Source of the DNA: Erysipelotrichaceae bacterium
Lineage (GTDB): Bacteria > Bacillota_I > Bacilli_A > RFN20 > CAG-826
Assembly (NCBI GenBank): GCA_015058945.1
Contig: SVBF01000018.1
Location: 62,001-126,000 of the forward strand
Direction of reading: 5' to 3'
DNA: 64,000 bases
Shown here: positions 1-64,000 of the stretch, one piece after another
Position numbering within the stretch: position 1 is the first letter of the stretch
Layout of the letters: each line of letters starts with the position of its first letter
Translations under genes and position numbers: made by a program
Notes under the pieces: model-generated
The model's input: only the letters and a program-made list of their open reading frames with translations
Databases searched by the model: none
Told to the model about the DNA's origin: nothing

Positions 1-243
1 CGTCTTGAGGATGTAGTCCGCGACGCCCTTTTCCATGACGCGATACTTCTTCGGGGCGAGGATTTTCACCAAGGTGTTCCAACTCGTCTGCTCGACGCCG
101 TTATGGAACATCATCGCGTTGGGCGCGTAAAAAGAAACATCGTCTTCCGAGCACTCGAAAAGCTGGGCGATGTTTCCGCCGCTCTCCCTGGAATATCGGC
201 CGACCACGAACTGGTCTAGGCCGAGGACTTGAATCGTAATCAT
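1..243 (-). CDS. Hypothetical protein, N-terminal part (cut by window edge)
   Basis: The frame is open from the ATG at 243 down to base 1, giving the first 81 residues of a longer protein that begins MITIQVLGLDQFVVGRYSRE. A purine-rich GAGAGG lies about 9 nt before the ATG and can serve as ribosome binding site. I recognise no motif or family. The region is soluble in character, with no signal peptide or membrane segment. It lies downstream of priA on the same strand, with a promoter-like palindrome between them, so it may be transcribed separately. Confidence 0.7.
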   Translation of the reverse strand, partial: MITIQVLGLDQFVVGRYSRESGGNIAQLFECSEDDVSFYAPNAMMFHNGVEQTSWNTLVKILAPKKYRVMEKGVADYILKT

Positions 244-266
244 GATGCGGGACCTCTCATTAGTCT

Positions 267-281
267 GTGATATTCTATCAC
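267..281. promoter_or_regulatory. Perfect palindrome overlapping a -10-like box
   Basis: GTGATA-TTC-TATCAC is a perfect inverted repeat with 6-base arms and a 3-base centre. On the minus strand it contains TAGAAT, a good -10 hexamer about 25 nt before the Shine-Dalgarno of the edge gene. This is a plausible repressor operator on that gene's own promoter. A weak hairpin after priA is the alternative, but no T-run follows it. Confidence 0.4.
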
Positions 282-289
282 TAGACTTT

Positions 290-2485
290 TCAGTAATCGA
301 GGGGGTCCACGTCACATTCGATGTCGACGCCGCCTTTGCCGGATAAGGCGTGGATCAGATCGCCGAGGTAAGGTTTGATTTCGGCCGGGTTTCTGGTCTT
401 GATCAAAACGAGCCGACGGTGCTTTTCGGCGAGGAAGGAAATATAAGGCACGATCGGGCCGAGGCAGATCGATTCGGGGAACTGCCGTTCGATGTTCTCG
501 CGGAACTCAACAGAGGCGCGAACGCAGCGCTCCTCGTCCTTCGCGGCGAACTTCAACGCGATGAGGAAAACGTAGGGAGGGAAGCGGGTGATTTTCCGTT
601 GCTGCATCTCCTTTTGATAGAAGGCCTCATAGTCTTGTTTCGCCCCTAGGCTGACCGCGTAATGGAACGGGTTATAGGATTGGATCAAGGCGTCGCCGGT
701 CTTCTCTCCCCTGCCACTTCGACCGACCGCCTGAGTGATCAAGCCAAACGTCGTTTCCGCGGCGCGGTAGGAGGGCTGGGAAAGGCCGATATCCGCCAAA
801 ACGAGGCCGACCAAAGTTACGTTTGGGAAGTCATGGCCTTTGGCGATCATCTGCGTCCCGACGAGGATGTCATATTCGAAATTACGGAATTCTTGCAAGG
901 TTTTCGCCACCTTTTTGCGGACTTTTCCGACGTCGCTGTCGAGTCTTCCGATGCGCGCTTCGGGCAGATATTCGTTGAGGACTTTGACGATGCGTTCCGT
1001 GCCGAAGCCAACCCTCATGATCTTTTCTTTGCCACATTCGGGACAATGGTCCGGATAGGCTTCGACATAACCGCAATGATGGCACTTGAGCAGTTCGTCC
1101 TCCCGGTGGTAGGTCAGGTTTCCATGGCAATTGGGGCAGGTGAAAATGTGACCGCAGTTGCCGCAGGTGACATAAGAGCTATAGCCGCGGCGGTTGATGA
1201 GCAAGATGACCTGTTCTTTCCGCTGCAGGCGTTGTTTGATCGCGTCGATGAGGACTTTGGAGAACACCCGGTCCCCCGGCATCATGATTTTGCGGTCCCT
1301 CAAGTCGATGATGGTGGTCTTGGGCAGGCCCTTTTCATTGATGCGCTTTTTGAGTTCGGCGTAACCATAGACGCCCTTCATCGCCCTGGCCTTTGTCTCG
1401 AAGGAAGGGGTCGCCGAGCCGAGGACGACTTTCGCGCCGAAATGTTTGCCGCGCATGATGGCGACTTCCCGGGCATGGTAATAAGGGAGGTTATCTTGTT
1501 TATAGGATTCGACGTGTTCTTCGTCGAGGATGATGAGACCGATGTTTTTTAACGGGGCGAAGACGGCCGAACGGGCGCCGACGACGACCCTGGCGTCTCC
1601 CCTAGCGATGCGGCGGTATTCGTCATACTTCTCCGCGGGGGTGAGCTCACTATGAAGGATCGCGACGTTGCCCTCGAAGCGACGGGAGAAATACTCGACC
1701 ATGATCGGGGTGAGCGAAATCTCGGGCACGAGCATGAGGATGTTTTTGCCTTGGGAAAGGATTTCTTCGCTGAGCTTCAGGTAGACTTCGGTTTTCCCGG
1801 AGCCCGTGACGCCTTGGAGCAAAACGACCTCTTTGTCGTTATGGAGGATGTTCTCCACCGCTTCTTTTTGGGCGATAGTGAGTTCACGGGGTTTCTGTTC
1901 CTTCTCGTATTCGGGGATGAGAAAGCGTTCCTTCTCTTTTTTGACGAAGCGGATCTTCCCGTGTTTTCGAAGTGCGTTGGCAATCGAATCCGACCCCACT
2001 TCCTTTTTCAGGATGGAGCCGTTTGCCTTGATGAGACGCAAGGCCTCCTTTTGCTTGTCCGTGAGTCCCTCTTCGTCCTCATCGACGATCTCCACCCAGG
2101 TCTCATAGGCGATCTTGGGTCCGCGAAGCGAAGAAATCGCAGGCTTAAGAGAGGAAGGCAACATCGCCTGCAAGACCGAAATCTTCGGGGCGAGGTAATA
2201 GGAGGAAACTTCATCGACGAGTTGATGCAACTCCTCGTTAAGCAAAGGCTCAACGTCGATCAATGAGGTGATATAGGAAATCTCAAAGCCATTGAGCCGA
2301 CTGAAGTCCTCTTTGCTTAGGGAGGTTTCGTCGACGCGATCGACGTAACCCATGATCTGCTGATTGTTGAAAGCGACCAGGACACGACATCCCGGCTTCA
2401 CTTTCGTCGGACCGTCATAGCAATAGGAAAAAGTCCGGTCGAGGGACAATTTCGAATGCTGGATGAGGACTGAAAGGATCTGCAT
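290..2485 (-). CDS. priA: Primosomal protein N' (replication restart helicase PriA)
   Basis: The 731-aa protein has the usual PriA length (E. coli 732). PriA is a 3'-5' DExH helicase that reloads the replisome at stalled forks. Visible landmarks are the Walker A motif GVTGSGKTE near residue 225, the DEEH Walker B box, the paired-cysteine zinc-binding block (CGNCG, CPNC, CHHCG, CPEC) around residues 435-480, and helicase motif VI QAVGRSGRG. The start is the ATG at 2485. TATAAT at 2492-2497 ends six bases before it and there is no Shine-Dalgarno, so the mRNA appears leaderless. The gene stands with gmk between rqcH and the left edge. Confidence 0.97.
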   Translation of the reverse strand: MQILSVLIQHSKLSLDRTFSYCYDGPTKVKPGCRVLVAFNNQQIMGYVDRVDETSLSKEDFSRLNGFEISYITSLIDVEPLLNEELHQLVDEVSSYYLAPKISVLQAMLPSSLKPAISSLRGPKIAYETWVEIVDEDEEGLTDKQKEALRLIKANGSILKKEVGSDSIANALRKHGKIRFVKKEKERFLIPEYEKEQKPRELTIAQKEAVENILHNDKEVVLLQGVTGSGKTEVYLKLSEEILSQGKNILMLVPEISLTPIMVEYFSRRFEGNVAILHSELTPAEKYDEYRRIARGDARVVVGARSAVFAPLKNIGLIILDEEHVESYKQDNLPYYHAREVAIMRGKHFGAKVVLGSATPSFETKARAMKGVYGYAELKKRINEKGLPKTTIIDLRDRKIMMPGDRVFSKVLIDAIKQRLQRKEQVILLINRRGYSSYVTCGNCGHIFTCPNCHGNLTYHREDELLKCHHCGYVEAYPDHCPECGKEKIMRVGFGTERIVKVLNEYLPEARIGRLDSDVGKVRKKVAKTLQEFRNFEYDILVGTQMIAKGHDFPNVTLVGLVLADIGLSQPSYRAAETTFGLITQAVGRSGRGEKTGDALIQSYNPFHYAVSLGAKQDYEAFYQKEMQQRKITRFPPYVFLIALKFAAKDEERCVRASVEFRENIERQFPESICLGPIVPYISFLAEKHRRLVLIKTRNPAEIKPYLGDLIHALSGKGGVDIECDVDPLDY

Positions 2486-2491
2486 AGCAGC

Positions 2492-2497
2492 ATTATA
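2492..2497 (-). promoter_or_regulatory. -10 box of priA, leaderless configuration
   Basis: On the minus strand TATAAT is followed by six bases and then the priA ATG. With a transcription start about seven bases after the box, the mRNA would begin at the start codon. Confidence 0.65.
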
Positions 2498-2516
2498 TCA
2501 AGACAAAGTCTTCGCT

Positions 2517-3080
2517 TTAACGGTGCGAGGCGGAAATGATGTCCGCGATTTCCTTCGCGGCGCGCTCAACGGAGTCATTGAGGACGACGTATTTATATTG
2601 GGATGCCTTTTCGAGTTCGGAACGGGCTTTGCCTAGACGGCGTTGGATGGTCGCCTCGTCTTCGGTGGAACGGCCACGAATCCTCGATTCGAGGGCCTCA
2701 AAGCTCGGAGGGACGATGAAGATGCTCACGGCATCGGGGCATTTGGCCATGACTTGCTCGGCGCCATTGGTCTCGATTTCGAGCAAGACGTCGATGCCTT
2801 TCTCACGATAGGAGTCCACGACGTCCTTTGGGGTACCGTAGCAATTGCCGACGAATTCGGCCCATTCGAGGAATTTGCCGTCCTTGACGCGCTTTTCGAA
2901 TTCCTCGCGAGTGACGAAGAAATAATCGCGGCCATCGACTTCGCCAGGTCGTGGCGAGCGGGTCGTCATGGAGACGGAATAATAAAAGGAGACGCCGCCG
3001 AGATCTTCCAATTTTTGGCGGACCGTTCCCTTACCGACGCCAGAAGGGCCGGAAAGAATGATGAGACTGCCTTTTCCCAT
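2517..3080 (-). CDS. gmk: Guanylate kinase
   Basis: Guanylate kinase phosphorylates GMP to GDP with ATP in the cytosol. From the ATG at 3080 the protein has 187 aa, the usual length. It opens with MGKGSLIILSGPSGVGKGTV, which holds the P-loop GPSGVGKG, and continues with TTRSPRPGEVDGRDYFF, the GMP-binding signature. The frame runs further upstream to 3185, but that extension would overlap the divergent rqcH start and lies before the conserved N-terminus. A purine-rich AAGGAAG lies about 21 nt upstream, too far to be a convincing Shine-Dalgarno, so initiation is not fully settled. Confidence 0.95.
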   Translation of the reverse strand: MGKGSLIILSGPSGVGKGTVRQKLEDLGGVSFYYSVSMTTRSPRPGEVDGRDYFFVTREEFEKRVKDGKFLEWAEFVGNCYGTPKDVVDSYREKGIDVLLEIETNGAEQVMAKCPDAVSIFIVPPSFEALESRIRGRSTEDEATIQRRLGKARSELEKASQYKYVVLNDSVERAAKEIADIISASHR

Positions 3081-3171
3081 ATGGGAATGATAGGCAAACG
3101 TATCTTCCTTTGCAATATTTGAAAATCGTCGTTTCTCCACCGGTGCCCTCGCATCCACCCATACGCGCTGG

Positions 3172-3177
3172 TATAAT
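3172..3177 (+). promoter_or_regulatory. -10 box of rqcH, leaderless configuration
   Basis: TGG-TATAAT is an extended -10 element followed by six bases and the rqcH ATG at 3184. There is no room for a Shine-Dalgarno after the expected transcription start. Confidence 0.65.
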
Positions 3178-3183
3178 TCGAGC

Positions 3184-4578
3184 ATGTCGTTACGAGCGAA
3201 CCAATTGCATTCCCTCGCCGCTTACCTCTCCTCCTATTCCGGAGGCAGGGTGAGCAAGTTCGTCCAATATGGCAAGGACGTCTTTTCCTTCCATTTGCAG
3301 CGCGCCGGGCGTTTGGTGGTTTCGCTCGACAACCAAAACCCATGTCTCTTCATCGGGCAGGAGGAACCTGGAAAGACATCCTTGTCCACCCCGATGAGCG
3401 CGCTTCTTCGCAAGAAACTCTCCGGCGCGGAATTCCTAAAAGCCGAGCTATTGAACGAAGACCGCGTGATCGCTTTGCGTTTCCGTGGCCTAAATGACAT
3501 CTTTCAAGAAGAGGATTTCACCCTGGTCCTCGAATTGATTCCCACGAAGGCAAACATGGCGTTGCTCGACGAAAAAAACAAGGTTTTGCTCGCTTTTCGC
3601 CCCAATTCCATCACGGATCCCCGCCCGATTTTCCATGGAATCACCTACGAACCGCCCCTAAAGAAAAACAGTTTCCCCCTCGAACCGGTCGAATTCGACG
3701 TGGAGGCCTATTTCGCTTCCTGCCAGCAATATGAGGAGAAGATCAAGACCGAGCGGAAACAGAACGTCTATCAGGATTTCTTCCGCGCCCAAAACGCGAA
3801 GATCAAGTCGCTGCGTCATAAAATCGCCTCCATCGATCGCGACATCGAAAAAGGCAAAGAGCATCTCCATGACGCCGATTATGGCAACTACATTTACACC
3901 TATGGCGAGGATATCCGCCAGGGCGATAAGTCCTTTGAATATTATGGCGTCCAAGTCGCCCTCGATCCTTTGAAGTCACCTCAGGATAACGCCGCGGATT
4001 TCTTCAAGAAGGCCAAAAAAGCCAAAAACGCAATCGCTTTAGGCGAGGAAAACAAAAAGAAGGCCAGCGAAGAGCTCGAGAAGGCCCTGCGCCTGCTCGA
4101 TTTCGCCTCGACAGTCGACGAAGAGACATTGTCTCACCTCTTCACCCCGGAAAAGAAAGGCGCCCCTAAGGTCCATAAGAAGCACTCCTTCGACGTGAAA
4201 GGACCTCTACCCTATGTCATCAAAGGCGAAGGACATGTGTTTTATTTTGGAAAGAACGCAAAACAAAACGATTACCTCACGTTCCTCTATGCGACGAACC
4301 CCTCCTTCTACTGGTTTCACGTCAAGGATCAGACTGGCGCCCATTTGATATTGCCCGAGGCTAATCCTAGCGAAGCCACATTGAATCTCGCCTGCGCCTT
4401 GGTGTTGCTCGCCAGCGGTAAAGAGGAAGGCGAAGTACAATATACGCAGCATAAGAACATCCGCCGCGGTTCGGTCAAAGGGCAAGTGATCCTCGCCTCC
4501 TATCGTTCCGCCACGTTCCGCTCCATCCCCGAGGAAGCGCGGAAACTATACCGATCCATTGAGGTCAAGGAGCGTTGA
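3184..4578 (+). CDS. rqcH: RqcH / NFACT ribosome-associated quality control protein
   Basis: RqcH binds obstructed 50S subunits and recruits tRNA-Ala to add C-terminal alanine tails to stalled chains. The protein has an N-terminal NFACT-N domain, a central coiled-coil region and a C-terminal NFACT-R domain (WFHVKDQTGAHLIL, then VQYTQHKNIRR). The conserved Asp-Arg pair needed for tailing (D97-R98 in B. subtilis) is present at 93-94 in NEDRVIALRF. At 464 aa it is shorter than B. subtilis RqcH (about 570), mostly in the middle region. Promoter and ATG are in leaderless spacing. The next gene starts one base after the stop and uses an AAGGAG site inside the rqcH end. Confidence 0.93.
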   Translation: MSLRANQLHSLAAYLSSYSGGRVSKFVQYGKDVFSFHLQRAGRLVVSLDNQNPCLFIGQEEPGKTSLSTPMSALLRKKLSGAEFLKAELLNEDRVIALRFRGLNDIFQEEDFTLVLELIPTKANMALLDEKNKVLLAFRPNSITDPRPIFHGITYEPPLKKNSFPLEPVEFDVEAYFASCQQYEEKIKTERKQNVYQDFFRAQNAKIKSLRHKIASIDRDIEKGKEHLHDADYGNYIYTYGEDIRQGDKSFEYYGVQVALDPLKSPQDNAADFFKKAKKAKNAIALGEENKKKASEELEKALRLLDFASTVDEETLSHLFTPEKKGAPKVHKKHSFDVKGPLPYVIKGEGHVFYFGKNAKQNDYLTFLYATNPSFYWFHVKDQTGAHLILPEANPSEATLNLACALVLLASGKEEGEVQYTQHKNIRRGSVKGQVILASYRSATFRSIPEEARKLYRSIEVKER

Positions 4579-4579
4579 T

Positions 4580-5449
4580 ATGACTTATTTGCAATATGCC
4601 ATATCCATCATGGAAGAAAACCTCAAGACTAAGGTCTTTTCCATCCGCCCCATTGACGACGATGAGCACGAGAATCTACTGTTTCTCGTCAATTTCGACT
4701 ATGTCGTCCGCGTGAACAACAAGCATCCCCTCGACGAGATCTTCCGTGAAAAGCATGGCGAGTATCGCCTCTATGAAGCCTTATCCAAAAAGGCCTTGGC
4801 ATTGCCGATTCCGCCATTCATCTATTACAACGAGCGCAGGGACAAGGTGGAGGCTTTCGTCCCGGGCACACCTTTTGGGGAACTGCATAGCGAACCAGAG
4901 CACATCAAGTCCGTGGTCGCTTCGATCGCGGAGATGCATAACGTCGTCCTCGAGATTCCGCCTTTTGACCCAATCGCGAGGTTCCGTACCTATAAAGCCG
5001 GTAACCGCAGCCCTCTTCCCGACGCGTTCGAGCAAGAGGTAATCAAACGATTCCAAATGGTTTACGATTCTCGCCCCCTGGTGCTTAGCCATAACCATCT
5101 CGATGGGAAATCCATCATCGTCGACCAAGGGAAAGCCACCTTCCTCGACTTGGCGTTCGTCGGCATGAACGCACCGATTTACGACATCGCGTCTTTTGTC
5201 AGTGAAAACGTCTTGGACACCGCGAACGCACGCATCGCTTTGCTCGCTTATTCGGTCCAGACGCTCGAATCGCCCTACTCCTTAGAGGAGCTTGAGACGG
5301 CCGTCTCTTTCGTCGACGCCCTTTCCTATTATTACAACGCGAAGATGTACCGTTTGACGAAGCAGGAACGCTATAAGAAACTCGCGGCCATTAAGAAAAA
5401 GCGCTTCTTGTTCGCCTTTGAAAGCTCATTGATGGAGGACAAAGAATGA
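4580..5449 (+). CDS. Choline kinase/APH-fold protein with degenerate catalytic loop
   Basis: The 289-aa protein has the aminoglycoside phosphotransferase/choline kinase layout: an N-lobe ending near EAFVPG, a catalytic loop near residue 170 and a helical C-lobe. The catalytic loop reads LSHNHLDGKS where active members have HxDxxxxN, so the catalytic Asp is His and the metal-binding Asn is Ser. The second metal Asp is retained in FLDLAF. I infer a pseudokinase or a diverged nucleotide-binding protein. The ATG at 4580 is preferred because AAGGAG in the rqcH 3' end lies seven bases before it. It overlaps the next gene by ATGA, so it is translationally coupled to both neighbours. Confidence 0.8.
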   Translation: MTYLQYAISIMEENLKTKVFSIRPIDDDEHENLLFLVNFDYVVRVNNKHPLDEIFREKHGEYRLYEALSKKALALPIPPFIYYNERRDKVEAFVPGTPFGELHSEPEHIKSVVASIAEMHNVVLEIPPFDPIARFRTYKAGNRSPLPDAFEQEVIKRFQMVYDSRPLVLSHNHLDGKSIIVDQGKATFLDLAFVGMNAPIYDIASFVSENVLDTANARIALLAYSVQTLESPYSLEELETAVSFVDALSYYYNAKMYRLTKQERYKKLAAIKKKRFLFAFESSLMEDKE

Positions 5450-6279
5450 AGCGCGTCGCGATCCTTTTCCCCGCCCTACTCTTCGTCGCTAGCTGCGCGT
5501 CCTCTTCTCGCGGCGTTTTCCCTGACCCGACCCGTTTTCCGATTTCCTATGATGTCTCATCCGGATTGAATCTCTGTCGTAACGGCGATCTATACCATCA
5601 GCAAAAACTCGAGAAATATGATGAAGTTTTCCGCAAAATGGACATTAATTCCTTCGTGAGTCGCGTCGAATATGGTGAGGCTTCCTTCGTTTATCTCTAT
5701 TCCGAAACCTGCCCGAGCTGCAACAAAGTGATGCAAGACGTCGTCACCTTCGTCAAAGAATCCGGGCTCGATGGCCATTATATCGACTTCACCGATCAAG
5801 CCTCTGGACTGGCCACCGTCCGCGCCCTCGCGGATGCCTTGCCCGTAGAAGCGAATTTCTTCGACTCGACCGGTTCCATCATCACCCCAAGCGCCTTCGT
5901 CGTCCGGAGAAAAAAGGAACCTCTGGCCTTACAAGTCGTCGAATTCGATACAAGCCTAAACGATCTGGAGTCTTATTTCGCGAACCTCCTCCACTTCTCC
6001 GGCATCTTCCGTTTCACGCAAAAGGATATCTGCGAAACTTTTGTCAACGAAAACGATGTTTTGCTCTATTCCGGCACCGATCTTGCCTTCTACTACAAAT
6101 CAATATATCCCCGGGCCATCCAAAGCCAGCGCCTCACCGCCTTCGCCGATGGCGCTTCCCCTTACGAAGGGCAAGACACCGACCTCTACATCATTCGCAA
6201 AGGACTCATTTCTCAAGCCATTAACACGAAAAAAGCCCCCGAGGAGGCTTTGTCGTTGATCCAAGATTATTATCGTTAG
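5446..6279 (+). CDS. Thioredoxin-like lipoprotein with CPSC motif
   Basis: The 277-aa protein begins with a lipoprotein signal peptide (MKRVAILFPALLFVASC, lipobox VASC with Cys17). It then carries a thioredoxin-fold segment, YLYSETCPSCNKVMQD, whose CxxC motif is at residues 89-92. It is probably anchored to the outer membrane face and acts as a thiol redox or disulfide-handling protein. The redox partner is not visible here. The ATG overlaps the upstream stop by four bases (ATGA). The stop overlaps the stop of the convergent ATP-grasp gene. The redox role is inferred from the motif, since overall similarity to thioredoxins looks weak. Confidence 0.8.
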   Translation: MKRVAILFPALLFVASCASSSRGVFPDPTRFPISYDVSSGLNLCRNGDLYHQQKLEKYDEVFRKMDINSFVSRVEYGEASFVYLYSETCPSCNKVMQDVVTFVKESGLDGHYIDFTDQASGLATVRALADALPVEANFFDSTGSIITPSAFVVRRKKEPLALQVVEFDTSLNDLESYFANLLHFSGIFRFTQKDICETFVNENDVLLYSGTDLAFYYKSIYPRAIQSQRLTAFADGASPYEGQDTDLYIIRKGLISQAINTKKAPEEALSLIQDYYR

Positions 6280-7499
6280 TCCTTCGCGCGGACGAAGTCG
6301 TCGAACTCCCTCACTTCTTTAATCGTATCGAAGCAAGCAAAGACATACCAATCGCCCATGACCGCGGCGATGTGGCTCGGGTAACGGCCGGACATTTTGA
6401 TGTGCGGGCCGTATTTGGCGTAGATCTCGTCCACGCCATGGACGTAATGGAGTGTGTCCTTGCGATGAGAGGCGACCGCGTAATACTTCGGCAGGTTGAG
6501 ATTGACGTTACGGATTTCGTCATAGGCGATGACGTCGGCGTAAATCTCGTAGACGGAGACGGACGAACCATAATCGATAAGGTCTGGCGTATATCCGCCC
6601 GGCGCGCGCATATTGCATTCCAAAGCCACGAATTCGTCTTTCTTGGCTAGGCCGGGTTTATCGTGGTTTAACACGAAGAACTCAATGTGGAAGAAACGAC
6701 GCTTGATGCCAAAGGCTTTGACCACCGAACGCCCCACTTTCTCGAATTCCTTCGCGTCGACGTCGATCATCGGTTTGGAGAACGGCACGTTGACGTACAT
6801 GTGGTCCAAACCTTCGTTGACGATGCGATCGATGGGGATGGGGAAATGGTCGCTGCAGCAGAAGACAACGTCACCCTTGGAGTCGCAGATGCCATCAAAA
6901 GAGACGATTCGCCCATCGACGAACTCCTCCATGATGTAGGGCTCGGGGAGCGTCTTCTCAAAGAAGGCATCGACCTGTTCCCTGTTCTTTAGCGAATAGG
7001 ATTCGCTCGCACCGACGCCGATGTCCGGTTTGACGAAGACGGGATAACCGACCTCGGAGATGAATTCCAATGCCGCCTCTTTGTCCTGCGGGCCATGGAC
7101 GAGGAGATAACGCATCGTCTTTGCCCCGCCCTTGCGGAAGTATTCCTTCATCGCGGACTTGGCCTTGATGTGGGCCATATCCTCGGGATGAAAGCCAGTA
7201 TCGACGTTAAAGACCGCGCGGAGGCGGGCGTCTTCCTCAAGCCACCATTCGTTGTTGGACTCGATGAAATCGATCTTGCCGTATTTGTTTTGGAAATAGC
7301 CAACCGCCCGTTCCATCTCGGTCTTGTTGGTCATGTCATAGACGAAATAGATTTCGGTTAAGGCATTGACCAGACGCGGATCCAAATCGTAATACGGCGA
7401 ATCGACGATGCCTAAAACATTGATGCCACGGCTTTTGAGCGCTTCGACCCATTTGAAGTAGCGGCGGGGAAAATTCGGTGAGACAAATACGAAGTTCAT
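6276..7499 (-). CDS. ATP-grasp domain protein (carboxylate-amine ligase type)
   Basis: The 407-aa protein has an N-terminal Rossmann-like pre-ATP-grasp region (MNFVFVSPNFPRRYFKWVEA) and a central ATP-grasp fold with VFVKPDIGVGAS as nucleotide loop, PYIMEEFVDG, and the metal-binding FVALECNMRAPGG. These are typical of carbamoyl-phosphate synthase-like ligases that join a carboxylate to an amine through an acyl-phosphate. The substrate cannot be told. No pathway partner is adjacent. It lies alone between the rqcH unit and the ATP synthase operon, with its own leaderless-type promoter. Confidence 0.85.
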   Translation of the reverse strand: MNFVFVSPNFPRRYFKWVEALKSRGINVLGIVDSPYYDLDPRLVNALTEIYFVYDMTNKTEMERAVGYFQNKYGKIDFIESNNEWWLEEDARLRAVFNVDTGFHPEDMAHIKAKSAMKEYFRKGGAKTMRYLLVHGPQDKEAALEFISEVGYPVFVKPDIGVGASESYSLKNREQVDAFFEKTLPEPYIMEEFVDGRIVSFDGICDSKGDVVFCCSDHFPIPIDRIVNEGLDHMYVNVPFSKPMIDVDAKEFEKVGRSVVKAFGIKRRFFHIEFFVLNHDKPGLAKKDEFVALECNMRAPGGYTPDLIDYGSSVSVYEIYADVIAYDEIRNVNLNLPKYYAVASHRKDTLHYVHGVDEIYAKYGPHIKMSGRYPSHIAAVMGDWYVFACFDTIKEVREFDDFVRAKD

Positions 7500-7506
7500 A
7501 GCAACG

Positions 7507-7512
7507 AATATA
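7507..7512 (-). promoter_or_regulatory. -10 box of ATP-grasp gene, leaderless configuration
   Basis: The minus strand reads TGG-TATATT, an extended -10, then seven bases and the ATG at 7499. No Shine-Dalgarno fits between. Confidence 0.6.
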
Positions 7513-7585
7513 CCACCGCGCGCGAATATGACAAAGCAGAAACCCCTATCAGGTGCTTTCCTTTGGAAAGAATCTATATCAAAGC

Positions 7586-8014
7586 TTAGTCTTTCTTCGC
7601 GCCTTCGGACAATTCCTTGACGCTGATGCGGACGAGCGCCTTGGCGAGTTTTGCCTTCGCGCGGAGGATATCGATGCCGTCCTCATGTTTGGCGATGCGG
7701 TCGAGATTGCGGTCCCTCGCAGCGATCGCGCGGGCGAGATCGATGGAGTATCCGGGGTTGATTTCTTCGCAATAAACCGTCGTCGTCCCACCCTTGCGTA
7801 CATCGACGATACCGCCGAAAACCGCGTAAAAGTTGGTCTTTTCCTTGGTGACGAGCTTCAAGACGCCCGCTTTGGAGAGGGTGCCCATGAAGTTGGTGTA
7901 ACCCCTCTCGATGAACATCGGGCCACGGTCCATCGGCACGGTGAGCGAAAGCGCCTCGCCATCAAAGACGGGGCCACCCATCGTCAGGATTCGGACCGGG
8001 AAAGGGAGAGACAT
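7586..8014 (-). CDS. atpC: ATP synthase F1 epsilon subunit
   Basis: The 142-aa protein is the last gene of the ATP synthase operon. The N-terminal beta-sandwich begins SLPFPVRILTMGGPVFDGEA and the C-terminal helical part contains AIAARDRNLDRIAKHE. Epsilon sits on the central stalk, couples gamma to the c-ring and can inhibit ATP hydrolysis. It starts three bases after the atpD stop. Sequence conservation is weak, as usual for epsilon, but position and length fit. I see no strong terminator after it, only a small hairpin around 7555-7570. Confidence 0.92.
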   Translation of the reverse strand: MSLPFPVRILTMGGPVFDGEALSLTVPMDRGPMFIERGYTNFMGTLSKAGVLKLVTKEKTNFYAVFGGIVDVRKGGTTTVYCEEINPGYSIDLARAIAARDRNLDRIAKHEDGIDILRAKAKLAKALVRISVKELSEGAKKD

Positions 8015-8017
8015 GGC

Positions 8018-9454
<1,437 letters not shown>

Positions 9455-10321
9455 CTATTTGGTGGCGTTAGCCGAACCGGACACCACTTCCACGATTTCC
9501 TGCGTGATGGCGGTCTGGCGGGCCTTGTTGTATTCGATGGTGAGTTTGCGAAGCAATTCGTCGGCGTTGTCGTTGGCGTTATTCATCGCGTTGCGACGGC
9601 TCGCCTGCTCGCTTAATTGACTTTCGGCGATGCGGTGGTTAAGCCGCGCGCCGAGATAATACGGCATGAGAATATGGATCTGCTCCCTGGCGGTAGGTTC
9701 GAAAAGCGGCGGGCAATAGGCCTCATCCTCTCGCGGCGAAGGGGTGATCGAGACCGGGAGCAGCGTCTCCTCCTCCGGCACGAAGGAAATCGAGTTGACG
9801 TAATGGGTGTAGACCAGGACGACCTTGCGGATTTCCCGGTCGTTGAAGGATTTCTTGATGCGGAGGCAAAGCTCGTCGATTTGCTTCGGGTCCAAGGTCT
9901 TGTCGACGTTAGGGAAATCGAGGTCGACGTGCTTATAGGAGGGATCGTGGGCGAAATGGGCTTTGCCCCTTTCCCCTAATGGGGCGATGATGTCGTTTTC
10001 TTTGTCGACGTGCTCCTCGACGTATTTGAAGACGTTGTTGTTGTAACCGGCGCATAGGCCAAGGCTCGAAGTGATGACGATGTAGAGCGATCCCTTCACC
10101 TCTTCGTTCTCTTTGCCGTAATGGGTCTTGGTCACGTTATCGTGGAGGAAGAGCTCCCCCATCGCCTCGCGTAGACCGTTCGCGTATTCCTCGCCGGCGT
10201 CCAATACCGTACGAAAACGCTTGAGTTTCACCGTCGCCACCATTTCCATGGCTTTGGTGATCTTCTGCGTCGACTCGATCGAGGCGATGCGGCGTTTTGT
10301 CTTGTTGAGGCCTAGGGACAT
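9455..10321 (-). CDS. atpG: ATP synthase F1 gamma subunit
   Basis: Gamma is the central shaft that transmits c-ring rotation to the catalytic sites. The 288-aa protein has the two conserved coiled-coil ends: the N-terminal KRRIASIESTQKITKAMEMV and the C-terminal SRRNAMNNANDNADELLRKL followed by YNKARQTAITQEIVEVVSG. It begins two bases after the atpA stop, with a purine-rich site inside the atpA end. Confidence 0.98.
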   Translation of the reverse strand: MSLGLNKTKRRIASIESTQKITKAMEMVATVKLKRFRTVLDAGEEYANGLREAMGELFLHDNVTKTHYGKENEEVKGSLYIVITSSLGLCAGYNNNVFKYVEEHVDKENDIIAPLGERGKAHFAHDPSYKHVDLDFPNVDKTLDPKQIDELCLRIKKSFNDREIRKVVLVYTHYVNSISFVPEEETLLPVSITPSPREDEAYCPPLFEPTAREQIHILMPYYLGARLNHRIAESQLSEQASRRNAMNNANDNADELLRKLTIEYNKARQTAITQEIVEVVSGSANATK

Positions 10322-10323
10322 GG

Positions 10324-11826
10324 TTATTTGCTCTTCTTATATTCCTCGATGGCTTGGTCTAGCCTCGCGGTCAGATCCTCGTCGAAGGCCTTCTTCTCCG
10401 TGAGGTCTTTGGCGATGTCGGGATGGAGCGATTCGATCGCGGTGAGCAGCCCATCGAGATAAGGACGGACTTCGCTGACCTTTAATTCGTCGAGGTGACG
10501 GTTTTTGACTGCGTAAAGTTCGACGACCTGCTTCCACATCGGGTAAGGGTTATATTGCTTTTGCTTCAAGGTCTCCATGAGAACCGCACCATGGGCGAGG
10601 ATGCGCTTGGTGGAGGCGTCGAGGTCGCTGCCAAACTGCGAGAAGGAAAGCATCTCGCGGTAGGAGGCGAGTTCGATCTTGAGGGAGGCCGCCACCGCCT
10701 TCATGGCCTTGGTTTGCGCGCTCGAGCCGACGCGGGAGACGGAGAAGCCCGAATCGACCGCGGGGCGCTGACCGGAGGCGAAATAGTCCGTCACGAGGAA
10801 GATCTGCCCGTCGGTGATGGAGATGACGTTGGTCGGGATGTAGGCGGAGATGTCGCCGGCCTGCGTCTCGACGATCGGCAGGGCGGTGATCGAACCGCCA
10901 CCATATTGGGGCGCCAAACGGCAGGCGCGCTCGAGCAAACGGGAATGGAGGTAGAAGATGTCGCCGGGATAGGCTTCGCGACCTGGGGCGCGCTTCAATA
11001 GAAGCGACAAGGTACGGTAAGCGACCGCGTGCTTGGAAAGGTCGTCAAAGACGATGAGGACGTCCTGACCGCTTTCGAGCCATTCTTCCGCCATCGCCAT
11101 GCCGGCGAAGGGGGCGATGTATTGGTTGGGCGCGGCTTCGGAGGCGCCGGAGGAGACGACGGTCACGTAATCCATGCAGCCGAGCTCGCGGAGTTTGTCG
11201 ACGAAGGAGGCCACGGAGGAATTCTTTTGGCCGATCGCGACGTAAATGCACTTCACGCCTTTGCCCTTCTGGTTGATGATCGCGTCGAGGGCGATCGCGG
11301 TCTTGCCGGTCTGGCGGTCGCCGATGATGAGCTCGCGCTGGCCGCGGCCGATCGGGATCATCGCGTCGATGGCCTTGATGCCGGTCTCCAAAGGGGTATC
11401 GACCGATTTGCGCGTCATGACGCCGGGGGCGATGCGCTCGATCGGACGGGTTTTCGAATATTCAATCGGGCCTTTTTGGTCGATCGGGGCGCCTAAGGCG
11501 TTGACGACGCGTCCGAGCAAGCCATCCCCAACGGGGACTTCCACCACGCGGTGGGTGCGCTTCACGGTGTCGCCTTCCTCGATCTTGACGTCCGGTCCAA
11601 GAAGCACGGCGCCGACGTCCTCGTTATCGAGGTTCATGACCATGCCGGCCACGTCTCCGGGGAAAAGGAGCAATTCGCCAAGCATCGCCTGGTCGAGGCC
11701 ATAGCAAAGCGCGATGCCATCGCCGACGGAGATGACCGTGCCGACGTCATCGGTCTCTAGACGCGATTCGTAGCCTTTGATCTGTTCTTTGATCAGGGCT
11801 GAGATTTCGCTGGAATCGATTTTCAT
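10324..11826 (-). CDS. atpA: ATP synthase F1 alpha subunit
   Basis: Alpha forms the non-catalytic nucleotide sites of the alpha3-beta3 hexamer. The 500-aa sequence has the P-loop [13 protein letters not shown] near residue 170, the signature [17 protein letters not shown] and the C-terminal [17 protein letters not shown]. The ATG overlaps the atpH stop by four bases (ATGA), so the two are coupled. An AGGAGGAACCC Shine-Dalgarno lies inside the atpH end. Confidence 0.98.
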
Positions 11827-12368
11827 GAAAGGGTTCCTCCTTTGAGGTTACGCGTTAACCCCTGTAGTTTCGCTTCGAGGGAGCCGTCGAAGACTTTGCC
11901 GTCCACCGCGACCTTCACCCCACCTAAAAGGCGGGAATCGATCACCATGTGGAGGCTGACTTTGCTTCCGAGTCGTTTGCCGATCGCTTCCTCGATCTGA
12001 GCGAGGCGCTGCTTAGAGAGACGCTCCGCGCTATAGACGATGCCTTCCTTGACGCCTTCTTCCTCGTTCACGAGGGAGCGGTAGCAAGAGAGGATCTTCG
12101 GGAAGTCGCGCATGCGATGGTGGTCGGAGACGACGTAAAGGAAGGGGATGAGGTGAGGTATGGACGAAAACGTTTTGCCGTAGACGCGGGAGATGACGTC
12201 GCGCTTTTCTTTCGCCGTGAGGTTATAGGACTTCAGCAGTTCGAAGAAGTCGGGATCGGAAAGGAGGCGGTCCGTAAACGCCTCAAGCGCGTTTAAGGCC
12301 TCTTTCCTTTCCCTAGGCGAAAGGGAGGAGAAAAGGGCGTCGGCGTAATGAAGGCAAAACTCACTCAT
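11823..12368 (-). CDS. atpH: ATP synthase F1 delta subunit
   Basis: Delta joins the peripheral stalk to the top of F1. The 181-aa protein is helical at the N-terminus ([15 protein letters not shown]) and ends with the conserved C-terminal segment [19 protein letters not shown], the clearest family mark. Order and overlap with atpA support the call. It starts three bases after the atpF stop. Confidence 0.93.
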
Positions 12369-12371
12369 CCG

Positions 12372-12968
12372 TTACCCCTCCTTCTTCTCCAAATCCGCGA
12401 CGAAATCGTCGACGAGACGCTCGTTGTCCTTGGAGGACACTTCGCGACCGAGCACCTGTTTGGAGGCGAGCATCGCCACGTCGATGATCTGCTGACGGAC
12501 TTCTTCCTTCGACGCCTCTTGGGCGCGGAGGATGTCCTCGTCGGCTTTCTTGCGACGGGCCACCGCTTCCTCTTTGGCTTCGGAGACGATGCGATTGGCC
12601 TCGAACTCGGCGTTTTGCTTGGCTGCGAGGACGATGCGCTCGGCTTCCTTCTTGCCTTCTTCGATGGTCTGGTCTTTCTCTAAGGCCGCTTTCTTCGCGA
12701 TGGCTTGGTTGGCCTTCGTTTCCGCGATCATCCCGTTCACCGCGTCCTCGCGCTTCTTCATCATCTTGCGGATCGGTTTATAGCCGAGGAAGAAGACGAT
12801 GAGGAGCAACAAGATGAAGGCGATGAGCTGGATCAGGAAGTCCCAGTAGCCGTTCGGGAAGATCTTGCTTACGAAGTCCGAATCCTGAAAGGGAGATCCT
12901 TGGCATGCGGAAAGAAGCACCCCGCATAGAGGCAAAAGAATCCATAAGGTCCGTTTGGATTTGCTCAT
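12372..12968 (-). CDS. atpF: ATP synthase Fo b subunit with lipoprotein signal
   Basis: Subunit b is the peripheral stator stalk. The 198-aa protein has a membrane helix (LIQLIAFILLLLIVFFLGY), then a long charged helix typical of b (KAALEKDQTIEEGKKEAERI). Unusually, it starts with a lipoprotein signal peptide, MSKSKRTLWILLPLCGVLLSACQGS, with lipobox LSAC (Cys22). Lipoprotein-type b subunits are known from mycoplasmas. After processing, the N-terminus would carry a diacylglyceryl cysteine outside, with the stalk helix inside. This supports a Mollicutes-related affiliation. Confidence 0.94.
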   Translation of the reverse strand: MSKSKRTLWILLPLCGVLLSACQGSPFQDSDFVSKIFPNGYWDFLIQLIAFILLLLIVFFLGYKPIRKMMKKREDAVNGMIAETKANQAIAKKAALEKDQTIEEGKKEAERIVLAAKQNAEFEANRIVSEAKEEAVARRKKADEDILRAQEASKEEVRQQIIDVAMLASKQVLGREVSSKDNERLVDDFVADLEKKEG

Positions 12969-12986
12969 GGTTCTTCCTTTCCTCCG

Positions 12987-13271
12987 TTAAGCGCGCGCAC
13001 CCAAGATGAAGATGATCAAAATGGCCACGATCAACGCGTAGATACCGCACGATTCGTCGAGGGCGATCGAGAGGATCATCGTGGACTGGATCTTGCCACG
13101 CTGCTCAGGGTCGCGCGACATCGCGTCGATCGCGTGGCAGGCGATCCAAGATTCGCCGAGGGAGCTTAAGCCCGCGGTGAGAATCGCGATGCCCGCGCCG
13201 ATGGCGACGAGGCCGAGGTTGTTGTTGGCCGCGGTTTCCGCAAAGGCGACCAAAGACTGTAAAAACGCCAT
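12987..13271 (-). CDS. atpE: ATP synthase Fo c subunit, predicted Na+-binding two-carboxylate type
   Basis: Subunit c forms the rotor ring. The 94-aa hairpin protein has two membrane helices joined by the polar loop SRDPEQRGK. Helix 2 holds the ion site LDESCGIYAL with Glu73, Ser74 and Tyr78, matching the AESTGIY site of Na+ rotors. In helix 1 the position of the Na+-coordinating Gln32 (Ilyobacter numbering) is Glu40 in LGESWIACHA. This is the two-carboxylate arrangement described for Fusobacterium nucleatum. Asp72 directly before the key Glu is an extra acidic residue. I infer Na+ coupling from ligand positions. The N-terminal helix starts unusually late, after about 17 polar or mixed residues. 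Confidence 0.96.
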   Translation of the reverse strand: MAFLQSLVAFAETAANNNLGLVAIGAGIAILTAGLSSLGESWIACHAIDAMSRDPEQRGKIQSTMILSIALDESCGIYALIVAILIIFILGARA

Positions 13272-13283
13272 ATATCATTCCTC

Positions 13284-14120
13284 CTATATGGTCTTTTCTT
13301 TATTCATCGCGGGACGGATGGCCTGGGAGGTCGCGCCCATCGCGGCGTCTTCCGGCATCTCGTTGCCGATCCATACGCCGTTAAGGGAGGCGAACACCAA
13401 GGTCTGTATGTACCCGGAGAATAAGCCAAAGTAGAGATTGAGCACCGCGATGAATACTGGTGAGAACCAGATGGCCGCGGGGCTATCGAGCGGGTTGGCA
13501 TAGCTGCCAGCCCAGGAAGCGAAAACTATTACAGAGACGTTCTTTAGGGCCCAGTTGACGAGGCCGATGATGACCGAACCCGCCAAAGCGTTGCCAAACA
13601 TACGGAGGGTCGTGGAGATGATCGGGGTCCACATGGTGACGAGGTTGATGGGCAAGAAGAGGGGAATCGGCTCGATATAGCGATGGAAGTAACCGAACTT
13701 CTGATAACGCAGGGCGGTGAATTGGATGAGCACGAACATCACTAGGGACAACGCCAGAGGGAGCACCAAGGTATCGATGACGGACGGGAAGCCGGTGATG
13801 GACCAGATGAAGGCCATGAAAAGATAGACGAAAAGGCAGAAGAAATAGCCGGGCCAGTTGCCGGGTTCCCTGCCCATGATGTCTCTGGTCCAGTCCTGAA
13901 GCCAGGCATAGAAGCCTTCCGCGAGTCCCAAAAGCCCTTTTGAAGGCTTCATCGGATCATGGAAATGGGCTTGGATGCCGACGATGATCGCAAGGATCGC
14001 GACGATCCCCATGACCACCAAAGACGAAATCGTCGGGCCACCGAGACGAAAAGTCGGATCCTTGAAGGATTCGAGCATATCGGCCAATGGGTCAGCGGAC
14101 AACGCGAGGAAAGGATTCAT
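13284..14120 (-). CDS. atpB: ATP synthase Fo a subunit
   Basis: Subunit a supplies the ion half-channels beside the c-ring. The 278-aa protein has five or six membrane segments and the essential Arg in STTLRMFGNALAGSV. The last helices contain FSPVFIAVLNLYFGLFSGYIQTLVFASL, consistent with helix 6 of subunit a. It overlaps the upstream atpI-like gene by four bases (ATGA) and precedes atpE. Confidence 0.97.
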   Translation of the reverse strand: MNPFLALSADPLADMLESFKDPTFRLGGPTISSLVVMGIVAILAIIVGIQAHFHDPMKPSKGLLGLAEGFYAWLQDWTRDIMGREPGNWPGYFFCLFVYLFMAFIWSITGFPSVIDTLVLPLALSLVMFVLIQFTALRYQKFGYFHRYIEPIPLFLPINLVTMWTPIISTTLRMFGNALAGSVIIGLVNWALKNVSVIVFASWAGSYANPLDSPAAIWFSPVFIAVLNLYFGLFSGYIQTLVFASLNGVWIGNEMPEDAAMGATSQAIRPAMNKEKTI

Positions 14121-14608
14121 TGTTCCTCCCCTACCTCTTCTTTCTTTTCTTCAACGGGTTCTTCCTTTTTCGGAGCCGGAGCGGGTTCCTTACGGTTACG
14201 AAGCAACATGGAGCACGCCAAGGTGATCCAGGTGGGCATCAGGCCAAGCGCGGCCGAGATCAGGTTGCAATAGCCATGGGACAAGCTGCCCCATTTGAAG
14301 GAGCAAAAACCGGCGAGCACGAGCGTGCCGGCATATAGGCCAAAGCGAAGCACGCCCCACACGATGACGAGATAGCCCGCCTTCGTGGAACGGGAACCGC
14401 CAAGGAGATAGGAGGCTCCTTTGGCCATCGTGAAATAAGCGAAGATATTCACGGCCGAGCCGAGTAACCAACCGAGCAATACGCCGATGTTATCGAGAAA
14501 GACCCAGACGAGGGAAATCAATGCGCCGGCGATGGCGACGCATACGAGCAGGAAGAGATTCTTCCCCATCTCGCTCCAGGATTGGTATTTTTCGGCGAGT
14601 TTTTTCAT
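14117..14608 (-). CDS. AtpI-like four-helix membrane protein with acidic tail
   Basis: This is the first gene of the ATP synthase operon, 163 aa with four predicted membrane helices and a cytosolic C-terminal tail rich in Lys, Glu and Pro (KKEEPVEEKKEEVGEEQ). By position and topology it is the AtpI counterpart, a c-ring assembly factor, but sequence conservation is too weak to be sure. The ATG at 14608 has no Shine-Dalgarno. A poor -10 candidate (CAAAAT) lies 12 bases before it, so the operon mRNA may be nearly leaderless. Confidence 0.75.
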   Translation of the reverse strand: MKKLAEKYQSWSEMGKNLFLLVCVAIAGALISLVWVFLDNIGVLLGWLLGSAVNIFAYFTMAKGASYLLGGSRSTKAGYLVIVWGVLRFGLYAGTLVLAGFCSFKWGSLSHGYCNLISAALGLMPTWITLACSMLLRNRKEPAPAPKKEEPVEEKKEEVGEEQ

Positions 14609-14653
14609 GATAACGGCACTATTTTGTCACACGTCGCGCGTAAAAGGAAGATT

Positions 14654-14668
14654 TCTCCCTTAGGGAGA
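14654..14668. other. Short palindrome upstream of the ATP synthase operon
   Basis: TCTCCCTTAGGGAGA is a near-perfect inverted repeat between the terminator of the giant lipoprotein gene and the ATP synthase operon. No T-run follows it on either strand. It could be an operator for the ATP operon or a secondary hairpin behind the terminator. Confidence 0.25.
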
Positions 14669-14704
14669 GCGCTTCCACCCCACCTGATGCGTAATTACCC
14701 TCAA

Positions 14705-14737
14705 GACAAAGGAAAGGGCTCCGCGAGGGAGCCCTGG
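14705..14737 (-). terminator. Intrinsic terminator of the giant lipoprotein gene
   Basis: On the minus strand GGGCTCC-CTCGC-GGAGCCC forms a 7-bp GC-rich stem followed by TTTCCTTTG, 17 bases after the lipoprotein stop. Confidence 0.8.
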
Positions 14738-14753
14738 TAGGTTGAGATGTGGA

Positions 14754-17700
14754 TTATTCGGCCGGATGAACCTTGAGTTCGCCGATCGCGTAGTCGGTTT
14801 TCTCCTCCTCGAAGAGGATGTCGTCCGACTTGTTGAAGACACGTCCAGCTTCGGTGCCGGTCGTGATGGACAAGTCAGGCGTGGTCGTACCTTCGGCGCA
14901 GCGAGCGATGAAGAAGCCATAAGGCGCGGAGATGGCGGTGTTGAAGCCACCGAGGGTACCGGTGAAGGTGACCTTGCTCCACGTGCCGGTGGTCTTCGTA
15001 TCGTCATCATAGACATAGGCGAAGAGGACGCAGTCGTCCTCGCCAGCCCAGGAAGGAAGGCCAGAGATCGTGTAGGTGAGGGTCTCAACGCCGGAGACAC
15101 TGAGATAGCCGCTAGACGAGACGCTGGTCGGGAGCCTACGGACGCCGAGGACGCCATGGTCCGTGCCTTCGGTGACGTCGAGGAAGACATCACCATTGGC
15201 GAGCAAGGTGGAGCTGATGACGGCACCCTCCTCGTCGATACGGTAATAGGTGACTTCCAAATCCGTTTCGGTGAAATTGAGTTTCATCTTGCGGCTCGAA
15301 GCGATGTTGAAGTATCTCGGTTGGCTATAGACGTAGTTGGACGCATTGAGAGTGACGGCCGGGGCTTCTAAAGCATAGCCATTGATGCCAGTGACCGTGG
15401 CGGTGACGCAGGAGAGGTAGTACTCCCCAGTCGTCGAATTGGCGCTGGTGTAGAGCCCATTGGCGAAGACAACAGATCGACCCTTCTCCATAGTTAACGA
15501 GTTGCCGTTGGTCCAAGAGCCACTGGAGATGAGCTCACCGAGCGAGTCATAAAGGAAGTAAGTGGTGTACGCGTAGTAGGAGTTCTCCAAGGAATCCGCG
15601 TCAGCGCCATAGGAACCGGAGAAGCTAAAGCGGTATTCTCCGGTGTAGCTCGGGGCGAATCTGGTGTACACGTAGTGGGAGAGACCCTCATACTTCGCCA
15701 TGACTTTGGTTTCGCCTACGCCGAGCTTAACGGCCCTCGCCGGTGTGTTGTTGACAATGGTTTCGGCCGTGAAGGTGTGGTTGATGTTGGTCACCTTCTT
15801 GATGACGCTCTCGAAGTTCAGGGCCACCACTCTGTCACCGCTCTCTTCGTGGACGCCGAAGGGATCATCCGCGTTGAGAAGCGGGTTCTCTTCGTCGCCA
15901 GAGGTGAGATTGAACCAGCCCGGGTTGTCCTTATAGAGCAACTTGGCGTAAATGGTGTCGACCGGTTCCAAGACAGCCGACGGCATGAAGGTTGCGCCGG
16001 TGAGTTCGGGGTCGAGCTCGAGCGGCGTCGTATCGTAATAACCTTCGGCGTATTCGATGCGGAGCGGATCGACCTGGTGGTAGGTCCAGGAAGTGGAGGA
16101 ATAGATGCGGAACACATAGAGACCGGTGTGGGTTTCGTCCTTCTCGTGAAGCGAGACGCGATAAGCGGAAGTGTACTCGCTGGTGGATTTGACGGAGTAG
16201 CTAGCCGTGTTGACCGAAATATAGGAACCCATAGAAGCTTCGCCGGTGAGTTCGTCGATGTTGATGTTATACGCATTGATGCCGGTGAGGGCGTTAGGCA
16301 GGAAGATGAAGTAATCGCCGGTTTTGGTCGCCTCAAACTCAACAAAGCGATAGCTGTTGTTTTTGTTGGAGTGGACCATGTTATCGCCAACGACGGCAAT
16401 CTCCCTCTCATCGAAGGTGGTGCCGTCTTGATGCTCGAGGCCATCGGCGATGAAGCCGACGCTGCTCCTGGCGACGGAGATCGAACCATAGGTAAGCAAG
16501 CGGTACTGGAAGGTCGAGACGCCCGTCTCGGGATCGAGATAGCGCGCCACGAGAACCCTGCCATCCTGGTCATTGAGATAGCTCATGTCATACGCGTCGA
16601 CGATGCCCGTGAGGTTCTCTTTGGCGAACTTGGTGATTTCGCCAGAAGCGTTGAAGAAGATGAAGTTGTTCTCATCCTCCATGCGGAAGACGTTTTCGTC
16701 GATGCGCATGGCCGAATCGGTGATGAAGGCTTCCGTGCCGGTGGTGAGATCGATGCGGAAGAACTTGCCGTTGCGAACGCCGATGACCTTGTTGTTCAGG
16801 ACTTCGCTGGCGTAGATTTGGTCGTATTTGAACGGGGCCTTGACCTTGCCGTCATAACCGACGAAGCCGAATTTGCCATCGAAGGTGCCGAGGAAGCCCT
16901 TGGCGAGAGGCACATTGGTCCTGGAGTTGAGATTGCCGAGGTCGGTGATGGGCTTGCCGTCCGCGTCGAAGATGATGTTGGCGGTCGGCGAGTAATAATG
17001 CTCATCGTCGAGTTGCACCAAGCCGATGCCCATGATGTCGTTGACCTTGTCGTGGAGGACGAGGTTGCCATCGAGGACGCGGGTGAAGAGATGACGGGCG
17101 GCGATGAGTTTGTCCGCGGGGATCTCATAGAAGGAAGCCGCGAAGTAAGTGAACATGCCTTCCGCATTGCGGATCGGGGTGCCGGCGCCGGTGAAGAGGA
17201 GACGGGTCTCGACATTGGTGCGGGAACCGGTCTCGAGGTCGAGCCAAGCAGTCTCAAGGCGATACTTGGTGCCGAGGTTCTCGGTTTCCGGATCATGATA
17301 GAAATTGGTGGTCGGGACAAAGTAGTCGTAATCGGTGGCGTCGATCGGGAGTTCGTAGTGCCTCTGGACGAGGACTTTGGTTCCGAAGCAGGCGATCATG
17401 CTCTCACCCTGGAGCAAGTTGTTCGCGCGGACGAAGGCGCCTTCCTTATAAAGGATATAGGTACCGCCGTTGGTGCGATAAAGCTCATAGCCTTCCTTGC
17501 CATAGTCGGTGAGGTCGATCTTGCTGCCGCCGAAGACCTCGCCGAATTCCGGGCCTTCGTATGCTTCGTCGGGAATGGCGTTGATCTTGGTGGCCTTGCC
17601 GTTAGCGGCATATTCGAAATGGACGCGATCCAAGCCACTGCCAAGCGAGAAATAGAACTTCTCGTTGATGACATAATACGAATAGGTCGAAGGATCCGGT

Positions 17701-18197
17701 TGGGCCTCCGCTTTGTCTAAGAGTTTGTTGCCAAACGCGTCGATAAGGTAATGGAACCCTTCATATTGAATGCGGAGGAAGTACGGGATGTGGCCGTTGT
17801 TGTTGTTGTAGACGGAATAGGAAAGCCAAGCGGGCTCGAATTGCGGCGCGATGAGGTAATCCCTATGGATCATCGAATAGAAGCCGATGAGGCCAGCGGC
17901 GTTCTGGCGGACCAATAGGCCGAGGTTCGCATAGCTGGTGTTGATGACGTCTTCGTCAATTTCAAGCGCCGCGTTGACGCTGACGACCGAAGCTTTGTTC
18001 GGTTCGATTTCCTCCGGTTCGAGGATGTTGGTCTCAATGACGCTGCCGTCAATGACGTCACTGCCCTCGGACGGGGCGGGAATAACCGAAGAGGCGCTGG
18101 AAGAGCTCTCCTCGGAGGATGAGGATGCGGGTTGTTCGCCGCAGGCTGCCAAAAGCATGCCGCAAGCGAAAACGAGCAAAAGGTGTCGTTTTTTCAT
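14754..18197 (-). CDS. Giant lipoprotein with WG-repeat-like and pre-peptidase-like domains
   Basis: The 1147-aa protein starts at the ATG at 18197, preceded by AAAGGGGG. It has a lipoprotein signal peptide with lipobox LAAC, then a Ser-rich linker typical of surface anchoring. Residues around 440-510 (GFVGYDGKVKAPFKYDQIY) look like WG/KWG beta-propeller repeats. Further on, segments such as FEATKTGDYFIFLP and FAPSYTGEYRFSFSG resemble bacterial pre-peptidase C-terminal jelly rolls. It is probably a cell-surface binding protein, and I see no catalytic motif. It stands alone with its own terminator, and the upstream PFK gene is separately terminated. The function is unknown. Confidence 0.85.
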   Translation of the reverse strand: MKKRHLLLVFACGMLLAACGEQPASSSSEESSSSASSVIPAPSEGSDVIDGSVIETNILEPEEIEPNKASVVSVNAALEIDEDVINTSYANLGLLVRQNAAGLIGFYSMIHRDYLIAPQFEPAWLSYSVYNNNNGHIPYFLRIQYEGFHYLIDAFGNKLLDKAEAQPDPSTYSYYVINEKFYFSLGSGLDRVHFEYAANGKATKINAIPDEAYEGPEFGEVFGGSKIDLTDYGKEGYELYRTNGGTYILYKEGAFVRANNLLQGESMIACFGTKVLVQRHYELPIDATDYDYFVPTTNFYHDPETENLGTKYRLETAWLDLETGSRTNVETRLLFTGAGTPIRNAEGMFTYFAASFYEIPADKLIAARHLFTRVLDGNLVLHDKVNDIMGIGLVQLDDEHYYSPTANIIFDADGKPITDLGNLNSRTNVPLAKGFLGTFDGKFGFVGYDGKVKAPFKYDQIYASEVLNNKVIGVRNGKFFRIDLTTGTEAFITDSAMRIDENVFRMEDENNFIFFNASGEITKFAKENLTGIVDAYDMSYLNDQDGRVLVARYLDPETGVSTFQYRLLTYGSISVARSSVGFIADGLEHQDGTTFDEREIAVVGDNMVHSNKNNSYRFVEFEATKTGDYFIFLPNALTGINAYNINIDELTGEASMGSYISVNTASYSVKSTSEYTSAYRVSLHEKDETHTGLYVFRIYSSTSWTYHQVDPLRIEYAEGYYDTTPLELDPELTGATFMPSAVLEPVDTIYAKLLYKDNPGWFNLTSGDEENPLLNADDPFGVHEESGDRVVALNFESVIKKVTNINHTFTAETIVNNTPARAVKLGVGETKVMAKYEGLSHYVYTRFAPSYTGEYRFSFSGSYGADADSLENSYYAYTTYFLYDSLGELISSGSWTNGNSLTMEKGRSVVFANGLYTSANSTTGEYYLSCVTATVTGINGYALEAPAVTLNASNYVYSQPRYFNIASSRKMKLNFTETDLEVTYYRIDEEGAVISSTLLANGDVFLDVTEGTDHGVLGVRRLPTSVSSSGYLSVSGVETLTYTISGLPSWAGEDDCVLFAYVYDDDTKTTGTWSKVTFTGTLGGFNTAISAPYGFFIARCAEGTTTPDLSITTGTEAGRVFNKSDDILFEEEKTDYAIGELKVHPAE

Positions 18198-18294
18198 TTT
18201 TACCCCCTTTAGGTTTGAACTAAGCATAGAAGGTTTTGCGCCGTGAGAAAAGGGGGTCGATTAATAAACATCTCGCGCCCCGCGTGAAAATAAA

Positions 18295-18324
18295 GAAAAA
18301 CCGCCAAGCACTGGCTCAGCGGTT
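18295..18324 (-). terminator. Intrinsic terminator of the PPi-phosphofructokinase gene
   Basis: On the minus strand AACCGC pairs with GCGGTT across an 18-base loop region, ending in TTTTTC. It lies just after the gene's stop codon. Confidence 0.65.
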
Positions 18325-18333
18325 CGCGTTTTT

Positions 18334-19536
18334 TTAGCGCGCTTTGACTTTTTTGAGCACGGCGGTCTGATAGATGCCGTCCTTGAACTTGGGGTAAACC
18401 TCGCCTTGGATGAGCGGGGCGATATATTCGCGGAAGCTCTTGTCCATGTGGGTCTTGCCGGCGATCATCGAAGCGGGGACCTTTTTCTCGGCGTTAGCGA
18501 CCTGGTCGACGTTGGCGAGGGCCAAATCGATCTTGTACGGGTTATTGGAGAGGCGCTTGATGATGACCATCTTCGCGGTCTCGCCCTTAATGGCGGAAGT
18601 GACGGCGAAGGCACCGCAGGCGATGGCTTCGTCCTGGTCGGTCTTGGAGATGAAGACGGGGTCGGCACGCTGGGGCAAGGAGAGTTCGACCGAGCGGGTC
18701 GGAAGGCCGAGGCGTTTCTCGACGATGGTCGCGAGGGCGTCGGCGGCGCCACCAAGCTGGATGTGGCCAAAGGCGTCGATGCGGGTGGTCGAGGTGTCGC
18801 GCTCGAAGACGATGCCTTCGGAGATCGCGATGATGACGTGGCCCTTGAGGTCATAGATGGACTTGAGGTCCTTGAGGAAGGCGTCCATGTCGAACGAATC
18901 CTCGGGGAGGTAGATGAGGTCAGGGCGGTTGGAGTACGGGAGGAGGTCGACCGCGGCGGTAAGCCAGCCGGCGTTGCGGCCCATGATCTCGATGATGAAG
19001 ACTTTGCCCTTCTTGTAGCACTTGGCGTCGACGCAGATGTCCTTGGTGATGTTGATGACGTATTTCGCCGCGGAACCGTAACCGTTGCAGTGGTCGGTGA
19101 TGGCGAGGTCGTTATCGACGGTCTTGGGGACGCCAATGACCTTGCAGTCGATCTTCTGCTGCGCGAAGAGCTTCGCGAGCTTGGCGCAGGTATCCATGGA
19201 GTCGTTGCCGCCGTTGACGAAGACGTAACCGATGTTGTGGTTCATGATCGTCTGGCAGATGGCCTCGTAACGGAGGTCGTTGAGGTCCGAGGGCATCTTG
19301 TAACGGGCGGTTCCGAGGATCGCGCCCGGAGTCTGCTTTAAGAGTTCGATGGTCTCGTCTTCTTCCTCACGGAGGTCGATGAGGTCGTCCTGGATGAGGC
19401 CTTCGACGCCGTTGAGGGATCCGTAGATGCCCGAGATTTCCTCATGCTTCTGCGCTTCGCGGATCGCGCCATAGAGAGAGGAGTTGATGACGGCGGTCGG
19501 TCCTCCGGACTGGAGGTACACCATTGCTTTTGCCAT
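18334..19536 (-). CDS. Phosphofructokinase, probably pyrophosphate-dependent
   Basis: The 400-aa protein has the PFK fold: glycine loop YLQSGGPTAVINSS at the N-terminus, GGNDS at residues 109-113, the active-site motif PKTVDND at 137-143, and IEIMGRNAGWL. ATP enzymes have GGDGS and TIDND preceded by a non-Lys residue. Here Asp replaces the second Gly and Lys precedes TVDND, both marks of PPi-dependent enzymes, which phosphorylate fructose 6-phosphate with PPi reversibly. GGND rather than the plant-type GGDD is a subgroup variant. The start has AAAGGAAA upstream, and a TATACT -10 lies further up, so this mRNA has a normal leader. Confidence 0.9.
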   Translation of the reverse strand: MAKAMVYLQSGGPTAVINSSLYGAIREAQKHEEISGIYGSLNGVEGLIQDDLIDLREEEDETIELLKQTPGAILGTARYKMPSDLNDLRYEAICQTIMNHNIGYVFVNGGNDSMDTCAKLAKLFAQQKIDCKVIGVPKTVDNDLAITDHCNGYGSAAKYVINITKDICVDAKCYKKGKVFIIEIMGRNAGWLTAAVDLLPYSNRPDLIYLPEDSFDMDAFLKDLKSIYDLKGHVIIAISEGIVFERDTSTTRIDAFGHIQLGGAADALATIVEKRLGLPTRSVELSLPQRADPVFISKTDQDEAIACGAFAVTSAIKGETAKMVIIKRLSNNPYKIDLALANVDQVANAEKKVPASMIAGKTHMDKSFREYIAPLIQGEVYPKFKDGIYQTAVLKKVKAR

Positions 19537-19636
19537 AAATAGTTGTTTCCTTTCAAATCGGGATGTCCGATGCGATTAAAAAGTATACACGAACGCGCAG
19601 GAAAACATATCATTGATTTTGTAAGGGCTTACATTG

Positions 19637-19642
19637 TAGAAT
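19637..19642 (+). promoter_or_regulatory. -10 box of nucleoside kinase gene
   Basis: TAGAAT is preceded 18 bases upstream by TTGATT, a weak -35. It is followed by a leader of about 24 bases that includes the Shine-Dalgarno AGGAGG, unlike the leaderless promoters nearby. Confidence 0.5.
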
Positions 19643-19672
19643 TGCAGGCTTTCCAATAGGAGGTTCACCATC

Positions 19673-21322
19673 ATGTCATTCGTCGTCGAAATCCGCGACC
19701 ACAAGTTCACCTTGGACAAAAAGACGTCCATCCTCGATATCATCCGCCCCTACGACCCCGAGAAGCGTGCCGTCGCCGCGAGGGTCAACAACAGGGTCCG
19801 CGAACTCACTTACGAAGTAAACCGCGACTGCGTCGTCGAGATCCTCACCGTCAAGGACCGCGAGGCCATCAAGGTCTATGAGGCGTCGTTACGCTACGTC
19901 GTCGCCATGGCCTTCGCCCGCTGCTACCCGGAATTAAAGATCCGTTTCGCTTATAACGTCTCGCGTTCCATCTCGATCCATTTCCGCGATCAGAAGGCCG
20001 TCGCCACCACCGCGATGCTCCTTAAGGTCACCCATGAGATCGACCGCATCATCGCCGCCGATTTCCCCCTTAAGCGCATGAAAGTCTCCCTCGAGGAGGC
20101 CGCAAAGGTCTATGACGAGCTCGGCTATGAGGACAAGAAGGCCATTCTTCAATATCGTCCCGAGACCAACGCCCACCTCTATTCCTGCGACGGATACCTC
20201 AACTACATGTATTCGCACATGGTCCCGAGCACCGGCTACCTCCACGACTACAAACTTCGCCTCTACGCGCCGGGCTTCATGCTCCAATATCCGCGTTCGG
20301 AGGAAGAAGGCGTGATCCCGCCCTTCCAGGACGATCCGACCTTCAACCGCACCCTGAAGGAATCCCATGACTGGGCCAAGATCGTCGGCAGCGACACCGT
20401 CGCCGGCATCAACAATTCCATCAAGAACCGCGGCACGATCGAATTCATCAACCTCTGCGAGGCGCGCCATAACCGCATGCTCTGCGAACTCGGCCAGCTC
20501 ATCGAGGACGACATCGACGACATCTCCCTCATCTGCGTCGCCGGCCCCTCCTCTTCCGGCAAGACCACCTTCGCCAACCGCCTCCGCATCGAGCTCCTTT
20601 CCCGCGGCATCAACCCGATCCGCATCTCCCTCGATGACTATTACCTACCGAAATCCCAAGCCCCGCTCGATAGTGAGGGCAAGCCCGACCTCGAGCACAT
20701 CGAGGCCCTCGACATCGCCCTCTTCAACCAGAACATGCTCGACCTCATCAACGGTGAGACGGTTACCTTACCGAAATTCGACTTCCAGCTCGGCAAAAGG
20801 GTCGAGGGACGCACCATCCACGTCGGCAAGAACGAGCCGATCATCATCGAAGGCATCCACGCCCTCAACGATCGCATGACCATCGATATCCCGAAGTCGG
20901 CCAAGTTCAAGATCTTCATCGCCCCGCAGGCCCAGCTTAACATCGATGACCATAACCCCCTTTCCCTCACCGACTTGCGTTTGATCCGCCGCATCGTCCG
21001 CGACTACAAGTTCCGCAACGCCTCCGCCGAAGAGACCCTCTCCATGTGGCCGAGCGTCCGCGCTGGCGAATTCCGCTGGATCTACGCCTGCCAAGAAGGC
21101 TCGGATTATGTCTATAACTCCATGCTTTCCTACGAACTCCCGGTCATGAAGAAGTACGCGTTGCCCTTGCTCCACGCGATCGAGGTCGACTCCCCCTACT
21201 TCCCCACCGCCCAACGCCTCATCCGCATGCTCAAATATTTCATCGACATGCCGGACGAATGGGTGCCGAGCAACTCGTTGATGCGCGAATTCATCGGCGG
21301 TTCCTGCTACGCGGACGTCTGA
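19673..21322 (+). CDS. TGS-domain/uridine-kinase-like nucleoside kinase
   Basis: The 549-aa protein has an N-terminal TGS-like and threonyl-tRNA-synthetase editing-like region (MSFVVEIRDHKFTLDKKTSI), followed from about residue 285 by a P-loop kinase domain related to uridine kinase (VAGPSSSGKTTFANRLRIEL, then ISLDDYYLP). This architecture is common in Clostridia and Mollicutes and is annotated as nucleoside kinase. It probably phosphorylates uridine or cytidine, but the specificity is not proven. The start at 19673 is supported by TAGGAGGTTCACC. A bidirectional terminator follows. Confidence 0.88.
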   Translation: MSFVVEIRDHKFTLDKKTSILDIIRPYDPEKRAVAARVNNRVRELTYEVNRDCVVEILTVKDREAIKVYEASLRYVVAMAFARCYPELKIRFAYNVSRSISIHFRDQKAVATTAMLLKVTHEIDRIIAADFPLKRMKVSLEEAAKVYDELGYEDKKAILQYRPETNAHLYSCDGYLNYMYSHMVPSTGYLHDYKLRLYAPGFMLQYPRSEEEGVIPPFQDDPTFNRTLKESHDWAKIVGSDTVAGINNSIKNRGTIEFINLCEARHNRMLCELGQLIEDDIDDISLICVAGPSSSGKTTFANRLRIELLSRGINPIRISLDDYYLPKSQAPLDSEGKPDLEHIEALDIALFNQNMLDLINGETVTLPKFDFQLGKRVEGRTIHVGKNEPIIIEGIHALNDRMTIDIPKSAKFKIFIAPQAQLNIDDHNPLSLTDLRLIRRIVRDYKFRNASAEETLSMWPSVRAGEFRWIYACQEGSDYVYNSMLSYELPVMKKYALPLLHAIEVDSPYFPTAQRLIRMLKYFIDMPDEWVPSNSLMREFIGGSCYADV

Positions 21323-21341
21323 TTCCAAAAGCATAAGAAAA

Positions 21342-21373
21342 CGGAGCTTTCCCAAAAGGATCGCTCCGATTTT
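21342..21373. terminator. Bidirectional intrinsic terminator
   Basis: CGGAGC at 21342-21347 pairs with GCTCCG at 21363-21368, with a T-run on the plus side and an A-run on the other. It lies between the converging nucleoside kinase and STAS-kinase genes and can serve both. Confidence 0.7.
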
Positions 21374-21375
21374 TC

Positions 21376-22548
21376 TTACTTGCCTAAGTCGAGGTCGTCG
21401 ATGGACGAGAGCAACTCGTGGAGGCGGGAGAGCGCCTTGGAGAGCCTACCGTTTTGATCGCGATGGTAATGGATCGTCTGATAGGCGAGGTGGGCGGTGC
21501 TTAGCAGCTCGATCTTGCGACGGATCAAATCCAGTTCCGCCTCGGTTTTGCCGGGGAAATAGATGGAAATCAATGCGTCATAAAGTTCGTCGAGCACCTT
21601 TTGGGGCACGCCGAAGAATTCCGAGGCATTGTTTGGCTCGGCCTCGTTATAGGCCTTCGCGGAGAGATAGATGCCCTCGAGTTCGAAGATGGGGTTGCCT
21701 AGGGCCACCGAATCCATATCGATGAGCAAAGGCTCACCGTTTTGGACGAGGATGTTCTTGATGTGGAAATCGCCGTGGGTGAGGGTTCCCGTATCCGGGA
21801 TGGCCCGGATCATGGAAATGAGCTTTTGGTAATCCGCCTTAGGCATGACGCCATCGAGCAAGGCGAGTTTCTGCAGCAAGGGTTCCTTGCATTCGCCTAG
21901 TCCCGAATCCGAGGCCACGGTATGGGTGATCTTATAGGAGAGGTCGGCGTACATTTTCTTGTATTCTTCGAAGCGGTCGGGATTGGCGAGGATCAAATCG
22001 CGTAAGGAGGCGCAGTCGAGCATCTCGAAGACGACGCCGAGGCGGTCCCCCACTTTGACGACGTCGAAGCTGATCGCGGTAGGGATGCCATAGATGAACG
22101 CCTTCTTCGCGGCGTCGATCTCGGCGCGGATGCTCTTCATCGAGCGTTCGCCGCGGAAGACCTTGACGATGCTATCGCCGCTTAAACGATAGACGATCGC
22201 GGTAAAACCCTCGCCGACGATGGGTTTGCCCTCGACGGAGACTTCGCGCAGCATCCGTTCGATGGGCATCATCTCGGTAAAGCCGGTCATCTCGAGGATG
22301 TCGTAAACCTCGGGACGGACGTTGATGATCCTTAGGCTAGGATAGGAATGCCACAAAGTGAGGACGATGCGTAGGCCCGCGCTGGTGATGTATTGGAGTT
22401 CCTTGGCGTCGATGGTGAGCGTTTGGACACCCTTCTTGGGCAGAAGGCCATCGATTTTCTTTTTGACCTCGGGGGCGTTATTGGAATCGATTTGGCCCTC
22501 GAGTAAAAGGGTGAAGTCGGCATTATTCTTGTTTAAAGTGACGTTCAT
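21376..22548 (-). CDS. STAS domain fused to APH-type kinase
   Basis: Residues 1-100 form a STAS domain of the anti-sigma-antagonist type (FTLLLEGQIDSNNAPEVKKK, then LQYITSAGLRIVLTL with the usual phosphorylatable Ser). Residues 110-390 form an aminoglycoside-phosphotransferase-like kinase resembling TIGR02172: VGEGFTAIVYRLSGDSIVKVF at the nucleotide loop, intact catalytic loop THGDFHIKNIL and metal motif LLIDMDSV. STAS normally senses or binds a partner in regulatory switches, so fusion to an intact kinase suggests a signalling or small-molecule kinase. The ATG overlaps the upstream stop by four bases. It is the last gene of the glpK cluster. Confidence 0.85.
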   Translation of the reverse strand: MNVTLNKNNADFTLLLEGQIDSNNAPEVKKKIDGLLPKKGVQTLTIDAKELQYITSAGLRIVLTLWHSYPSLRIINVRPEVYDILEMTGFTEMMPIERMLREVSVEGKPIVGEGFTAIVYRLSGDSIVKVFRGERSMKSIRAEIDAAKKAFIYGIPTAISFDVVKVGDRLGVVFEMLDCASLRDLILANPDRFEEYKKMYADLSYKITHTVASDSGLGECKEPLLQKLALLDGVMPKADYQKLISMIRAIPDTGTLTHGDFHIKNILVQNGEPLLIDMDSVALGNPIFELEGIYLSAKAYNEAEPNNASEFFGVPQKVLDELYDALISIYFPGKTEAELDLIRRKIELLSTAHLAYQTIHYHRDQNGRLSKALSRLHELLSSIDDLDLGK

Positions 22549-23678
22549 GGGTTGATCTTGGGCTCCTCTTTGTCGGCTTTGGGGGTGGTCGTCAGGCTCG
22601 CGAAGGATTTTTGTATTTCTTTGAAAGCCGCGAGCAATTCCCAGTAATAGAGTTGCCTCATCTGGGTGTAGCGTTGCTTCTCTTCGTCGGAGATGGTCGA
22701 CATGTAGATGGTCGTGAAGATCTTCTCCAACCGGAAGAAGGACTCATAGAGGTTCAGCAAGGCGACGTGGAAGACATAGTTCTTCCGCGAATAGATAAGC
22801 AATGGGGAACTATGGGCGATCTCGCTCGACATCTCATAGACCTTGGAATATTGGCTTAGCCCCGCGGCGGCTTGCACCCCATCGCGGAAATTGAGTTTGA
22901 CTTCCTCGCCACTCGGATTGGGTAAGGCATAGAGCCAACCATATTCGATGAAGCGCTTCATGTCCTTGGATTTGAGCCCGGCGTCGCGCATCTCGGACTT
23001 GATGTCGACGAAGACGCGGTCGGTCGCCTCCTTGCTCTCGATCGCCCCGCGGAAGGCGGCGGCGTAGCGCATGTGGCGGAGGTAACGCTCCACCACCGGA
23101 GCGCCGTGCTTGACGATGACTTGGAGGATGCATTCGTTCTCGTGGAGGGTGCGCCAGGTGGAAAAAGCTTCGGTCTCAAAGCCACCCTCGAGCAGGGTCG
23201 CGACGCACTTGGCGATGCTGAAGCCCTTGGACATGATATCGACGATCAAGGTCTCCTTTGGGTCGTTTTTCTTATAACGCGAAAGCATGCCGAGGATGAA
23301 GTTCAAATAGAGGTCGATCGTCGACATGAAGGGAGAAAAGCGCGAGGTCAGTTTCCCGCTTTGATAGGCGAGGTGTTCGTTCGTGCAATATTTGTCGAGC
23401 GAGACGGAGGCGAGGAAGGAAAGATAATCGTCCTTCTCGATCAGGTCGGACTCTTTTTGATCCGGGTGGGTCACGAGATAGAACGAATGTTCGTTGATGA
23501 CGTACAAAGCCAAAGAGACGGGGTTGATGGCCATCGCGTCCATCCGCGGGGAAAGGGTGGTGACGCTTTTCGCCCCCTCCTCGGTCAGCGTAAAGGCTCG
23601 ATAGAGAAACTCGCGGTCAAAACGATCGGGGACCCCGACGGTTTTGAGGAGTTGAAAAAAAGCCTCTTTCTGCTGCAT
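22545..23678 (-). CDS. DUF5677-like helical protein
   Basis: The 377-aa protein is mostly helical, without signal peptide or membrane segments. The central TWRTLHENECILQVIVKHG and the later YEMSSEIAHSS resemble the conserved Arg-Glu and Ser/His signatures of DUF5677-type proteins, which are of unknown function. I cannot confirm this without a profile search. Although only 18 bases follow the upstream stop, a TATGAT box lies six bases before the ATG, suggesting its own leaderless promoter. It overlaps the STAS-kinase gene by ATGA, so the two are probably functional partners. Confidence 0.7.
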   Translation of the reverse strand: MQQKEAFFQLLKTVGVPDRFDREFLYRAFTLTEEGAKSVTTLSPRMDAMAINPVSLALYVINEHSFYLVTHPDQKESDLIEKDDYLSFLASVSLDKYCTNEHLAYQSGKLTSRFSPFMSTIDLYLNFILGMLSRYKKNDPKETLIVDIMSKGFSIAKCVATLLEGGFETEAFSTWRTLHENECILQVIVKHGAPVVERYLRHMRYAAAFRGAIESKEATDRVFVDIKSEMRDAGLKSKDMKRFIEYGWLYALPNPSGEEVKLNFRDGVQAAAGLSQYSKVYEMSSEIAHSSPLLIYSRKNYVFHVALLNLYESFFRLEKIFTTIYMSTISDEEKQRYTQMRQLYYWELLAAFKEIQKSFASLTTTPKADKEEPKINP

Positions 23679-23684
23679 GGGAAC

Positions 23685-23690
23685 ATCATA
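23685..23690 (-). promoter_or_regulatory. -10 box of the DUF5677-like gene, leaderless configuration
   Basis: On the minus strand TATGAT is followed by six bases and the ATG at 23678. It sits within the short gap after the preceding gene, so it would be an internal operon promoter. Confidence 0.45.
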
Positions 23691-23696
23691 CCGCGC

Positions 23697-24494
23697 CTAT
23701 CCTTTTATGGCAAAGGCGCGGGCGTATAGCGATGGGTGGGACAAGAAGCGTCCCTCATTATAAACGCGACGCTCTTCCCGGACGTTTTTCGGGGCGAGAT
23801 GGAGTTCAGCGAGGGCTTCGGGCGGGAGGCGGTCTTCGCTTTCTTCTTCCGCGGGAATCTCCAAATAGAGGACTTTCGCGTCGCTTGGGGCAAAGGGGCC
23901 TTTGAGGCGCGGCAAGGCGGCGAGATCGCTAGGCAAAGCCATATCCCCGTCATATCGGAGATAGGCATCCCCTGCTCCGATTTCTTTCAAAACCGAGGAC
24001 AAATAAGCGCAGCAAGAAGCGAAATCGCCCTGCAAATCCCTCTTCTTTTCCTCACCAAAGCGCGGTTGGCCCAAATCCCAATTTAGGGAGATGTTAGGCA
24101 AATCCTGCAACGCTTCGGCGATACTTTTGCCTTCGTGGTAACCGCGGATGATGATGGTCTTGCCGCAGAAGATGTTCGCGGGATCTTCCTTATGGACGAA
24201 AAGCCCTTCGGCCAAAAAGGCGGAGACGAGGGGTTCGAATTCGATGAGTCGCTCGTTCTTATACGGTCCGCCGACCATTTTGCGTAGATAGTCCAAATCG
24301 CGTGGGTCGAACCCTAAGGAAGCGAGACGTTCCTTCGCCCCCGCCGCCACTTTGAATTCGAACAAAGAGCAAACTTCCTCGTAGCTGAAGGAAAGGAATC
24401 GCTCTTCGGGGAAGGCGGCGCGATAGGCGGATAGGTAATTCGACTCGGATTCCGGGGCGATAAGGACGGCCCCATCATAATGACGGGAGACCAT
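23697..24494 (-). CDS. Hypothetical protein
   Basis: The 265-aa soluble protein is not recognised. The N-terminus (MVSRHYDGAVLIAPESESN, then EERFLSFSYEEVCSLF) recalls the N-terminal module of helicase/nuclease-like proteins of the AddB/RecB type. However, the helicase and nuclease motifs are absent, so it could be a shortened remnant or an independent protein. The ATG lies five bases after the glpK stop. The only ribosome-binding candidate is a weak AAGAGAAAA in the glpK end. Confidence 0.6.
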   Translation of the reverse strand: MVSRHYDGAVLIAPESESNYLSAYRAAFPEERFLSFSYEEVCSLFEFKVAAGAKERLASLGFDPRDLDYLRKMVGGPYKNERLIEFEPLVSAFLAEGLFVHKEDPANIFCGKTIIIRGYHEGKSIAEALQDLPNISLNWDLGQPRFGEEKKRDLQGDFASCCAYLSSVLKEIGAGDAYLRYDGDMALPSDLAALPRLKGPFAPSDAKVLYLEIPAEEESEDRLPPEALAELHLAPKNVREERRVYNEGRFLSHPSLYARAFAIKG

Positions 24495-24499
24495 GTTAT

Positions 24500-25987
24500 T
24501 TATTTTCTCTTGGGTTTGAAGGCCCGCGCGGCGTTAACGGCGCATAGCCACCCTTCATAGAGTTCGTCGCATTCCTCGCGGCTCATCTTCGGGGTGTAGA
24601 TCTTCTTCACTTCGTGGCAGGAGAGGATGTCCTTCTTATCCTTCCAGAAACCGCAGGCGAGCCCGGCGAAATAACCGGCCCCTAACGCAGTCGTCTCTAG
24701 GCAGGACGGGAGATGGACTTCGCATTGGAGGATGTCGGATTGGAATTGCATCAAAAGTCCGTTGTTGGAAGCTCCGCCATCGACGCGGAGGGAGACGAGC
24801 TCTAGGCCCGCCTCGCGCTTCATGGCCTCGATGACGTCCTTGGATTGATAGGCGATGGATTCTAAGCCGGCTCTGGTGATGTGATGACGTTCGGCCCCAC
24901 GGGTCAAGCCAAAGATCGCGCCTCTAGCCTCGTCGTCCCACCACGGGGTTCCTAAGCCGACAAAGGCCGGCACGAAATAGACCCCGGCGGTGTCTTTGAC
25001 TTTGGAGGCATAGTATTCCGAATCGCTGGAATCCTCGAACCAACGCGTCTGATCGCGCAGCCACTGTACGATGGCCCCACCGATGAAGACGGAGCCTTCC
25101 AAGGCATAAGTCGTTTTGCCGTTGACCCTCCAGGCGACGGTCGTAAGTAGGCCCGCCTTGGAGAGGATGGGGACACTGCCAATGTTCATCAGCATGAAGC
25201 AGCCGGTGCCATAGGTGTTCTTGGATTCGCCGACCTCGAAGCAGCATTGTCCGAACAAGGCGGCCTGCTGGTCGCCGGCGACGCCATGGATATGGACGTG
25301 GCCCGCGAAGAAGCTCGCCTCGCCGAAGTCGCAGGAATTGTCCTTGACCTCGGGAAGCATCTTCATCGGGATGTTCCAAATCGCGCATAGCTCGGGATCG
25401 TAGGACATCGTGAAGATGTTATAGAGCATGGTGCGCGAGGCGTTACTGACGTCGGTCGCGTGCACTTTACCTTTGGTAAGTTTGTAGATGAGCCAGGAGT
25501 CGATCGTGCCGAACATCAATTCGCCCTTTTCGGCGCGTTCTTGGCCGTTATCGACATGGTCGAGAATATAACGGATCTTCGACGCGGAGAAATAAGGGTT
25601 CATGCGCAGTCCGGTGCGGGATTGGATGAAATCCATCTTGTCCATGCGCTCGTCGCAAAGTTCTTGAGTTTGCTTGGACTGCCAGACGATGGCATTATGG
25701 ATGGCCTTGCCGGTGGCTTTGTCCCACACCACCGCCGTCTCGCGTTGGTTGGTGATGCCGATCGCGGCCACGTCGTTCATGCTCGCGCCGGAGACGACGA
25801 GAAGTTCGTTGATGACGTCGATGACGGAGATCCAAATGCGGTCGGCGTCCACCTCGACCCAGCCGGGCTGGGGAAAAAGGCAATCGACGGGGCGCTGGGC
25901 CTTGAATGCAGCGTTGCCTTTACGGTCGATTAAAATGGCACGCGTCGAAGTCGTGCCTTGGTCAATGGCCAAGATGTATTTCTTCAT
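24500..25987 (-). CDS. glpK: Glycerol kinase
   Basis: GlpK phosphorylates glycerol to sn-glycerol 3-phosphate with ATP. The 495-aa protein opens with MKKYILAIDQGTTSTRAIL and contains GVAGDQQAALFG and TYGTGCFMLMN, the FGGY-family signatures. Enterococcal and bacillar enzymes have a His in YHFFG that is phosphorylated by HPr. Here the equivalent stretch reads ASFFAG, so this control site seems absent. I chose the ATG at 25987 over an upstream in-frame TTG because homology begins there. TATAAT ends seven bases before it (leaderless). No glycerol facilitator or GlpO/GlpD is adjacent. Confidence 0.96.
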   Translation of the reverse strand: MKKYILAIDQGTTSTRAILIDRKGNAAFKAQRPVDCLFPQPGWVEVDADRIWISVIDVINELLVVSGASMNDVAAIGITNQRETAVVWDKATGKAIHNAIVWQSKQTQELCDERMDKMDFIQSRTGLRMNPYFSASKIRYILDHVDNGQERAEKGELMFGTIDSWLIYKLTKGKVHATDVSNASRTMLYNIFTMSYDPELCAIWNIPMKMLPEVKDNSCDFGEASFFAGHVHIHGVAGDQQAALFGQCCFEVGESKNTYGTGCFMLMNIGSVPILSKAGLLTTVAWRVNGKTTYALEGSVFIGGAIVQWLRDQTRWFEDSSDSEYYASKVKDTAGVYFVPAFVGLGTPWWDDEARGAIFGLTRGAERHHITRAGLESIAYQSKDVIEAMKREAGLELVSLRVDGGASNNGLLMQFQSDILQCEVHLPSCLETTALGAGYFAGLACGFWKDKKDILSCHEVKKIYTPKMSREECDELYEGWLCAVNAARAFKPKRK

Positions 25988-25994
25988 GGGCAGT

Positions 25995-26000
25995 ATTATA
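25995..26000 (-). promoter_or_regulatory. -10 box of glpK, leaderless configuration
   Basis: TATAAT on the minus strand is followed by ACTGCCC and the ATG, a 7-base gap. No Shine-Dalgarno is present. Confidence 0.65.
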
Positions 26001-26061
26001 CAATCGACCGAGCCAAAACGCGCGCCAAAACAGACGGAACGCTCTTTTCGTCTTAACAATA

Positions 26062-26094
26062 AAGAAAACCGCGCGGGTTCGAACGCCCACGCGG
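26062..26094 (-). terminator. Intrinsic terminator of the yigZ-pepP unit
   Basis: On the minus strand CCGCGTGGG and CCCGCGCGG form a 9-bp stem with one G-U pair and an 8-base loop, followed by TTTTC. It lies 10 bases after the pepP stop. Confidence 0.75.
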
Positions 26095-26104
26095 CGAAGT
26101 CTCG

Positions 26105-27373
26105 TCAATGACGTTGACGGTAGAAGGCCTCGATGTCGGGGATTTCTTTGATGATGTCCTTGGTGAGGACCTCGCAGCCGTCTTTAGTGATGAGGAGGTC
26201 GTCCTCGATGCGCACGCCGATGCCAAGTTCCTTGAAATATAGGCCGGGTTCATCCGAGATGACGTTACCCGCGACCAAGGGTTCCTCGCGGCTACCCGGG
26301 TCATGGGTGTCCAAACCGATATGGTGGGAGACGCCGTGGAAATAATAGTTTTTGATCTCGTCCTTATCTTGGATCAAACGATGGCTGAGGCATTCCGAAG
26401 CCAAATATTCGATGGTGAAGGATTGAAGTTCCTTGATGGAGCGTCCGGGGCGGGCGAAATTGGCGACGGCCTTATTCGCGCCCAAGACAATGGAATAGAT
26501 GGTGCGTTGCAAGTCCGTGAAGACGCCGTCGGCGGGGACGGTGCGGGAGACGTCGGCGCAATATAAACCATGGCGGGAGCCGAGATCCATGAGGACCATG
26601 TCACCGGGTTCAATCTTCTTAAACGGGGTTGGGTAATGGAGGCAGGTCGTATTCACACCAGAGGCGAGGATGGTCGGGAAGGCCGTGCCCTGATAGGCGG
26701 AGCAATCGTTGATGACGCGATGAAATTCGTTCGCGACCTCGTATTCGTAGACGCCGGGCTTGATCTTGGCCATGGCGCTCGCGATGCCGACTTTGGTGGC
26801 CTCGATGGCCACGCGAAGTTCCTCAACTTCGTTCGGGGATTTGACCATGCGCAAGCCGACGATGATCGGATAGGCGTCGATGACTTCGAGCTTCGTGCTG
26901 AATAGCTCCAAGGATTTACGGTAATCCTCGATGTCGGTGTCCTCGGCGACTTTCTGTTCCTTTTCCAAATCGAGATAGACCTTATGGAGGGCAGGGAAAT
27001 CGGAGAATTCGCCGGTGATCGCGGTTTGAACGCGAGAAGAAAGGGCGCTATTGAGGAGGACGTTCCTCACGCCGGAGATCTCGCCGGCCTCCGTCGGGGT
27101 GAGGCGTTTGCCGTACCATTTCTCCTTGACCGGGTCGAAGGGCAGGATCAAAAGGTATTCGCGTTCCTCGCCGCCGCTTTTGATGAGCAGCAAGACGGAA
27201 TCCTCTTGGGTGATGCCGGTGAGGTAAAAGAAATTGCGGTTCACCTCAAAGGGGTAATTCTCGTCGGCGGAGCATTTCTTACCCACACCCGAGAAGATGA
27301 TCGCGAGGGATTCCTCCTCCATCTTGGAGAAGAAGCTCGCGCGGCGGGATTGGTATTCGGTATAGGGAATCAT
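26105..27373 (-). CDS. pepP: Xaa-Pro aminopeptidase (peptidase M24)
   Basis: The 422-aa protein joins an N-terminal aminopeptidase P domain (MIPYTEYQSRRASFFSKMEE) to a C-terminal pita-bread M24 domain. All five metal ligands are visible: two Asp in VLMDLGSRHGLYCADVSRTV, His in GVSHHIGLDTHD, Glu in SDEPGLYF and Glu in RIEDDLLI. It removes N-terminal residues before proline in the cytosol. The ATG overlaps the yigZ stop (ATGA) and has AGGAGG eight bases upstream. Confidence 0.95.
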   Translation of the reverse strand: MIPYTEYQSRRASFFSKMEEESLAIIFSGVGKKCSADENYPFEVNRNFFYLTGITQEDSVLLLIKSGGEEREYLLILPFDPVKEKWYGKRLTPTEAGEISGVRNVLLNSALSSRVQTAITGEFSDFPALHKVYLDLEKEQKVAEDTDIEDYRKSLELFSTKLEVIDAYPIIVGLRMVKSPNEVEELRVAIEATKVGIASAMAKIKPGVYEYEVANEFHRVINDCSAYQGTAFPTILASGVNTTCLHYPTPFKKIEPGDMVLMDLGSRHGLYCADVSRTVPADGVFTDLQRTIYSIVLGANKAVANFARPGRSIKELQSFTIEYLASECLSHRLIQDKDEIKNYYFHGVSHHIGLDTHDPGSREEPLVAGNVISDEPGLYFKELGIGVRIEDDLLITKDGCEVLTKDIIKEIPDIEAFYRQRH

Positions 27374-27978
27374 GGTTTGACCTCCTGAAGTACGTGACGG
27401 ATTTCCGGTTCGGGCAAGACGAGGTCGAATAGGCCTACCGCCTCACCAAACCCCGTAAGTCTAGCACCACTATGGATTTCCGCGCGCACATTTATTGCAA
27501 ATTCGACCTTTTCGAGTGAAAAAGACAGGCGTTTTGCATGGCTTCTTAGGATTTCATACTCCGAATAGGACACCTCAATCGGATAGACGAACACGTCAGA
27601 ATAGGCGCCAAGGCGAGCGTTTTGAATCGCATTCTCCGCGCTATAGAGGAAGGCGCGGCGAAGGCGGGGGATGCCAAGTTTCGACCCGCCGAAATACCTT
27701 GCGACGATCAATACGCCATCGATCTCTTTATCCTCGAGCAAACTCATCATCGGCCGCCCCGCAGAACCCCCAGGCTCGCCGTCGTCACTGGATTTGCTTA
27801 GGCCGTTAAGACAATAGGCATAGGGATAATGGTCGGCCTTAGGATGATCTTTCTTGAACTGGTCGTATAGCGTCTTGAAGTCCTCGACCGAAGGCAAAGG
27901 GAATAGCCCCGTGACAAAGGTCGAGGCGAGGTCTTTCTCTTCTCCTAAGGATGGCGACAAAGGCACTTTTCGGCTCAT
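27370..27978 (-). CDS. YigZ/IMPACT family protein
   Basis: The 202-aa protein has the N-terminal IMPACT domain (KADHYPYAYCLNGLSKSSDDGEPGGSAGRP is the recognisable region, near residues 45-75) and a C-terminal DUF1949-like EF-G domain IV-type fold. YigZ proteins are conserved and proposed to act in translation regulation or as peptidase-related factors, but no reaction is settled. The ATG at 27978 is chosen because CATAAT ends seven bases before it. An in-frame ATT at 27987 is unlikely. It is coupled to pepP. Confidence 0.88.
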   Translation of the reverse strand: MSRKVPLSPSLGEEKDLASTFVTGLFPLPSVEDFKTLYDQFKKDHPKADHYPYAYCLNGLSKSSDDGEPGGSAGRPMMSLLEDKEIDGVLIVARYFGGSKLGIPRLRRAFLYSAENAIQNARLGAYSDVFVYPIEVSYSEYEILRSHAKRLSFSLEKVEFAINVRAEIHSGARLTGFGEAVGLFDLVLPEPEIRHVLQEVKP

Positions 27979-27985
27979 GGCTATC

Positions 27986-27991
27986 ATTATG
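27986..27991 (-). promoter_or_regulatory. -10 box of yigZ, leaderless configuration
   Basis: The minus strand reads TTGG-CATAAT, then GATAGCC and ATG, a 7-base gap. No Shine-Dalgarno is present. Confidence 0.55.
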
Positions 27992-28049
27992 CCAACAATA
28001 AGCGCAGGGGAGCGAGCGCAAATTATGTTCGCGAGAAGTTGCCCCGTGT

Positions 28050-28055
28050 TAGAAT
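28050..28055 (+). promoter_or_regulatory. -10 box of CPBP protease gene
   Basis: TAGAAT ends 12 bases before the ATG at 28068, leaving an expected leader of only about six bases with no Shine-Dalgarno. Confidence 0.45.
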
Positions 28056-28067
28056 TGCCCCGTCAAC

Positions 28068-28967
28068 ATGAAAGCTTATTTCCACCAAGAAAAATGTCCC
28101 GAGTGTGAAAAGTATTACGACCCCACGCTCAACGTCTGCCCCCATTGCGGCCATCAAGAGCCCGAGCGACGGGACTTCCATGCCTTTGAGCACCACGTCC
28201 ACGATTCTTTTATTTGGCAGATTGTCCTTTTCCTCATCGGCTTTGCGGGACTACAGATCCTCGGTTTCCTCCTCGCGGCCATCCTTCAGGTGACCTTCAT
28301 GGCGACCCATCCTGGTTGCACCCCCGAAGAAATCACCCAATACCTCCAAAGCGTCTCCGCCAACTTCACCGCCTCAGGCGTGACCTACGTCATCATCTTT
28401 GCCATCTATTTCCTCATCTTTGGCCTAAGGAAACGCTTCAAAGAACTCTTTCATTCCTTCGCCAAAGCCAAGAATTACCTTTTCGGCGCGATCGGTGGCA
28501 TCGCGATCCTCGGCGCCACGATGCTTTATAGCCTCATCATCAACGTCATCCTCCGCGCGACGGGATTTGGGGAGATCGGGGTAAACAACAACGAAACCGC
28601 GATTCGCGCCATCACCATCGCCTTCCCGGCGCTAAGCCTCATCGTCTTTGGCTTCGTCGGCCCGCTATGCGAAGAACTCGCCTACCGCGTCGGCTTATTC
28701 GGCTTCATGTCGCGCTTAGGCAAATTGCTTGGCTATTCCATCAGCGCGATGATCTTCGGTCTCATCCACTTCAATTGGAACGCCCTCGGAAGCGGTGACG
28801 CGAATGCCATCGTCGTCGAATTCGCCAACCTCCCCGGCTATGTCGGTTCGGGTCTTGCCCTCGCCTTCCTCTATGACCGCTTTGGCCTATGCTCGTCCTA
28901 TGTCGCCCACGCCTTCAATAACGTCTTCTCCCTCTCCATGACCCTCATCCAAGGAGGCGCTAACTGA
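28068..28967 (+). CDS. CPBP (CAAX-protease-like) membrane protease with N-terminal zinc ribbon
   Basis: Residues 1-30 hold a zinc ribbon (CPECEKYYDP, CPHCGHQ). Multiple membrane helices follow. The CPBP catalytic signatures are all visible: Glu-Glu-x3-Arg in CEELAYRVG, FGLIHFNWN, and the second His in VAHAFNNVF. CPBP intramembrane metalloproteases process prenylated or bacteriocin-like substrates in other systems, and the substrate here is unknown. The 299-aa gene is followed one base later by traX, so they form an operon. Confidence 0.9.
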   Translation: MKAYFHQEKCPECEKYYDPTLNVCPHCGHQEPERRDFHAFEHHVHDSFIWQIVLFLIGFAGLQILGFLLAAILQVTFMATHPGCTPEEITQYLQSVSANFTASGVTYVIIFAIYFLIFGLRKRFKELFHSFAKAKNYLFGAIGGIAILGATMLYSLIINVILRATGFGEIGVNNNETAIRAITIAFPALSLIVFGFVGPLCEELAYRVGLFGFMSRLGKLLGYSISAMIFGLIHFNWNALGSGDANAIVVEFANLPGYVGSGLALAFLYDRFGLCSSYVAHAFNNVFSLSMTLIQGGAN

Positions 28968-28968
28968 C

Positions 28969-29877
28969 ATGCCCGAAAAGAACTCCCCTCAGGTCCTCTC
29001 CGGCTTTGTGATCAAAATCATTGGCTTTTTGACCATGACCTTGGACCACATCGGTCTCTTCGTCATGAACCGCTATTTCGGCGATAACCCCAGCCTTTAT
29101 CAAATGGGCTATGTCTTCCGTTGCATCGGCCGCATCGCCATGCCGATCTTCGCCTTGTTCATCGCCGAGGGCGTCGTCCACACCCATCGCCCCTGGCGGT
29201 ACTTCTTCCGGCTGCTTGCGATGCACCTCGCCATCTCCCTCGGCTTAACCATATATTTCTATGCGATCCCAAACCCCGCCCTCGATCCAAGCCAAATCGA
29301 AGGCAACGCCTTTGCCGATTTGAGTTTGCTCGCCCTCACCCTCATCCTCTTCCGTCAACGCGGTTGGCGTAAGGCTCTTTCGGCTTTGCCGATCGCCTTT
29401 GCGATCTTTAGTTATGTCATCACGACGTACGAACGCGCCAACCTCGTGACCATCACTTGGTTCCCCGCCTATATCCGCCCCGGCTATAGCATCATGGGCT
29501 TGCTCATCGGCATCGGCTTCTATTTCGCCTACCCGATCGCGAATAGGATTTCCAAGCCTTTGGTCGAAGGCGCGGGCATCTCCATGGAGGCTTACCAAGA
29601 GACCAAGTCCTATCGAAAGATAGTCAACCTCGTCGGGCTGGCGTTCTTCTTTTTCATCGGGGTCGTCTTCTGGGGCATCAGTTACATCGGCTACACCTCC
29701 TCCTTCCGCCCTTATGACACTTATTGGATGCAAATTCAGAGCTACATGCTCTTAGCGATCATCCCCATCTATTTCTATTCCGGGAAGCGCGGATACGACT
29801 CCAAAGCCATGCGATATATCACCTATTTTTATTACCCGGTGCATCTCGCTATCATCTTCTTGGCTTTTTCGTTATAG
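28969..29877 (+). CDS. TraX family membrane protein
   Basis: The 302-aa protein has about eight membrane helices. The N-terminal LSGFVIKIIGFLTMTLDHIG and CIGRIAMPIFALFIAEG are typical of TraX/acyltransferase-like proteins, originally named for F-pilin N-acetylation but common in Bacillota without conjugation genes. There is no conjugation cluster here. The AAGGAGGCGC Shine-Dalgarno lies in the end of the upstream CPBP gene. Confidence 0.88.
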   Translation: MPEKNSPQVLSGFVIKIIGFLTMTLDHIGLFVMNRYFGDNPSLYQMGYVFRCIGRIAMPIFALFIAEGVVHTHRPWRYFFRLLAMHLAISLGLTIYFYAIPNPALDPSQIEGNAFADLSLLALTLILFRQRGWRKALSALPIAFAIFSYVITTYERANLVTITWFPAYIRPGYSIMGLLIGIGFYFAYPIANRISKPLVEGAGISMEAYQETKSYRKIVNLVGLAFFFFIGVVFWGISYIGYTSSFRPYDTYWMQIQSYMLLAIIPIYFYSGKRGYDSKAMRYITYFYYPVHLAIIFLAFSL

Positions 29878-29901
29878 TGTTGCCGAAAGGAGCTATTATC
29901 C

Positions 29902-30207
29902 ATGATCATCCACATCGAATCCGTCCAACAGTTCGACGAACTCCTCGCCAAAGGCGAAGTCCTCGTCGATTTCTTCGCCACCTGGTGCGGCCCTTGCAAA
30001 ATGCTTAGCCCCATCATCGAATCCGTCGCCGCCGAAAACCCGGGCCTCACGGTCCTCAAGGTCGACGTCGATGAGGTCGGTGCCTTGGCCCAGCGTTATG
30101 GCATCGCCTCCATCCCGACCCTCATCCGCTTCGTCGACGGCGTGGAGAAGGACAAAGCCCTCGGCTATATGCCGAAGCCGAAACTTCTCGCCTTCCTCGG
30201 CAAGTAA
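29902..30207 (+). CDS. trxA: Thioredoxin
   Basis: A standard cytosolic thioredoxin of 101 aa. The active site WCGPCK has its cysteines at 29 and 32, and the cis-Pro segment reads GIASIPTLI. It reduces protein disulfides with electrons from thioredoxin reductase, which is not in this window. It starts 24 bases after traX with AAAGGAGC upstream, and a strong terminator follows. A TATAGT in the gap could give it a separate promoter. Confidence 0.96.
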   Translation: MIIHIESVQQFDELLAKGEVLVDFFATWCGPCKMLSPIIESVAAENPGLTVLKVDVDEVGALAQRYGIASIPTLIRFVDGVEKDKALGYMPKPKLLAFLGK

Positions 30208-30215
30208 GCGAAGAT

Positions 30216-30248
30216 GCCCTAAGCGGTTTGATCCCTTAGGGTTTTCTT
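30216..30248 (+). terminator. Intrinsic terminator of the CPBP-traX-trxA unit
   Basis: CCCTAAG at 30217-30223 pairs with CTTAGGG at 30235-30241, followed by TTTTCTTTC. Confidence 0.8.
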
Positions 30249-30277
30249 TCGACTATTTATACATAAAGAAGAGAGCG

Positions 30278-30604
30278 TTATCTCAATTTGGCTCTGGGTT
30301 TCAATACTTCGACCTGTTTAGGGAAGGCTAATACTCCAAAGCGATTTATCGAGTATGACAACCTTGGATTGGATTTAGAGGTTATCTTTTTTTCGATTGC
30401 CATGACCAAGGCATCAGATTCCTCCGTCTTCGGATTAGAAAGGCAGACATCTCCCACCGAAATAGCATATTCATCTATTTCTTCTAGGTCACAAAAACAA
30501 CAGTGATTTTGCATTCTTGAATCGACGTCACGCCGTTGATATCGACCGACCGCCGTCTTCAAAGTGGCTTCATGACAATAAGGCGATTGCTCTCTACCCA
30601 TCAC
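30278..30604 (-). CDS. Doubtful small orphan ORF
   Basis: A 108-aa frame with a GTG-ATG start (ATG at 30601-30599) in the AT-richer patch. It contains a cysteine pair (NHCCFCDLEE) and a basic C-terminus. No family is recognised. It abuts the decayed membrane reading frame upstream in TGATG fashion, the only hint that it is translated. Codon use differs from the rest of the window. It may be a foreign gene, a fragment, or chance. Confidence 0.3.
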   Translation of the reverse strand: MMGREQSPYCHEATLKTAVGRYQRRDVDSRMQNHCCFCDLEEIDEYAISVGDVCLSNPKTEESDALVMAIEKKITSKSNPRLSYSINRFGVLAFPKQVEVLKPRAKLR

Positions 30605-30799
30605 ACAAACAAACCATCATATATTACGTAAATGCAACCGCCACCAATTGCAGTCAAAATGATGATGAGAAAAAGAGTGAGACCAACCATATTTCCGTCC
30701 ACGACCCCAAAACAACTCCAACGCAAAAAGCGTTATTCCAGCCACGACAATTAACATATACGCATGGACATGGGCAGACAGTAATAATGCCGTTTGTCT
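30601..30799 (-). pseudogene. Possible frameshifted two-helix membrane protein remnant
   Basis: Two overlapping frames each encode a hydrophobic helix. One (30617-30799) reads ALLLSAHVHAYMLIVVAGIT and then LFALELFWG. The other (30601-30690) reads MVGLTLFLIIILTAIGGG and ends in YDGLFV and a stop. Joined by a single frameshift near 30690-30720, they give a coherent two-helix protein end. No complete intact frame exists. The call is an inference from hydrophobicity, and the DNA is visibly richer in A and T than its surroundings. Confidence 0.3.
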
Positions 30800-30867
30800 T
30801 TATGAGAGGTAGTCGTCCAGTTTACCTATGGTAAGTTGACCAAATATGTTTTGTACCTTTTTGCTAG

Positions 30868-31197
30868 TCACAACACATCAATTAATCTCTTTATTTTGAT
30901 GTCACCGCCAAATTCATAAAACTCGGTCTTTTGAGCCCAGCGCTTCGGTAGTTCTTTTACCACCTCATAAGGCATTATGACGGGGATTAGGTCCTGAACC
31001 TTCCTCGCAGTTTTCGGAGCGATATAAAGAACCCCCATCGCCATCCAATCGTATTTCATTGACAGCCAATTCATAAAACCGGGCTTCTTGTAACCAATTG
31101 CCCAGACATCGCTTAAGCGAACAAGCAGTCTTCCGCCATCGGAATAGACAATTCTATCGTCCAATACTGTTAATTTTGTGTAATGTATCGGAATCAT
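30868..31197 (-). CDS. Hypothetical protein (AT-rich patch)
   Basis: The 109-aa protein begins MIPIHYTKLTVLDDRIVYSD. It is soluble and resembles a small beta-rich or PH-like fold (LLVRLSDVWAIGYKKPGF), but no family is recognised. The ATG lies two bases after the stop of the upstream small gene, suggesting coupling. A TATATT five bases before the ATG could give leaderless initiation. Orphan and atypical in base use, it is possibly acquired. Confidence 0.55.
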   Translation of the reverse strand: MIPIHYTKLTVLDDRIVYSDGGRLLVRLSDVWAIGYKKPGFMNWLSMKYDWMAMGVLYIAPKTARKVQDLIPVIMPYEVVKELPKRWAQKTEFYEFGGDIKIKRLIDVL

Positions 31198-31199
31198 GG

Positions 31200-31388
31200 T
31201 CAAATATAATTGTCAAGCCAATCAGACAGCCAGTTTTCCCCTACGAAATATACCGCTTTGGCTGCACCATAGCCAAGATAGTACATTGACTTCGCCATGA
31301 TGAAAGCGACATATGCAGAATTATAGTTCGAAGCCGCGGTCGCAACCGCTTTGGTGATATTCGCGGAGGAAAAGGGTGCGCTGGACAA
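31200..31388 (-). CDS. Small hypothetical protein, possibly 5'-truncated
   Basis: A 62-aa frame from a TTG at 31388, rich in Ala, Ser and Tyr (ITKAVATAASNYNSAYVAFI, then MAKSMYYLGYGAAKAVYFVG). There is no ATG between the TTG and the upstream in-frame stop, and no clear Shine-Dalgarno, so the real 5' end may have been lost by mutation. It is coupled to the next gene. No family is recognised. Confidence 0.4.
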   Translation of the reverse strand: MSSAPFSSANITKAVATAASNYNSAYVAFIMAKSMYYLGYGAAKAVYFVGENWLSDWLDNYI

Positions 31389-31551
31389 TCTCGGAACATT
31401 GCAATTCGATGGTCTTCATAAATGGTCGTCTTTTCCATAATTATGGGGACGGGGTGTCGGGAGTTCAATTACCGGAGATAATTCATTGCCCATCCGAGTT
31501 TTGACTCGCGGATCATCAATCCTCCGCATAAAAATCCCGATTCCTTTTTCA

Positions 31552-31580
31552 TTGGACAAGACGGGCGACTATGCTATATT
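31552..31580 (+). promoter_or_regulatory. Promoter of the tRNA-Asp/tRNA-Gly operon
   Basis: TTGGAC (31552-31557) and TATATT (31575-31580) are separated by exactly 17 bases. The expected start lies about five bases before tRNA-Asp. It is the clearest full -35/-10 pair in the window. Confidence 0.75.
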
Positions 31581-31591
31581 TATCCCCGCTC

Positions 31592-31667
31592 GGACCATTG
31601 GTGTAGCGGCCAACATGCTTCCCTGTCACGGAAGAGATCACGAGTTCGAATCTCGTATGGTCCGCCA
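31592..31667 (+). tRNA. tRNA-Asp (anticodon GTC)
   Basis: A 76-nt cloverleaf. Acceptor arms are GGACCAT and ATGGTCC, then discriminator G and an encoded CCA. The anticodon stem CTTCC/GGAAG encloses loop CTGTCAC with anticodon GTC. The T arm is ACGAG-TTCGAAT-CTCGT. Confidence 0.97.
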
Positions 31668-31669
31668 GC

Positions 31670-31743
31670 GCAGGTGTAGTTCAGTGGTAGAACACCAGCC
31701 TTCCAAGCTGGTTATGCGGGTCCGATTCCCGTCACCTGCTCCA
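31670..31743 (+). tRNA. tRNA-Gly (anticodon TCC)
   Basis: A 74-nt cloverleaf beginning two bases after tRNA-Asp. Acceptor GCAGGTG pairs with CACCTGC, then discriminator T and encoded CCA. The anticodon stem CCAGC/GCTGG encloses loop CTTCCAA with anticodon TCC. It is co-transcribed with tRNA-Asp. Confidence 0.97.
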
Positions 31744-31755
31744 TCGAGCGAAGAC

Positions 31756-31783
31756 GTTCCGGATTTCCGGAACTTTTCTTTTT
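31756..31783 (+). terminator. Intrinsic terminator of the tRNA operon
   Basis: GTTCCGG-ATTT-CCGGAAC is a perfect 7-bp stem with a 4-base loop followed by TTTTCTTTTT, 12 bases after tRNA-Gly. Confidence 0.9.
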
Positions 31784-31795
31784 ATGCGCGCTCGA

Positions 31796-31801
31796 TACAA
31801 T
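31796..31801 (+). promoter_or_regulatory. -10 box of rdgB, leaderless configuration
   Basis: TACAAT is followed by eight bases and the ATG at 31810. The expected transcription start falls at or next to the start codon. Confidence 0.55.
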
Positions 31802-31809
31802 AGGCCCAT

Positions 31810-32397
31810 ATGAACAAACAGATCTGCCTCGCCACCAACAACAAAGGAAAACTCCGCGAATACCGCGAGATCCTCGCCCCGATGGGGTTCACCATCTATT
31901 CCCCCGCCGACCTCAACATCGATTTCGACGTCGATGAGACCGGCGCGGATTACCGCGAGAACTCTTTACTTAAAGCAAAGGGGCTACGCAAACTCGTCCC
32001 CTTCCCCGTCATCGCGGATGACTCCGGGTTAGAGATCCTCGCCCTTGATTGTTTCCCCGGACTACATAGTTCCCGCTTTGCCGAAAGCATGGGCGGCTAT
32101 CCCAAGGCCTACGAAGAGATCTTCCGCCGTTTGGAAGGCAAAGACCGTTCCGCCCGCTTCCGCTGCTGCATCTGCTACTTGGAGAACGAGGATTCGAAGC
32201 CGCTCTATTTTGAAGGCTTCTGCCCCGGGCAAATCCTAAACGCCCCTCACGGCACGAATGGCTTTGGCTATGACCCCATCTTCCATAGCGAAGAGGCCGA
32301 CATCGATTTCGGCGTCGCCTCGGAAGAAACGAAAAACGCCGTCAGCCATAGGGCCAAGGCGTTACAGAAACTCAAGGTTTTCTTCGCTATCGGATGA
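31810..32397 (+). CDS. rdgB: Non-canonical purine NTP pyrophosphatase (RdgB/HAM1)
   Basis: RdgB hydrolyses dITP, XTP and ITP to monophosphates, keeping them out of DNA and RNA. The 195-aa protein shows the family landmarks: LATNNKGKLREYREIL at the N-terminus, DETGADYRENSLLKA, ADDSGLEI with the catalytic acidic residues, GTNGFGYDPIF, and the C-terminal SHRAKAL. Promoter spacing implies a leaderless mRNA. The 3' end overlaps the convergent yhhN-like gene by 11 bases. Confidence 0.95.
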   Translation: MNKQICLATNNKGKLREYREILAPMGFTIYSPADLNIDFDVDETGADYRENSLLKAKGLRKLVPFPVIADDSGLEILALDCFPGLHSSRFAESMGGYPKAYEEIFRRLEGKDRSARFRCCICYLENEDSKPLYFEGFCPGQILNAPHGTNGFGYDPIFHSEEADIDFGVASEETKNAVSHRAKALQKLKVFFAIG

Positions 32398-33067
32398 GAT
32401 AGGTGAGGACCAAACCGGTCACCAATAGACCCTGCGCGAGCAAATAGCTCGCCATGATATAGAAGTCGCGTCGCTTGACGTCCCTTTTGAACATCGTCCA
32501 CGTGAGGAACATGTCGCTGCCGATGAAACAGAACGAGCCAAAGATGCATAGCAATCCGAAATTGACCATGCCCTTCGAGCAAAGGATGATCGACCAAATG
32601 AGGTCGAGGAAGAGGAAGGCGAAATACATCGTGCCCCCAAAGATGAGCTTCTTTTGATGGACGATGCGTTTGGAGATGTGGACGCCGAAGATCGGGAAGA
32701 GGATGATCCATAGGACCGTCGCGACATAGTAGCCCCAATGCAACGGTTCGCATAGGCGCATCATCGCGATGATGTAGAGGATGTGGCCCGCAAGGAAAGA
32801 GACCATCCCGCTGACGAAAGGCCAAACCTTATGTTTCTTTAATAAGAAGGCGTCGCCGAGGCAGCCGAGGAAGCAGCCAAGATAAACCAAAGGCTGTCCG
32901 GGCAAGGCGATGGTCGCGGCGATCGAAAGGAACAGGGTCGTGAGGCATTTCGTCGCCATGCGGCAACGCTCCATCTCGAAATAGCAAAAGACGAGATGGA
33001 CGATCGAGGCCAAGACGAAGAGGCCGAAAAAGACGTAGCTGGCGATGGGAATCAAATTCCAATCCAT
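32387..33067 (-). CDS. YhhN family membrane protein (lysoplasmalogenase-like)
   Basis: The 226-aa protein has about eight membrane helices and matches the YhhN/TMEM86 layout, with GCLGDAFLL and FCFIGSDMFLTW as the two recognisable acidic membrane motifs. Characterised relatives hydrolyse the vinyl-ether bond of lysoplasmalogens. Whether this organism makes plasmalogens is unknown. The start at 33067 has AAGGAG and an upstream TATAAT with a leader of about 20 bases, so this gene has a normal ribosome binding site. It converges on rdgB. Confidence 0.8.
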   Translation of the reverse strand: MDWNLIPIASYVFFGLFVLASIVHLVFCYFEMERCRMATKCLTTLFLSIAATIALPGQPLVYLGCFLGCLGDAFLLKKHKVWPFVSGMVSFLAGHILYIIAMMRLCEPLHWGYYVATVLWIILFPIFGVHISKRIVHQKKLIFGGTMYFAFLFLDLIWSIILCSKGMVNFGLLCIFGSFCFIGSDMFLTWTMFKRDVKRRDFYIMASYLLAQGLLVTGLVLTYLIR

Positions 33068-33113
33068 AGGCGTGCTCCTTGCTTTGATTATACATCATGC
33101 GTTTTTGCGGATT

Positions 33114-33119
33114 TATAAT
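33114..33119 (+). promoter_or_regulatory. -10 box of MFS gene, leaderless configuration
   Basis: TATAAT is followed by TATCGAT and the ATG at 33127, a 7-base gap. It lies within 50 bases of the divergent yhhN-like start, so the two promoters are back to back. Confidence 0.6.
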
Positions 33120-33126
33120 TATCGAT

Positions 33127-34524
33127 ATGAAAGATAAGACTCACTCCCTCGGGGCGAGGAGATGGACCGCCATCATCCTCATCGGGCTTTTCGGGCAGAT
33201 CGCCTGGGCCATCGAAAACAATTACATCAACCTTTGGGTCTATTCCCAATCCCATAACGCGAGCCACATCACTTGGATGACGATGGCTTCGGCGGTCGTG
33301 GCGACGCTGACGACCTTCTTTATCGGCGCTTTGTCCGACAAACTGGGCAAAAGGAAAATCTTCATCGCGCTTGGATATTCCATATGGGGCGTCACCGTCT
33401 TCCTCTTTGGCGTCATGTCCTTGGCCAATATGTCGGGCATGGCCGGAGGTGACCTCACCAAAGGCATCTTGCTCGTCGGCGTCATGAACGTCGTCGTGGA
33501 TTGCCTCATGACCTTCTTTGGCTCAAGCGCCAACGACGCCGCCTTCAACGCTTACGTCACCGACGAGACGAATGAACGAAATCGCCCCCTCGTCGAGTCC
33601 ATCCTTTCCGTCATGCCGTTGCTCTCGATGGCGTTGATGCTCGGGGTCGGCATCATCCTCGGAATCCCCGGAACCCAGGGGGATACGCCGAATGACGTTT
33701 GGGCCAATTCCGTCGCAAAACCCTGGTTGATTTTCTTTCTGATCTTCGGCGTCGCCACCACATTGGTCGGCGTCGCGTCGTTCTTTTTGCTGCCGAAAGA
33801 CCATATCGAGCCAAACCGCGACGACGCTTATTTCAAACACATGGTCAAAGGCTTCTTCCCCAAGACCGTCAAGGCCAATCCCCTTCTTTACATTGCCCTG
33901 CTCGGCTTCATGCTCTTCAACATCGGCGTCGATTCGTTCATGCCCTACATCATGGTCTATATGCAAAACCTCCCCTTCATGGGCAATAACGGCATGGACT
34001 TCATGCTCGCCCTAGGCATCATCTTCGGCGTGGCGACGCTGCTCGTCTTGCTCATCGGCGCCTTCCTTAACCGCATCGGCAAAATGAAGGTTCTGATCCC
34101 CGCGGTCGTCATGATGTTCCTCGGCGCATTAGGTTTATTCCTCTTCGATTCCGCTTTCGCCGGCAGCGTCATCGCGGGCATCTTCCTCATCGGTGGCTAC
34201 CTCATCGGCACCGCTTCCTTAGGCGCGGAGATCCGCGACCTCACCCCCGAAAACGACGTCGGGGCGTTCCAGTCGGTCCGCATGGTCTTCGTCGTCATGA
34301 TCCCGATGATCGTCGGCAGCAATATCTCCCTGTTTGCCTTCCAGACCCCCGAAGTCCTCGATCCCTCCACCGGGGCCGTGCAAAAATCCCCGGACAAATG
34401 GATGTTCGTCGTCACGATGGTCGCCTGCGCCTTGACCATTGTCCCCATCGTTTGGCTGCTCATCGCCAAAAAGAAGAAAAACGTCCTCGCCGAAGTGGAA
34501 TCCACCCAAGACAAGGTAGAGTAG
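33127..34524 (+). CDS. MFS transporter (GPH/SLC45-like)
   Basis: The 465-aa protein has about twelve membrane helices, with the MFS loop GALSDKLGKRKIF between helices 2 and 3 and the family-like start WTAIILIGLFGQIAWAIENN. This N-terminal pattern resembles sugar/cation symporters of the GPH or SLC45 type. The substrate is unknown and no sugar genes are adjacent. The ATG at 33127 is preferred over an upstream one at 33097 because of the promoter position. The next gene begins 60 bases later. Confidence 0.85.
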   Translation: MKDKTHSLGARRWTAIILIGLFGQIAWAIENNYINLWVYSQSHNASHITWMTMASAVVATLTTFFIGALSDKLGKRKIFIALGYSIWGVTVFLFGVMSLANMSGMAGGDLTKGILLVGVMNVVVDCLMTFFGSSANDAAFNAYVTDETNERNRPLVESILSVMPLLSMALMLGVGIILGIPGTQGDTPNDVWANSVAKPWLIFFLIFGVATTLVGVASFFLLPKDHIEPNRDDAYFKHMVKGFFPKTVKANPLLYIALLGFMLFNIGVDSFMPYIMVYMQNLPFMGNNGMDFMLALGIIFGVATLLVLLIGAFLNRIGKMKVLIPAVVMMFLGALGLFLFDSAFAGSVIAGIFLIGGYLIGTASLGAEIRDLTPENDVGAFQSVRMVFVVMIPMIVGSNISLFAFQTPEVLDPSTGAVQKSPDKWMFVVTMVACALTIVPIVWLLIAKKKKNVLAEVESTQDKVE

Positions 34525-34584
34525 AACTCTAATGTTGCCCCTAGTCAAAACGAAGGGTATATTTATCCACGGCAGGTTTTAAAC

Positions 34585-35049
34585 ATGAACAATCGCAAAG
34601 TAAACATTGTGCTCGGCATCCTCGTGTCCGTGCTCGCCATCGTCTCCGTCTTCATTCTCTTCGCCACGGCCTTCGGCAAATCCGATTATTCGGATCACCC
34701 CTCGACCCTCGGCAGCTGCTTCAACGTCATGTTCGGCAATCAGGGCTTCGAACCCGTCCCCGGACTCATCGTCGCCTTCGTGCTCCAGTGCGTCGCCATC
34801 CTCTTTGCCCTCATCGGGACCATCCTCCCCGGCAAGATCGGCGGGCTCTCCCTCGGCATCGCCGCGGCCAGCATGGTCGGCGGCGGCATCCTCTGGCTCC
34901 TCGCCCCCTCGATGTTCAGCTCCATCAACCCGATCGCCGCCCAAGCCGAGACCGTCACCCACGGCACCGGCACCATCCTCACCGCGGTCATCTGCTTCCT
35001 CGGCGGATTGCTCGGCCTCTATGGCGGCTACCGCGCGATCAAGGAATAA
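34585..35049 (+). CDS. Small integral membrane protein, unknown
   Basis: A 154-aa protein with four predicted membrane helices (IVLGILVSVLAIVSVFILFA, LIVAFVLQCVAILFALIG, a Gly-rich third, and LTAVICFLGGLLGLYGGY). No conserved motif is recognised. A TATATT lies in the gap after the MFS gene, so it may be separately transcribed. A weak CAGG is the only ribosome-binding candidate. A terminator follows. Confidence 0.7.
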   Translation: MNNRKVNIVLGILVSVLAIVSVFILFATAFGKSDYSDHPSTLGSCFNVMFGNQGFEPVPGLIVAFVLQCVAILFALIGTILPGKIGGLSLGIAAASMVGGGILWLLAPSMFSSINPIAAQAETVTHGTGTILTAVICFLGGLLGLYGGYRAIKE

Positions 35050-35067
35050 CCGAAAAAACCCATTGCA

Positions 35068-35096
35068 AAGGTCACCTCACATGGTGGCCTTTTTCG
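35068..35096 (+). terminator. Intrinsic terminator after the small membrane protein
   Basis: AAGGTCACC pairs with GGTGGCCTT (one G-U) around a 6-base loop, followed by a T-run. Confidence 0.75.
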
Positions 35097-35139
35097 TTAG
35101 AAAACGGCGTACGTGACGCCGCTTCCACTTCTTAAATAT

Positions 35140-35628
35140 TTATTTACCCGCGTGTAGGCGGATGTACTCGGGCACTTGGTCCACCGGCATCTCCAAAGCG
35201 AATCCGAGCTCACCATAGACGATCGGCATCGCCCTACTCACGAACTGGGCGTCCATGGAGTTGAGGTGGCCATCCCTCGCTTTGCGTTGCAACGCGCCTT
35301 CCATCAGGGTGGCGAGGTCTTCGACATAGCCGGAACGAAGGGCGGTGTCATAGGCGTTTTTGCGCGCCTTGGAATCGGTGATATAGAGGTTTTCCCGGAT
35401 ATTGGGCCACTTATGGATCAATTCCAGAGCGAGTTCCTTGGTTAGCGGGCGGCGCAAGGAAGCGGGATTATCGACGGGGACGCGGACGATGTTGTTTTTG
35501 TCATCGCCATAAAAGGGCGAAAGGACGTAATAGAGGTTGCCCGAATCGTCGCCGGAAAGCGGCTCGATGGCTTTGATTTTGCATACGCCACAGTGCGTGT
35601 GGAAGACATAACTATCGATCTCGTACAT
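35140..35628 (-). CDS. CarD/CdnL-like transcription regulator
   Basis: The 162-aa protein has an N-terminal CarD/TRCF RNA-polymerase-interacting domain (MYEIDSYVFHTHCGVCKIKA, then YYVLSPFYGDDKNNIVRVPV) and a C-terminal helical part. CarD/CdnL proteins bind the RNA polymerase beta subunit and stabilise open complexes at rRNA and other promoters. It has AAAGGAGAGG before the ATG and TATACT about 50 bases upstream, a normal leader. No terminator is clear. Confidence 0.88.
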   Translation of the reverse strand: MYEIDSYVFHTHCGVCKIKAIEPLSGDDSGNLYYVLSPFYGDDKNNIVRVPVDNPASLRRPLTKELALELIHKWPNIRENLYITDSKARKNAYDTALRSGYVEDLATLMEGALQRKARDGHLNSMDAQFVSRAMPIVYGELGFALEMPVDQVPEYIRLHAGK

Positions 35629-35796
35629 GGCCTCTCCTTTCGTCGAACTGTTTCTTATTCGTAAAAAGTATACTCAAAAAATCCCAATTTCCCATGAAAA
35701 AACGAAAAAACAACGGAAAAATCTTAATTTTCTTCGATTTTATCTAGGTGTTGGCTTTGGCGTTTTTGTCATGGAAAAACGTCAACCAAGGGTGGA

Positions 35797-36471
35797 TTAA
35801 CGCTTTTGGTAATCGGCAATTTTCGCCAACAAGAAGGCGGCGAGTTCGTCCATTCCCTCCTCGGTTTTGGCGGACACGGGGAAGAAAACGGCGTCGGGGT
35901 TGAGGTTACGGATACGCTTCTCGGCTTTCTCCACGTCGAAGTCAAAGACCACCCTCGCGTCGATTTTGGTGAAGACGAAGGCGTTGCCCTTGGTGAACAT
36001 CAACGGGTACTTCAACGGCTTATCGTCGCCCTCGGGGACGGAGAGCAAGACGAGGTTCATCGTCGCGCCGGTGTCGAATTCGGCGGGGCAGACGAGGTTG
36101 CCGATGTTCTCTAAGATCACGAGGTCAATGCCCTCGGTCCCAAGTTCGGCGATGCCTTCGCTCGTCATCTTCGCGTCGAGATGGCATTCACCAGAGGTGT
36201 TCAGTTGGATGGTGCGCACGCCAGTTCGTTTGGCGACCGTGTCGGCGTCGACGACGGCGTCCATGTCGGCCTCGATGACGCCGATGCGGATCTTATCTTT
36301 AAGGCGGTTGATCAAATTGCATAGAAGCGTCGTCTTGCCGCTGCCGGGCGAGGACATGACGTTAAGGAAGAAAACGCCTTTTTCCTTGAGTTCGCCGCGG
36401 AGTTTGGCCGCGCGAAGATCGTTGTTGGCCAAAACGGATTGCTTGACCTTGATGACTCTTAATTCGCCCAT
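35797..36471 (-). CDS. hypB: HypB, nickel-insertion GTPase
   Basis: HypB is the SIMIBI-class GTPase that helps insert nickel into [NiFe]-hydrogenase. The 224-aa protein has the P-loop SSPGSGKTTLLCNL, EADMDAVVDADTVA, the metal ligands Cys-His in GECHLDAKM and Cys in GNLVCPAEF, and the guanine-specificity segment FVFTKIDARV. There is no His-rich N-terminus. I chose the ATG at 36471, which has AGAGG before it. HypA and hydrogenase genes are not in the window, so this is an orphan here. Confidence 0.93.
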   Translation of the reverse strand: MGELRVIKVKQSVLANNDLRAAKLRGELKEKGVFFLNVMSSPGSGKTTLLCNLINRLKDKIRIGVIEADMDAVVDADTVAKRTGVRTIQLNTSGECHLDAKMTSEGIAELGTEGIDLVILENIGNLVCPAEFDTGATMNLVLLSVPEGDDKPLKYPLMFTKGNAFVFTKIDARVVFDFDVEKAEKRIRNLNPDAVFFPVSAKTEEGMDELAAFLLAKIADYQKR

Positions 36472-36752
36472 GGGGATACCTCTTTTGATTGCATAGTAAA
36501 GATTAATGAATCGGGCGCGAAAAAGATAGGCTCGGTTGCCTTTTTCACCAAATCCAGCCCATCGAAAACGCCAAGGCGGAAAAGGGTTCTCACGACCATT
36601 TTGAAACGAAAAGTCGGCGCACGGTCCACGTTTTTTCGCCATTCTCCGAATCGGAGAACGCTTTTCTTCGTTTTCGAAACGCACCTGTAGAGTGCGCTAC
36701 ATGCGTATGAGGAGTTGAATATGCCCCGGGTCCAAAGGAAAGGAGGAACTCG
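36472..36752. other. Intergenic region with hairpin between hypB and the surface locus
   Basis: No gene is seen. A perfect TTCTCCG-AAT-CGGAGAA hairpin (36642-36658) lies about 95 bases before the surface operon and is followed on the plus strand by a T-rich stretch. It could be an operator or a terminator-like regulator. Promoter candidates for the operon near 36690-36710 (TAGAGT) are weak. Confidence 0.4.
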
Positions 36753-37676
36753 ATGTCAGCGATCATCGGAAAAGCATTCTATTGGCCAACCGTCTTACTC
36801 GCCGGGGTCATCGCCGGCGGCACCACCGGTTTCGAAGTGGTTCAGATGTTCAAGCCAACCGCCACCGAGTTCATCGTTTCCGGGGACGGATACCTCCCCG
36901 ACGTCGATGCGGCGTTCGCCAAATACGAGGAAGCCAAAGGCAGCGGGAACTTCGCCTCCGCCCTCACCGCGGACGAGATGATCAACGTCGCCTACCGCCT
37001 CTTCTCCCTCGAGGAGGAGACCTGGTCGCAAGGCGTCGGCGCCTCCATCGCCGCCGGCTTCGTGAATCAGGGCATCCAAAGCATGACGGTGCACTCGGGC
37101 GAACGTTACTTCGAGGAATCCAACTCCTTCTCCTCGATCATCCAGATCTACGACCGGATGTTCCAAGAGGGGGACACCACGACGACCTATTGGGGCGGCG
37201 ACACCAATTACGCGAGCCACCCCAAAAAGGAGTACCCCAACGACGAGTACAAGAAACTCATGGGGCGCTACGTCAGCGAAGGCCTCGTCTACATCGTCTC
37301 CCCCAAGACCCTGATCCTCGACGCGGACACCCCGTCGGGAAAACCGGCCTCCGGCATCACCGAGACACCGGACGGCTACGTCATCGAGGCGGAACTCGAC
37401 AAACGCTATGGCGTCATCAACTACCAATGCCAGATGCAGACGATCTCCGACCTCAAATACAAACCGCAGTTCCAGTTCTGCCATATCACCGTGACGGTCG
37501 ATAAGCAGCTGAACCTGCAACGGATGGTCACCTTCGAGCATTACACCGCCGTCACCTCGCAAGGGGTCGGCTCCGATGCCGAAGGCTCCCTCGTGACCGT
37601 CTACCACCACGAACCCGCCCCGTTTGGCTTCCCTGAAGTCGGCGGCACCGTGGCCCCCTATCCCGAATCCCTATAA
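36753..37676 (+). CDS. Membrane-anchored extracellular protein, unknown
   Basis: The 307-aa protein has an N-terminal membrane helix (WPTVLLAGVIAGGTTGFEVV) and a soluble region, presumably outside, with alternating beta-type segments (YGVINYQCQMQTISDLKY, CHITVTVDKQLNLQRMV). No family is recognised. It starts at an ATG with AAAGGAGG upstream and is followed after 12 bases by the 1253-aa surface protein, so it is the first gene of a two-gene operon. A partner role for the giant protein is inferred from context only. Confidence 0.75.
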   Translation: MSAIIGKAFYWPTVLLAGVIAGGTTGFEVVQMFKPTATEFIVSGDGYLPDVDAAFAKYEEAKGSGNFASALTADEMINVAYRLFSLEEETWSQGVGASIAAGFVNQGIQSMTVHSGERYFEESNSFSSIIQIYDRMFQEGDTTTTYWGGDTNYASHPKKEYPNDEYKKLMGRYVSEGLVYIVSPKTLILDADTPSGKPASGITETPDGYVIEAELDKRYGVINYQCQMQTISDLKYKPQFQFCHITVTVDKQLNLQRMVTFEHYTAVTSQGVGSDAEGSLVTVYHHEPAPFGFPEVGGTVAPYPESL

Positions 37677-37688
37677 GGAGGAATGACC

Positions 37689-40600
37689 ATGAGCTTCATT
37701 CAACACTTATTGACGAAAAAAGTCGCGACCGTAGGACTCTTCTTCTCCGTCTTCGGCGTGACCGCCGGCACCGCCTTCTTCGTCGTGCCCCAAACCGTCA
37801 TCGTCGAGCGTGAACGCGCGATGCCGATCGACCCGGGCGTCGAAGTCGAATTGACCGGTAAGGAACGCTTCATCGGCAACTTGGCCTCAAGCGCCGCGAG
37901 CGGTCTATCCATCAACCTCGACCAACTGACCTTCACCCTCGATGGCAAGGAAGAGACGATCGTCGACGAATTCGATAACAGCGTCACCAAGACCCACAAG
38001 AACGTGATCGACGCCAGTGGCGCCACCCTCGATTTCGCGATGTCCTCGCTTTCGCTCCATGGCGTCAACTTCGCCCTCACCGCCCCCATCACTTATAGTG
38101 ACGGCGGTTTGCGTCCGCATAAGCGCGGCGTGCACGCTTCGATGATCGACGGAACGATCTATTTGAATCTCTTTGACCGCGACGAGGCGGACTCCTGGGA
38201 CTTCAAATACCGCGTCGACGTCGCCGCCAAGGACATGACCGACGATAACGGCAACCCCATCATCGACCCCACCACCGGCGGTGTCCGTCAGTACGAATAC
38301 GGCGACCTCGACTTCCTCATCGAAGATGTTTTCGAGATCCTAAGCGAAGGTGGGCTCAACCTCTCCCTCCAAGGCTGGGTCGAAAAGCTCACCGGCGGCA
38401 ACGCCGAGGAAAGTGAGGAACCCGCCGCTTCCTCCGGCTTAAACACCGACGCCATCATGGATTCGATGTCCGACATGGTCGAGACCTATGAAGGCAACCC
38501 CTACTTCATCTGGAAGCTTCCCTTAGGCGAGAAAGTCATCGAACTCGGCATGCGCTCGGACGAGAACTACCTCTTCACCGGCGTTGACCTCCCCGCTCTC
38601 TATGACTTTGATAAGGAAGAGACCGAAGACGGCGTCGTCTATACCCCTAAGGCCAACGACGACGAAGAATGGGTCATCCAGGAAGGCATGAGCCTCGTGG
38701 CCCACGCCTCGATCCAGGATTTTGGCATCGCCCGCGGCGAATGGAGCACCACCCTCGTCCCCGGCGACGCGGCCAATTATAAGGATTTAACCAATTCGCG
38801 TTACATGCTCGAATCGATCGCCCGTTATGTCGCTAACCCCCAGTTCGGCCTCGACATGACCCTCGACCTCGGCTATGAGACCGCAGCCAAAGAAGGCGAC
38901 CGCACCCACCTCGCCAAGGAAGCCGCCTCGGATTCGCTCCGCATCGCCCTTTCCGCCGACGCGGACTTAAGCGAGCGCAAATTCCACGGCATCCAAGGCC
39001 AGCTCTCGCTTCAGAAGATGGACGAAGAGACCATCAAGGCCCGTCACGACGTGAACGTCGCCTATCTCTATGATCAGACCAACAAGGAAGGCGATGGCTA
39101 CCTCGACATCAACGGCGACCTCTTCAAGGCCCACACCACCAAGACCTACCTCGACGAGTTCTACGCCGAGGTCCTTAAGGACGCCTTCTCCTCTTCTTCC
39201 GATAACCAAAGCGACGCCAACACCCTCAACCAAATCCGCGCCGTCTTGAACAAGATCGACCTCTCCATCGACGCGATCCTCGATTCGGATCTCCTTAACG
39301 ACATCCATAACGGCGTCTACCTCGCCGCGCTCGACGTCATCGAGTCCATCGAGACCACCCAAGTCCGCGACGAAGACGATAAGCCCACCGGCGAATCCGC
39401 CCTTCGCGTCACCCTCACCCTCGCCCCGATCGGCTTGCAGGGCAAGGTCGTCCTGTTGCTTCGCGGCACTTCCAATAAAGCGGACCTCCTCAACCTCACG
39501 TTTGAGAACATCCACTTCGCCTCCTTCACCCTCAATGGTCGCATCAATACCCGCGCCTTCGAACCTTTGAAGGCCAAAGCGGACTATGAGGGCTACCAAG
39601 ACCTCGCCCACCTCAAAGGCATCGGCGAGCAAATCACCGACATCGTCGACGAGAAGGCCTTCTCCGCCTCTCTCGGCGTCACCTTGACCTCTGGCGAGGA
39701 GACCGACATCGCTTTGGACGGCGACATCGCCTTCGCCTTCGAAGAAGGGCTAAAAGCCGGCAAAATCGGCCTCGATTTGGAGCAGAACCTCACCGACAAG
39801 ATCGTGAGCAACCACCGCGTCGGCATCGATATGCGCGACTCCTTCCAGACCGTCGCCATGGCTTATGGCTCGGGTAGCGCCCCGCTAGCATCCATGCCAG
39901 AAGAAGCCTTAAGCGCCAAGCTCAACCTCGGCGCCTTCTCCGACACCTTTGACGCGCTACTCGACCGCTTTGGCGCCCTCGACGATCGCTTTGGCAGGCT
40001 CACCGCCTCCCTCACCAAGGAAGCCGGCACTTCGCTCCTCTCCCGTTTGGCCAAGGGCGAATATAGCGCGCTCCTTGAAAAGACCGACCTCATCTCGAGT
40101 GCCGTCCTCCACGACGAAAACGGCGACACCGTGATCACCGTGAACAAAGCCGCCCTCGGCCTGGAGAAAGACCTCGTCGTCACCCTCCATTACCTCGCTG
40201 GCGAAGAAGGTGGCATCTCCTCCCTTGGCATCGACCTTGGGTTCTCCGGCAAAGACCTGAGCATCCGCCTTGGCGACATCGCCCCCGTCGCGATCCATGA
40301 GACCGACGGCTCCCTTAAGGAAAACGCGGGCAAAGCCTTCGAGAACTTCACCGCGAACGAAGTCGAATCCTATAACGACATCAGCTTCGTCTCCGAGTTG
40401 CTCGAATACACCGTCGGTACCTTCACTCTAGGCACCACCGCCGATGAGAATGGTAACGTCAGCGGCATCTCCCATTACGGCCTAGCCGGCGACCTCTCGG
40501 TCAACCTCGGGCCCCATAACCTCACCTTGGGCCTATTCGACGCCTACGCTTCCGTCGAAGGCGCAGAGACCAAAGTCTACGCCTCCTTGGAAGGCCTACC

Positions 40601-41450
40601 CGTCATCCGTGGCGTCAACGGCCCCGATTCGAGCGTCTATTTCCGTCCCAACGAGGCGGAAGGCGTCCGCAATTCGGAAATCTATTATTACGCCAACGGC
40701 ATCGACCCCAAGGGCGAAGCCTTGCTCACCCGCGATTCCTCTTATGGTAAAGTGCGCAACGTGCGTGACGCGGTGCGCCTCGACGGCGAGGACTTCACCG
40801 GCGACTTGCTCGGCTGGCTCGGCCGTTATAGCCTTGGCATCCTCGACGGCATCCTCGATAAGGACGAAACCCCCGCTCCGACCCCGAACCAGAACGGCCG
40901 CAAGATGCGCGCCGGCATCCTCGGCGACGAACCGCTTCGCATCGAGACCGTCGTCAACGGCTTCACCAAGAGCGCGAGCGAAGACGCCTACACCCTCTCG
41001 GTCGACCTTGGCAAGTTGCTTGGCATCGCGATCCTTGGCAACGCCGAGATCACGCTTACCGGCCGCACGCTCGTCAACGGTGGCAACACCTTCAAGACCC
41101 TCACCGGCATCAACGTCCACGCCGACGCCTCCGCCAAAGCCGCCAATACCGGCAAGGCGTTGCGCCTCGTCTCCGTCGACGTCGACCTCTATCTCAACAA
41201 CATCGTCAAGAACATCGATGGCGATTATGAGATGAAGGATGTCTGGGGCGAAGGCTTCGATACCGCCGCCTATGCGAACAAGTTCATTTCCGCCGTCGCC
41301 GATAGCGGTGAGATCACCGGCAAAGGTCTCCTCTATGACCTCGCCGATGGCTTCTCTAACCCCGACGGCAAGCCCACCAAGCTCTACGGCTATGACTATC
41401 GTCTCGCCGAGAACGTCAAACCCGCGAACCTCTACCTCGGGTTGAACTAA
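37689..41450 (+). CDS. Giant anchored surface protein A (1253 aa), unknown
   Basis: The N-terminus has a single membrane anchor (ATVGLFFSVFGVTAGTAFFV), then more than 1,100 residues of repeated beta-strand/helix units, presumably extracellular. No lipobox, sorting signal or enzyme motif is seen. It is distantly paralogous along its length to the lipoprotein at 42306-45914. Shared positions include EYGDLDFLI, WKLPLGEK, RLAKGEYSALLEK near residue 780, and GIDPKGEALLTRD near 1010. I chose the ATG at 37689, not 37683, because AAGGAGG ends seven bases before it. The function is unknown. A lipid- or polymer-binding scaffold is conceivable but unproven. Confidence 0.8.
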   Translation: MSFIQHLLTKKVATVGLFFSVFGVTAGTAFFVVPQTVIVERERAMPIDPGVEVELTGKERFIGNLASSAASGLSINLDQLTFTLDGKEETIVDEFDNSVTKTHKNVIDASGATLDFAMSSLSLHGVNFALTAPITYSDGGLRPHKRGVHASMIDGTIYLNLFDRDEADSWDFKYRVDVAAKDMTDDNGNPIIDPTTGGVRQYEYGDLDFLIEDVFEILSEGGLNLSLQGWVEKLTGGNAEESEEPAASSGLNTDAIMDSMSDMVETYEGNPYFIWKLPLGEKVIELGMRSDENYLFTGVDLPALYDFDKEETEDGVVYTPKANDDEEWVIQEGMSLVAHASIQDFGIARGEWSTTLVPGDAANYKDLTNSRYMLESIARYVANPQFGLDMTLDLGYETAAKEGDRTHLAKEAASDSLRIALSADADLSERKFHGIQGQLSLQKMDEETIKARHDVNVAYLYDQTNKEGDGYLDINGDLFKAHTTKTYLDEFYAEVLKDAFSSSSDNQSDANTLNQIRAVLNKIDLSIDAILDSDLLNDIHNGVYLAALDVIESIETTQVRDEDDKPTGESALRVTLTLAPIGLQGKVVLLLRGTSNKADLLNLTFENIHFASFTLNGRINTRAFEPLKAKADYEGYQDLAHLKGIGEQITDIVDEKAFSASLGVTLTSGEETDIALDGDIAFAFEEGLKAGKIGLDLEQNLTDKIVSNHRVGIDMRDSFQTVAMAYGSGSAPLASMPEEALSAKLNLGAFSDTFDALLDRFGALDDRFGRLTASLTKEAGTSLLSRLAKGEYSALLEKTDLISSAVLHDENGDTVITVNKAALGLEKDLVVTLHYLAGEEGGISSLGIDLGFSGKDLSIRLGDIAPVAIHETDGSLKENAGKAFENFTANEVESYNDISFVSELLEYTVGTFTLGTTADENGNVSGISHYGLAGDLSVNLGPHNLTLGLFDAYASVEGAETKVYASLEGLPVIRGVNGPDSSVYFRPNEAEGVRNSEIYYYANGIDPKGEALLTRDSSYGKVRNVRDAVRLDGEDFTGDLLGWLGRYSLGILDGILDKDETPAPTPNQNGRKMRAGILGDEPLRIETVVNGFTKSASEDAYTLSVDLGKLLGIAILGNAEITLTGRTLVNGGNTFKTLTGINVHADASAKAANTGKALRLVSVDVDLYLNNIVKNIDGDYEMKDVWGEGFDTAAYANKFISAVADSGEITGKGLLYDLADGFSNPDGKPTKLYGYDYRLAENVKPANLYLGLN

Positions 41451-41458
41451 GTCGCGAT

Positions 41459-41493
41459 AATGCCCTTAACGAATCGGTTAGGGGCATTTTCTT
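41459..41493 (+). terminator. Intrinsic terminator of the surface operon
   Basis: AATGCCC-TTAAC pairs with GGTTA-GGGGCATT, followed by TTCTTTT. The stem begins eight bases after the stop of the giant protein A gene. Confidence 0.75.
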
Positions 41494-41516
41494 TTGCCTC
41501 ATTTCCTAGGTGGACA

Positions 41517-41522
41517 TAAAAT
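41517..41522 (+). promoter_or_regulatory. -10 box of Xre regulator gene, leaderless configuration
   Basis: TAAAAT is followed by eight bases and the ATG at 41531. No Shine-Dalgarno is present. Confidence 0.55.
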
Positions 41523-41530
41523 AGACATAC

Positions 41531-42181
41531 ATGGAAAACCTCGCAGAAATCGTTGGAAAGAACCTCGCTTCTTTGCGTAAGGCCAAAGGCCTGACACAGC
41601 AAGATCTCGCCCGTGAAATCAATTATTCGGACAAATCCATCTCCAAATGGGAGCTCGGTTATTCTTTGCCTAGCGTCGATATCCTGAAGGATTTCGCGCA
41701 GTTCTATGGCGTGAGCATCGATTACCTCGTCGTCGAGCAAAAGCAAGAAGACCTCGAGGCGGTCGCGGCAAATACCGATTTTGACGCCGACTTACGCGCC
41801 AAGCGCGTCAACCAGGCGCTCGTCATCGCCCTCACCGCAACCTTCGTCTTCCTCGTCGCATTAAGCGTGTATCTCGCCTCATTGCTTCGCGGCGATCCCA
41901 GTTCGAATAAATTCACGTCCTTGTTCTTCTGGATGGTGCCCGTATCGATCTTTCTCATCGCTTGGGAGAGCTGGCGTTATTACCATAGTCGGCTCCTCCA
42001 CATCATCCTCCTTTCCGCCTTCGCATGGACCTTGCTTCTTTGCTTCTCCTTCCACTTCCAGTTCTATAAAGATCCGCCGGAGAGCATTTGGTACATCCTC
42101 ATCGTCGGCATACCCATTCAGGTAATCCTCATCCTTTGGGGCAATTTCAAGCCGCGCATCAAGAAAAAAGCGCAAAAATAA
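41531..42181 (+). CDS. Xre-type regulator with four membrane helices
   Basis: Residues 8-62 form a Cro/C1-type helix-turn-helix (LASLRKAKGLTQQDLAREIN, then SDKSISKWELGYSLPSVDIL). After a linker there are four predicted membrane helices between about 98 and 210 (ALVIALTATFVFLVALSVYL, FFWMVPVSIFLIAW, LLHIILLSAFAWTLLLCF, WYILIVGIPIQVILILW), and the end is basic. Such membrane-tethered Xre proteins may bind DNA while sensing the envelope. Its position between two paralogous giant surface-protein genes suggests it controls them, an inference only. It has its own promoter and terminator. Confidence 0.85.
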   Translation: MENLAEIVGKNLASLRKAKGLTQQDLAREINYSDKSISKWELGYSLPSVDILKDFAQFYGVSIDYLVVEQKQEDLEAVAANTDFDADLRAKRVNQALVIALTATFVFLVALSVYLASLLRGDPSSNKFTSLFFWMVPVSIFLIAWESWRYYHSRLLHIILLSAFAWTLLLCFSFHFQFYKDPPESIWYILIVGIPIQVILILWGNFKPRIKKKAQK

Positions 42182-42189
42182 ACCAAGCG

Positions 42190-42218
42190 AAAACCACGGC
42201 ACGTCCCCCGTGGTTTTT
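42190..42218 (+). terminator. Intrinsic terminator of the Xre regulator gene
   Basis: AAAACCACGG pairs with CCGTGGTTTT around a short C-rich loop, followed by TTTCATTTTC. Confidence 0.8.
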
Positions 42219-42283
42219 CATTTTCTCCGATTCGTAGACATTGTTTCCCCAAAGTGGAAACAAGCGAATCGTACCCTCGCACG

Positions 42284-42289
42284 TATAAT
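42284..42289 (+). promoter_or_regulatory. -10 box of giant lipoprotein B gene
   Basis: TATAAT ends 16 bases before the ATG at 42306. The expected leader is about ten bases, with no Shine-Dalgarno except a weak GGGAAA. The in-frame ATG inside TATAATG lies upstream of any likely transcription start and cannot be the start codon. Confidence 0.5.
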
Positions 42290-42305
42290 GCCCGCGGGAA
42301 ATTTC

Positions 42306-45300
42306 ATGGGACCCTTCGAACAGAGAAAAAACCGCACCCCTCGCTTCGCGATGACCCTCGGTCTCGCGACGGTTTTGCTTTTCTCTTGCGGGAACCCTGG
42401 CGAACAAAGCGCGATCTCCGAAAACATAGAAACCCCGAATGAAATCGCCACCCCGATGAAGGCGCAGGTGCTTGAGGGCTTCTCTAACGGCTTGAAGTTA
42501 GAGTTCGACGCCTTGAAGCTGCTCATTCCCGCCAACGGCTCCCGTGGTGAAAACCTGATCGACCTTTCCTCCTCGTCGGGGCAAATCCGTCTGGAGTCCC
42601 CGTCGCTCCATGGCCTTTTTGTCGGGCTCGACGCCCCGGTCTCCTATAACGGACTCGACCGCGAACTCGCCCTTACTTTAGCGGGGGACGACGTTTATTT
42701 CTCCGTCTCCTCCGAGCGTGACGACGCGGCGAATTATGACCTCAAATACCATTCTTCCATCGCCACCAAAGACGTCGGCGGGGAAGACGCGGTGACCAAA
42801 GGTATCTCCTATTACGAGTACGGTGATCTCGACTATGTCATCGCCGAGATCCTCGACATCCTCGGCGTCGATTCCCTTTCGCTCAACCTCGATAAGGGCA
42901 TCGGCCTCACTTTTGATTGGGACGCCATCAACGACTCCATCGACGCGATCAGCGAATATGACGCCACGAGATTCCTTTGGGAATTACCTTTGGGCGATAA
43001 AACCTTCCCCATCGGTTTAGGCCACGATGATTCTGGCGTGCTTTCGACCATCGAGTTCCCGTTGCAGGTGAACCAAGGCGATTATGCCGTCCTTAATGAT
43101 GACTTCCACCTATGCCTCAAGGCCAAAATCGCGGAAGATGCCCCACTTTCCTGGGCGCCGAAATATCCCACTGACGAATACGTCGACATCGTCGATTCGC
43201 TTTCCTTGTTCCGCCAAATCGCCAAGCTCACGCAGCGTAAGGCTTTCGGCGTGACCGCCGACTTCAACCTGAGCCACACCGAAGACGAGATCCTCGGCGA
43301 CGAGGACCATTTCGCGACCCCCGCGGTCGACGAATCGGCCTACTTAAGGCTCGCCGCCAACGCCGACTTAAGCCGTGATTTCCTCAGCGGGCTTAACGCG
43401 GACATCATTCTTGGCCAGCTCGGCAAGAACGAGAAGCGCATCGGCTTCCATTCGAAGTTGGATGAGGCAGAAAGCGACGCGAGGCTCTTCCTCAACGTCA
43501 ACGACATCCTCAAAGTCCGTACGACCAGCGACGTCGTCAGCGCGCTTTTCTCTTCGCTTCTTGATTCGCTAAAAGACGACTCCATCCAAAACGACATGAT
43601 CATGAAGTTGCTCTCGTCCTTACTCGCGACCGCCAACGGCATCTTCGAGGCCATCAATGCCGTCAAAGAATCCGCTTTCTATGAAAACATCGACAAAAAG
43701 CACTTCGAATCCATCTTGTCCACGATCGTCGATCTGCAAGTCCACGATAACTCCATTTCCATCACGGTCGATCTTTCCGGCGCTTCGTTGATCGGCACGG
43801 CCACGGTCCTTCTTAACGGCACCAGCGACGACATGTCCCTAGGCAGAATCACCTTGGATAACGTCGGCCTCAAATCCACCAACGACTCCCACACCTGTTT
43901 CACCATCGACGGCTATCTCACCATCGATCCTTACCAGGATGTCGCATTCAGCGAGGATGGCTATGTCGAGATGACCCACCTTCCCCACTGGACCGATGAG
44001 ATCAACGCCATCGCCGAGCGCGACCAGCTCTCCGCCCAAATCGATGGATATGCCTTAAAACAAGGCACCACCTCCCGCATCACCTCCGCGACGGCCAATC
44101 AGTACGTCTATGACCCCGTCGCCAAGCGCGGACGCACCGAGCAAGGCATGGCCTTCCATGGCTCCCTCGCCTTTGACTTGCAGCAGCGTCTAGGCACCGG
44201 GGCGATGACCTTCCTCGACCTCAAGGAAGATTACGTCAACGACCATAACCTCAAGATCGACGTCACCGGCGAAGAAGGCGAGAACGACACCGAGGAGAAA
44301 GACATGGTCGGCAGCGGCAACGAGAACGCCATGTATTTCGAATACAATTCCCGCAACGTCACCGCCGCTAGCGGTTCCTCCACCTATAAGTCCGAAAACC
44401 GTTCCGAACCTTCCAGGAATCCCTTGAAGGGACGTTTCTCCATCCATTCTTTGAATGGTTTGCTCGGCGTCATCCTGGAACTCACCGAATCCAACGACCC
44501 GAAGTTCGAGCGTCTCACCAACCTCGTCTCGGGCATCATGGCGGAGACGCTGCTCACCAAATTGCTCAAGGGGCAATACTTTGAATTGCTTTCCTCGAAG
44601 ATCCTCACCTCGGTGACGCTTAACGCCGACTCCTCCACTTTCGTGATCGCCCCGGGTATCATCCAGCAAAACACCGGACTCACGTTAAAGGCCGGCTATG
44701 GAGAGGATGGCATGCCTAGGACCATCGAAATCTGGCTGACCCTCGAAGGAGAGGAAAACGACACGGAAGTCTACGCGAAAATCACCCTCGGAGACACCTC
44801 TTTCGACTCCTTCCCCTATCAGTTTGATAACCACGATAACGCCAACTTCGTGGACTACTCTTCCTTGAAGACGTTGCTCGGATATGGCATCGACACCATC
44901 TCTCTGGGCAACACCGATAAGGATAAGACCACCACTTATCATATCGGTGGCACCGTCACGCTGGAAATCCGCCTCGGCAGCGAATGGACCGTCAAGGATG
45001 TTCAGATCGCCCTCGACATCTATTTCATCCTCCATGGCACGAGCCTAAAGATCCTCGGCAGTATCTTCACGCCGAAGACGACGGCGCTTTTGGGGATGGT
45101 CAAGGTCATTCCAGAAAACTGCTATAGCACTTTCTTCTACGAAACCGACGGCATCGATAAAGAGGGTTCGCTTTACCTGACCCGTTATGTGGGCCCCTCC
45201 AACCGCATCAATTCCTGGCGCGACGACGTCGAGGTGAGCCATTGCAAAGTCAAAGGCTCGGATTTCCTAAGCAACGCGGTCGATTGGCTAGCCAAATACA

Positions 45301-45914
45301 TGCTGAACCTCGGCTCCATCGTCACCGATAACCTCGATAAGGCGACCTCCACCGCCGGCCAGGCTTTCCATGGCGAGGACATCGTCGAGAGCATCTCCGT
45401 CTCCAACCCCTCGCTGTCCGCGCCTTCTTGGAACCTAAGCATCGGCTTAGGCGCTTTGGCCCATACCAATCTCCTCGGCTCGCTCACGGCGACCATTTCG
45501 GGCAAGAAAGTCACCCACGAAGACGAAAACGGGAAGCAATACTCCTACAACACGCTTTATTCCATCACCGGCGGCACGACGATCTCCATCCTTGTCCTCA
45601 ACATCGTCGCCACCATCAACCTTTCCATCAAAAACGTCTCCACCGGCGTCTACAAAAACGCTTGGACCGACACTTCCGCGACCGTCTATTCCGGTGACAT
45701 GAAGAACGAACCGGACGAAAAATCCAAAATCGAATGGCACGGCATCATCCCATCCGTCGTCAAATACTACGAAGACCATTACTACTGGATGGGCGTGCCC
45801 GTCACCGGAACGCCAGAGCAGATTTGGAACGGTAGCCGCGGCAAAAACGACGGCAACGCCAATTACCAAAGCGCGCAGTGGTATACCAAGCCGGGCGTCG
45901 TCGCGACGGCTTAA
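42306..45914 (+). CDS. Giant surface lipoprotein B (1202 aa), paralogue of protein A
   Basis: The N-terminal MGPFEQRKNRTPRFAMTLGL, then ATVLLFSCGN, has a lipoprotein-like signal with an imperfect lipobox (LFSC), so it is probably lipid-anchored outside. The rest is a long beta/helix-repeat region homologous to giant protein A in order: YEYGDLDYVI near 180, LWELPLGDK near 220, LAANADLSRDFLSGLNADI, LTKLLKGQYFELLSS near 755, and GIDKEGSLYLTRY near 950. It lacks A's membrane helix. Its stop overlaps that of the convergent ruvX. The function is unknown. The different anchoring of the two paralogues suggests a pair working in the same envelope layer. Confidence 0.8.
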   Translation: MGPFEQRKNRTPRFAMTLGLATVLLFSCGNPGEQSAISENIETPNEIATPMKAQVLEGFSNGLKLEFDALKLLIPANGSRGENLIDLSSSSGQIRLESPSLHGLFVGLDAPVSYNGLDRELALTLAGDDVYFSVSSERDDAANYDLKYHSSIATKDVGGEDAVTKGISYYEYGDLDYVIAEILDILGVDSLSLNLDKGIGLTFDWDAINDSIDAISEYDATRFLWELPLGDKTFPIGLGHDDSGVLSTIEFPLQVNQGDYAVLNDDFHLCLKAKIAEDAPLSWAPKYPTDEYVDIVDSLSLFRQIAKLTQRKAFGVTADFNLSHTEDEILGDEDHFATPAVDESAYLRLAANADLSRDFLSGLNADIILGQLGKNEKRIGFHSKLDEAESDARLFLNVNDILKVRTTSDVVSALFSSLLDSLKDDSIQNDMIMKLLSSLLATANGIFEAINAVKESAFYENIDKKHFESILSTIVDLQVHDNSISITVDLSGASLIGTATVLLNGTSDDMSLGRITLDNVGLKSTNDSHTCFTIDGYLTIDPYQDVAFSEDGYVEMTHLPHWTDEINAIAERDQLSAQIDGYALKQGTTSRITSATANQYVYDPVAKRGRTEQGMAFHGSLAFDLQQRLGTGAMTFLDLKEDYVNDHNLKIDVTGEEGENDTEEKDMVGSGNENAMYFEYNSRNVTAASGSSTYKSENRSEPSRNPLKGRFSIHSLNGLLGVILELTESNDPKFERLTNLVSGIMAETLLTKLLKGQYFELLSSKILTSVTLNADSSTFVIAPGIIQQNTGLTLKAGYGEDGMPRTIEIWLTLEGEENDTEVYAKITLGDTSFDSFPYQFDNHDNANFVDYSSLKTLLGYGIDTISLGNTDKDKTTTYHIGGTVTLEIRLGSEWTVKDVQIALDIYFILHGTSLKILGSIFTPKTTALLGMVKVIPENCYSTFFYETDGIDKEGSLYLTRYVGPSNRINSWRDDVEVSHCKVKGSDFLSNAVDWLAKYMLNLGSIVTDNLDKATSTAGQAFHGEDIVESISVSNPSLSAPSWNLSIGLGALAHTNLLGSLTATISGKKVTHEDENGKQYSYNTLYSITGGTTISILVLNIVATINLSIKNVSTGVYKNAWTDTSATVYSGDMKNEPDEKSKIEWHGIIPSVVKYYEDHYYWMGVPVTGTPEQIWNGSRGKNDGNANYQSAQWYTKPGVVATA

Positions 45915-46345
45915 TCTTCCATTTGACCGATGGACTTCAAATAACGGCTCAGGATGACCGCGGCGGCCGCGGAATCGATGTTTTGCCGTTGTTTCTTCGC
46001 GTTTTTCCCTTGCTGATGCAATAAGGACGCCGCGTCGACGGTGCTATTGCGTTCATCTTGTTTATGTACGGGAATTGCGGGGAAAACCTCATGTAACCGC
46101 AAAATGAAATCCTCGACGATCGGCGTCATTTCGCACGGATCCCCCGAGGGGAACAAAGGGTAGCCGATGACGAAGGATTCGATGCGCTCAAGCTCCATCA
46201 TGTCCTTGATGCCCTCAATCGCGAACTCATAATGGGTGGCGGGAAAACGCACTTCTTTCAATGGGGTGACGAACATGCCGCTGCGGGAAAGGGCGAGGCC
46301 GATGGAGCCCTTACCCAAATCGATCGCGAGGATGTTCTTTTCCAT
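45911..46345 (-). CDS. RuvX/YqgF pre-16S rRNA nuclease family
   Basis: The 144-aa protein has the RNase H-like fold with the acidic residue in ILAIDLGKGSIGLALS, HKQDERNSTVDAA (the DER-ST motif) and the C-terminal Asp in DSAAAAVIL. YqgF/RuvX matures the 16S rRNA 5' end and was earlier proposed to be a Holliday resolvase. I chose the ATG at 46345 because TATAAT ends seven bases before it. The ATG inside TATAATG further up is not transcribable. Confidence 0.9.
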   Translation of the reverse strand: MEKNILAIDLGKGSIGLALSRSGMFVTPLKEVRFPATHYEFAIEGIKDMMELERIESFVIGYPLFPSGDPCEMTPIVEDFILRLHEVFPAIPVHKQDERNSTVDAASLLHQQGKNAKKQRQNIDSAAAAVILSRYLKSIGQMED

Positions 46346-46352
46346 TGGCAAC

Positions 46353-46358
46353 ATTATA
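46353..46358 (-). promoter_or_regulatory. -10 box of ruvX, leaderless configuration
   Basis: TATAAT on the minus strand is followed by GTTGCCA and the ATG, a 7-base gap. Confidence 0.65.
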
Positions 46359-46464
46359 TTCTCTTCCCCCGCGCTTAAGAAAGAACGCGCGTGGCGCAGG
46401 GGTATTTTCCTTGTCTATTTTTGACGCGCACTTATGATACACGCGCAAAGGAGGACCATCGATT

Positions 46465-48237
46465 ATGGCCAAAGACTGTTGGGACTTATCCGTCTTCTTC
46501 AAATCCGAAGAGGAATTTCTGTCCACATTAGAAGAATTCAAATCGCTCATCCCAGAGCTCGCCGCCTTCCAAGGAAAGCTAAGCGACGAAAAGGAACTCG
46601 CCGCGTTCCTACGTTTAGACAAGAAGGCGAACATGCTCTTGGTCCGCTGCTACTACTTCGCGTCCATGCGCAGCGACCGCAACAAGAAGGACGTCAAAAA
46701 CAGCGAGGACCTCATGAAGGTTCAGATCGCGTTGCAAACCTATTCCGCCGCGGTCTCCTACCAATCCCCCGAAATCCTCGCGTTAGGTAGGGAGAAGGTC
46801 GAGGCCTTCCTCGCCGCTCACCCCGAATTTGAGGAATACTCCTTCCAGATGGACCGTCTCTTCAATGAGGCGAGCCACGTCTTGTCCACCCGTGAGGAAG
46901 GATTGCTCAGCGCCTATAGTCCGGTCGCCGGAGGCATCCGTAACCTCTATGGTCAACTCACCATCGCCGATGGCAAGCCGAGCGAAGCCACCTTATCTAA
47001 CGGCGAGAAAGTCCTCGTCACCCAAGCCAACTGGTCTTCCCTCATCGCCAAGACGAAGAAGGCCGAGGACCGCCAAGCCATCTTCGAGGCGCTTTATTCC
47101 TATTACGACGCCCATAAATCGACCTATGGCGAGATCTATAATCTGACCCTGCAACGCCAGCTCGCCGAAGTGAAGGCGAGGGGATACCAAAACATCCTCG
47201 AATCGCACCTTTCCGGCAACAAGATCCCCCTCGAGGTCTTCCATACGCTCGTGCGCGTCGCAAGCACCCATAGCGAGCCCCTAAAGAAATACATCGAGCT
47301 GCGCCGCAAAGCGCTCGGCTTAGAGAAGCATCGCTCCTATGACCGCTTCCTCCACCTCGCCGAAAGCGACAAGCATTACACCTATGAGGAGGCGAAGCAA
47401 CTCTTCTACGATTCCATCGCCTCCTTCCCGAAGGATTTCCAAGAGAAGGCCCGTGAAGTCACTAAGGACGGCTACGTCGACGTCTATCCTGGCGAAGGCA
47501 AGCGTTCCGGCGCCTATTCTAACGGCGGTTATGACCTCCATCCCTTCATCCTGCTGAACTTTGTCGGGGAGTTAAACGACGTCTTCACCCTCGCCCATGA
47601 GTCAGGTCACTCCATCCATACCTTATATAGTGAGGAAGGCCAGCCCACCTTGAAGCAGGACTACACCATCTTCGTCGCGGAGATCGCCTCCACCTTCAAC
47701 GAACATAACTTGCTCGACTATCTTCTCTCGACCGGCAAGCTCTCCAAGGAAGACCGTGTCTTCTTATTGCAGAAAGCCATCGACGAAATCGTCTCGACCT
47801 TCTATCGTCAGACCTTGTTCGGCCATTATGAATTCCTCATGGCGGAAAAGGCGGAGAAAGGCGAACCGATCAGCTATTCGGTCGCCAATGACGTCATGAT
47901 CCAGCTCTATAAGGATTACTATGGCATCGACATCGCCGAAGAGAAGCTCAAACCCCTCGTTTGGGCCTATATCCCCCATCTCTTCAACACCCCCTTCTAC
48001 GTCTATCAATACGCGACGAGCTTCACTTCATCCATGTTGCTCTACGAACGGGTGAAGAACAAAGAGGAAGGCGCCTTCGACCGCTACATCTCCCTCTTTA
48101 AGTCCGGCGGCAGCGATTACCCCGTCGCCCAGGTCAAGAGAGCCGGCGTCGACTTGACGACCGAAGAACCCTATATGGCGGTCATCCACCGCATGGAGTC
48201 CTTGGTCGACCAGCTCGAAAAGGAACTCGCCGAATAA
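46465..48237 (+). CDS. pepF: Oligoendopeptidase F (peptidase M3)
   Basis: A cytosolic zinc metallopeptidase of 590 aa that cleaves medium-length oligopeptides. The zinc motif HESGH is in TLAHESGHSIHTLYS, with the downstream Glu ligand in FVAEIASTFNEH. The N-terminal helical part and length match PepF. It has a normal leader with AAAGGAGGACC before the ATG and a TATGAT upstream. A strong terminator follows. Confidence 0.97.
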   Translation: MAKDCWDLSVFFKSEEEFLSTLEEFKSLIPELAAFQGKLSDEKELAAFLRLDKKANMLLVRCYYFASMRSDRNKKDVKNSEDLMKVQIALQTYSAAVSYQSPEILALGREKVEAFLAAHPEFEEYSFQMDRLFNEASHVLSTREEGLLSAYSPVAGGIRNLYGQLTIADGKPSEATLSNGEKVLVTQANWSSLIAKTKKAEDRQAIFEALYSYYDAHKSTYGEIYNLTLQRQLAEVKARGYQNILESHLSGNKIPLEVFHTLVRVASTHSEPLKKYIELRRKALGLEKHRSYDRFLHLAESDKHYTYEEAKQLFYDSIASFPKDFQEKAREVTKDGYVDVYPGEGKRSGAYSNGGYDLHPFILLNFVGELNDVFTLAHESGHSIHTLYSEEGQPTLKQDYTIFVAEIASTFNEHNLLDYLLSTGKLSKEDRVFLLQKAIDEIVSTFYRQTLFGHYEFLMAEKAEKGEPISYSVANDVMIQLYKDYYGIDIAEEKLKPLVWAYIPHLFNTPFYVYQYATSFTSSMLLYERVKNKEEGAFDRYISLFKSGGSDYPVAQVKRAGVDLTTEEPYMAVIHRMESLVDQLEKELAE

Positions 48238-48245
48238 GCGACGAA

Positions 48246-48283
48246 AAAGCCCCTTGGTTCATTTCTGAATCAGGGGGCTTTTC
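48246..48283 (+). terminator. Intrinsic terminator of pepF
   Basis: AAAAGCCCC pairs with GGGGGCTTTT across a loop of about 19 bases. It just reaches the stop of the convergent membrane protein gene and may also serve it, because the reverse side ends in an A-run. Confidence 0.75.
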
Positions 48284-49316
48284 AACCGATGTCTTCCGGC
48301 GCCCAGGTCTTCACTCGGGCCGAAGGGGTGCGCTTCGTCTTTTTCGGGGCCAGAGGCGGATCGAGTTTGGCCGGCTTCGGGGCTGGCTTAGGTTTCTTTG
48401 GCTTCGGAGGTTCGTAATGGGGTAAGGAGACCTTCGCGCCGTGATCGATCGCATCGGCCTTGGACATCGCCTTTTGAAAGTGAGCCCTGCATTCGAGGTA
48501 ACGCCCTTGCGCGGCGAGTTCGTTGAACACCGCACGGCTCATCTTGCCATCGCATTTCTCGGTATAGTGAATCAGGAATTCGAAGGCGTCCGCAGGCATC
48601 GGGTCACGGTTTTGGGGATCGTAATAGATGCAGAAGAGATTGAAGAGCATCGAATCCCAATTGCCGACCATATAGTCCCAATAGAAGTCTCTCTTATAGA
48701 GGGCGCGTTCATCGTAGGTCGCGAGGGATTTGAGGCGTTTTTTGCGCAATTCGTAGATCCTTTCGTAACGAGCGGGATAATTCACGTTATAGAAAAGGCC
48801 GAAGAACATGAAAAGGGCAAACATGAAGGGAAGGATGAAATTCCCATAAAGCGTCGCCTGGCCGAGGATCATGGGAACGAGGGGCACATATTCTTGGAAG
48901 AACTCTTGGAAGCCCGGGGTGATGAGGTAGACCCCATAAAGGATGGAGACGAGGGGCACCAAGACATAGCCGAGGACCAAGAAGAAGCCATACCACCAAT
49001 AGGCTTTGCGGTATTTGCATAGCTTCGTCGAGACCACCAAAGGGAAAATCAAGAGGATCACGTTGGCCGCGGGGAGGAAGAAGAACACGAAGGCGCCGAG
49101 CACCCCGAACACCATGCCGTTAATGGTCAGCTCGATGGCGGGCAAGGCGGCGATGAGCATCTGGCTGAACGGGTTTTCGGAAAAGATCAGGAGCATGTAA
49201 TAAGCTCCAAGCGCGGCGGAGAGGAGGAAAGCGAAAAGGCACACCCAAGGAACCCATTTTCTCGGGCGGGTGATCTGCGATTTCTTCAGGACCTTTTCAT
49301 CCAGGAACCGTTCCAT
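48282..49316 (-). CDS. Multi-pass membrane protein with basic Pro/Lys tail
   Basis: The 344-aa protein has about six membrane helices in its first 200 residues. A soluble region follows (YDERALYKRDFYWDYMVGNW), then a C-terminal Pro/Lys-rich tail (PKPKKPKPAPKPAKLDPPLA). No family is recognised. The ATG at 49316 is supported by TATAAT seven bases upstream. An in-frame longer version to 49424 would start upstream of the promoter. The tail resembles the low-complexity linkers of other membrane proteins in this window. Confidence 0.75.
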   Translation of the reverse strand: MERFLDEKVLKKSQITRPRKWVPWVCLFAFLLSAALGAYYMLLIFSENPFSQMLIAALPAIELTINGMVFGVLGAFVFFFLPAANVILLIFPLVVSTKLCKYRKAYWWYGFFLVLGYVLVPLVSILYGVYLITPGFQEFFQEYVPLVPMILGQATLYGNFILPFMFALFMFFGLFYNVNYPARYERIYELRKKRLKSLATYDERALYKRDFYWDYMVGNWDSMLFNLFCIYYDPQNRDPMPADAFEFLIHYTEKCDGKMSRAVFNELAAQGRYLECRAHFQKAMSKADAIDHGAKVSLPHYEPPKPKKPKPAPKPAKLDPPLAPKKTKRTPSARVKTWAPEDIG

Positions 49317-49323
49317 GGAAAAC

Positions 49324-49329
49324 ATTATA
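49324..49329 (-). promoter_or_regulatory. -10 box of the membrane protein gene, leaderless configuration
   Basis: TATAAT on the minus strand is followed by GTTTTCC and the ATG, a 7-base gap. Confidence 0.65.
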
Positions 49330-49440
49330 AGGCCTAGAGGCCTAAGGGGCACTTCTTTCTTTATCGAGAATTTTCCTTCTTTGGCTATCTCAAAACCCCG
49401 TTTTGCCTTACAATTTACGAGCACGCATCAGGAGCTACAC

Positions 49441-49989
49441 ATGCCAAAGAACATCCTTATCGCTTATTTCTCCCACGGCGGGGAAAATCTCGTTGACGAC
49501 CAGATCGTCGACCTCGGTGAAAACGGCAACACCAAAATCGCCGCGCGCCAACTTCAGGAGGCGCTCGCGGAAAAAGGTTTGAAGTCCAACCTCTTCGAAA
49601 TCGAACCCCTCATCCCCTACGACCGTTCCTATGAAGGCACCCTCGCCCGTTCCCGTCAGGAATACGAAAGCGGCGCGGCCCCGCTCATCAAAGACGGCCC
49701 GAACGGCTACGAGGCCTATGACCTCATCTTCCTCGGCTACCCCAACTGGTGGGGAACCCTTCCCGCCCCGATCGTCTCCTTCCTCCGCGATCATGACACC
49801 AACGGCAAAACCATCGTCCCGTTCGTGACTCACGGCGGACAGCGCTTCCTCTACTCCATCGAGTCCATCCAAAAGGAAGCCCCGAAAGCCTCGGTCACCC
49901 CGGGCTTTGCGATCGCGGCCCCCTATATGAGCCAGTCCCCCGCGGTCATCGCGGAATGGCTTGGGGAAAACCTCGAGAAACTCGCCTAA
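49441..49989 (+). CDS. Flavodoxin-like protein
   Basis: The 182-aa protein belongs to the flavodoxin-like FMN-binding group: NILIAYFSHGGEN forms the phosphate loop, YDLIFLGYPNWWGTLPAP the second FMN-binding loop, and VPFVTHGG the third. It probably carries electrons or acts as an FMN-dependent reductase. Partners are not adjacent. A TACAAT promoter and CAGGAGCTACAC before the ATG give it a normal short leader. A terminator follows. Confidence 0.9.
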   Translation: MPKNILIAYFSHGGENLVDDQIVDLGENGNTKIAARQLQEALAEKGLKSNLFEIEPLIPYDRSYEGTLARSRQEYESGAAPLIKDGPNGYEAYDLIFLGYPNWWGTLPAPIVSFLRDHDTNGKTIVPFVTHGGQRFLYSIESIQKEAPKASVTPGFAIAAPYMSQSPAVIAEWLGENLEKLA

Positions 49990-49998
49990 ACGAAAATG

Positions 49999-50029
49999 AC
50001 GCCCCACGATTGCTCGTGAGGCGTTTTTT
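49999..50029. terminator. Intrinsic terminator between flavodoxin and clpB
   Basis: ACGCCcCACGA pairs with TCGTGaGGCGT around a TTGC loop and is followed by TTTTTTC on the plus strand. It lies between two converging genes. Confidence 0.85.
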
Positions 50030-50035
50030 CATAGT

Positions 50036-52159
50036 TTAGGAGAGGTTCGTCTTGCTTAGGCGCAGCTCGTCGCCATAGACGTCGAGGCTATATTTCGACT
50101 CGGTGGAGAGCTCGCCGCGGATGATCTTCTCCGCGAGGAAGGTCTCGATCTTGTCTTGGATGAAGCGCTTGATCGGACGGGCGCCGAAGAGTTCGTTGAA
50201 GGCGCGCTCGACGACCCAATCCTTAAGTTTGGTCGTGAAGGTGACGGAGATGTATTGCTCCTCCAAGCGTTTGGAGAGTTCGCGCAGCATCTTATCGACG
50301 ATCGCGCGTTGTTCGCTCCGCCCGAGCGGATTGAAGTAGACGATCTCGTCGATACGGTTGAGGAACTCTGGCTTGAAGGTGCGATGGAGCAAGACTTCCA
50401 CCGCGCCCCTATCGCCCTTAAGCAAAGCTTCTGAGCCGAGGTTGCTCGTCATGATGATGACGGTGTTGCGGAAGTCCACGAGCCTTCCCTGCGAATCGGT
50501 AAGACGCCCTTCGTCGAGCACCTGCAGGAGCAAGTTGAAGACTTCCGGATCCGCCTTTTCAATTTCATCGAAGAGAACGATGGAATAAGGGTTGCGGCGC
50601 ACTTTTTCGGTGAGTTGTCCACCTTGCTCGTAACCGATATATCCCGGGGCGGCGCCGATAAGGCGGGAGACGGAGTATTTCTCCATGTATTCCGACATGT
50701 CGATGCGGATGATGTTGTTCTCGTCGTCGAAGAGGGCTTCGGCGAGGGCTTTGGATACTTCGGTCTTGCCAACGCCAGTCGGGCCCAGGAAGAGGAAGGA
50801 TCCGATCGGGCGCATGGGGTTTTTGATGCCGGCGCGCTGACGGAGGATGGCGTTGCTCACCAAAGTGATGGCCTCGTCTTGTCCGATGACGCGGCTTTGG
50901 AGGATGTTCTTCAGGTCGAGGACTTTCTCCTTGTCGCCCTTTTCGATGCGGGCGACGGGGATGCCGGTCATCTTCGCGACGATCTTCGCCACTTCTTCCT
51001 CATCGACGACTTCGTTGACGAGTTTGTCCTTCTTGGAGGAGACTTCGATCTCGTGCAGCTTCTGCTCCAATTCAGGGATGACCTTATATTGGAGTTCGCT
51101 GGCCTTCTGATAATTGCCTTCGGAGAAGCGGACGGAGAGGTCGAACTTCGCCTTCTCGAGGTCTTTCTTCAAGGTCTTGGCCTCGGAGATTTCGTTCTTT
51201 TCCTCCTCCCAGCGCTTCTTAAGTTCGGCGAAATGCTCGCTTTCGTCCTTGAGATCCATCTCGAGGGCCTCGAGGCGTTTGCGCGAGGATTCGTCCTTTT
51301 CTTTCGACAATGCGACTTTCTCGATCTCGAGCTGGCGGATCTTGCGGTTGCTCTCGTCGAGTTCGGTCGGCATCGATTCGATCTCCACCTTGATTAAGGC
51401 GCAGGCTTCGTCGAGCAAGTCGATCGCCTTATCCGGCAAAAAGCGGTTGGTGATGTAACGGTTGGATAGCGTCGCGGCGGCGACGATGGCCCCGTCGGTG
51501 ATGGCGACGCCGTGATAGGACTCGAAGCGCTGCTTCAAGCCGCGGAGGATGGAGATAGTGTCCGCCACGGTCGGCTCGCCGACGAGAATCGGCTGAAAGC
51601 GACGTTCGAGCGCGCGGTCCTTCTCAATATATTCGCGATATTCGTTGAGCGTGGTCGCGCCGATGCAGTCGATGTCGCCCCTGGCCAGCAATGGCTTAAG
51701 CATGTTGGACGCGTCCATGGCCCCATCGGTGCGGCCCGCCCCGACAATGAGGTGGATCTCGTCGATGAAGAGGATGATCTTGCCATTGGACTCTTTGATT
51801 TTGTTGAGGACGGCCTTAAGACGCTCCTCGAATTCGCCGCGGTATTTCGCGCCGGCGAGCAGTGCGCCCATGTCGAGCTCATAGATGCGTTTTCCCTGAA
51901 GGGTGGCTGGGACGTCGTTTTTGACGATGCGCTCCGCCAAACCTTCGATGATCGCGGTTTTGCCTACGCCAGGCTCGCCGAGCAAGACGACATTGTTCTT
52001 CGTTTTCCTCGCCAAAACCTGAATGACTTTGCGGATTTCCTCATCGCGTCCGATGACCGGATCGATTTTCCCCGATGTGACGGCGTCGTTGATGTCGCGG
52101 CCGAATTTGGAGAGAACCTCGGGGTCGTTCTCATAAGAGGGTACTTGTTCAAATTGCAT
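50036..52159 (-). CDS. clpB: ClpB-type disaggregase lacking the N-terminal domain
   Basis: The 707-aa AAA+ protein has two nucleotide domains: NBD1 with [20 protein letters not shown] near residue 60 and NBD2 with [20 protein letters not shown] near 455. Between them a long coiled-coil M-domain ([20 protein letters not shown]) marks it as ClpB rather than ClpA or ClpC. It lacks the roughly 140-residue N-domain of full ClpB (about 860 aa). ClpB works with DnaK to rescue aggregated proteins. The ATG at 52159 has AAGGAGGTAATACC before it. A CIRCE element upstream indicates HrcA repression. Confidence 0.95.
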
Positions 52160-52221
52160 GGTATTACCTCCTTGTGCTATGGCTTGTTGGTCCAAGCCTC
52201 ATACATATCATAACCCAATTT

Positions 52222-52248
52222 TTAGCAGTCTCAATAGTAGAGTGCTAA
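52222..52248. promoter_or_regulatory. CIRCE element (HrcA operator) of clpB
   Basis: TTAGCAGTC-N9-GAGTGCTAA matches the CIRCE consensus TTAGCACTC-N9-GAGTGCTAA with one mismatch. On the minus strand a TTGAGA -35 begins inside the spacer and TATGAT follows 16 bases later, so HrcA binding would block clpB transcription. Confidence 0.9.
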
Positions 52249-52282
52249 TTTTGTTTTCCTTAATAAATTCGGCGGAAGAATC

Positions 52283-52288
52283 CATAAT
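52283..52288 (+). promoter_or_regulatory. -10 box of PI-PLC-like gene
   Basis: CATAAT is followed by ten bases and the ATG at 52299, leaving a leader of only a few bases. It lies back to back with the CIRCE region of clpB. Confidence 0.45.
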
Positions 52289-52298
52289 AGTCGTAACT

Positions 52299-53207
52299 AT
52301 GAACAAACCTCTTGTCTCCATCGTGGCCGGAAGTTCCCTTTTGGCTCTCTCCCTTCTTTTCGGCGTCCTCGGCATGACCGACGCCATGGGGCAAAAAGCG
52401 AAAAGCCTTAGCCACGAAACCTGGATGGCCACCCACGACGACGCCACCGCCGTATCCTCTTTGGAAATTCCGGGTACGCACGACACGCTCGCCCTATATG
52501 GCATCGCCGATTTGGCGGGCCAATGCCAATCCTTGGAACTTGAGGAGCAGCTTAAACTCGGCGTCCGCTTCCTCGACATCCGTCTGGAACGCGATGGCGA
52601 TAACCTTAAGGCGGTCCATGGCATCGTCGACGAGCGCCAGACCTTCGCCACCACCATCCGCACGATGTCCTCCTTCCTAAAGAACCATCCGACCGAAAGC
52701 CTCTTTGTCTCCATCAAGGATGAGGATTCCTCCAAGAGCAACGGAAAGTTTGAGGAATGCCTCAAGAAATACATCGTCGAAAGCGATTGGTATCTGGCTC
52801 CAAGTATGCCCGCCACCCTAGGAGAGTGCCGCGGGAAGATGGTGCTTTTGTCCCGTTATGATTCCCCGACGATTGGAATCGACGCCGGAGCGCCTTGGAA
52901 AGACAATGCGTCCTTTGCCTTGAACGAGGAGATCTACGTTCAGGATTTCTATAAGATGAAAGACCCGGAGCAGAAGAAGCCGGAAATCCTCTCTTGTTTG
53001 GAAGACGCCCACCCCTACCGCATCAATTTCCTCAGCGGTTACCTCGAAGGTTCTTTCCCGCCCTCCTACGCCCCTAGCGTCGCCAAGGTCATCAATCCCT
53101 GGATCAAGGAATTGCTACCGACAATGAAAAACAAGGGCTTCATGCTCTTTGATTTCGTGACGTCCGAACTCGTCGACGCCTTCTTCCAAAACGGAGGTGC
53201 CAAATAA
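52299..53207 (+). CDS. Exported PI-specific phospholipase C-like protein
   Basis: The 302-aa protein has an N-terminal signal/anchor helix (LVSIVAGSSLLALSLLFGVL) and a PI-PLC X-type domain: LEIPGTHDTLALYG with His61, LGVRFLDIRLERDG, KAVHGIVDE with His107, and SLFVSIKDE. Both catalytic histidines of bacterial PI-PLC (His32 and His82 in B. cereus) have counterparts, so it may cleave phosphatidylinositol or related glycolipids outside the cell. The next gene starts at the last base of its stop codon (TAATG). Confidence 0.87.
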   Translation: MNKPLVSIVAGSSLLALSLLFGVLGMTDAMGQKAKSLSHETWMATHDDATAVSSLEIPGTHDTLALYGIADLAGQCQSLELEEQLKLGVRFLDIRLERDGDNLKAVHGIVDERQTFATTIRTMSSFLKNHPTESLFVSIKDEDSSKSNGKFEECLKKYIVESDWYLAPSMPATLGECRGKMVLLSRYDSPTIGIDAGAPWKDNASFALNEEIYVQDFYKMKDPEQKKPEILSCLEDAHPYRINFLSGYLEGSFPPSYAPSVAKVINPWIKELLPTMKNKGFMLFDFVTSELVDAFFQNGGAK

Positions 53208-53614
53208 TGAAGGCCCCGAAGCTTGCCCTAGCGATCACTATCGTCGGCACCGTCATCACCGCGCTTTTGTCCCTCGTCCTTTTGGCTATCGATGGCTTAG
53301 CCCTCTTCTCCAACATCGCCGCCTTATATGAAAACGGCGCCGCGCAGAGCATGCGTTATTTGTCGCGTTGCCTCTGCATGCTCCTCTTGCTCGCCCACCC
53401 CGTCCTCGCCATCATCGCGATCAAAAAAGGAGGCGCGTTGGTCACGACCTCCATGTTGCTCGGTTTTGGATGCGCGATCATCAGCGTACTCACGTTCGTG
53501 TTCTACGAATGGTTCATCGCCGTAGGACTCGTCATGGGTAACTTGTTGCTCCTATTGCCCCAAGTCATCGCCTTGACGAAGAAACGCGTCGTCGTGGCAA
53601 ACCCCAAGGACTAA
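53207..53614 (+). CDS. Small membrane protein coupled to the PLC-like gene
   Basis: A 135-aa protein with four predicted membrane helices (LALAITIVGTVITALLSLVL, CMLLLLAHPVLAIIAI, LLGFGCAIISVLTFVF, AVGLVMGNLLLLLPQVIAL). No family is recognised. The ATG overlaps the upstream stop by one base and GGAGGTG precedes it. It ends four bases into the convergent flavoprotein gene. Confidence 0.75.
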   Translation: MKAPKLALAITIVGTVITALLSLVLLAIDGLALFSNIAALYENGAAQSMRYLSRCLCMLLLLAHPVLAIIAIKKGGALVTTSMLLGFGCAIISVLTFVFYEWFIAVGLVMGNLLLLLPQVIALTKKRVVVANPKD

Positions 53615-54804
53615 CCGCGGTATTTACCGATGATCTCTTGCGCCTTCTCGCGCCCGTCTTTGATCGCGGCGGCGATGTTTTTTGCCCCATATCGGCAATC
53701 GCCGATCGCGTGTAGGTTACCGGTGACTTCTTCTTCCGGGATTAAAAGAGGCAAGGCACTCTTTTCGCCAATGGCCATGATAAAGGCGTCGCAAGGGGCG
53801 AGGAACTCGCTTCCCTCGATGACATGGAAGCTCGGGCGACCGGACTCGTCTTTTTCGCCTAAGCGCATCTTGACGAGTTCCAGAGCGACCAGGTTTCCTT
53901 TCTCGTCCAACCGATAATCTTTGATGTTCGTGAGTTCGGAGAAGACGACGCCGTCATCCTTGGCTTCGGCGATCTCTTTCTTTTGCGCGGGCATGGACGC
54001 CTCGTCGCGTCGATAGATCAACGTGACGGGAACGCCAAGGCGCTTGATCGAACGGCTCACGTCCATCGCGACGTTGCCGCCACCCATGACGATGACGTTC
54101 TTTTTCTTGTCTAAGCCTAGGGTGTGACCCGTAATGTTCAGTTCGCGGAGAACGGTTAAGGCGAAATGGATGTCCGGGGAATCCGGGGTGGGGAGACGGT
54201 TTTCCTTTTCCGCGCCTAAAGCGAGGATTGTCTCGTCATATGAGGCGCGGATTTGATCCAACCCCTCGCGATCGATTTCTTTGCCAAAATGAAATTTGAC
54301 GCCGAGGGAAAGAAGGCTCTGATAAATCCCGTCGACATAGCTTTTATCGAAGCGGAAGGACGGGATACCCGTGCGGATTGCGCCGCCGATTCCTTCTTCT
54401 TTTTCGTAAATTTCCACGTCAAAACCCGCTTGTTCTAGGAAAACGGCAGCGGACAATGCGCTAGGGCCTGCACCGATAATCGCAACGTTTTTCCCAATAC
54501 GAGGTCCCATCTTATAAGGGAAGGGGAAGCGGATAGATAATTCGTTTTCGACGGCAGGGAAATCCACGGGTTCGAAACGGATGCCGCGGATGCAATTGCC
54601 ACGGCATTGCCTTTGGTGGTCGCATAACGTGGACGTGAGAAAAGGGAATGGATTGGTTTCGTAAAGAAGCTTGGCGGCCTCTACCTCCTCCCCGGCTTTC
54701 ACTTTGGCGAGGATATCGCGGACCATGTTCCCACAGGGGCAATTCGCCTGACAGCGTGGATTAGGGCAGCCGAGGCAATTCTTGGCGATGTCGTGGATGT
54801 CCAT
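53611..54804 (-). CDS. GltD-like NAD(P)-linked FAD/Fe-S oxidoreductase
   Basis: The 397-aa protein resembles the small subunit of glutamate synthase and related NfnB/DPD electron-transfer proteins. The N-terminal cysteines CLGCPNPRCQANCPCG and CDHQRQCRGNC would hold two [4Fe-4S] clusters. VAIIGAGPSALSAAVFLEQ binds FAD and VIVMGGGNVAMDVSRS binds NAD(P)H. The C-terminal segment is AIGDCRYGAKNIAAAIKDG. No large glutamate synthase subunit is adjacent, so its acceptor is unknown. It starts three bases after the TetR gene, with AAGGAG before the ATG. Confidence 0.88.
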   Translation of the reverse strand: MDIHDIAKNCLGCPNPRCQANCPCGNMVRDILAKVKAGEEVEAAKLLYETNPFPFLTSTLCDHQRQCRGNCIRGIRFEPVDFPAVENELSIRFPFPYKMGPRIGKNVAIIGAGPSALSAAVFLEQAGFDVEIYEKEEGIGGAIRTGIPSFRFDKSYVDGIYQSLLSLGVKFHFGKEIDREGLDQIRASYDETILALGAEKENRLPTPDSPDIHFALTVLRELNITGHTLGLDKKKNVIVMGGGNVAMDVSRSIKRLGVPVTLIYRRDEASMPAQKKEIAEAKDDGVVFSELTNIKDYRLDEKGNLVALELVKMRLGEKDESGRPSFHVIEGSEFLAPCDAFIMAIGEKSALPLLIPEEEVTGNLHAIGDCRYGAKNIAAAIKDGREKAQEIIGKYRG

Positions 54805-54807
54805 GGG

Positions 54808-55398
54808 TTACTCCTTCTCTAAGACGCGGGATCGGATGAGTCGCGCGAACGAACGACGGAAGGCCTCGCGGTAATATTCTCGGTCGTAATGGCCGTTATG
54901 GATGGTGGCGCCCACGGCTTTGCTGAAACCGCCGGAAAGGAAGGCGACGATGTATTCTTCCTCATAGGCAAACGTGTATCGCTCTCCGAAGGTGTGGACG
55001 AAATCGGCGATGACGTTTTCGAGGACGGAGGAAAGGACCTCGCTGCCCAAGGAGTTGCTCTTGAAGTCGATGGAGAGGATGACTTCGCGCATTTCCATGG
55101 CCGCGTCGGTGGCGGTGATGATCGTGTCGGCGAAGAAGGCGGGCAGATCGTCCACAGGGACATCGCGGAGCCTTGCCTTCACCTCCGCGAGCCAACGGGA
55201 GGCGACGGCTTTGCCGCAATCGTCAAGTAGGTCGTATTTGTCTTGGTAATGACTATAAAAGGTCATCTTGTTGATTCCCGCGTGGGCGCAGATATCCTTT
55301 ACGGTCACTTTATCGAAGGATCGCTCCTGCAGTAGTTGGATGAGCGACTCCCTCAAGGCTTTTTTGGACCGGCTGATTCTTGCGTCTTCTTTGATCAT
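54808..55398 (-). CDS. TetR-family regulator
   Basis: The 196-aa protein has a TetR-type helix-turn-helix (FDKVTVKDICAHAGINKMTF, YSHYQDKYDLL) after SKKALRESLIQLL. The C-terminal ligand domain resembles the DhaS/TetR_C-type helical domain. I prefer the ATG at 55398, six bases after AGGGG, over the ATG at 55404, which abuts it. It is co-transcribed with the GltD-like gene and divergent from a FAD oxidoreductase, with a palindrome between them, so it probably controls both. Confidence 0.88.
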   Translation of the reverse strand: MIKEDARISRSKKALRESLIQLLQERSFDKVTVKDICAHAGINKMTFYSHYQDKYDLLDDCGKAVASRWLAEVKARLRDVPVDDLPAFFADTIITATDAAMEMREVILSIDFKSNSLGSEVLSSVLENVIADFVHTFGERYTFAYEEEYIVAFLSGGFSKAVGATIHNGHYDREYYREAFRRSFARLIRSRVLEKE

Positions 55399-55435
55399 AT
55401 CCATCCCCTGTTAACGATATTATTAGGCTAAATTC

Positions 55436-55451
55436 GTATAAATTTCTATAC
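55436..55451. promoter_or_regulatory. Candidate TetR operator
   Basis: GTATA-N6-TATAC is an inverted repeat in the gap between the divergent TetR and FAD-oxidoreductase genes. Its size suits a TetR dimer, though AT-rich sequence makes chance matches easy. Confidence 0.35.
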
Positions 55452-55499
55452 TGGTGTATTATTTTGGCTCAGTCGTTTGACCATCGCTTGCGATGGATA

Positions 55500-55505
55500 G
55501 ATAAT
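55500..55505 (+). promoter_or_regulatory. -10 box of FAD oxidoreductase gene, leaderless configuration
   Basis: GATAAT is followed by TTTCCCC and the ATG at 55513, a 7-base gap. There is no Shine-Dalgarno. An alternative -10, TATTAT, lies near 55457, closer to the candidate operator. Confidence 0.5.
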
Positions 55506-55512
55506 TTTCCCC

Positions 55513-57024
55513 ATGGCATGCAAATCGAAGCTCATCATCGTCGGCGGAGGCATCTCCGGCTTAGCCGCCGGCATATACTGCCTCGAGAACGGTTTCGACG
55601 TCGAGATTTACGAAAAGGCCGCCGTCGCCGGTGGCGAATGCATGGGTTGGACGCGCAAAGGAACGTTGATCGATGGCTGCGCCCATTGGATCATCGGTTC
55701 GAACCCTAAAAGCGACCTCTATCCCTCCTGGCGTCATATCGGCGTCTTCCCCGCCGGCCATACCATCTATCCCACCACTGCTTTATCCGCTTTCGACGTG
55801 GGCGATCGCCGCATCACGCTTTATGGTGACCTCAACCGTTTGGAAAAGGAGCTTAGTTCCGCTTTCCCTGAAGACAAAAAGCCCATCCATCAGTTAATCA
55901 AAGCCATCCGCAGCTACCAAAAGGTCCGCATCCCCATCGACAAGCCGCTCGATAAGATGAACCTTTTTGAACTTACGAAATTCGGCTTGCCCATGTTACC
56001 GATGGTGTTTGCCTATCTGAAGTATTCCAAAGTATCCATGGACGAATACGCCCAGCGTTTCTCCTCGCCAGAACTTCGGGACATTCTGCTACGCGCCATG
56101 AGGAATAACTATAACGCCCACGCCTTCTTTTATGTCATGCAGGCGTTAAGCAAAGAGGACGCCGCCGTCCCCGAAGGCGGGAGCTTAGCCATCGCTAAAC
56201 GCGTCACGGACAAGTATCTCTCCCTCGGCGGAAAGCTTTACCTTAACGCAGAAGTCGTCGGTGTCGATTATGAGAAGCGCCAAGCGAAATCCATCCGCCT
56301 TAAAAACGGGAAAATCATCCCCTGCGACTATCTTCTTCTCGCCTGCGATGTGAACTTCGCGGCAGAGCATCTTTTCCCAGAGCAAGAAAAAAATAACTAC
56401 TTTGCCAAGCGTAAACACGATCCCATTACCTATCCCGGACAAATCGGGTTCACGCTTTCCTATCGCACAAAAGCAGATGTATCCGATTTGCCAAAACAAC
56501 TGGATTTTGCATGCGAAAAGAAGGATTTTGTGGGCTTGAATCTCTGGCATATCCCCCTGCGTAACCATTCGTTCGATCCCACCTTCCACGATAAGGACGG
56601 CAACTCTTTGCTCACCGTCTTGATTCCCGCGAATGAGGATGCCTATGAGGGCTGGAAAGCGTTAAGCCGCGAAGAATACGTTTCGCTTAAAGGCGCGCTT
56701 TTGGACTATGTCGGTAAGGCCATCGCGGATAAGCTCGGCGTCGACGCCTCCATGATCGAGCCGTTAGATTGCGCCACCCCCATTACCTATGAACGGTATT
56801 GCAACGCCTACAAAGGTTCCTACATGTCGTTCCTCTCCACAAAGAAGAATCCGCACCTTATGGTCAAAGGAACACTGCGCACCATCGACAATACTTTCCT
56901 AACCGGGCAATGGCTCATGTTGCCCGGAGGGATGCCCATCGCCTTGTTCACGGCAAAGAACGCGGCGTATCGCCTTTCGAAAAAAGCCTTCGGTCGCTTT
57001 CTCGACCTCGACGAAAAGAATTGA
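55513..57024 (+). CDS. Phytoene desaturase-like FAD-dependent oxidoreductase
   Basis: The 503-aa protein begins with a dinucleotide-binding loop (LIIVGGGISGLAAGIYCLEN, then VEIYEKAAVAGGECMGW). The C-terminal FAD segment is FLTGQWLMLPGGMPIALFTA. Overall it looks like the CrtI/NAD(P)-binding amino-oxidase superfamily. The substrate is unknown and no carotenoid genes are adjacent. It faces away from the TetR/GltD-like unit, suggesting shared control. Confidence 0.85.
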   Translation: MACKSKLIIVGGGISGLAAGIYCLENGFDVEIYEKAAVAGGECMGWTRKGTLIDGCAHWIIGSNPKSDLYPSWRHIGVFPAGHTIYPTTALSAFDVGDRRITLYGDLNRLEKELSSAFPEDKKPIHQLIKAIRSYQKVRIPIDKPLDKMNLFELTKFGLPMLPMVFAYLKYSKVSMDEYAQRFSSPELRDILLRAMRNNYNAHAFFYVMQALSKEDAAVPEGGSLAIAKRVTDKYLSLGGKLYLNAEVVGVDYEKRQAKSIRLKNGKIIPCDYLLLACDVNFAAEHLFPEQEKNNYFAKRKHDPITYPGQIGFTLSYRTKADVSDLPKQLDFACEKKDFVGLNLWHIPLRNHSFDPTFHDKDGNSLLTVLIPANEDAYEGWKALSREEYVSLKGALLDYVGKAIADKLGVDASMIEPLDCATPITYERYCNAYKGSYMSFLSTKKNPHLMVKGTLRTIDNTFLTGQWLMLPGGMPIALFTAKNAAYRLSKKAFGRFLDLDEKN

Positions 57025-57046
57025 TTCCAACCCAAGGGCCAAGCAT

Positions 57047-57052
57047 TAGAAT
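57047..57052 (+). promoter_or_regulatory. -10 box of zinc-ribbon gene, leaderless configuration
   Basis: TAGAAT is followed by TAATAGCG and the ATG at 57061, an 8-base gap, with no Shine-Dalgarno. Confidence 0.5.
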
Positions 57053-57060
57053 TAATAGCG

Positions 57061-57249
57061 ATGAAGACCTATGTCTGCCGCCGCTGTGGCAAGAAATTCG
57101 AAGGACGCCTGGATTATTGTCCACGCTGCGGCCAACATTTCGTCTACCAACGCAAGGGTGAATGCTTCGATGCGCTTGGCAACAAAGTCCTTCTGGGCAA
57201 AGACGGGCATATCAAAAAGACGATTCGGAATCCGAAATCGCCCAAATGA
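57061..57249 (+). CDS. Small zinc-ribbon protein
   Basis: A 62-aa protein whose first half is a two-knuckle zinc ribbon (MKTYVCRRCGKKFEG, YCPRCGQHF), followed by a basic tail. No partner domain is present. It could bind nucleic acid or a protein. The close match of promoter spacing to other leaderless genes here supports it as real. Confidence 0.75.
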   Translation: MKTYVCRRCGKKFEGRLDYCPRCGQHFVYQRKGECFDALGNKVLLGKDGHIKKTIRNPKSPK

Positions 57250-57289
57250 TGAATGTGACCCTGCGGGGTCTTTTTTCTTTGAGAAGAGG

Positions 57290-57829
57290 TTACTTCTCCT
57301 CGTTCTCTTCGGCCTTCTCTTCCTTAGACTCTTCTTTAACGGGTTCTTCCGGGGAGACGCCCAATTCGGCTTTGTCCCTTTCGCGCTTCGCCTCTAACGC
57401 CGCCTCGATCACGGCGGGGATTGGCTTAAACCAGTGATAGATGGCCTCGAAGGCATAGACGAGGGCGAGAAAGCAGAGGTTGCCGCCGATGAAATAACGG
57501 TAAGGCAGCGTCTCCGCGCAGCCCTGGACGATCGCGTAGATGTCGAAGACGATGAGGACTAAGCCTACGGGCAAGACCAAGATCTTGTCCAAATAGCAGT
57601 TCTTCTCCCGACGTTTCTTGGAGAAAGTCGTCCAAATGAAATCGGTGATGATCCATACCGCGCCGGCAAGGGTGACATAGGTGAAGGCGTAACGTTTCCA
57701 TTCCGCGACTTTGATGATGTCGGTGAGGAACAAGGCGCCAAGCACGGCGAAAATGGCGACGAACACGCCATATTCCACGGTCAGCATGATTTTGATTTTC
57801 GTCAGGTCGTCGAGTTTCTTCTTTTCCAT
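57290..57829 (-). CDS. Membrane protein with acidic Glu/Lys tail
   Basis: The 179-aa protein has about four membrane helices (GVFVAIFAVLGALFLTDII, AFTYVTLAGAVWIITDFIW, ILVLPVGLVLIVFDIYAIV, FIGGNLCFLALVYAFEAIY) and a charged cytosolic tail (SPEEPVKEESKEEKAEENEE). No family is recognised. The start at 57829 follows TATATT by seven bases. The tail closely resembles that of the AtpI-like protein. Confidence 0.75.
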   Translation of the reverse strand: MEKKKLDDLTKIKIMLTVEYGVFVAIFAVLGALFLTDIIKVAEWKRYAFTYVTLAGAVWIITDFIWTTFSKKRREKNCYLDKILVLPVGLVLIVFDIYAIVQGCAETLPYRYFIGGNLCFLALVYAFEAIYHWFKPIPAVIEAALEAKRERDKAELGVSPEEPVKEESKEEKAEENEEK

Positions 57830-57836
57830 GTCCATA

Positions 57837-57842
57837 AATATA
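57837..57842 (-). promoter_or_regulatory. -10 box of acidic-tail membrane protein gene, leaderless configuration
   Basis: TATATT on the minus strand is followed by TATGGAC and the ATG, a 7-base gap. The in-frame ATG two codons earlier would precede the expected transcription start. Confidence 0.5.
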
Positions 57843-57898
57843 CACGCACACGAGGTAAAGAAGTAGACTTAGGCTCTTTATTGATTTCAAAAGCCGAG

Positions 57899-57904
57899 TA
57901 CAAT
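57899..57904 (+). promoter_or_regulatory. -10 box of apt, leaderless configuration
   Basis: TACAAT is followed by nine bases and the apt ATG at 57914, with no Shine-Dalgarno. Confidence 0.5.
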
Positions 57905-57913
57905 GCTCTTGCT

Positions 57914-58429
57914 ATGGAACTCAAAGACTATATCCGCATCCAGGAGAACTTCCCAAGGGAAGGCATTTCCTTTAAGGACATCTCCCCTTTACTCGAAAAC
58001 CCAAAGGCCTTCGCCGAGACGATTGACCGTATGAAGGAAATCGCCGAAAAGTGGTCCCCGGACCTGATCGTCGGTCCCGAATCGCGCGGTTTTATCTTCG
58101 CCGCCCCTCTCGCGATTAAGATGAACAAGGGTTTCTTGATGGCCCGCAAAGCCGGCAAATTGCCCGGCAAGGCGCTCTCGGTCACCTATGACCTCGAATA
58201 TGGACGGGCCACGTTAGAGATTCCCGCCTTCGCCGTCAACAAAGGGACCCGCATCGTCATCGTCGATGACTTGCTCGCGACCGGCGGTACCCTGCAGGCG
58301 TTAGAAAAACTATTCGCTGAGGCCGGGGCCGAAGTGGTCGGCATCATCACCGCCATCGAGCTCACCTCGTTAAAAGGTCGCGATAATCTCAAAGCTCCTT
58401 ATGAAACTTTGATTTCTTTCCCCCGTTAA
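57914..58429 (+). CDS. apt: Adenine phosphoribosyltransferase
   Basis: Apt converts adenine and PRPP to AMP. The 171-aa protein has the usual length, with the PRPP loop IVIVDDLLATGGTLQALEKL and the type I PRTase fold start DYIRIQENFPREGISFKDIS. An ATG at 57914 is chosen over one at 57881, which lies upstream of the -10 box. Its stop codon is inside the loop of a terminator, so read-through into upp would be limited. Confidence 0.96.
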   Translation: MELKDYIRIQENFPREGISFKDISPLLENPKAFAETIDRMKEIAEKWSPDLIVGPESRGFIFAAPLAIKMNKGFLMARKAGKLPGKALSVTYDLEYGRATLEIPAFAVNKGTRIVIVDDLLATGGTLQALEKLFAEAGAEVVGIITAIELTSLKGRDNLKAPYETLISFPR

Positions 58430-58444
58430 TGGGGGTCTTTTTTT
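58420..58444 (+). terminator. Intrinsic terminator containing the apt stop codon
   Basis: CCCCC-GTTAAT-GGGGG is followed by TCTTTTTTT. The loop holds the apt TAA, and the T-run is followed at once by the upp Shine-Dalgarno GGAGG. A ribosome ending apt would cover the stem, so termination may depend on apt translation. Confidence 0.85.
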
Positions 58445-58457
58445 GGAGGAATAACCC

Positions 58458-59090
58458 ATGGAAAACGTTCATGTCATCGACCATCCCTTAATTCAGGACA
58501 TCATCGCCAGAATGAGGGATAAGAACACCGCACCTGCCCTCTTTCACGAACTCGTCAAAGAGGTCGCCATCCTAGAGGCGTATGAGGCGTTACGGGATAT
58601 CCCGACCAAAAGCATCGAGGTGGAGACACCGTTAGAGAAGACAGAGCAACACGTCATCGACGAGAACAACATCTGCCTCGTGCCGATCCTCCGTGCCGGC
58701 TTAGGCATGGCCGAAGGCGTCAGCATCCTTCTCCCTGGGGCGCCGGTGGGGCATATCGGCCTTAAGCGCGACGAGGTAACCCATCTGACCCACGAGTATT
58801 ACGCGAACTTCCCTAAGCGCATCGCGGACATGGACGTCTTATTGCTTGATCCGATGCTTGCGACCGGAGGTTCGGCCGTCGACGCGATCACCAGGCTCAA
58901 AGAACGCGGCGTCAAATCCATCCGCTTCCTCTGCATCATCGCCGTCCCCGAAGGCGTTAAGGTGGTGCAAGAAAAATTCCCGGACGTCCCGATTTATATC
59001 GGAGCGTTGGACCGGGAACTTAATTCCAATGCCTACATTCTGCCGGGACTAGGCGATGCGGGCGACCGCATCTTCGGCACGATCGATTAG
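58458..59090 (+). CDS. upp: Uracil phosphoribosyltransferase
   Basis: Upp converts uracil and PRPP to UMP. The 210-aa protein shows the PRPP-binding motif LLLDPMLATGGSAVDAI and the C-terminal uracil-binding region YILPGLGDAGDR. GGAGG lies nine bases before the ATG. It ends overlapping the convergent hpt stop. Confidence 0.97.
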   Translation: MENVHVIDHPLIQDIIARMRDKNTAPALFHELVKEVAILEAYEALRDIPTKSIEVETPLEKTEQHVIDENNICLVPILRAGLGMAEGVSILLPGAPVGHIGLKRDEVTHLTHEYYANFPKRIADMDVLLLDPMLATGGSAVDAITRLKERGVKSIRFLCIIAVPEGVKVVQEKFPDVPIYIGALDRELNSNAYILPGLGDAGDRIFGTID

Positions 59091-59644
59091 GGATCGAGCT
59101 CGTCCCAAGCGGCGATTTCCTCTTTGTCCGGGACAAAGACATAGGGGACGTTTCGAAGCAACTGACGGTAATCTAAGCCATAGCCGACGAGGAATTTCGC
59201 TTCGGGCAAACGCGCACCGAAATAATCCACGGTAACCTCGTTCTTTCTCGCGCAGAATTTGTCGAATAACGCGCAAACGAGGACTTTTTTCGGTTTAAAA
59301 CGCGATTTGATGTGCTTGGTGAGGAAGTCGATGGAGAGACCGGAATCGACGATGTCCTCCACGATGACGACCGTGCGATCATCGAGGCAAGTCGCGATGT
59401 CCTTGTCCATGCTGATCGTTCCGGAAGAGGCAAGCCCACCACCGTAACTCGTGAGTTGGACATAGTCGCAGACGATGTCGAGTTTGACCTTTTTGATCAG
59501 GTCGCTGAAGAAAGGCATCGCCCCTTTCATGACGCAAATGAAAACCGGAGGGCGTTCCTCGTTGGCTAAATCTTTGGTCAATCGCGCACCGAGTTCGTCG
59601 ACGATGCGGGCGATTTCCTCCTCGGATAAAATGATTTCTTCCAT
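59087..59644 (-). CDS. hpt: Hypoxanthine(-guanine) phosphoribosyltransferase
   Basis: Hpt converts hypoxanthine or guanine and PRPP to IMP or GMP. The 185-aa protein has the PRPP motif VVIVEDIVDSGLSI and VFICVMKGAMPFFSDLI near the N-terminus. The ATG at 59644 is six bases from TATAAT. It is divergent from prs, which supplies PRPP for apt, upp and hpt. Confidence 0.96.
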   Translation of the reverse strand: MEEIILSEEEIARIVDELGARLTKDLANEERPPVFICVMKGAMPFFSDLIKKVKLDIVCDYVQLTSYGGGLASSGTISMDKDIATCLDDRTVVIVEDIVDSGLSIDFLTKHIKSRFKPKKVLVCALFDKFCARKNEVTVDYFGARLPEAKFLVGYGLDYRQLLRNVPYVFVPDKEEIAAWDELDP

Positions 59645-59650
59645 GGATGG

Positions 59651-59656
59651 ATTATA
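59651..59656 (-). promoter_or_regulatory. Promoter of hpt, leaderless configuration
   Basis: On the minus strand TTGATT, 17 bases, TATAAT, then six bases and the ATG. This is the best full promoter with leaderless spacing in the window. Confidence 0.7.
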
Positions 59657-59691
59657 TGCGCACAAAATCGCTCAATCAATCTTTCGTAATG

Positions 59692-59697
59692 TATAAT
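59692..59697 (+). promoter_or_regulatory. -10 box of prs
   Basis: TATAAT lies 27 bases before the prs ATG at 59725, and AGAGGAGC provides a normal Shine-Dalgarno in the leader. Confidence 0.6.
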
Positions 59698-59724
59698 TAT
59701 ATAGATATTCAAGAGGAGCTTCAT

Positions 59725-60720
59725 ATGGTTGATAACGCTGTTCTCTTCTCCCTCTCTGCTAATGAGAATTTGGCCAAATTGATCGCAAAGCATTTGGGCG
59801 CCAAACTCGGCGAACGAAACATCCAACGTTTCCCTTCCGGTGAGATTCTCGCCGAACCGGTCGACACGGTCCGCGGCAAACAGGTTTTCATCATCCAACC
59901 GACCTGCCCTCCCGTTAACGAAAACCTCATGGAGCTATTGATCTTCGTCGATGCGCTTCGTCGCGCCTCGGCCAAAGAAATCAACGTCATCTGCCCCTAC
60001 TTCGGCTATGCGAGACAAGACCGCAAGGCAAAACCTAGGCAGCCCATTACCGCCGCTTTGGTCGCCCACCTATTCAATACCGCCGGCGTCGACCGCGTCG
60101 TCACGGTGAATCTCCATGCCGCCCAGATCCAAGGCTTCTTCACCTGCCTCGTCGACGATCTGACCGCCATCCCTCTCCTTGGCGCCTCGCTAAACAGCGA
60201 ATTGACCAACAAAGACAATCTCATCGTCGTCTCTCCGGACCACGGTGGCGTCAAACGTGCGAGGGACCTCGCCGGCGTCCTCGGCAATTGCCCCATCGCC
60301 ATCATCGATAAGCGTCGCGGCAAAACGCTCGAGCCCGAAGTCATGGCCATCATCGGCGACGTTCGTGGAAAAGACTGCGTCATGGTCGACGACATGATCG
60401 ATACCGGCCGCAGCGCGGTCTTCGGTGCCAAAGCGCTTCGCGAGGCCGGCGCCAAATCCGTTCGTATGCTCGCCGTCCACGCCATTTGCTCCGACCCCTG
60501 CTACGACTTATTAAAGGAACATCCCTTTGACGAAGTCATCGTCACCGACTCCGCCCCGTTAAGCAAACGCATGGCCAAACTCCCCGATATCCGCGTCGTA
60601 TCCCTCGCGGGCATGCTTAGCGAGTGCATCAACCGCATCATCCATGACGTTCCGTTATCGGCCGTCTATGACGCATATACTAATCCGGAAAACGTCAACA
60701 AAGTCATCTTCGATGAGTAA
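59725..60720 (+). CDS. prs: Ribose-phosphate pyrophosphokinase
   Basis: Prs makes PRPP from ribose 5-phosphate and ATP. The 331-aa protein has the ATP-loop region YFGYARQDRKAKPRQPITA and VVSPDHGGVKRARDLAG. Two motifs deviate. The PRPP/ribose-phosphate loop reads VDDMIDTGRSA where typical enzymes have DTGGT or DTAGT. The metal-binding site reads VNLHAAQIQGFF instead of DLHAGQIQGFF. The changes (Gly to Arg, Asp to Asn) could alter activity or regulation. The gene still stands with salvage enzymes, so function is likely retained. Confidence 0.93.
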   Translation: MVDNAVLFSLSANENLAKLIAKHLGAKLGERNIQRFPSGEILAEPVDTVRGKQVFIIQPTCPPVNENLMELLIFVDALRRASAKEINVICPYFGYARQDRKAKPRQPITAALVAHLFNTAGVDRVVTVNLHAAQIQGFFTCLVDDLTAIPLLGASLNSELTNKDNLIVVSPDHGGVKRARDLAGVLGNCPIAIIDKRRGKTLEPEVMAIIGDVRGKDCVMVDDMIDTGRSAVFGAKALREAGAKSVRMLAVHAICSDPCYDLLKEHPFDEVIVTDSAPLSKRMAKLPDIRVVSLAGMLSECINRIIHDVPLSAVYDAYTNPENVNKVIFDE

Positions 60721-60723
60721 AGG

Positions 60724-60766
60724 AAAAGCTCGGCCGTGCCATGATGGAAAGCCGAGCTTTCTTTTT
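60724..60766. terminator. Bidirectional intrinsic terminator between prs and the DUF1508 gene
   Basis: AAAGCTCGGC pairs with GCCGAGCTTT around a 16-base loop, with T-runs possible on both strands. It lies between two converging genes. Confidence 0.8.
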
Positions 60767-60771
60767 GTCGA

Positions 60772-62430
60772 TTATTCGACGACTTTCGCGTCGGCGATGA
60801 AGTTACGGGCGGAGTTCGCGGCCTTAGCGGCGGATTCGTAGCTCGGATAGGTCTCACCCATGAGCAAGAGCATGCCGTTATCGCTATAGAGACGGAACTG
60901 GTAACGGTTCTGCTTGTCTTTGGAAACGGTGATGTTCTCGCCGGAGAGGAGCTTCTCCTGGAGGTTGCCAAGCGCCTTCTTGAGCGCGGGCTTACCCGAA
61001 TAGGTGGAGGTGATGAAGAGCAATTCGCCGTTATTCGCGGTGAGGCTGCCTTGGAATTTGCCTTCCTCGTTCGTGGAGATGGTCATCTTGCCGTTCTGCA
61101 AGGGGCTCGCAGCGTCGAGGTCGAGATGCCATTCGCGATGTTCGGACTCGGGGATATCCTCGAGGACATTGATGCGATCGGTGTCATAGAACTTGAGGAC
61201 GGAGGCAAGGGCTTTCTCCGCACCGGCGGCGGTCGGGTAGATTTCGCCGGCGACGACCAAACGGGAGTCATTGCCGGTGAAGATGCGGAATTGACCGAAT
61301 TTGTTCTTGTCGGTGATGACCTTGTGGTTGCCTAGCGGAATGTTCTTCTTGAGGGTATCGATACCCGCGAGAGCGGATTCCTTCGTGCGATAAGGGTTGG
61401 AGACGATGAGGATCTCACCGTTGTTGGCTTTAAGGCGGTATTTGAAGAAGCCAGCCTCAGGGAATACTTCGTATTTGCCGACGGCTTTGCCTTTTTCGGC
61501 GGGCTTGACCGGGGCGACGACAGGAACGGGCTCAGGCTTCGGCTCGGGTTTGGGTTCGGCCTTAGGCGCCGGCTTCTTGGCTGGCTTTTCCTCGGCGGGT
61601 TTCTCCGCTTTCTTCGCGGGGGCTTTCTTCGCCGGCTTGGCTTTTTCTTCTTTTTTGGGCTCTTCGACCGGCGCTTCCTCGACGGGGGCGGGTTCTTCTT
61701 CCTTCACCTCGGGTTCGGGTTCAGGCTCAGGTTCGGGTTCCGGCTCGGGCTCAGGTTCGGGCTCGGGCTCAGGTTCGGGCTCGGGCTCTTCGGCCTTTTC
61801 TTCCACGATTTCTTCCTTCTCCTCTTCGACGGGAGCGGCTTCTTCCGCGGCAGGGACGGGTTCTTTTTTGGCCGGTTCCTCTTCTTTTTCTTCTTCCGCT
61901 TCTTCTTCACTTGCGGCGGCGATGGCATCTTTATCTTCCGCCTTGGTCAAAAGACGACGGGGGAAGGCGAAGGCGAAGATGAAGGCGAGAAGGCCAAGGA
62001 CGGCCAAGGCGATGGAGACGACCAAGAGGATGATGCCGAGAGTGGCAAGGTTCTTGTCGCCGATGCTGATCTGGTAGTAGCAGAGCGAGGTGAAGCCCGC
62101 GATCACGAAGGCAATGAGACCGACGATCGGGAGCAGGATGAAGCGGATCGAGCGCTTGGCAAAGACCACGATGAGCCCAACCAAGAACAAGAGGGCGCCG
62201 AGGTAAACGATACCGGCGGTGGCGATCATGAACATCTTGAGGTTCGCGTCAGCAGAGAACTGGAACGCTAAGCTCGCGATAAAGTTTTTGTAGGCGGCGC
62301 TGTCAGAGTTGAGCTGAATCGTCGACACGTTGGATTGGATCACGTAGATGGCGGCGAACACACCGACGGCGATAATCAACAGGGTGACGATGATGCTCGC
62401 CACGATTTTTTTGACTTCTTTTTTGTCCAT
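60772..62430 (-). CDS. Membrane protein with Glu/Pro linker and four DUF1508-like units
   Basis: The 552-aa protein has four membrane helices in residues 8-155, then a Glu-rich and (Glu-Pro)n linker (about 165-245) and an Ala/Lys/Pro stretch. C-terminally come four DUF1508 (YegP)-like units: FKYRLKANNGEILIVSNPY near 335, FRIFTGNDSRLVV near 380, FQGSLTANNGELLFITSTYS near 460, and FRLYSDNGMLLLMGETYPS near 515. The first, third and fourth keep the NGE/NGM turn. YegP-type domains are unexplained small beta-rich folds. The linker may project the domains from the membrane. A weak GAGGATA precedes the ATG. Confidence 0.85.
   Translation of the reverse strand: MDKKEVKKIVASIIVTLLIIAVGVFAAIYVIQSNVSTIQLNSDSAAYKNFIASLAFQFSADANLKMFMIATAGIVYLGALLFLVGLIVVFAKRSIRFILLPIVGLIAFVIAGFTSLCYYQISIGDKNLATLGIILLVVSIALAVLGLLAFIFAFAFPRRLLTKAEDKDAIAAASEEEAEEEKEEEPAKKEPVPAAEEAAPVEEEKEEIVEEKAEEPEPEPEPEPEPEPEPEPEPEPEPEPEVKEEEPAPVEEAPVEEPKKEEKAKPAKKAPAKKAEKPAEEKPAKKPAPKAEPKPEPKPEPVPVVAPVKPAEKGKAVGKYEVFPEAGFFKYRLKANNGEILIVSNPYRTKESALAGIDTLKKNIPLGNHKVITDKNKFGQFRIFTGNDSRLVVAGEIYPTAAGAEKALASVLKFYDTDRINVLEDIPESEHREWHLDLDAASPLQNGKMTISTNEEGKFQGSLTANNGELLFITSTYSGKPALKKALGNLQEKLLSGENITVSKDKQNRYQFRLYSDNGMLLLMGETYPSYESAAKAANSARNFIADAKVVE
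61709..61789. repeat. Glu-Pro coding tandem repeat
   Basis: Six-base degenerate repeats of the type GGTTCG/GGCTCG on the plus strand encode about 14 Glu-Pro dipeptides in the opposite strand protein. The repeat is short-period and in frame, and prone to length change by slippage. Confidence 0.85.
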
Positions 62431-62459
62431 TTTTCTATCCTCAGATTTCGTATTTGCGT

Positions 62460-63608
62460 TTATTTACGGATTTTTCCTTTAACGCTGTGGATGCGGTAGG
62501 AACCGCCACGGCTTTCCACCAAGCCTTTGGTGAAGGCGATGGCCTCGGCCTGTGTGTCGAAGACGCGGATCGCCTTAACACCCTTTGCGAGTTTGACTTG
62601 CCACCTTCCCGTAGCTTGCTGCTTGGTGATGTGGTAGGTGCGTGGCCCGGCCACCGGAGACGGGGCACTCGCGCGAATTTCAGGCCTAGAAGCAACGGTC
62701 GGAACCGGGCGGGATGGTCTCGGCTTCGGTTCGGGTTTGGGTTCTGGGTTCGGCGCGGGTTTCGGTTCTGGCTTCGGCTCGGGCTTGGGCTCAGGCTTCG
62801 GTTCTTCTGGTTCAGGCTCAGCCACGGGTGCCGGTTCGGCTTCTTTGGCAGGTTCGGCTTCGGGAGCTTTCTCCTCAGCAGGTTCCTCATAAGGCGGAAT
62901 ATCCTTGGGTTCTTCAGCTTTGGGTTCTTCCGGTTCGGCCTTTTCTTCCTTAGCCACGGCCTCCGCTTCCTTTCCGATGGAACGGAGCGCGAGGAGGATC
63001 AAAGCCAAGATGTAGGATCCGACGAGGATTCCGGCGCCCCAAGCGACGGTGATCCACCACTGCGCCATATCGAAATACATGAAGTCATAAAGACGCGGTT
63101 CGGCGGGGATGACTTTGAGGTTTATCAGCGTGCCCATGACGCCGAAATAGATGAGTCCGGGCAAAATGCCGGCGAAAGCGGCGCGCATGCGCAATCTCGG
63201 CTTATTCTCAAAGATAAAGGCGAGGATTCCGAGCACTGGTGCGACGAGGTGGACCCAAAGGTTGTAGCTCGGTTCATAGAGCAACGCCCAATTGTTTCCT
63301 TGCGGCGCCAAATAGGTAGCGACGATGATAAGGTCGGTTGCCGCGACGACGGTCGCCATGAGTTTGAGCACGGCGAAGAAGCGTGGCGCTTTCTTTCCAT
63401 TGAGCGTGGCGATGATCACAAAGATGTAGATCAGCGCGGCGAGCCCTAGGAAAGCGTTCGCCACATTGGTGAAGCCACGGAACGCCTCAATGTAGTTGAC
63501 CGGAGTTAGGTTCCAGAACCCAAAGAGCAGGTTCGAGATGCCAAATCCGACCGCGCCGACAATGAGGATGTTCAGCACTAGGCCCAGGATAAGTCTCCCT
63601 TTCTTCAT
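62460..63608 (-). CDS. Membrane protein with Pro/Glu/Lys linker and C-terminal DUF2188
   Basis: The 382-aa protein has about six membrane helices in residues 1-215, then an acidic and (Pro-Glu-Pro-Lys)n linker (about 220-315). At the C-terminus (about 325-382) is a DUF2188-like domain (YHITKQQATGRWQVKLAKGV, FDTQAEAIAFTKGLVESRGG). It copies the architecture of the 552-aa neighbour with a different small domain. The ATG has GGAGGG seven bases upstream. It follows an edge-cut membrane protein gene by 24 bases. Confidence 0.85.
   Translation of the reverse strand: MKKGRLILGLVLNILIVGAVGFGISNLLFGFWNLTPVNYIEAFRGFTNVANAFLGLAALIYIFVIIATLNGKKAPRFFAVLKLMATVVAATDLIIVATYLAPQGNNWALLYEPSYNLWVHLVAPVLGILAFIFENKPRLRMRAAFAGILPGLIYFGVMGTLINLKVIPAEPRLYDFMYFDMAQWWITVAWGAGILVGSYILALILLALRSIGKEAEAVAKEEKAEPEEPKAEEPKDIPPYEEPAEEKAPEAEPAKEAEPAPVAEPEPEEPKPEPKPEPKPEPKPAPNPEPKPEPKPRPSRPVPTVASRPEIRASAPSPVAGPRTYHITKQQATGRWQVKLAKGVKAIRVFDTQAEAIAFTKGLVESRGGSYRIHSVKGKIRK
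62718..62825. repeat. Pro-Glu-Pro-Lys coding repeat
   Basis: Degenerate 12-base units encode Pro-Lys-Pro-Glu in the protein on the opposite strand, followed by more irregular Pro/Glu codons. Similar in kind, but not in period, to the repeat at 61709-61789. Confidence 0.75.
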
Positions 63609-63632
63609 ATATTTATTCCCTCCATATATGAA

Positions 63633-64000
63633 TTACCCGATTTTCCCATTCATCATGCCCAGGATCAGGAACACGATACCGGCAATCAGAACAAGCAATA
63701 ATGGGATATAGATGAACATGCTGACTTTCTTCTTATAATCCTTATATAGGAAGAAGCCCCAGAAGCCCTCAAAAGCAGCGGCGATGAATAGGCCGATGCC
63801 GACGGGGGCGAACATAGTTAACGTCTCAGGGATGATGAAATAGACAAGCGCGATGCTGGCTTTGATTAAGGCGTCGAGGCCGACCATTCGCTTGAAGACC
63901 GCGGAACCGCGTTCGTCGCGGCCAAAGCGGGCGCAGACAAAGAAGTGCAGGACGAGTAAGGCGAGTGCGAACGGTGCGGCAATGAGATAGGTGCCATAGT
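63633..64000 (-). CDS. Membrane protein, C-terminal part (cut by window edge)
   Basis: The frame is open from base 64000 to the stop at 63633, giving the last 121 residues with the start outside the window. It holds three or four membrane helices (YLIAAPFALALLVLHFFVCA, IPETLTMFAPVGIGLFIAAA, FIYIPLLLVLIAGIVFLILG). No motif is recognised. It probably heads the unit with the two linker/DUF membrane proteins. Confidence 0.75.
   Translation of the reverse strand, partial: YGTYLIAAPFALALLVLHFFVCARFGRDERGSAVFKRMVGLDALIKASIALVYFIIPETLTMFAPVGIGLFIAAAFEGFWGFFLYKDYKKKVSMFIYIPLLLVLIAGIVFLILGMMNGKIG

What the first reader, a model, noticed from the sequence alone, without database searches (positions are those of the whole stretch)
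12987..13271. c-ring subunit with a Na+-type, two-carboxylate ion site
AtpE has E73-S74 and Y78 in helix 2 (DESCGIY) and E40 in helix 1 where Na+ rotors have Gln32. Glu in both places is the arrangement described for Fusobacterium nucleatum. The extra Asp72 next to the key Glu is unusual. This predicts a Na+-driven ATP synthase in a Bacilli-like anaerobe. The Asp-Glu pair may be a further variation.
Basis: partly seen in the sequence, partly recalled or inferred. Interest (0 to 1): 0.7.

Follow-up and report, generated by a model that had tools for sequence, protein, structure and literature searches.

The report
Sodium-type ATP synthase rotor, extra aspartate
This gut or rumen Bacilli bacterium has an ATP synthase whose rotor looks built to carry sodium rather than protons, and, together with many of its relatives, it carries an extra acidic residue right beside the ion-carrying one, which has not been characterised and could be tested.

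Summary
The ORF at 12987-13271 (-) is AtpE (94 aa), inside a complete atp operon. E40 aligns without gaps to the Na+-ligand position Gln32 (Glu32 in Fusobacterium nucleatum); E73, S74 and Y78 align to E65, S66 and Y70. The best solved relative is the F. nucleatum c11 ring. E40, E73, Y78 and Ser/Thr74 are invariant in 105 distinct c subunits of the window's order, so this is a lineage trait. Asp72 is not a local oddity: 61 of 105 have it, at least six switches on the tree are forced, and I found it in no other c subunit of a sample of the phylum. E73 never varies while 72 does, so E73 is the ion carrier. Asp72 co-evolves with Ile43 in helix 1 (64/64 Asp rows have Ile; likelihood ratio 45, next best of 219 columns 20), so it probably packs inward against helix 1 beside E40. 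The genome also encodes an Rnf complex and a Na+-pumping decarboxylase. A Na+-coupled synthase is the best reading but not proven: the Burkholderia N-type ring also has two carboxylates, was predicted Na+-selective, and proved H+-specific; here the water-binding Thr67 is Cys. New variant of a known kind.

The parts
12987..13271 (-). atpE, ATP synthase subunit c, 94 aa
   Evidence: ORF; PF00137 50.8 bits; AlphaFold hairpin pLDDT 85.5 matching 4bem, 1yce, 3zk1
13152..13154 (-). E40, second (helix-1) carboxylate at the Gln32/Glu32 position
   Evidence: alignment to 1yce/3zk1; 105/105 in order
13143..13145 (-). I43, helix-1 residue one turn from E40 that co-evolves with D72
   Evidence: 64/64 D rows have Ile; likelihood ratio 45.3, next best column 20.4
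13056..13058 (-). D72, extra Asp next to the key Glu (I. tartaricus position 64, Ala in F. nucleatum)
   Evidence: 61/105 distinct c subunits of the order; at least 6 switches forced by well-supported branches
13053..13055 (-). E73, key ion-binding carboxylate (Glu65)
   Evidence: invariant
13050..13052 (-). S74, Na+ ligand position Ser66
   Evidence: Ser 49 or Thr 56 of 105
13047..13049 (-). C75, position of Thr67 that binds the structural water
   Evidence: Thr 73, Cys 28, Ala 2, Val 2 of 105
13038..13040 (-). Y78, Tyr70 that locks the key Glu
   Evidence: 105/105
13284..14120 (-). atpB, subunit a (278 aa); R173, N177, Q239 = E. coli R210, N214, Q252 by motif spacing
   Evidence: PF00119 91.4 bits; R173 in all rows that reach the position, Q239 in all
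13773..13775 (-). subunit a D116, acid found only in the window's clade, which lacks the D232 of the rest of the order
   Evidence: D116 94% against 0%, D232 0% against 100%
13425..13427 (-). subunit a G232 (E. coli H245 position by spacing from Q239); Asp in the rest of the order
14117..14608 (-). 163-aa ORF in the AtpI position, no Pfam match
   Evidence: function inferred from place only
12372..12968 (-). atpF, subunit b with a lipoprotein-type signal (LLSAC)
   Evidence: PF00430; sequence
11823..12368 (-). atpH, subunit delta
   Evidence: PF00213
10324..11826 (-). atpA, subunit alpha
   Evidence: ORF, 500 aa; named by sequence and place in operon, no family search run
9455..10321 (-). atpG, subunit gamma
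   Evidence: PF00231
8018..9436 (-). atpD, subunit beta
   Evidence: ORF, 472 aa with GGAGVGKT; named by sequence and place in operon
7586..8014 (-). atpC, subunit epsilon
   Evidence: ORF, 142 aa, at the operon's end; named by sequence and place in operon

Best explanation
AtpE is the rotor subunit of a Na+-coupled F-type ATP synthase with the two-carboxylate site described for F. nucleatum. E73 and S74 side chains, the E40 side chain and the L71 backbone carbonyl hold one Na+; E40 stays protonated and hydrogen-bonds to E73; Y78 locks E73 (inferred by homology). Primary pumps (Rnf and a biotin-dependent decarboxylase) extrude Na+, and the synthase uses that gradient or rebuilds it at the expense of ATP (inferred; the genes are shown). 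Asp72 is not the ion carrier. It faces inward, packs against helix 1 next to I43 one turn from E40 (shown as co-evolution, geometry inferred), is probably protonated, and through a hydrogen bond to helix 1 or to the bound water tunes the site or the ring packing (inferred, about 0.4 for this last step).
For: All side-chain ligands are present in this protein and invariant in the order (Ser or Thr at 74). The closest solved sequence is the Na+ ring 3zk1 (E 1.6e-14), and the Na+ rings of A. woodii and I. tartaricus come next, ahead of all H+ rings. The genome encodes RnfC, D, G, E and A and a short RnfB-like ORF, with ApbE beside them, and the OadA, biotin carrier and OadB subunits of a Na+-pumping decarboxylase next to a PEP-carboxykinase-like gene; no membrane PPase and no second c/K proteolipid. 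D72 varies where E73 does not. D72-I43 coupling stands far above 219 other columns, and both losses of D within the window's clade (L139, L176, Asp to Cys) go with Val instead of Ile at 43. Helical-wheel angles put position 64 on the face away from the a-facing positions 62, 66, 69 and 73 (with crosslink positions from my own knowledge).
Against: Cys75 instead of Thr67. The published list for the 67 position of Na+ rotors is Ser, Thr, Gln or Arg (PMC2359735), and the two-carboxylate Burkholderia ring with Met there is H+-specific (PMC5376962). Rnf can be H+- or Na+-coupled in general (own knowledge), and the decarboxylase is found in only 15 of 31 genomes of the genus. No ring geometry was computed.
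Confidence: 0.66

Rival explanations
1. The rotor is H+-coupled in practice. The two carboxylates bind two protons, one of them transported, as proposed for S. pneumoniae and M. tuberculosis and as found for the Burkholderia N-type ring.
For: Burkholderia's E30/E61/T62/Y66 ring was predicted to be Na+-selective and is H+-specific. Schulz et al. state that all characterised rings, F. nucleatum's included, are intrinsically H+-selective. Cys75 weakens the water site.
Against: S74 and Y78 are present, Thr75 is the commonest residue in the order (73/105), Na+ pumps are encoded, and the nearest solved relatives are Na+ rings.
Confidence: 0.26
2. Asp72 is a neutral or purely steric substitution without a role in ion handling; Val, Ala, Thr, Cys and Ile do equally well there. 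(Compatible with either ion.)
For: Six residues are tolerated at 72 in the order, and side-chain volume partly complements residue 43 (Val-Val, Asp-Ile).
Against: Asp goes with Ile43 in all 64 tree rows, while similarly small Cys, Ala and Thr go with Val, Ile or Leu. A buried acid is costly unless used. It is kept through nearly all of two genera.
Confidence: 0.35
3. Asp72 is a working third carboxylate: it binds a second cation or a transported proton, or supplies the acid lost from subunit a's half-channel.
For: Three carboxylates lie within about one turn of each other in the modelled hairpin alignment. The window's clade has lost D232 of subunit a.
Against: D72 also occurs in lineages that keep D232, and two members of the clade have Cys72. 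The wheel places D72 away from subunit a.
Confidence: 0.08

Closest known systems
F. nucleatum c11 Na+ ring (3zk1, PMC3692424)
   Same: Glu in both helices, Ser66 and Tyr70 positions, Na+ pump in the organism
   Different: Ala64 there is Asp here; Thr67 is Cys; Gly motif degraded here; N-terminus about 8 residues longer here
I. tartaricus c11 Na+ ring (1yce)
   Same: same ligand positions
   Different: Gln32 is Glu here; Ala64 is Asp; Thr67 is Cys
Burkholderia pseudomallei N-type c17 ring (PMC5376962)
   Same: Glu in helix 1 and helix 2, hydroxyl at 66, Tyr at 70, altered Gly motif
   Different: H+-specific, Met at the 67 position, belongs to a second, N-type operon; here the only atp operon found is of F type

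Membership tests
F-type ATP synthase subunit c | two-helix hairpin, PF00137, in an atp operon | tested here: met
Two-carboxylate c-ring (F. nucleatum type) | Glu at the Gln32 position plus Glu at 65 | tested here: met
Na+-type c-ring (sequence signature) | Gln/Glu32, Glu65, Ser/Thr66, Tyr70 | tested here: met
   signature from PMC2359735
Na+-type c-ring (sequence signature) | polar Ser, Thr, Gln or Arg at position 67 | tested here: not met
   Cys75 in the window; Thr in 73 of 105 of the order
Na+-type c-ring (function) | Na+ protection from DCCD/NCD-4, Na+-dependent ATPase | not testable with these tools
   needs protein
c11 ring architecture | GxGxGxGxG helix-1 motif | tested here: not met
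   motif is A-L-S-G-S
c11 ring architecture | eleven subunits | not testable with these tools
   needs a structure or mass of the ring
N-type ATPase | second, extra atp operon beside an F/A-type one | tested here: not met
   single PF00137 match in a 92% complete genome

The most novel reading that the evidence does not exclude
An order of gut Bacilli runs Na+ ATP synthases whose rotor site carries three carboxylates, the third (Asp72) gained and lost repeatedly in lockstep with a helix-1 Ile, as a natural tuner of ion affinity or pH response in a ring that may not be c11.
Probability: 0.25. Interest if true: 0.65.

Novelty: new variant of a known kind. Interest (0 to 1): 0.42.

Why it matters
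It is open what decides Na+ against H+ choice in two-carboxylate rings, and whether Na+ F-type rings must be c11. This lineage varies position 72 (D, V, T, A, C, I) on a constant E-E-S/T-Y background, and the window's clade has a degraded Gly motif, so natural pairs of rings could test both questions directly.

Tried and rejected
E73 as the extra residue and D72 as the ion carrier: rejected, E73 is invariant and D72 is not. Subunit a D232 loss as the partner of D72: rejected as a coupled change, it does not differ in any of the 6 independent pairs. D72 compensating for Cys75: no support, the Thr/Cys ratio at 75 is similar with Asp72 (43 T, 17 C) and Val72 (14 T, 10 C). A pattern search for A-x-D-E-[ST]-x-x-I-Y outside the order hit only unrelated proteins. 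Literature searches on an Asp next to the c-subunit Glu found nothing. No Rfam match in 7000-20000.

Full report
Observation. The ORF at 12987-13271 on the minus strand encodes a 94-aa subunit c in a complete operon: an AtpI-position ORF (14117-14608), a (13284-14120), c, b (12372-12968), delta, alpha, gamma, beta and epsilon (7586-8014). Pfam was run for a, b, c, delta, gamma and the AtpI-position ORF (the last without a match); alpha, beta and epsilon are named from sequence and place. It is the only PF00137 match in the 1.46-Mb, 92% complete genome. AlphaFold gives a hairpin (pLDDT 85.5) whose top Foldseek matches are 4bem, 1yce and 3zk1.

Spread. Loci from the window's genus, family and order gave 105 distinct c subunits: E40, E73 and Y78 in all, Ser or Thr at 74 in all; position 72 is D 61, V 25, A 8, T 5, C 4, I 2; position 75 is T 73, C 28, A 2, V 2. 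Among the c subunits fetched from elsewhere in the class, those with Gln at the 32 position all had Ala at 64. A DNA pattern for A-x-D-E-[ST]-x-x-I-Y, run over 395 and 392 genomes of the class and phylum (overlapping samples), hit c subunits only in the window's order; the other hits are unrelated proteins. The pattern is strict and other phyla were not covered, so 'restricted to the order' holds for this sample only. The taxonomic levels are the tool's codes; record titles of relatives include Candidatus Alloenteromonas and rumen Bacilli MAGs.

Evolution of Asp72. On a tree of subunit a (110 rows, two subunit-a columns left out), Asp at 72 needs 10 changes, at least 6 of them forced by well-supported branches. 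Position 43 is Ile in all 64 Asp rows and mostly Val or Leu otherwise; in 6 independent pairs the change goes the same way in 4.9 on average and never the other way (median sign-test p 0.06). A correlated-evolution likelihood test that I wrote gives 45.3 for c43 (nominal p 3e-9 on 4 d.f.; some rates sat at their bound), against at most 17.5 for the other 57 variable columns of c and at most 20.4 for 162 columns of a. The comparison with the other columns is the stronger control. This suggests a direct contact between residues 72 and 43, that is, Asp72 turned inward to helix 1 near E40. A helical-wheel count agrees: positions 62, 66, 69 and 73 (E. coli 58, 62, 65, 69, which face subunit a from my own knowledge of crosslinks) lie 40-100 degrees to one side of Glu65, and position 64 at 260 degrees. 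No ring model was built.

Function. Schulz et al. (PMC3692424) show that Glu32 stays protonated, that Na+ is bound by Glu32, Glu65, Ser66 and the Val63 carbonyl plus a water held by Thr67 and Ala64 O, and that only Na+ is moved. The window has every side-chain ligand. The same genome encodes RnfC, D, G, E and A and a short RnfB-like ORF (L254), and OadA, a biotin carrier and OadB (L255), next to a PEP-carboxykinase-like gene; no membrane pyrophosphatase in 31 genomes of the genus. Rnf is found in 24 and the decarboxylase in 15 of 31 genomes. This makes a Na+ cycle likely. Against certainty stands the Burkholderia N-type ring: two carboxylates, Thr and Tyr in place, predicted Na+-selective, measured H+-specific. 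It has Met where F. nucleatum has Thr67; the window has Cys, though half of its genus has Thr. The Mulkidjanian list for that position is Ser, Thr, Gln or Arg (PMC2359735).

Ring size. Changes in the helix-1 Gly motif can raise ring stoichiometry (PMC3692424, PMC5376962). The window has A-L-S-G-S at the five Gly positions, so c11 should not be assumed. This is inference.

Subunit a. In the window's clade subunit a has N228 and Ser, Gly or Ala at 232, with Asp at 116 in 94%; the rest of the order has H228 and D232 in essentially all and no D116. R173, N177 and Q239, the R210, N214 and Q252 equivalents by spacing, are kept. The position equivalent to E. coli E219 (182) is never acidic in the order. 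The access half-channel of this clade therefore looks rebuilt (inference); the change happened once or nearly so and cannot be tied statistically to Asp72.

Verdict. The Asp-Glu pair is a real, lineage-wide variation of a known two-carboxylate ring, probably structural or tuning in effect.

Noticed in passing
13284-14120 (subunit a codons 116, 146, 228, 232): The window's clade has D116 and N228 and lacks the D232/H228 pair found in the rest of the order: an apparent relocation of an acidic residue in the stator half-channel.
   Followed up: partly
12372-12968: Subunit b begins with a lipoprotein-type signal (LLSAC); some genus members share it, others (e.g. L034, L038) have a different N-terminus without the Cys.
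   Followed up: partly
13221-13271: Subunit c has an N-terminal extension predicted as a separate helix (residues 2-15); most genus members have 16-23 residues before the first conserved Gly, but four have 4.
   Followed up: no
14117-14608: 163-aa membrane-type protein with an acidic Glu/Lys/Pro-rich tail in the AtpI position, no Pfam match.
   Followed up: no
14754-18227: 1157-aa secreted lipoprotein with a Ser-rich start directly upstream of the atp operon on the same strand; function not examined.
   Followed up: no
L254:6738-7224: The rnf cluster has only a short RnfB-like ORF (CGACGYAGC motif, about 120 aa) in place of a full-length RnfB.
   Followed up: no

Follow-up and report, generated by a model that had tools for sequence, protein, structure and literature searches.

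Lipid carriers of the LolA, LppX and LprG families have a hydrophobic half-barrel that accommodates lipids or lipoproteins. They are single soluble or lipid-anchored domains, their fold is known from double-membraned or mycolate-bearing cells, and LppX and LprG serve export. RseB, whose fold is LolA-like, acts through an anti-sigma factor. In mycobacteria, LprG and the MFS transporter Rv1410 are involved in triacylglyceride transport, as stated in one paper (PMC10576003). Another (PMC10023570) describes Mycoplasma P116 as a previously unseen fold with one huge hydrophobic cavity in the homodimer. The locus analysed in this study recurs across an order of Bacilli as a unit of a LolA-like protein, a giant protein and a divergently encoded Xre regulator with four predicted membrane helices. 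It was found in a 64,000-nucleotide stretch of DNA (the window) from an Erysipelotrichaceae genome of 1.46 Mb (92% complete), whose genus we take to be a member of the GTDB order RFN20. Most of the related named records are MAGs from rumen and gut, including Candidatus Alloenteromonas pullicola and pullistercoris. In the window the unit has a second giant, and the four ORFs, for the 307-aa protein, giant A, Xre and giant B, were all located where the first-pass annotation had placed them (Table 1).

Table 1. Genes, predicted modules and operator-like sites of the unit, in window coordinates.
Feature	Position	Strand	Basis or remark
O1, 17-bp palindromic operator-like site, TTCTCCGAATCGGAGAA	36642..36658		94 bp ahead of the 307-aa ORF; one of the window's two best sites
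307-aa membrane-anchored protein, predicted LolA/LppX/LprG fold	36753..37676	+	One N-terminal membrane helix, then carrier domain
Predicted beta-taco carrier domain of the 307-aa protein, residues 67-298	36951..37646	+	LppX Z 10.7, LprG Z 10.2
Giant A, 1255 aa (1253 from the second ATG), N-terminal membrane anchor	37683..41450	+	Homology to B; tree
Xre (HTH_3) regulator, 216 aa, four predicted membrane helices	41531..42181	+	HTH_3 match; hydrophobic stretches
O2, operator-like site before giant B, TTCTCCGATTCGTAGAC	42223..42239		Palindrome search
Giant B, 1202 aa, lipoprotein	42306..45914	+	Lipobox LLFSC
Giant B module 1, LolA-like	42450..43172	+	LolA 6f3z Z 9.7, 156 residues, rmsd 3.7
Giant B module 2	43176..43946	+	Weak match to S. 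aureus 4egd (Z 7.1); repeat of module 3, probability 95.9
Giant B module 3	43968..44831	+	Sequence repeat of module 2, E 5e-9; no solved-fold match alone
Giant B module 4, conserved, C-terminal	44853..45686	+	P. gingivalis LolA3 Z 8.0, RseB Z 7.8; porins equal, Z 8-9

Neither the 307-aa protein nor A or B matches a Pfam or NCBIfam family at its cut-off, and no description of any of the three was found in the literature searched. As far as these sources reach, the system is undescribed, as had been proposed, and no known family explains its proteins, although sequence models may overlook remote members of the LolA/LppX/LprG superfamily. Pfam searches with 22 and 31 relatives of the envelope proteins gave scattered single weak matches (the best to DUF4251, E 0.0017, in one of 31), and a PDB sequence search with the envelope proteins returned nothing except weak matches to beta-amylase and S100, which were read as chance. 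The earlier statement that no domain is recognisable thus stands for sequence searches but not for structure, where a fold of the LolA/LppX type appears in the model of the 307-aa protein. This AlphaFold2 model (20 sequences; pLDDT 87.5, pTM 0.81) has the architecture of the solved family members, with an N-terminal helix, a half-barrel of about 11 strands and lid helices. The first Foldseek match was LprG of M. tuberculosis (5.6e-5), at TM-scores of 0.3-0.4 that denote a distant likeness. VIA-align, in whose lists the lack of a family does not exclude it, placed the model nearest to LppX (Z 10.7, 169 residues, rmsd 4.1), LprG (10.2), LprF (9.2) and LolA (9.1); the best nine rows (Z 9.0-10.7, 161-179 residues) all belong to the LolA/LppX/LprG superfamily or its ependymin-like kin. 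A membrane-anchored lipid-carrier fold of this type is thus well supported for the predicted structure, and lipid binding, which the first-pass annotation had named as a possible role, would fit it. The window's own genome also encodes another relative of the 307-aa protein, of the lipoprotein type (L142, G000:C12:8220-8828; a 336-aa frame, profile E 4.6e-15), which has no Pfam match, and another locus contains a second relative of 410 aa about 4 kb downstream of its unit (L078:11138-12370, E 2e-27).

The model of the mature part of B (1175 aa, 32 sequences) is of lower confidence (pLDDT 77.7, pTM 0.58) and arranges strands and helices in four blocks. Blocks 2 and 3 are repeats of each other in sequence, which was also seen when B was compared with itself. 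B looks like four LolA-like modules in series, the first being clear in the model, the second and fourth weaker, and the third assigned through the second. Since Z-scores of 7-8 can occur without kinship, this arrangement is itself a model that is firm for block 1 only. Foldseek matches of the whole giant to TbpB, LptD and ApoB had TM-scores below 0.2 and were set aside as beta-rich resemblance, and profile comparison found no sequence homology between the 307-aa family and the giants. All four module profiles of B match giant A, which was among the rows used to build them.

A and B are paralogues, as the first-pass annotation had recognised, and BLASTP aligns most of the two sequences (E 6e-51, 23% over 1122 columns). 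In a tree of 72 giants, calculated by a quick method under LG+G4, the first copies of the genus (A, SH-aLRT 100) and the second copies (B, 99) form two branches, within which the contig-cut single copies of the genus were placed; a record of the same family (L186) falls into the A branch. The two separate branches indicate that the duplication is about as old as the genus. The anchors have followed different courses. A keeps its membrane helix, whereas a lipobox occurs in 17 of 22 B copies (13 found by pattern, four by eye) and the other five (L067-L071) have a signal peptide only, with no lipobox cysteine. Hence the differing anchors noted earlier are real in the window, with a helix in A and the lipobox in B, but do not extend to a general design. 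A 1156/1157-aa lipoprotein encoded at 14754-18227 (-) of the window, which has no Pfam match, was also considered as a third giant and was rejected as unrelated to A and B.

The gene neighbourhood is conserved in relatives. B-like giants occur in 26 of the 31 genomes of the genus, which excludes chance for the observation, and were detected in 17/146 genomes of the family by single-sequence search and in 39/395 of the class by profile. The 307-aa family is broader, with matches, weak and paralogue-like ones included, in 179 of 279 genomes and 28 of 56 genera of the order. Sixty further loci were taken from the 307-profile hits from rank 31 down and were thus chosen independently of the giant. 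In 57 of them the 307-aa gene is directly followed by a giant in the same orientation; two of the remaining three end at contig ends (L198, L234), and L191, from a near-complete single-contig genome (G128), has the 307-aa protein and truly lacks an adjoining giant. In 44 of the 60, the adjoining upstream gene is divergently oriented and encodes an Xre protein of the same family. These two frequencies define the basic unit as Xre, the 307-aa protein and one giant. The functional unit proposed by the first-pass annotation therefore recurs and does include the regulator, but its core is three genes, and the second giant is a duplication of the age of the genus. The surroundings within the genus also show some regularity. 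In many loci an MFS transporter gene (window 33097-34524, +) lies upstream of the unit, with CarD-like and HypB/CobW-like genes between, and a 154-aa hydrophobic protein without a Pfam match (window 34585-35049, +) has similar-looking counterparts in the same place. Of 23 genus loci, eight (L051, L055, L058, L062, L067, L069, L070, L071) have a gene for a patatin-like phospholipase (Pfam E 2e-32 for the one scanned) adjoining the unit, mostly before oligoendopeptidase F, and none was found at the corresponding place in the window.

In family f27, the carrier domain and the giant are one protein of 2,145-2,636 aa in all four loci read. It starts with a membrane helix and a domain of the 307-aa type (E 8e-18 to 8e-22), continues with long repeats that are spaced about 180 columns apart in self-comparison, and carries module 4 towards its end (E 8e-25 to 1e-31). 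That the parts follow one another as the genes do in the window's unit is strong evidence that they work together. It also bears on the idea that the giants are structural or adhesive surface scaffolds, with beta-rich modules that attach to polymers or to the host surface and resemble LolA incidentally. Such proteins would be large, surface-located and fast-diverging, and identity to B among the genus's A and B copies is indeed only 21-52%. However, no adhesin family was matched, weak carbohydrate-binding or cadherin-like hits are single and scattered over the members, and the strongly conserved partner, fused to the giant in f27, has a predicted lipid-carrier fold. A scaffold role is thus highly improbable.

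Shared control of the genes is suggested by the two operator-like sites. O1 is a perfect 17-bp palindrome and O2 a copy that deviates from the consensus at one position. With up to three mismatches, the 16-base pattern occurs nine times in the window against 2.17 expected, and four of these matches are O1 and O2 read on both strands. Of 23 loci of the genus, 20 contain the palindrome with up to four mismatches in the 200 bp that precede the 307-aa gene, compared to 3% of random 200-bp pieces, and it precedes A in only 1/19 and Xre in only 1/20 loci; since the consensus was drawn up after inspection of the window, of L051 and of a few further loci, the counts are partly circular for those. Before B, the palindrome is present in all nine loci with Xre between A and B (including L055, and with L061 counted as B) and in none of 13 where B directly follows A. 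The same control of B thus seems to be kept, either within the operon or through a promoter of its own. Co-regulation of the 307-A operon and B through the shared palindrome is well supported by this distribution of sites. The protein that binds it would be Xre, which has a clear HTH_3 domain (Pfam, 59.9 bits against a cut-off of 23, E 2.4e-16). In other genera, the half-site ACTCTC/GAGAGT recurs in 40 of 57 divergent intergenic regions, with 3.0 expected from base shuffles that do not preserve dinucleotides. It was not found upstream of the window's four genes, where the longer palindrome suits the genus. Arrays of this half-site in divergent Xre-307 regions such as those of L167, L180 and L236 have the appearance of a variant operator.

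A regulator in the membrane also invites the reading that the unit is an envelope sensor, in which the LolA-like proteins detect mislocalised lipoproteins or lipids in the manner of RseB and signal to Xre. RseB is among the structural matches of both the 307-aa protein (Z 8.2) and module 4 of B, and the divergent position of the regulator in most of the further loci would suit such a circuit. As read from its sequence, however, Xre consists of the DNA-binding domain and four hydrophobic stretches, with almost no outside domain to receive a signal. Moreover, a sensor would hardly seem to require fused carriers of more than 2,000 aa, and the shared palindrome suggests that the genes are targets of control and not only sources of a signal. 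We therefore regard a sensory role as quite improbable.

The host genomes offer a context for the predicted lipid carriers. A search for PBP transpeptidase was negative for all 31 genomes of the genus and positive for 30 of 279 in the order, among them some members with the unit or the 307-aa family (for instance G035, G086 and G103). FtsW/RodA is absent from the window's genome and seven others of 11 tested, and present in three f27 genomes. The absence of wall markers in the genus agrees with a prediction, made in PMC10868615, that two RFN20 families are peptidoglycan-deficient. A bridge spanning the cell wall had been our first idea and was dropped as these markers proved absent; bridging as suggested by the first-pass annotation is thus unlikely here, at least across a wall.

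Fatty acid synthesis appears reduced as well. No FabF-type ketoacyl synthase was detected in the window's genome, and full-length enzymes (E < 1e-50) were found in five of the 279 genomes of the order, all of them outside the 179 that have the 307-aa family (Fisher p 0.006, ancestry ignored). At any strength, matches were obtained in 17/279 genomes, and those in five genomes with this family (G042, G104, G242, G265, G173) are weak, partial or split. In the class, at E 1e-20, a ketoacyl synthase was matched in 3 of the 39 genomes with a giant and in 117 of the 356 without one (Fisher p 7e-4, ancestry again ignored), the former three matches being frames of 800-817 aa; 239 giant-negative genomes also lack it. 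Since the loss is nearly order-wide and clustered by ancestry, its association with the unit is weak evidence. Ketoacyl synthase matches in such unusual 800-817-aa frames, compared to 410 aa for FabF, were seen in the f27 genomes G465, G553, G610 and G351. DegV-family proteins, which we take to be FakB fatty-acid binders, were found in all 22 genomes tested, with three copies in the window's genome. The scarcity of ketoacyl synthases and the presence of these proteins suggest that the hosts live on outside fatty acids. Judged from gene content, the window's host is apparently both wall-less and dependent on such a supply.

Alternatively, the same proteins might work in the reverse direction and carry lipids or lipoproteins made by the cell to the outside or from one membrane site to another. 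The closest folds, LppX and LprG, belong to export, and the MFS gene upstream of many genus loci recalls the partner of LprG. This gene is, however, separated from the unit by others and was not seen to adjoin it in the loci read from other genera. Nor was there any trace of an outer membrane that could receive the lipids (Omp85 in 0/11 genomes, with 7/14 control genomes positive), and the lack of the FabF-type enzyme argues for import as the need. Export thus appears unlikely.

Taken together, the carrier fold, giants with like modules, their fusion, the shared control and hosts that apparently need lipids and lack a wall point to lipid acquisition at the cell surface. That the unit is a co-regulated, outward-facing system for handling and acquiring lipids in wall-less, fatty-acid-auxotrophic Bacilli is a reading to which we give about even weight for and against. 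The lipid cargo, the uptake direction and the hand-over between the proteins are what we infer from this combination. A and B would be long surface proteins, anchored by a helix in A and by a lipid in B, whose roughly four similar cup- or groove-shaped modules in a row pick hydrophobic cargo such as fatty acids, acylglycerols, phospholipids or sterols from the gut contents. They might hand it on to the 307-aa protein, a membrane-tethered carrier of the LolA/LppX/LprG kind, and this in turn to the cell's own membrane, so that FakB-type proteins inside could use the fatty acids delivered. A dedicated importer gene is not among the members of the unit. The membrane-seated Xre may sense the lipid state of the membrane and switch the 307-A operon and B together via the 17-bp palindrome. 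Going further, the serial modules might form a continuous hydrophobic path along which lipids of food particles, of the host or of adjacent cells reach the membrane, and might with a lipid-sensing Xre switch represent a new class of lipid-acquisition machine; this extension is tentative and rather doubtful. The fused f27 giants have many shorter repeats instead of the roughly four modules of the window's giants. These considerations bear on how gut and rumen bacteria without a detected wall or fatty-acid elongation enzyme obtain their membrane lipids. If the proposed role is true, a concrete, testable set of proteins with their regulator and DNA site would be at hand for this supply, and the LolA/LppX fold would have found a further use, in serial copies, at the surface of bacteria with a single membrane.

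Among known systems, the AsmA-like proteins TamB and YhdP and the eukaryotic RBG bridges resemble the giants in their N-terminal anchor and their long, repetitive, beta-rich hydrophobic path, which is a putative feature here. The giants differ in that no TamB or AsmA-like family is listed among the Pfam matches of 31 of them, in that the 11 genomes searched for Omp85 contain no partner of the TamA type, and in that there is no second membrane to bridge. By the same search, these genomes show no sign of the outer membrane to which the Lol pathway sorts lipoproteins. RseB likewise links a LolA-like fold to regulation, but the regulator here is an Xre protein with four membrane helices. To the LolA, LppX and LprG carriers themselves the likeness lies in the predicted folds of the 307-aa protein and of module 1 of B. 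Here, however, one carrier is tethered by a helix and the others would be strung in series within proteins of 946-2,636 aa, and no Pfam sequence match connects them. A functional precedent with another fold is P116 of Mycoplasma, for which the capture of outside lipids by wall-less, lipid-dependent cells is proposed in PMC10023570; in place of its single large cavity, the unit would combine modules like LolA with a carrier partner and a regulator of its own.
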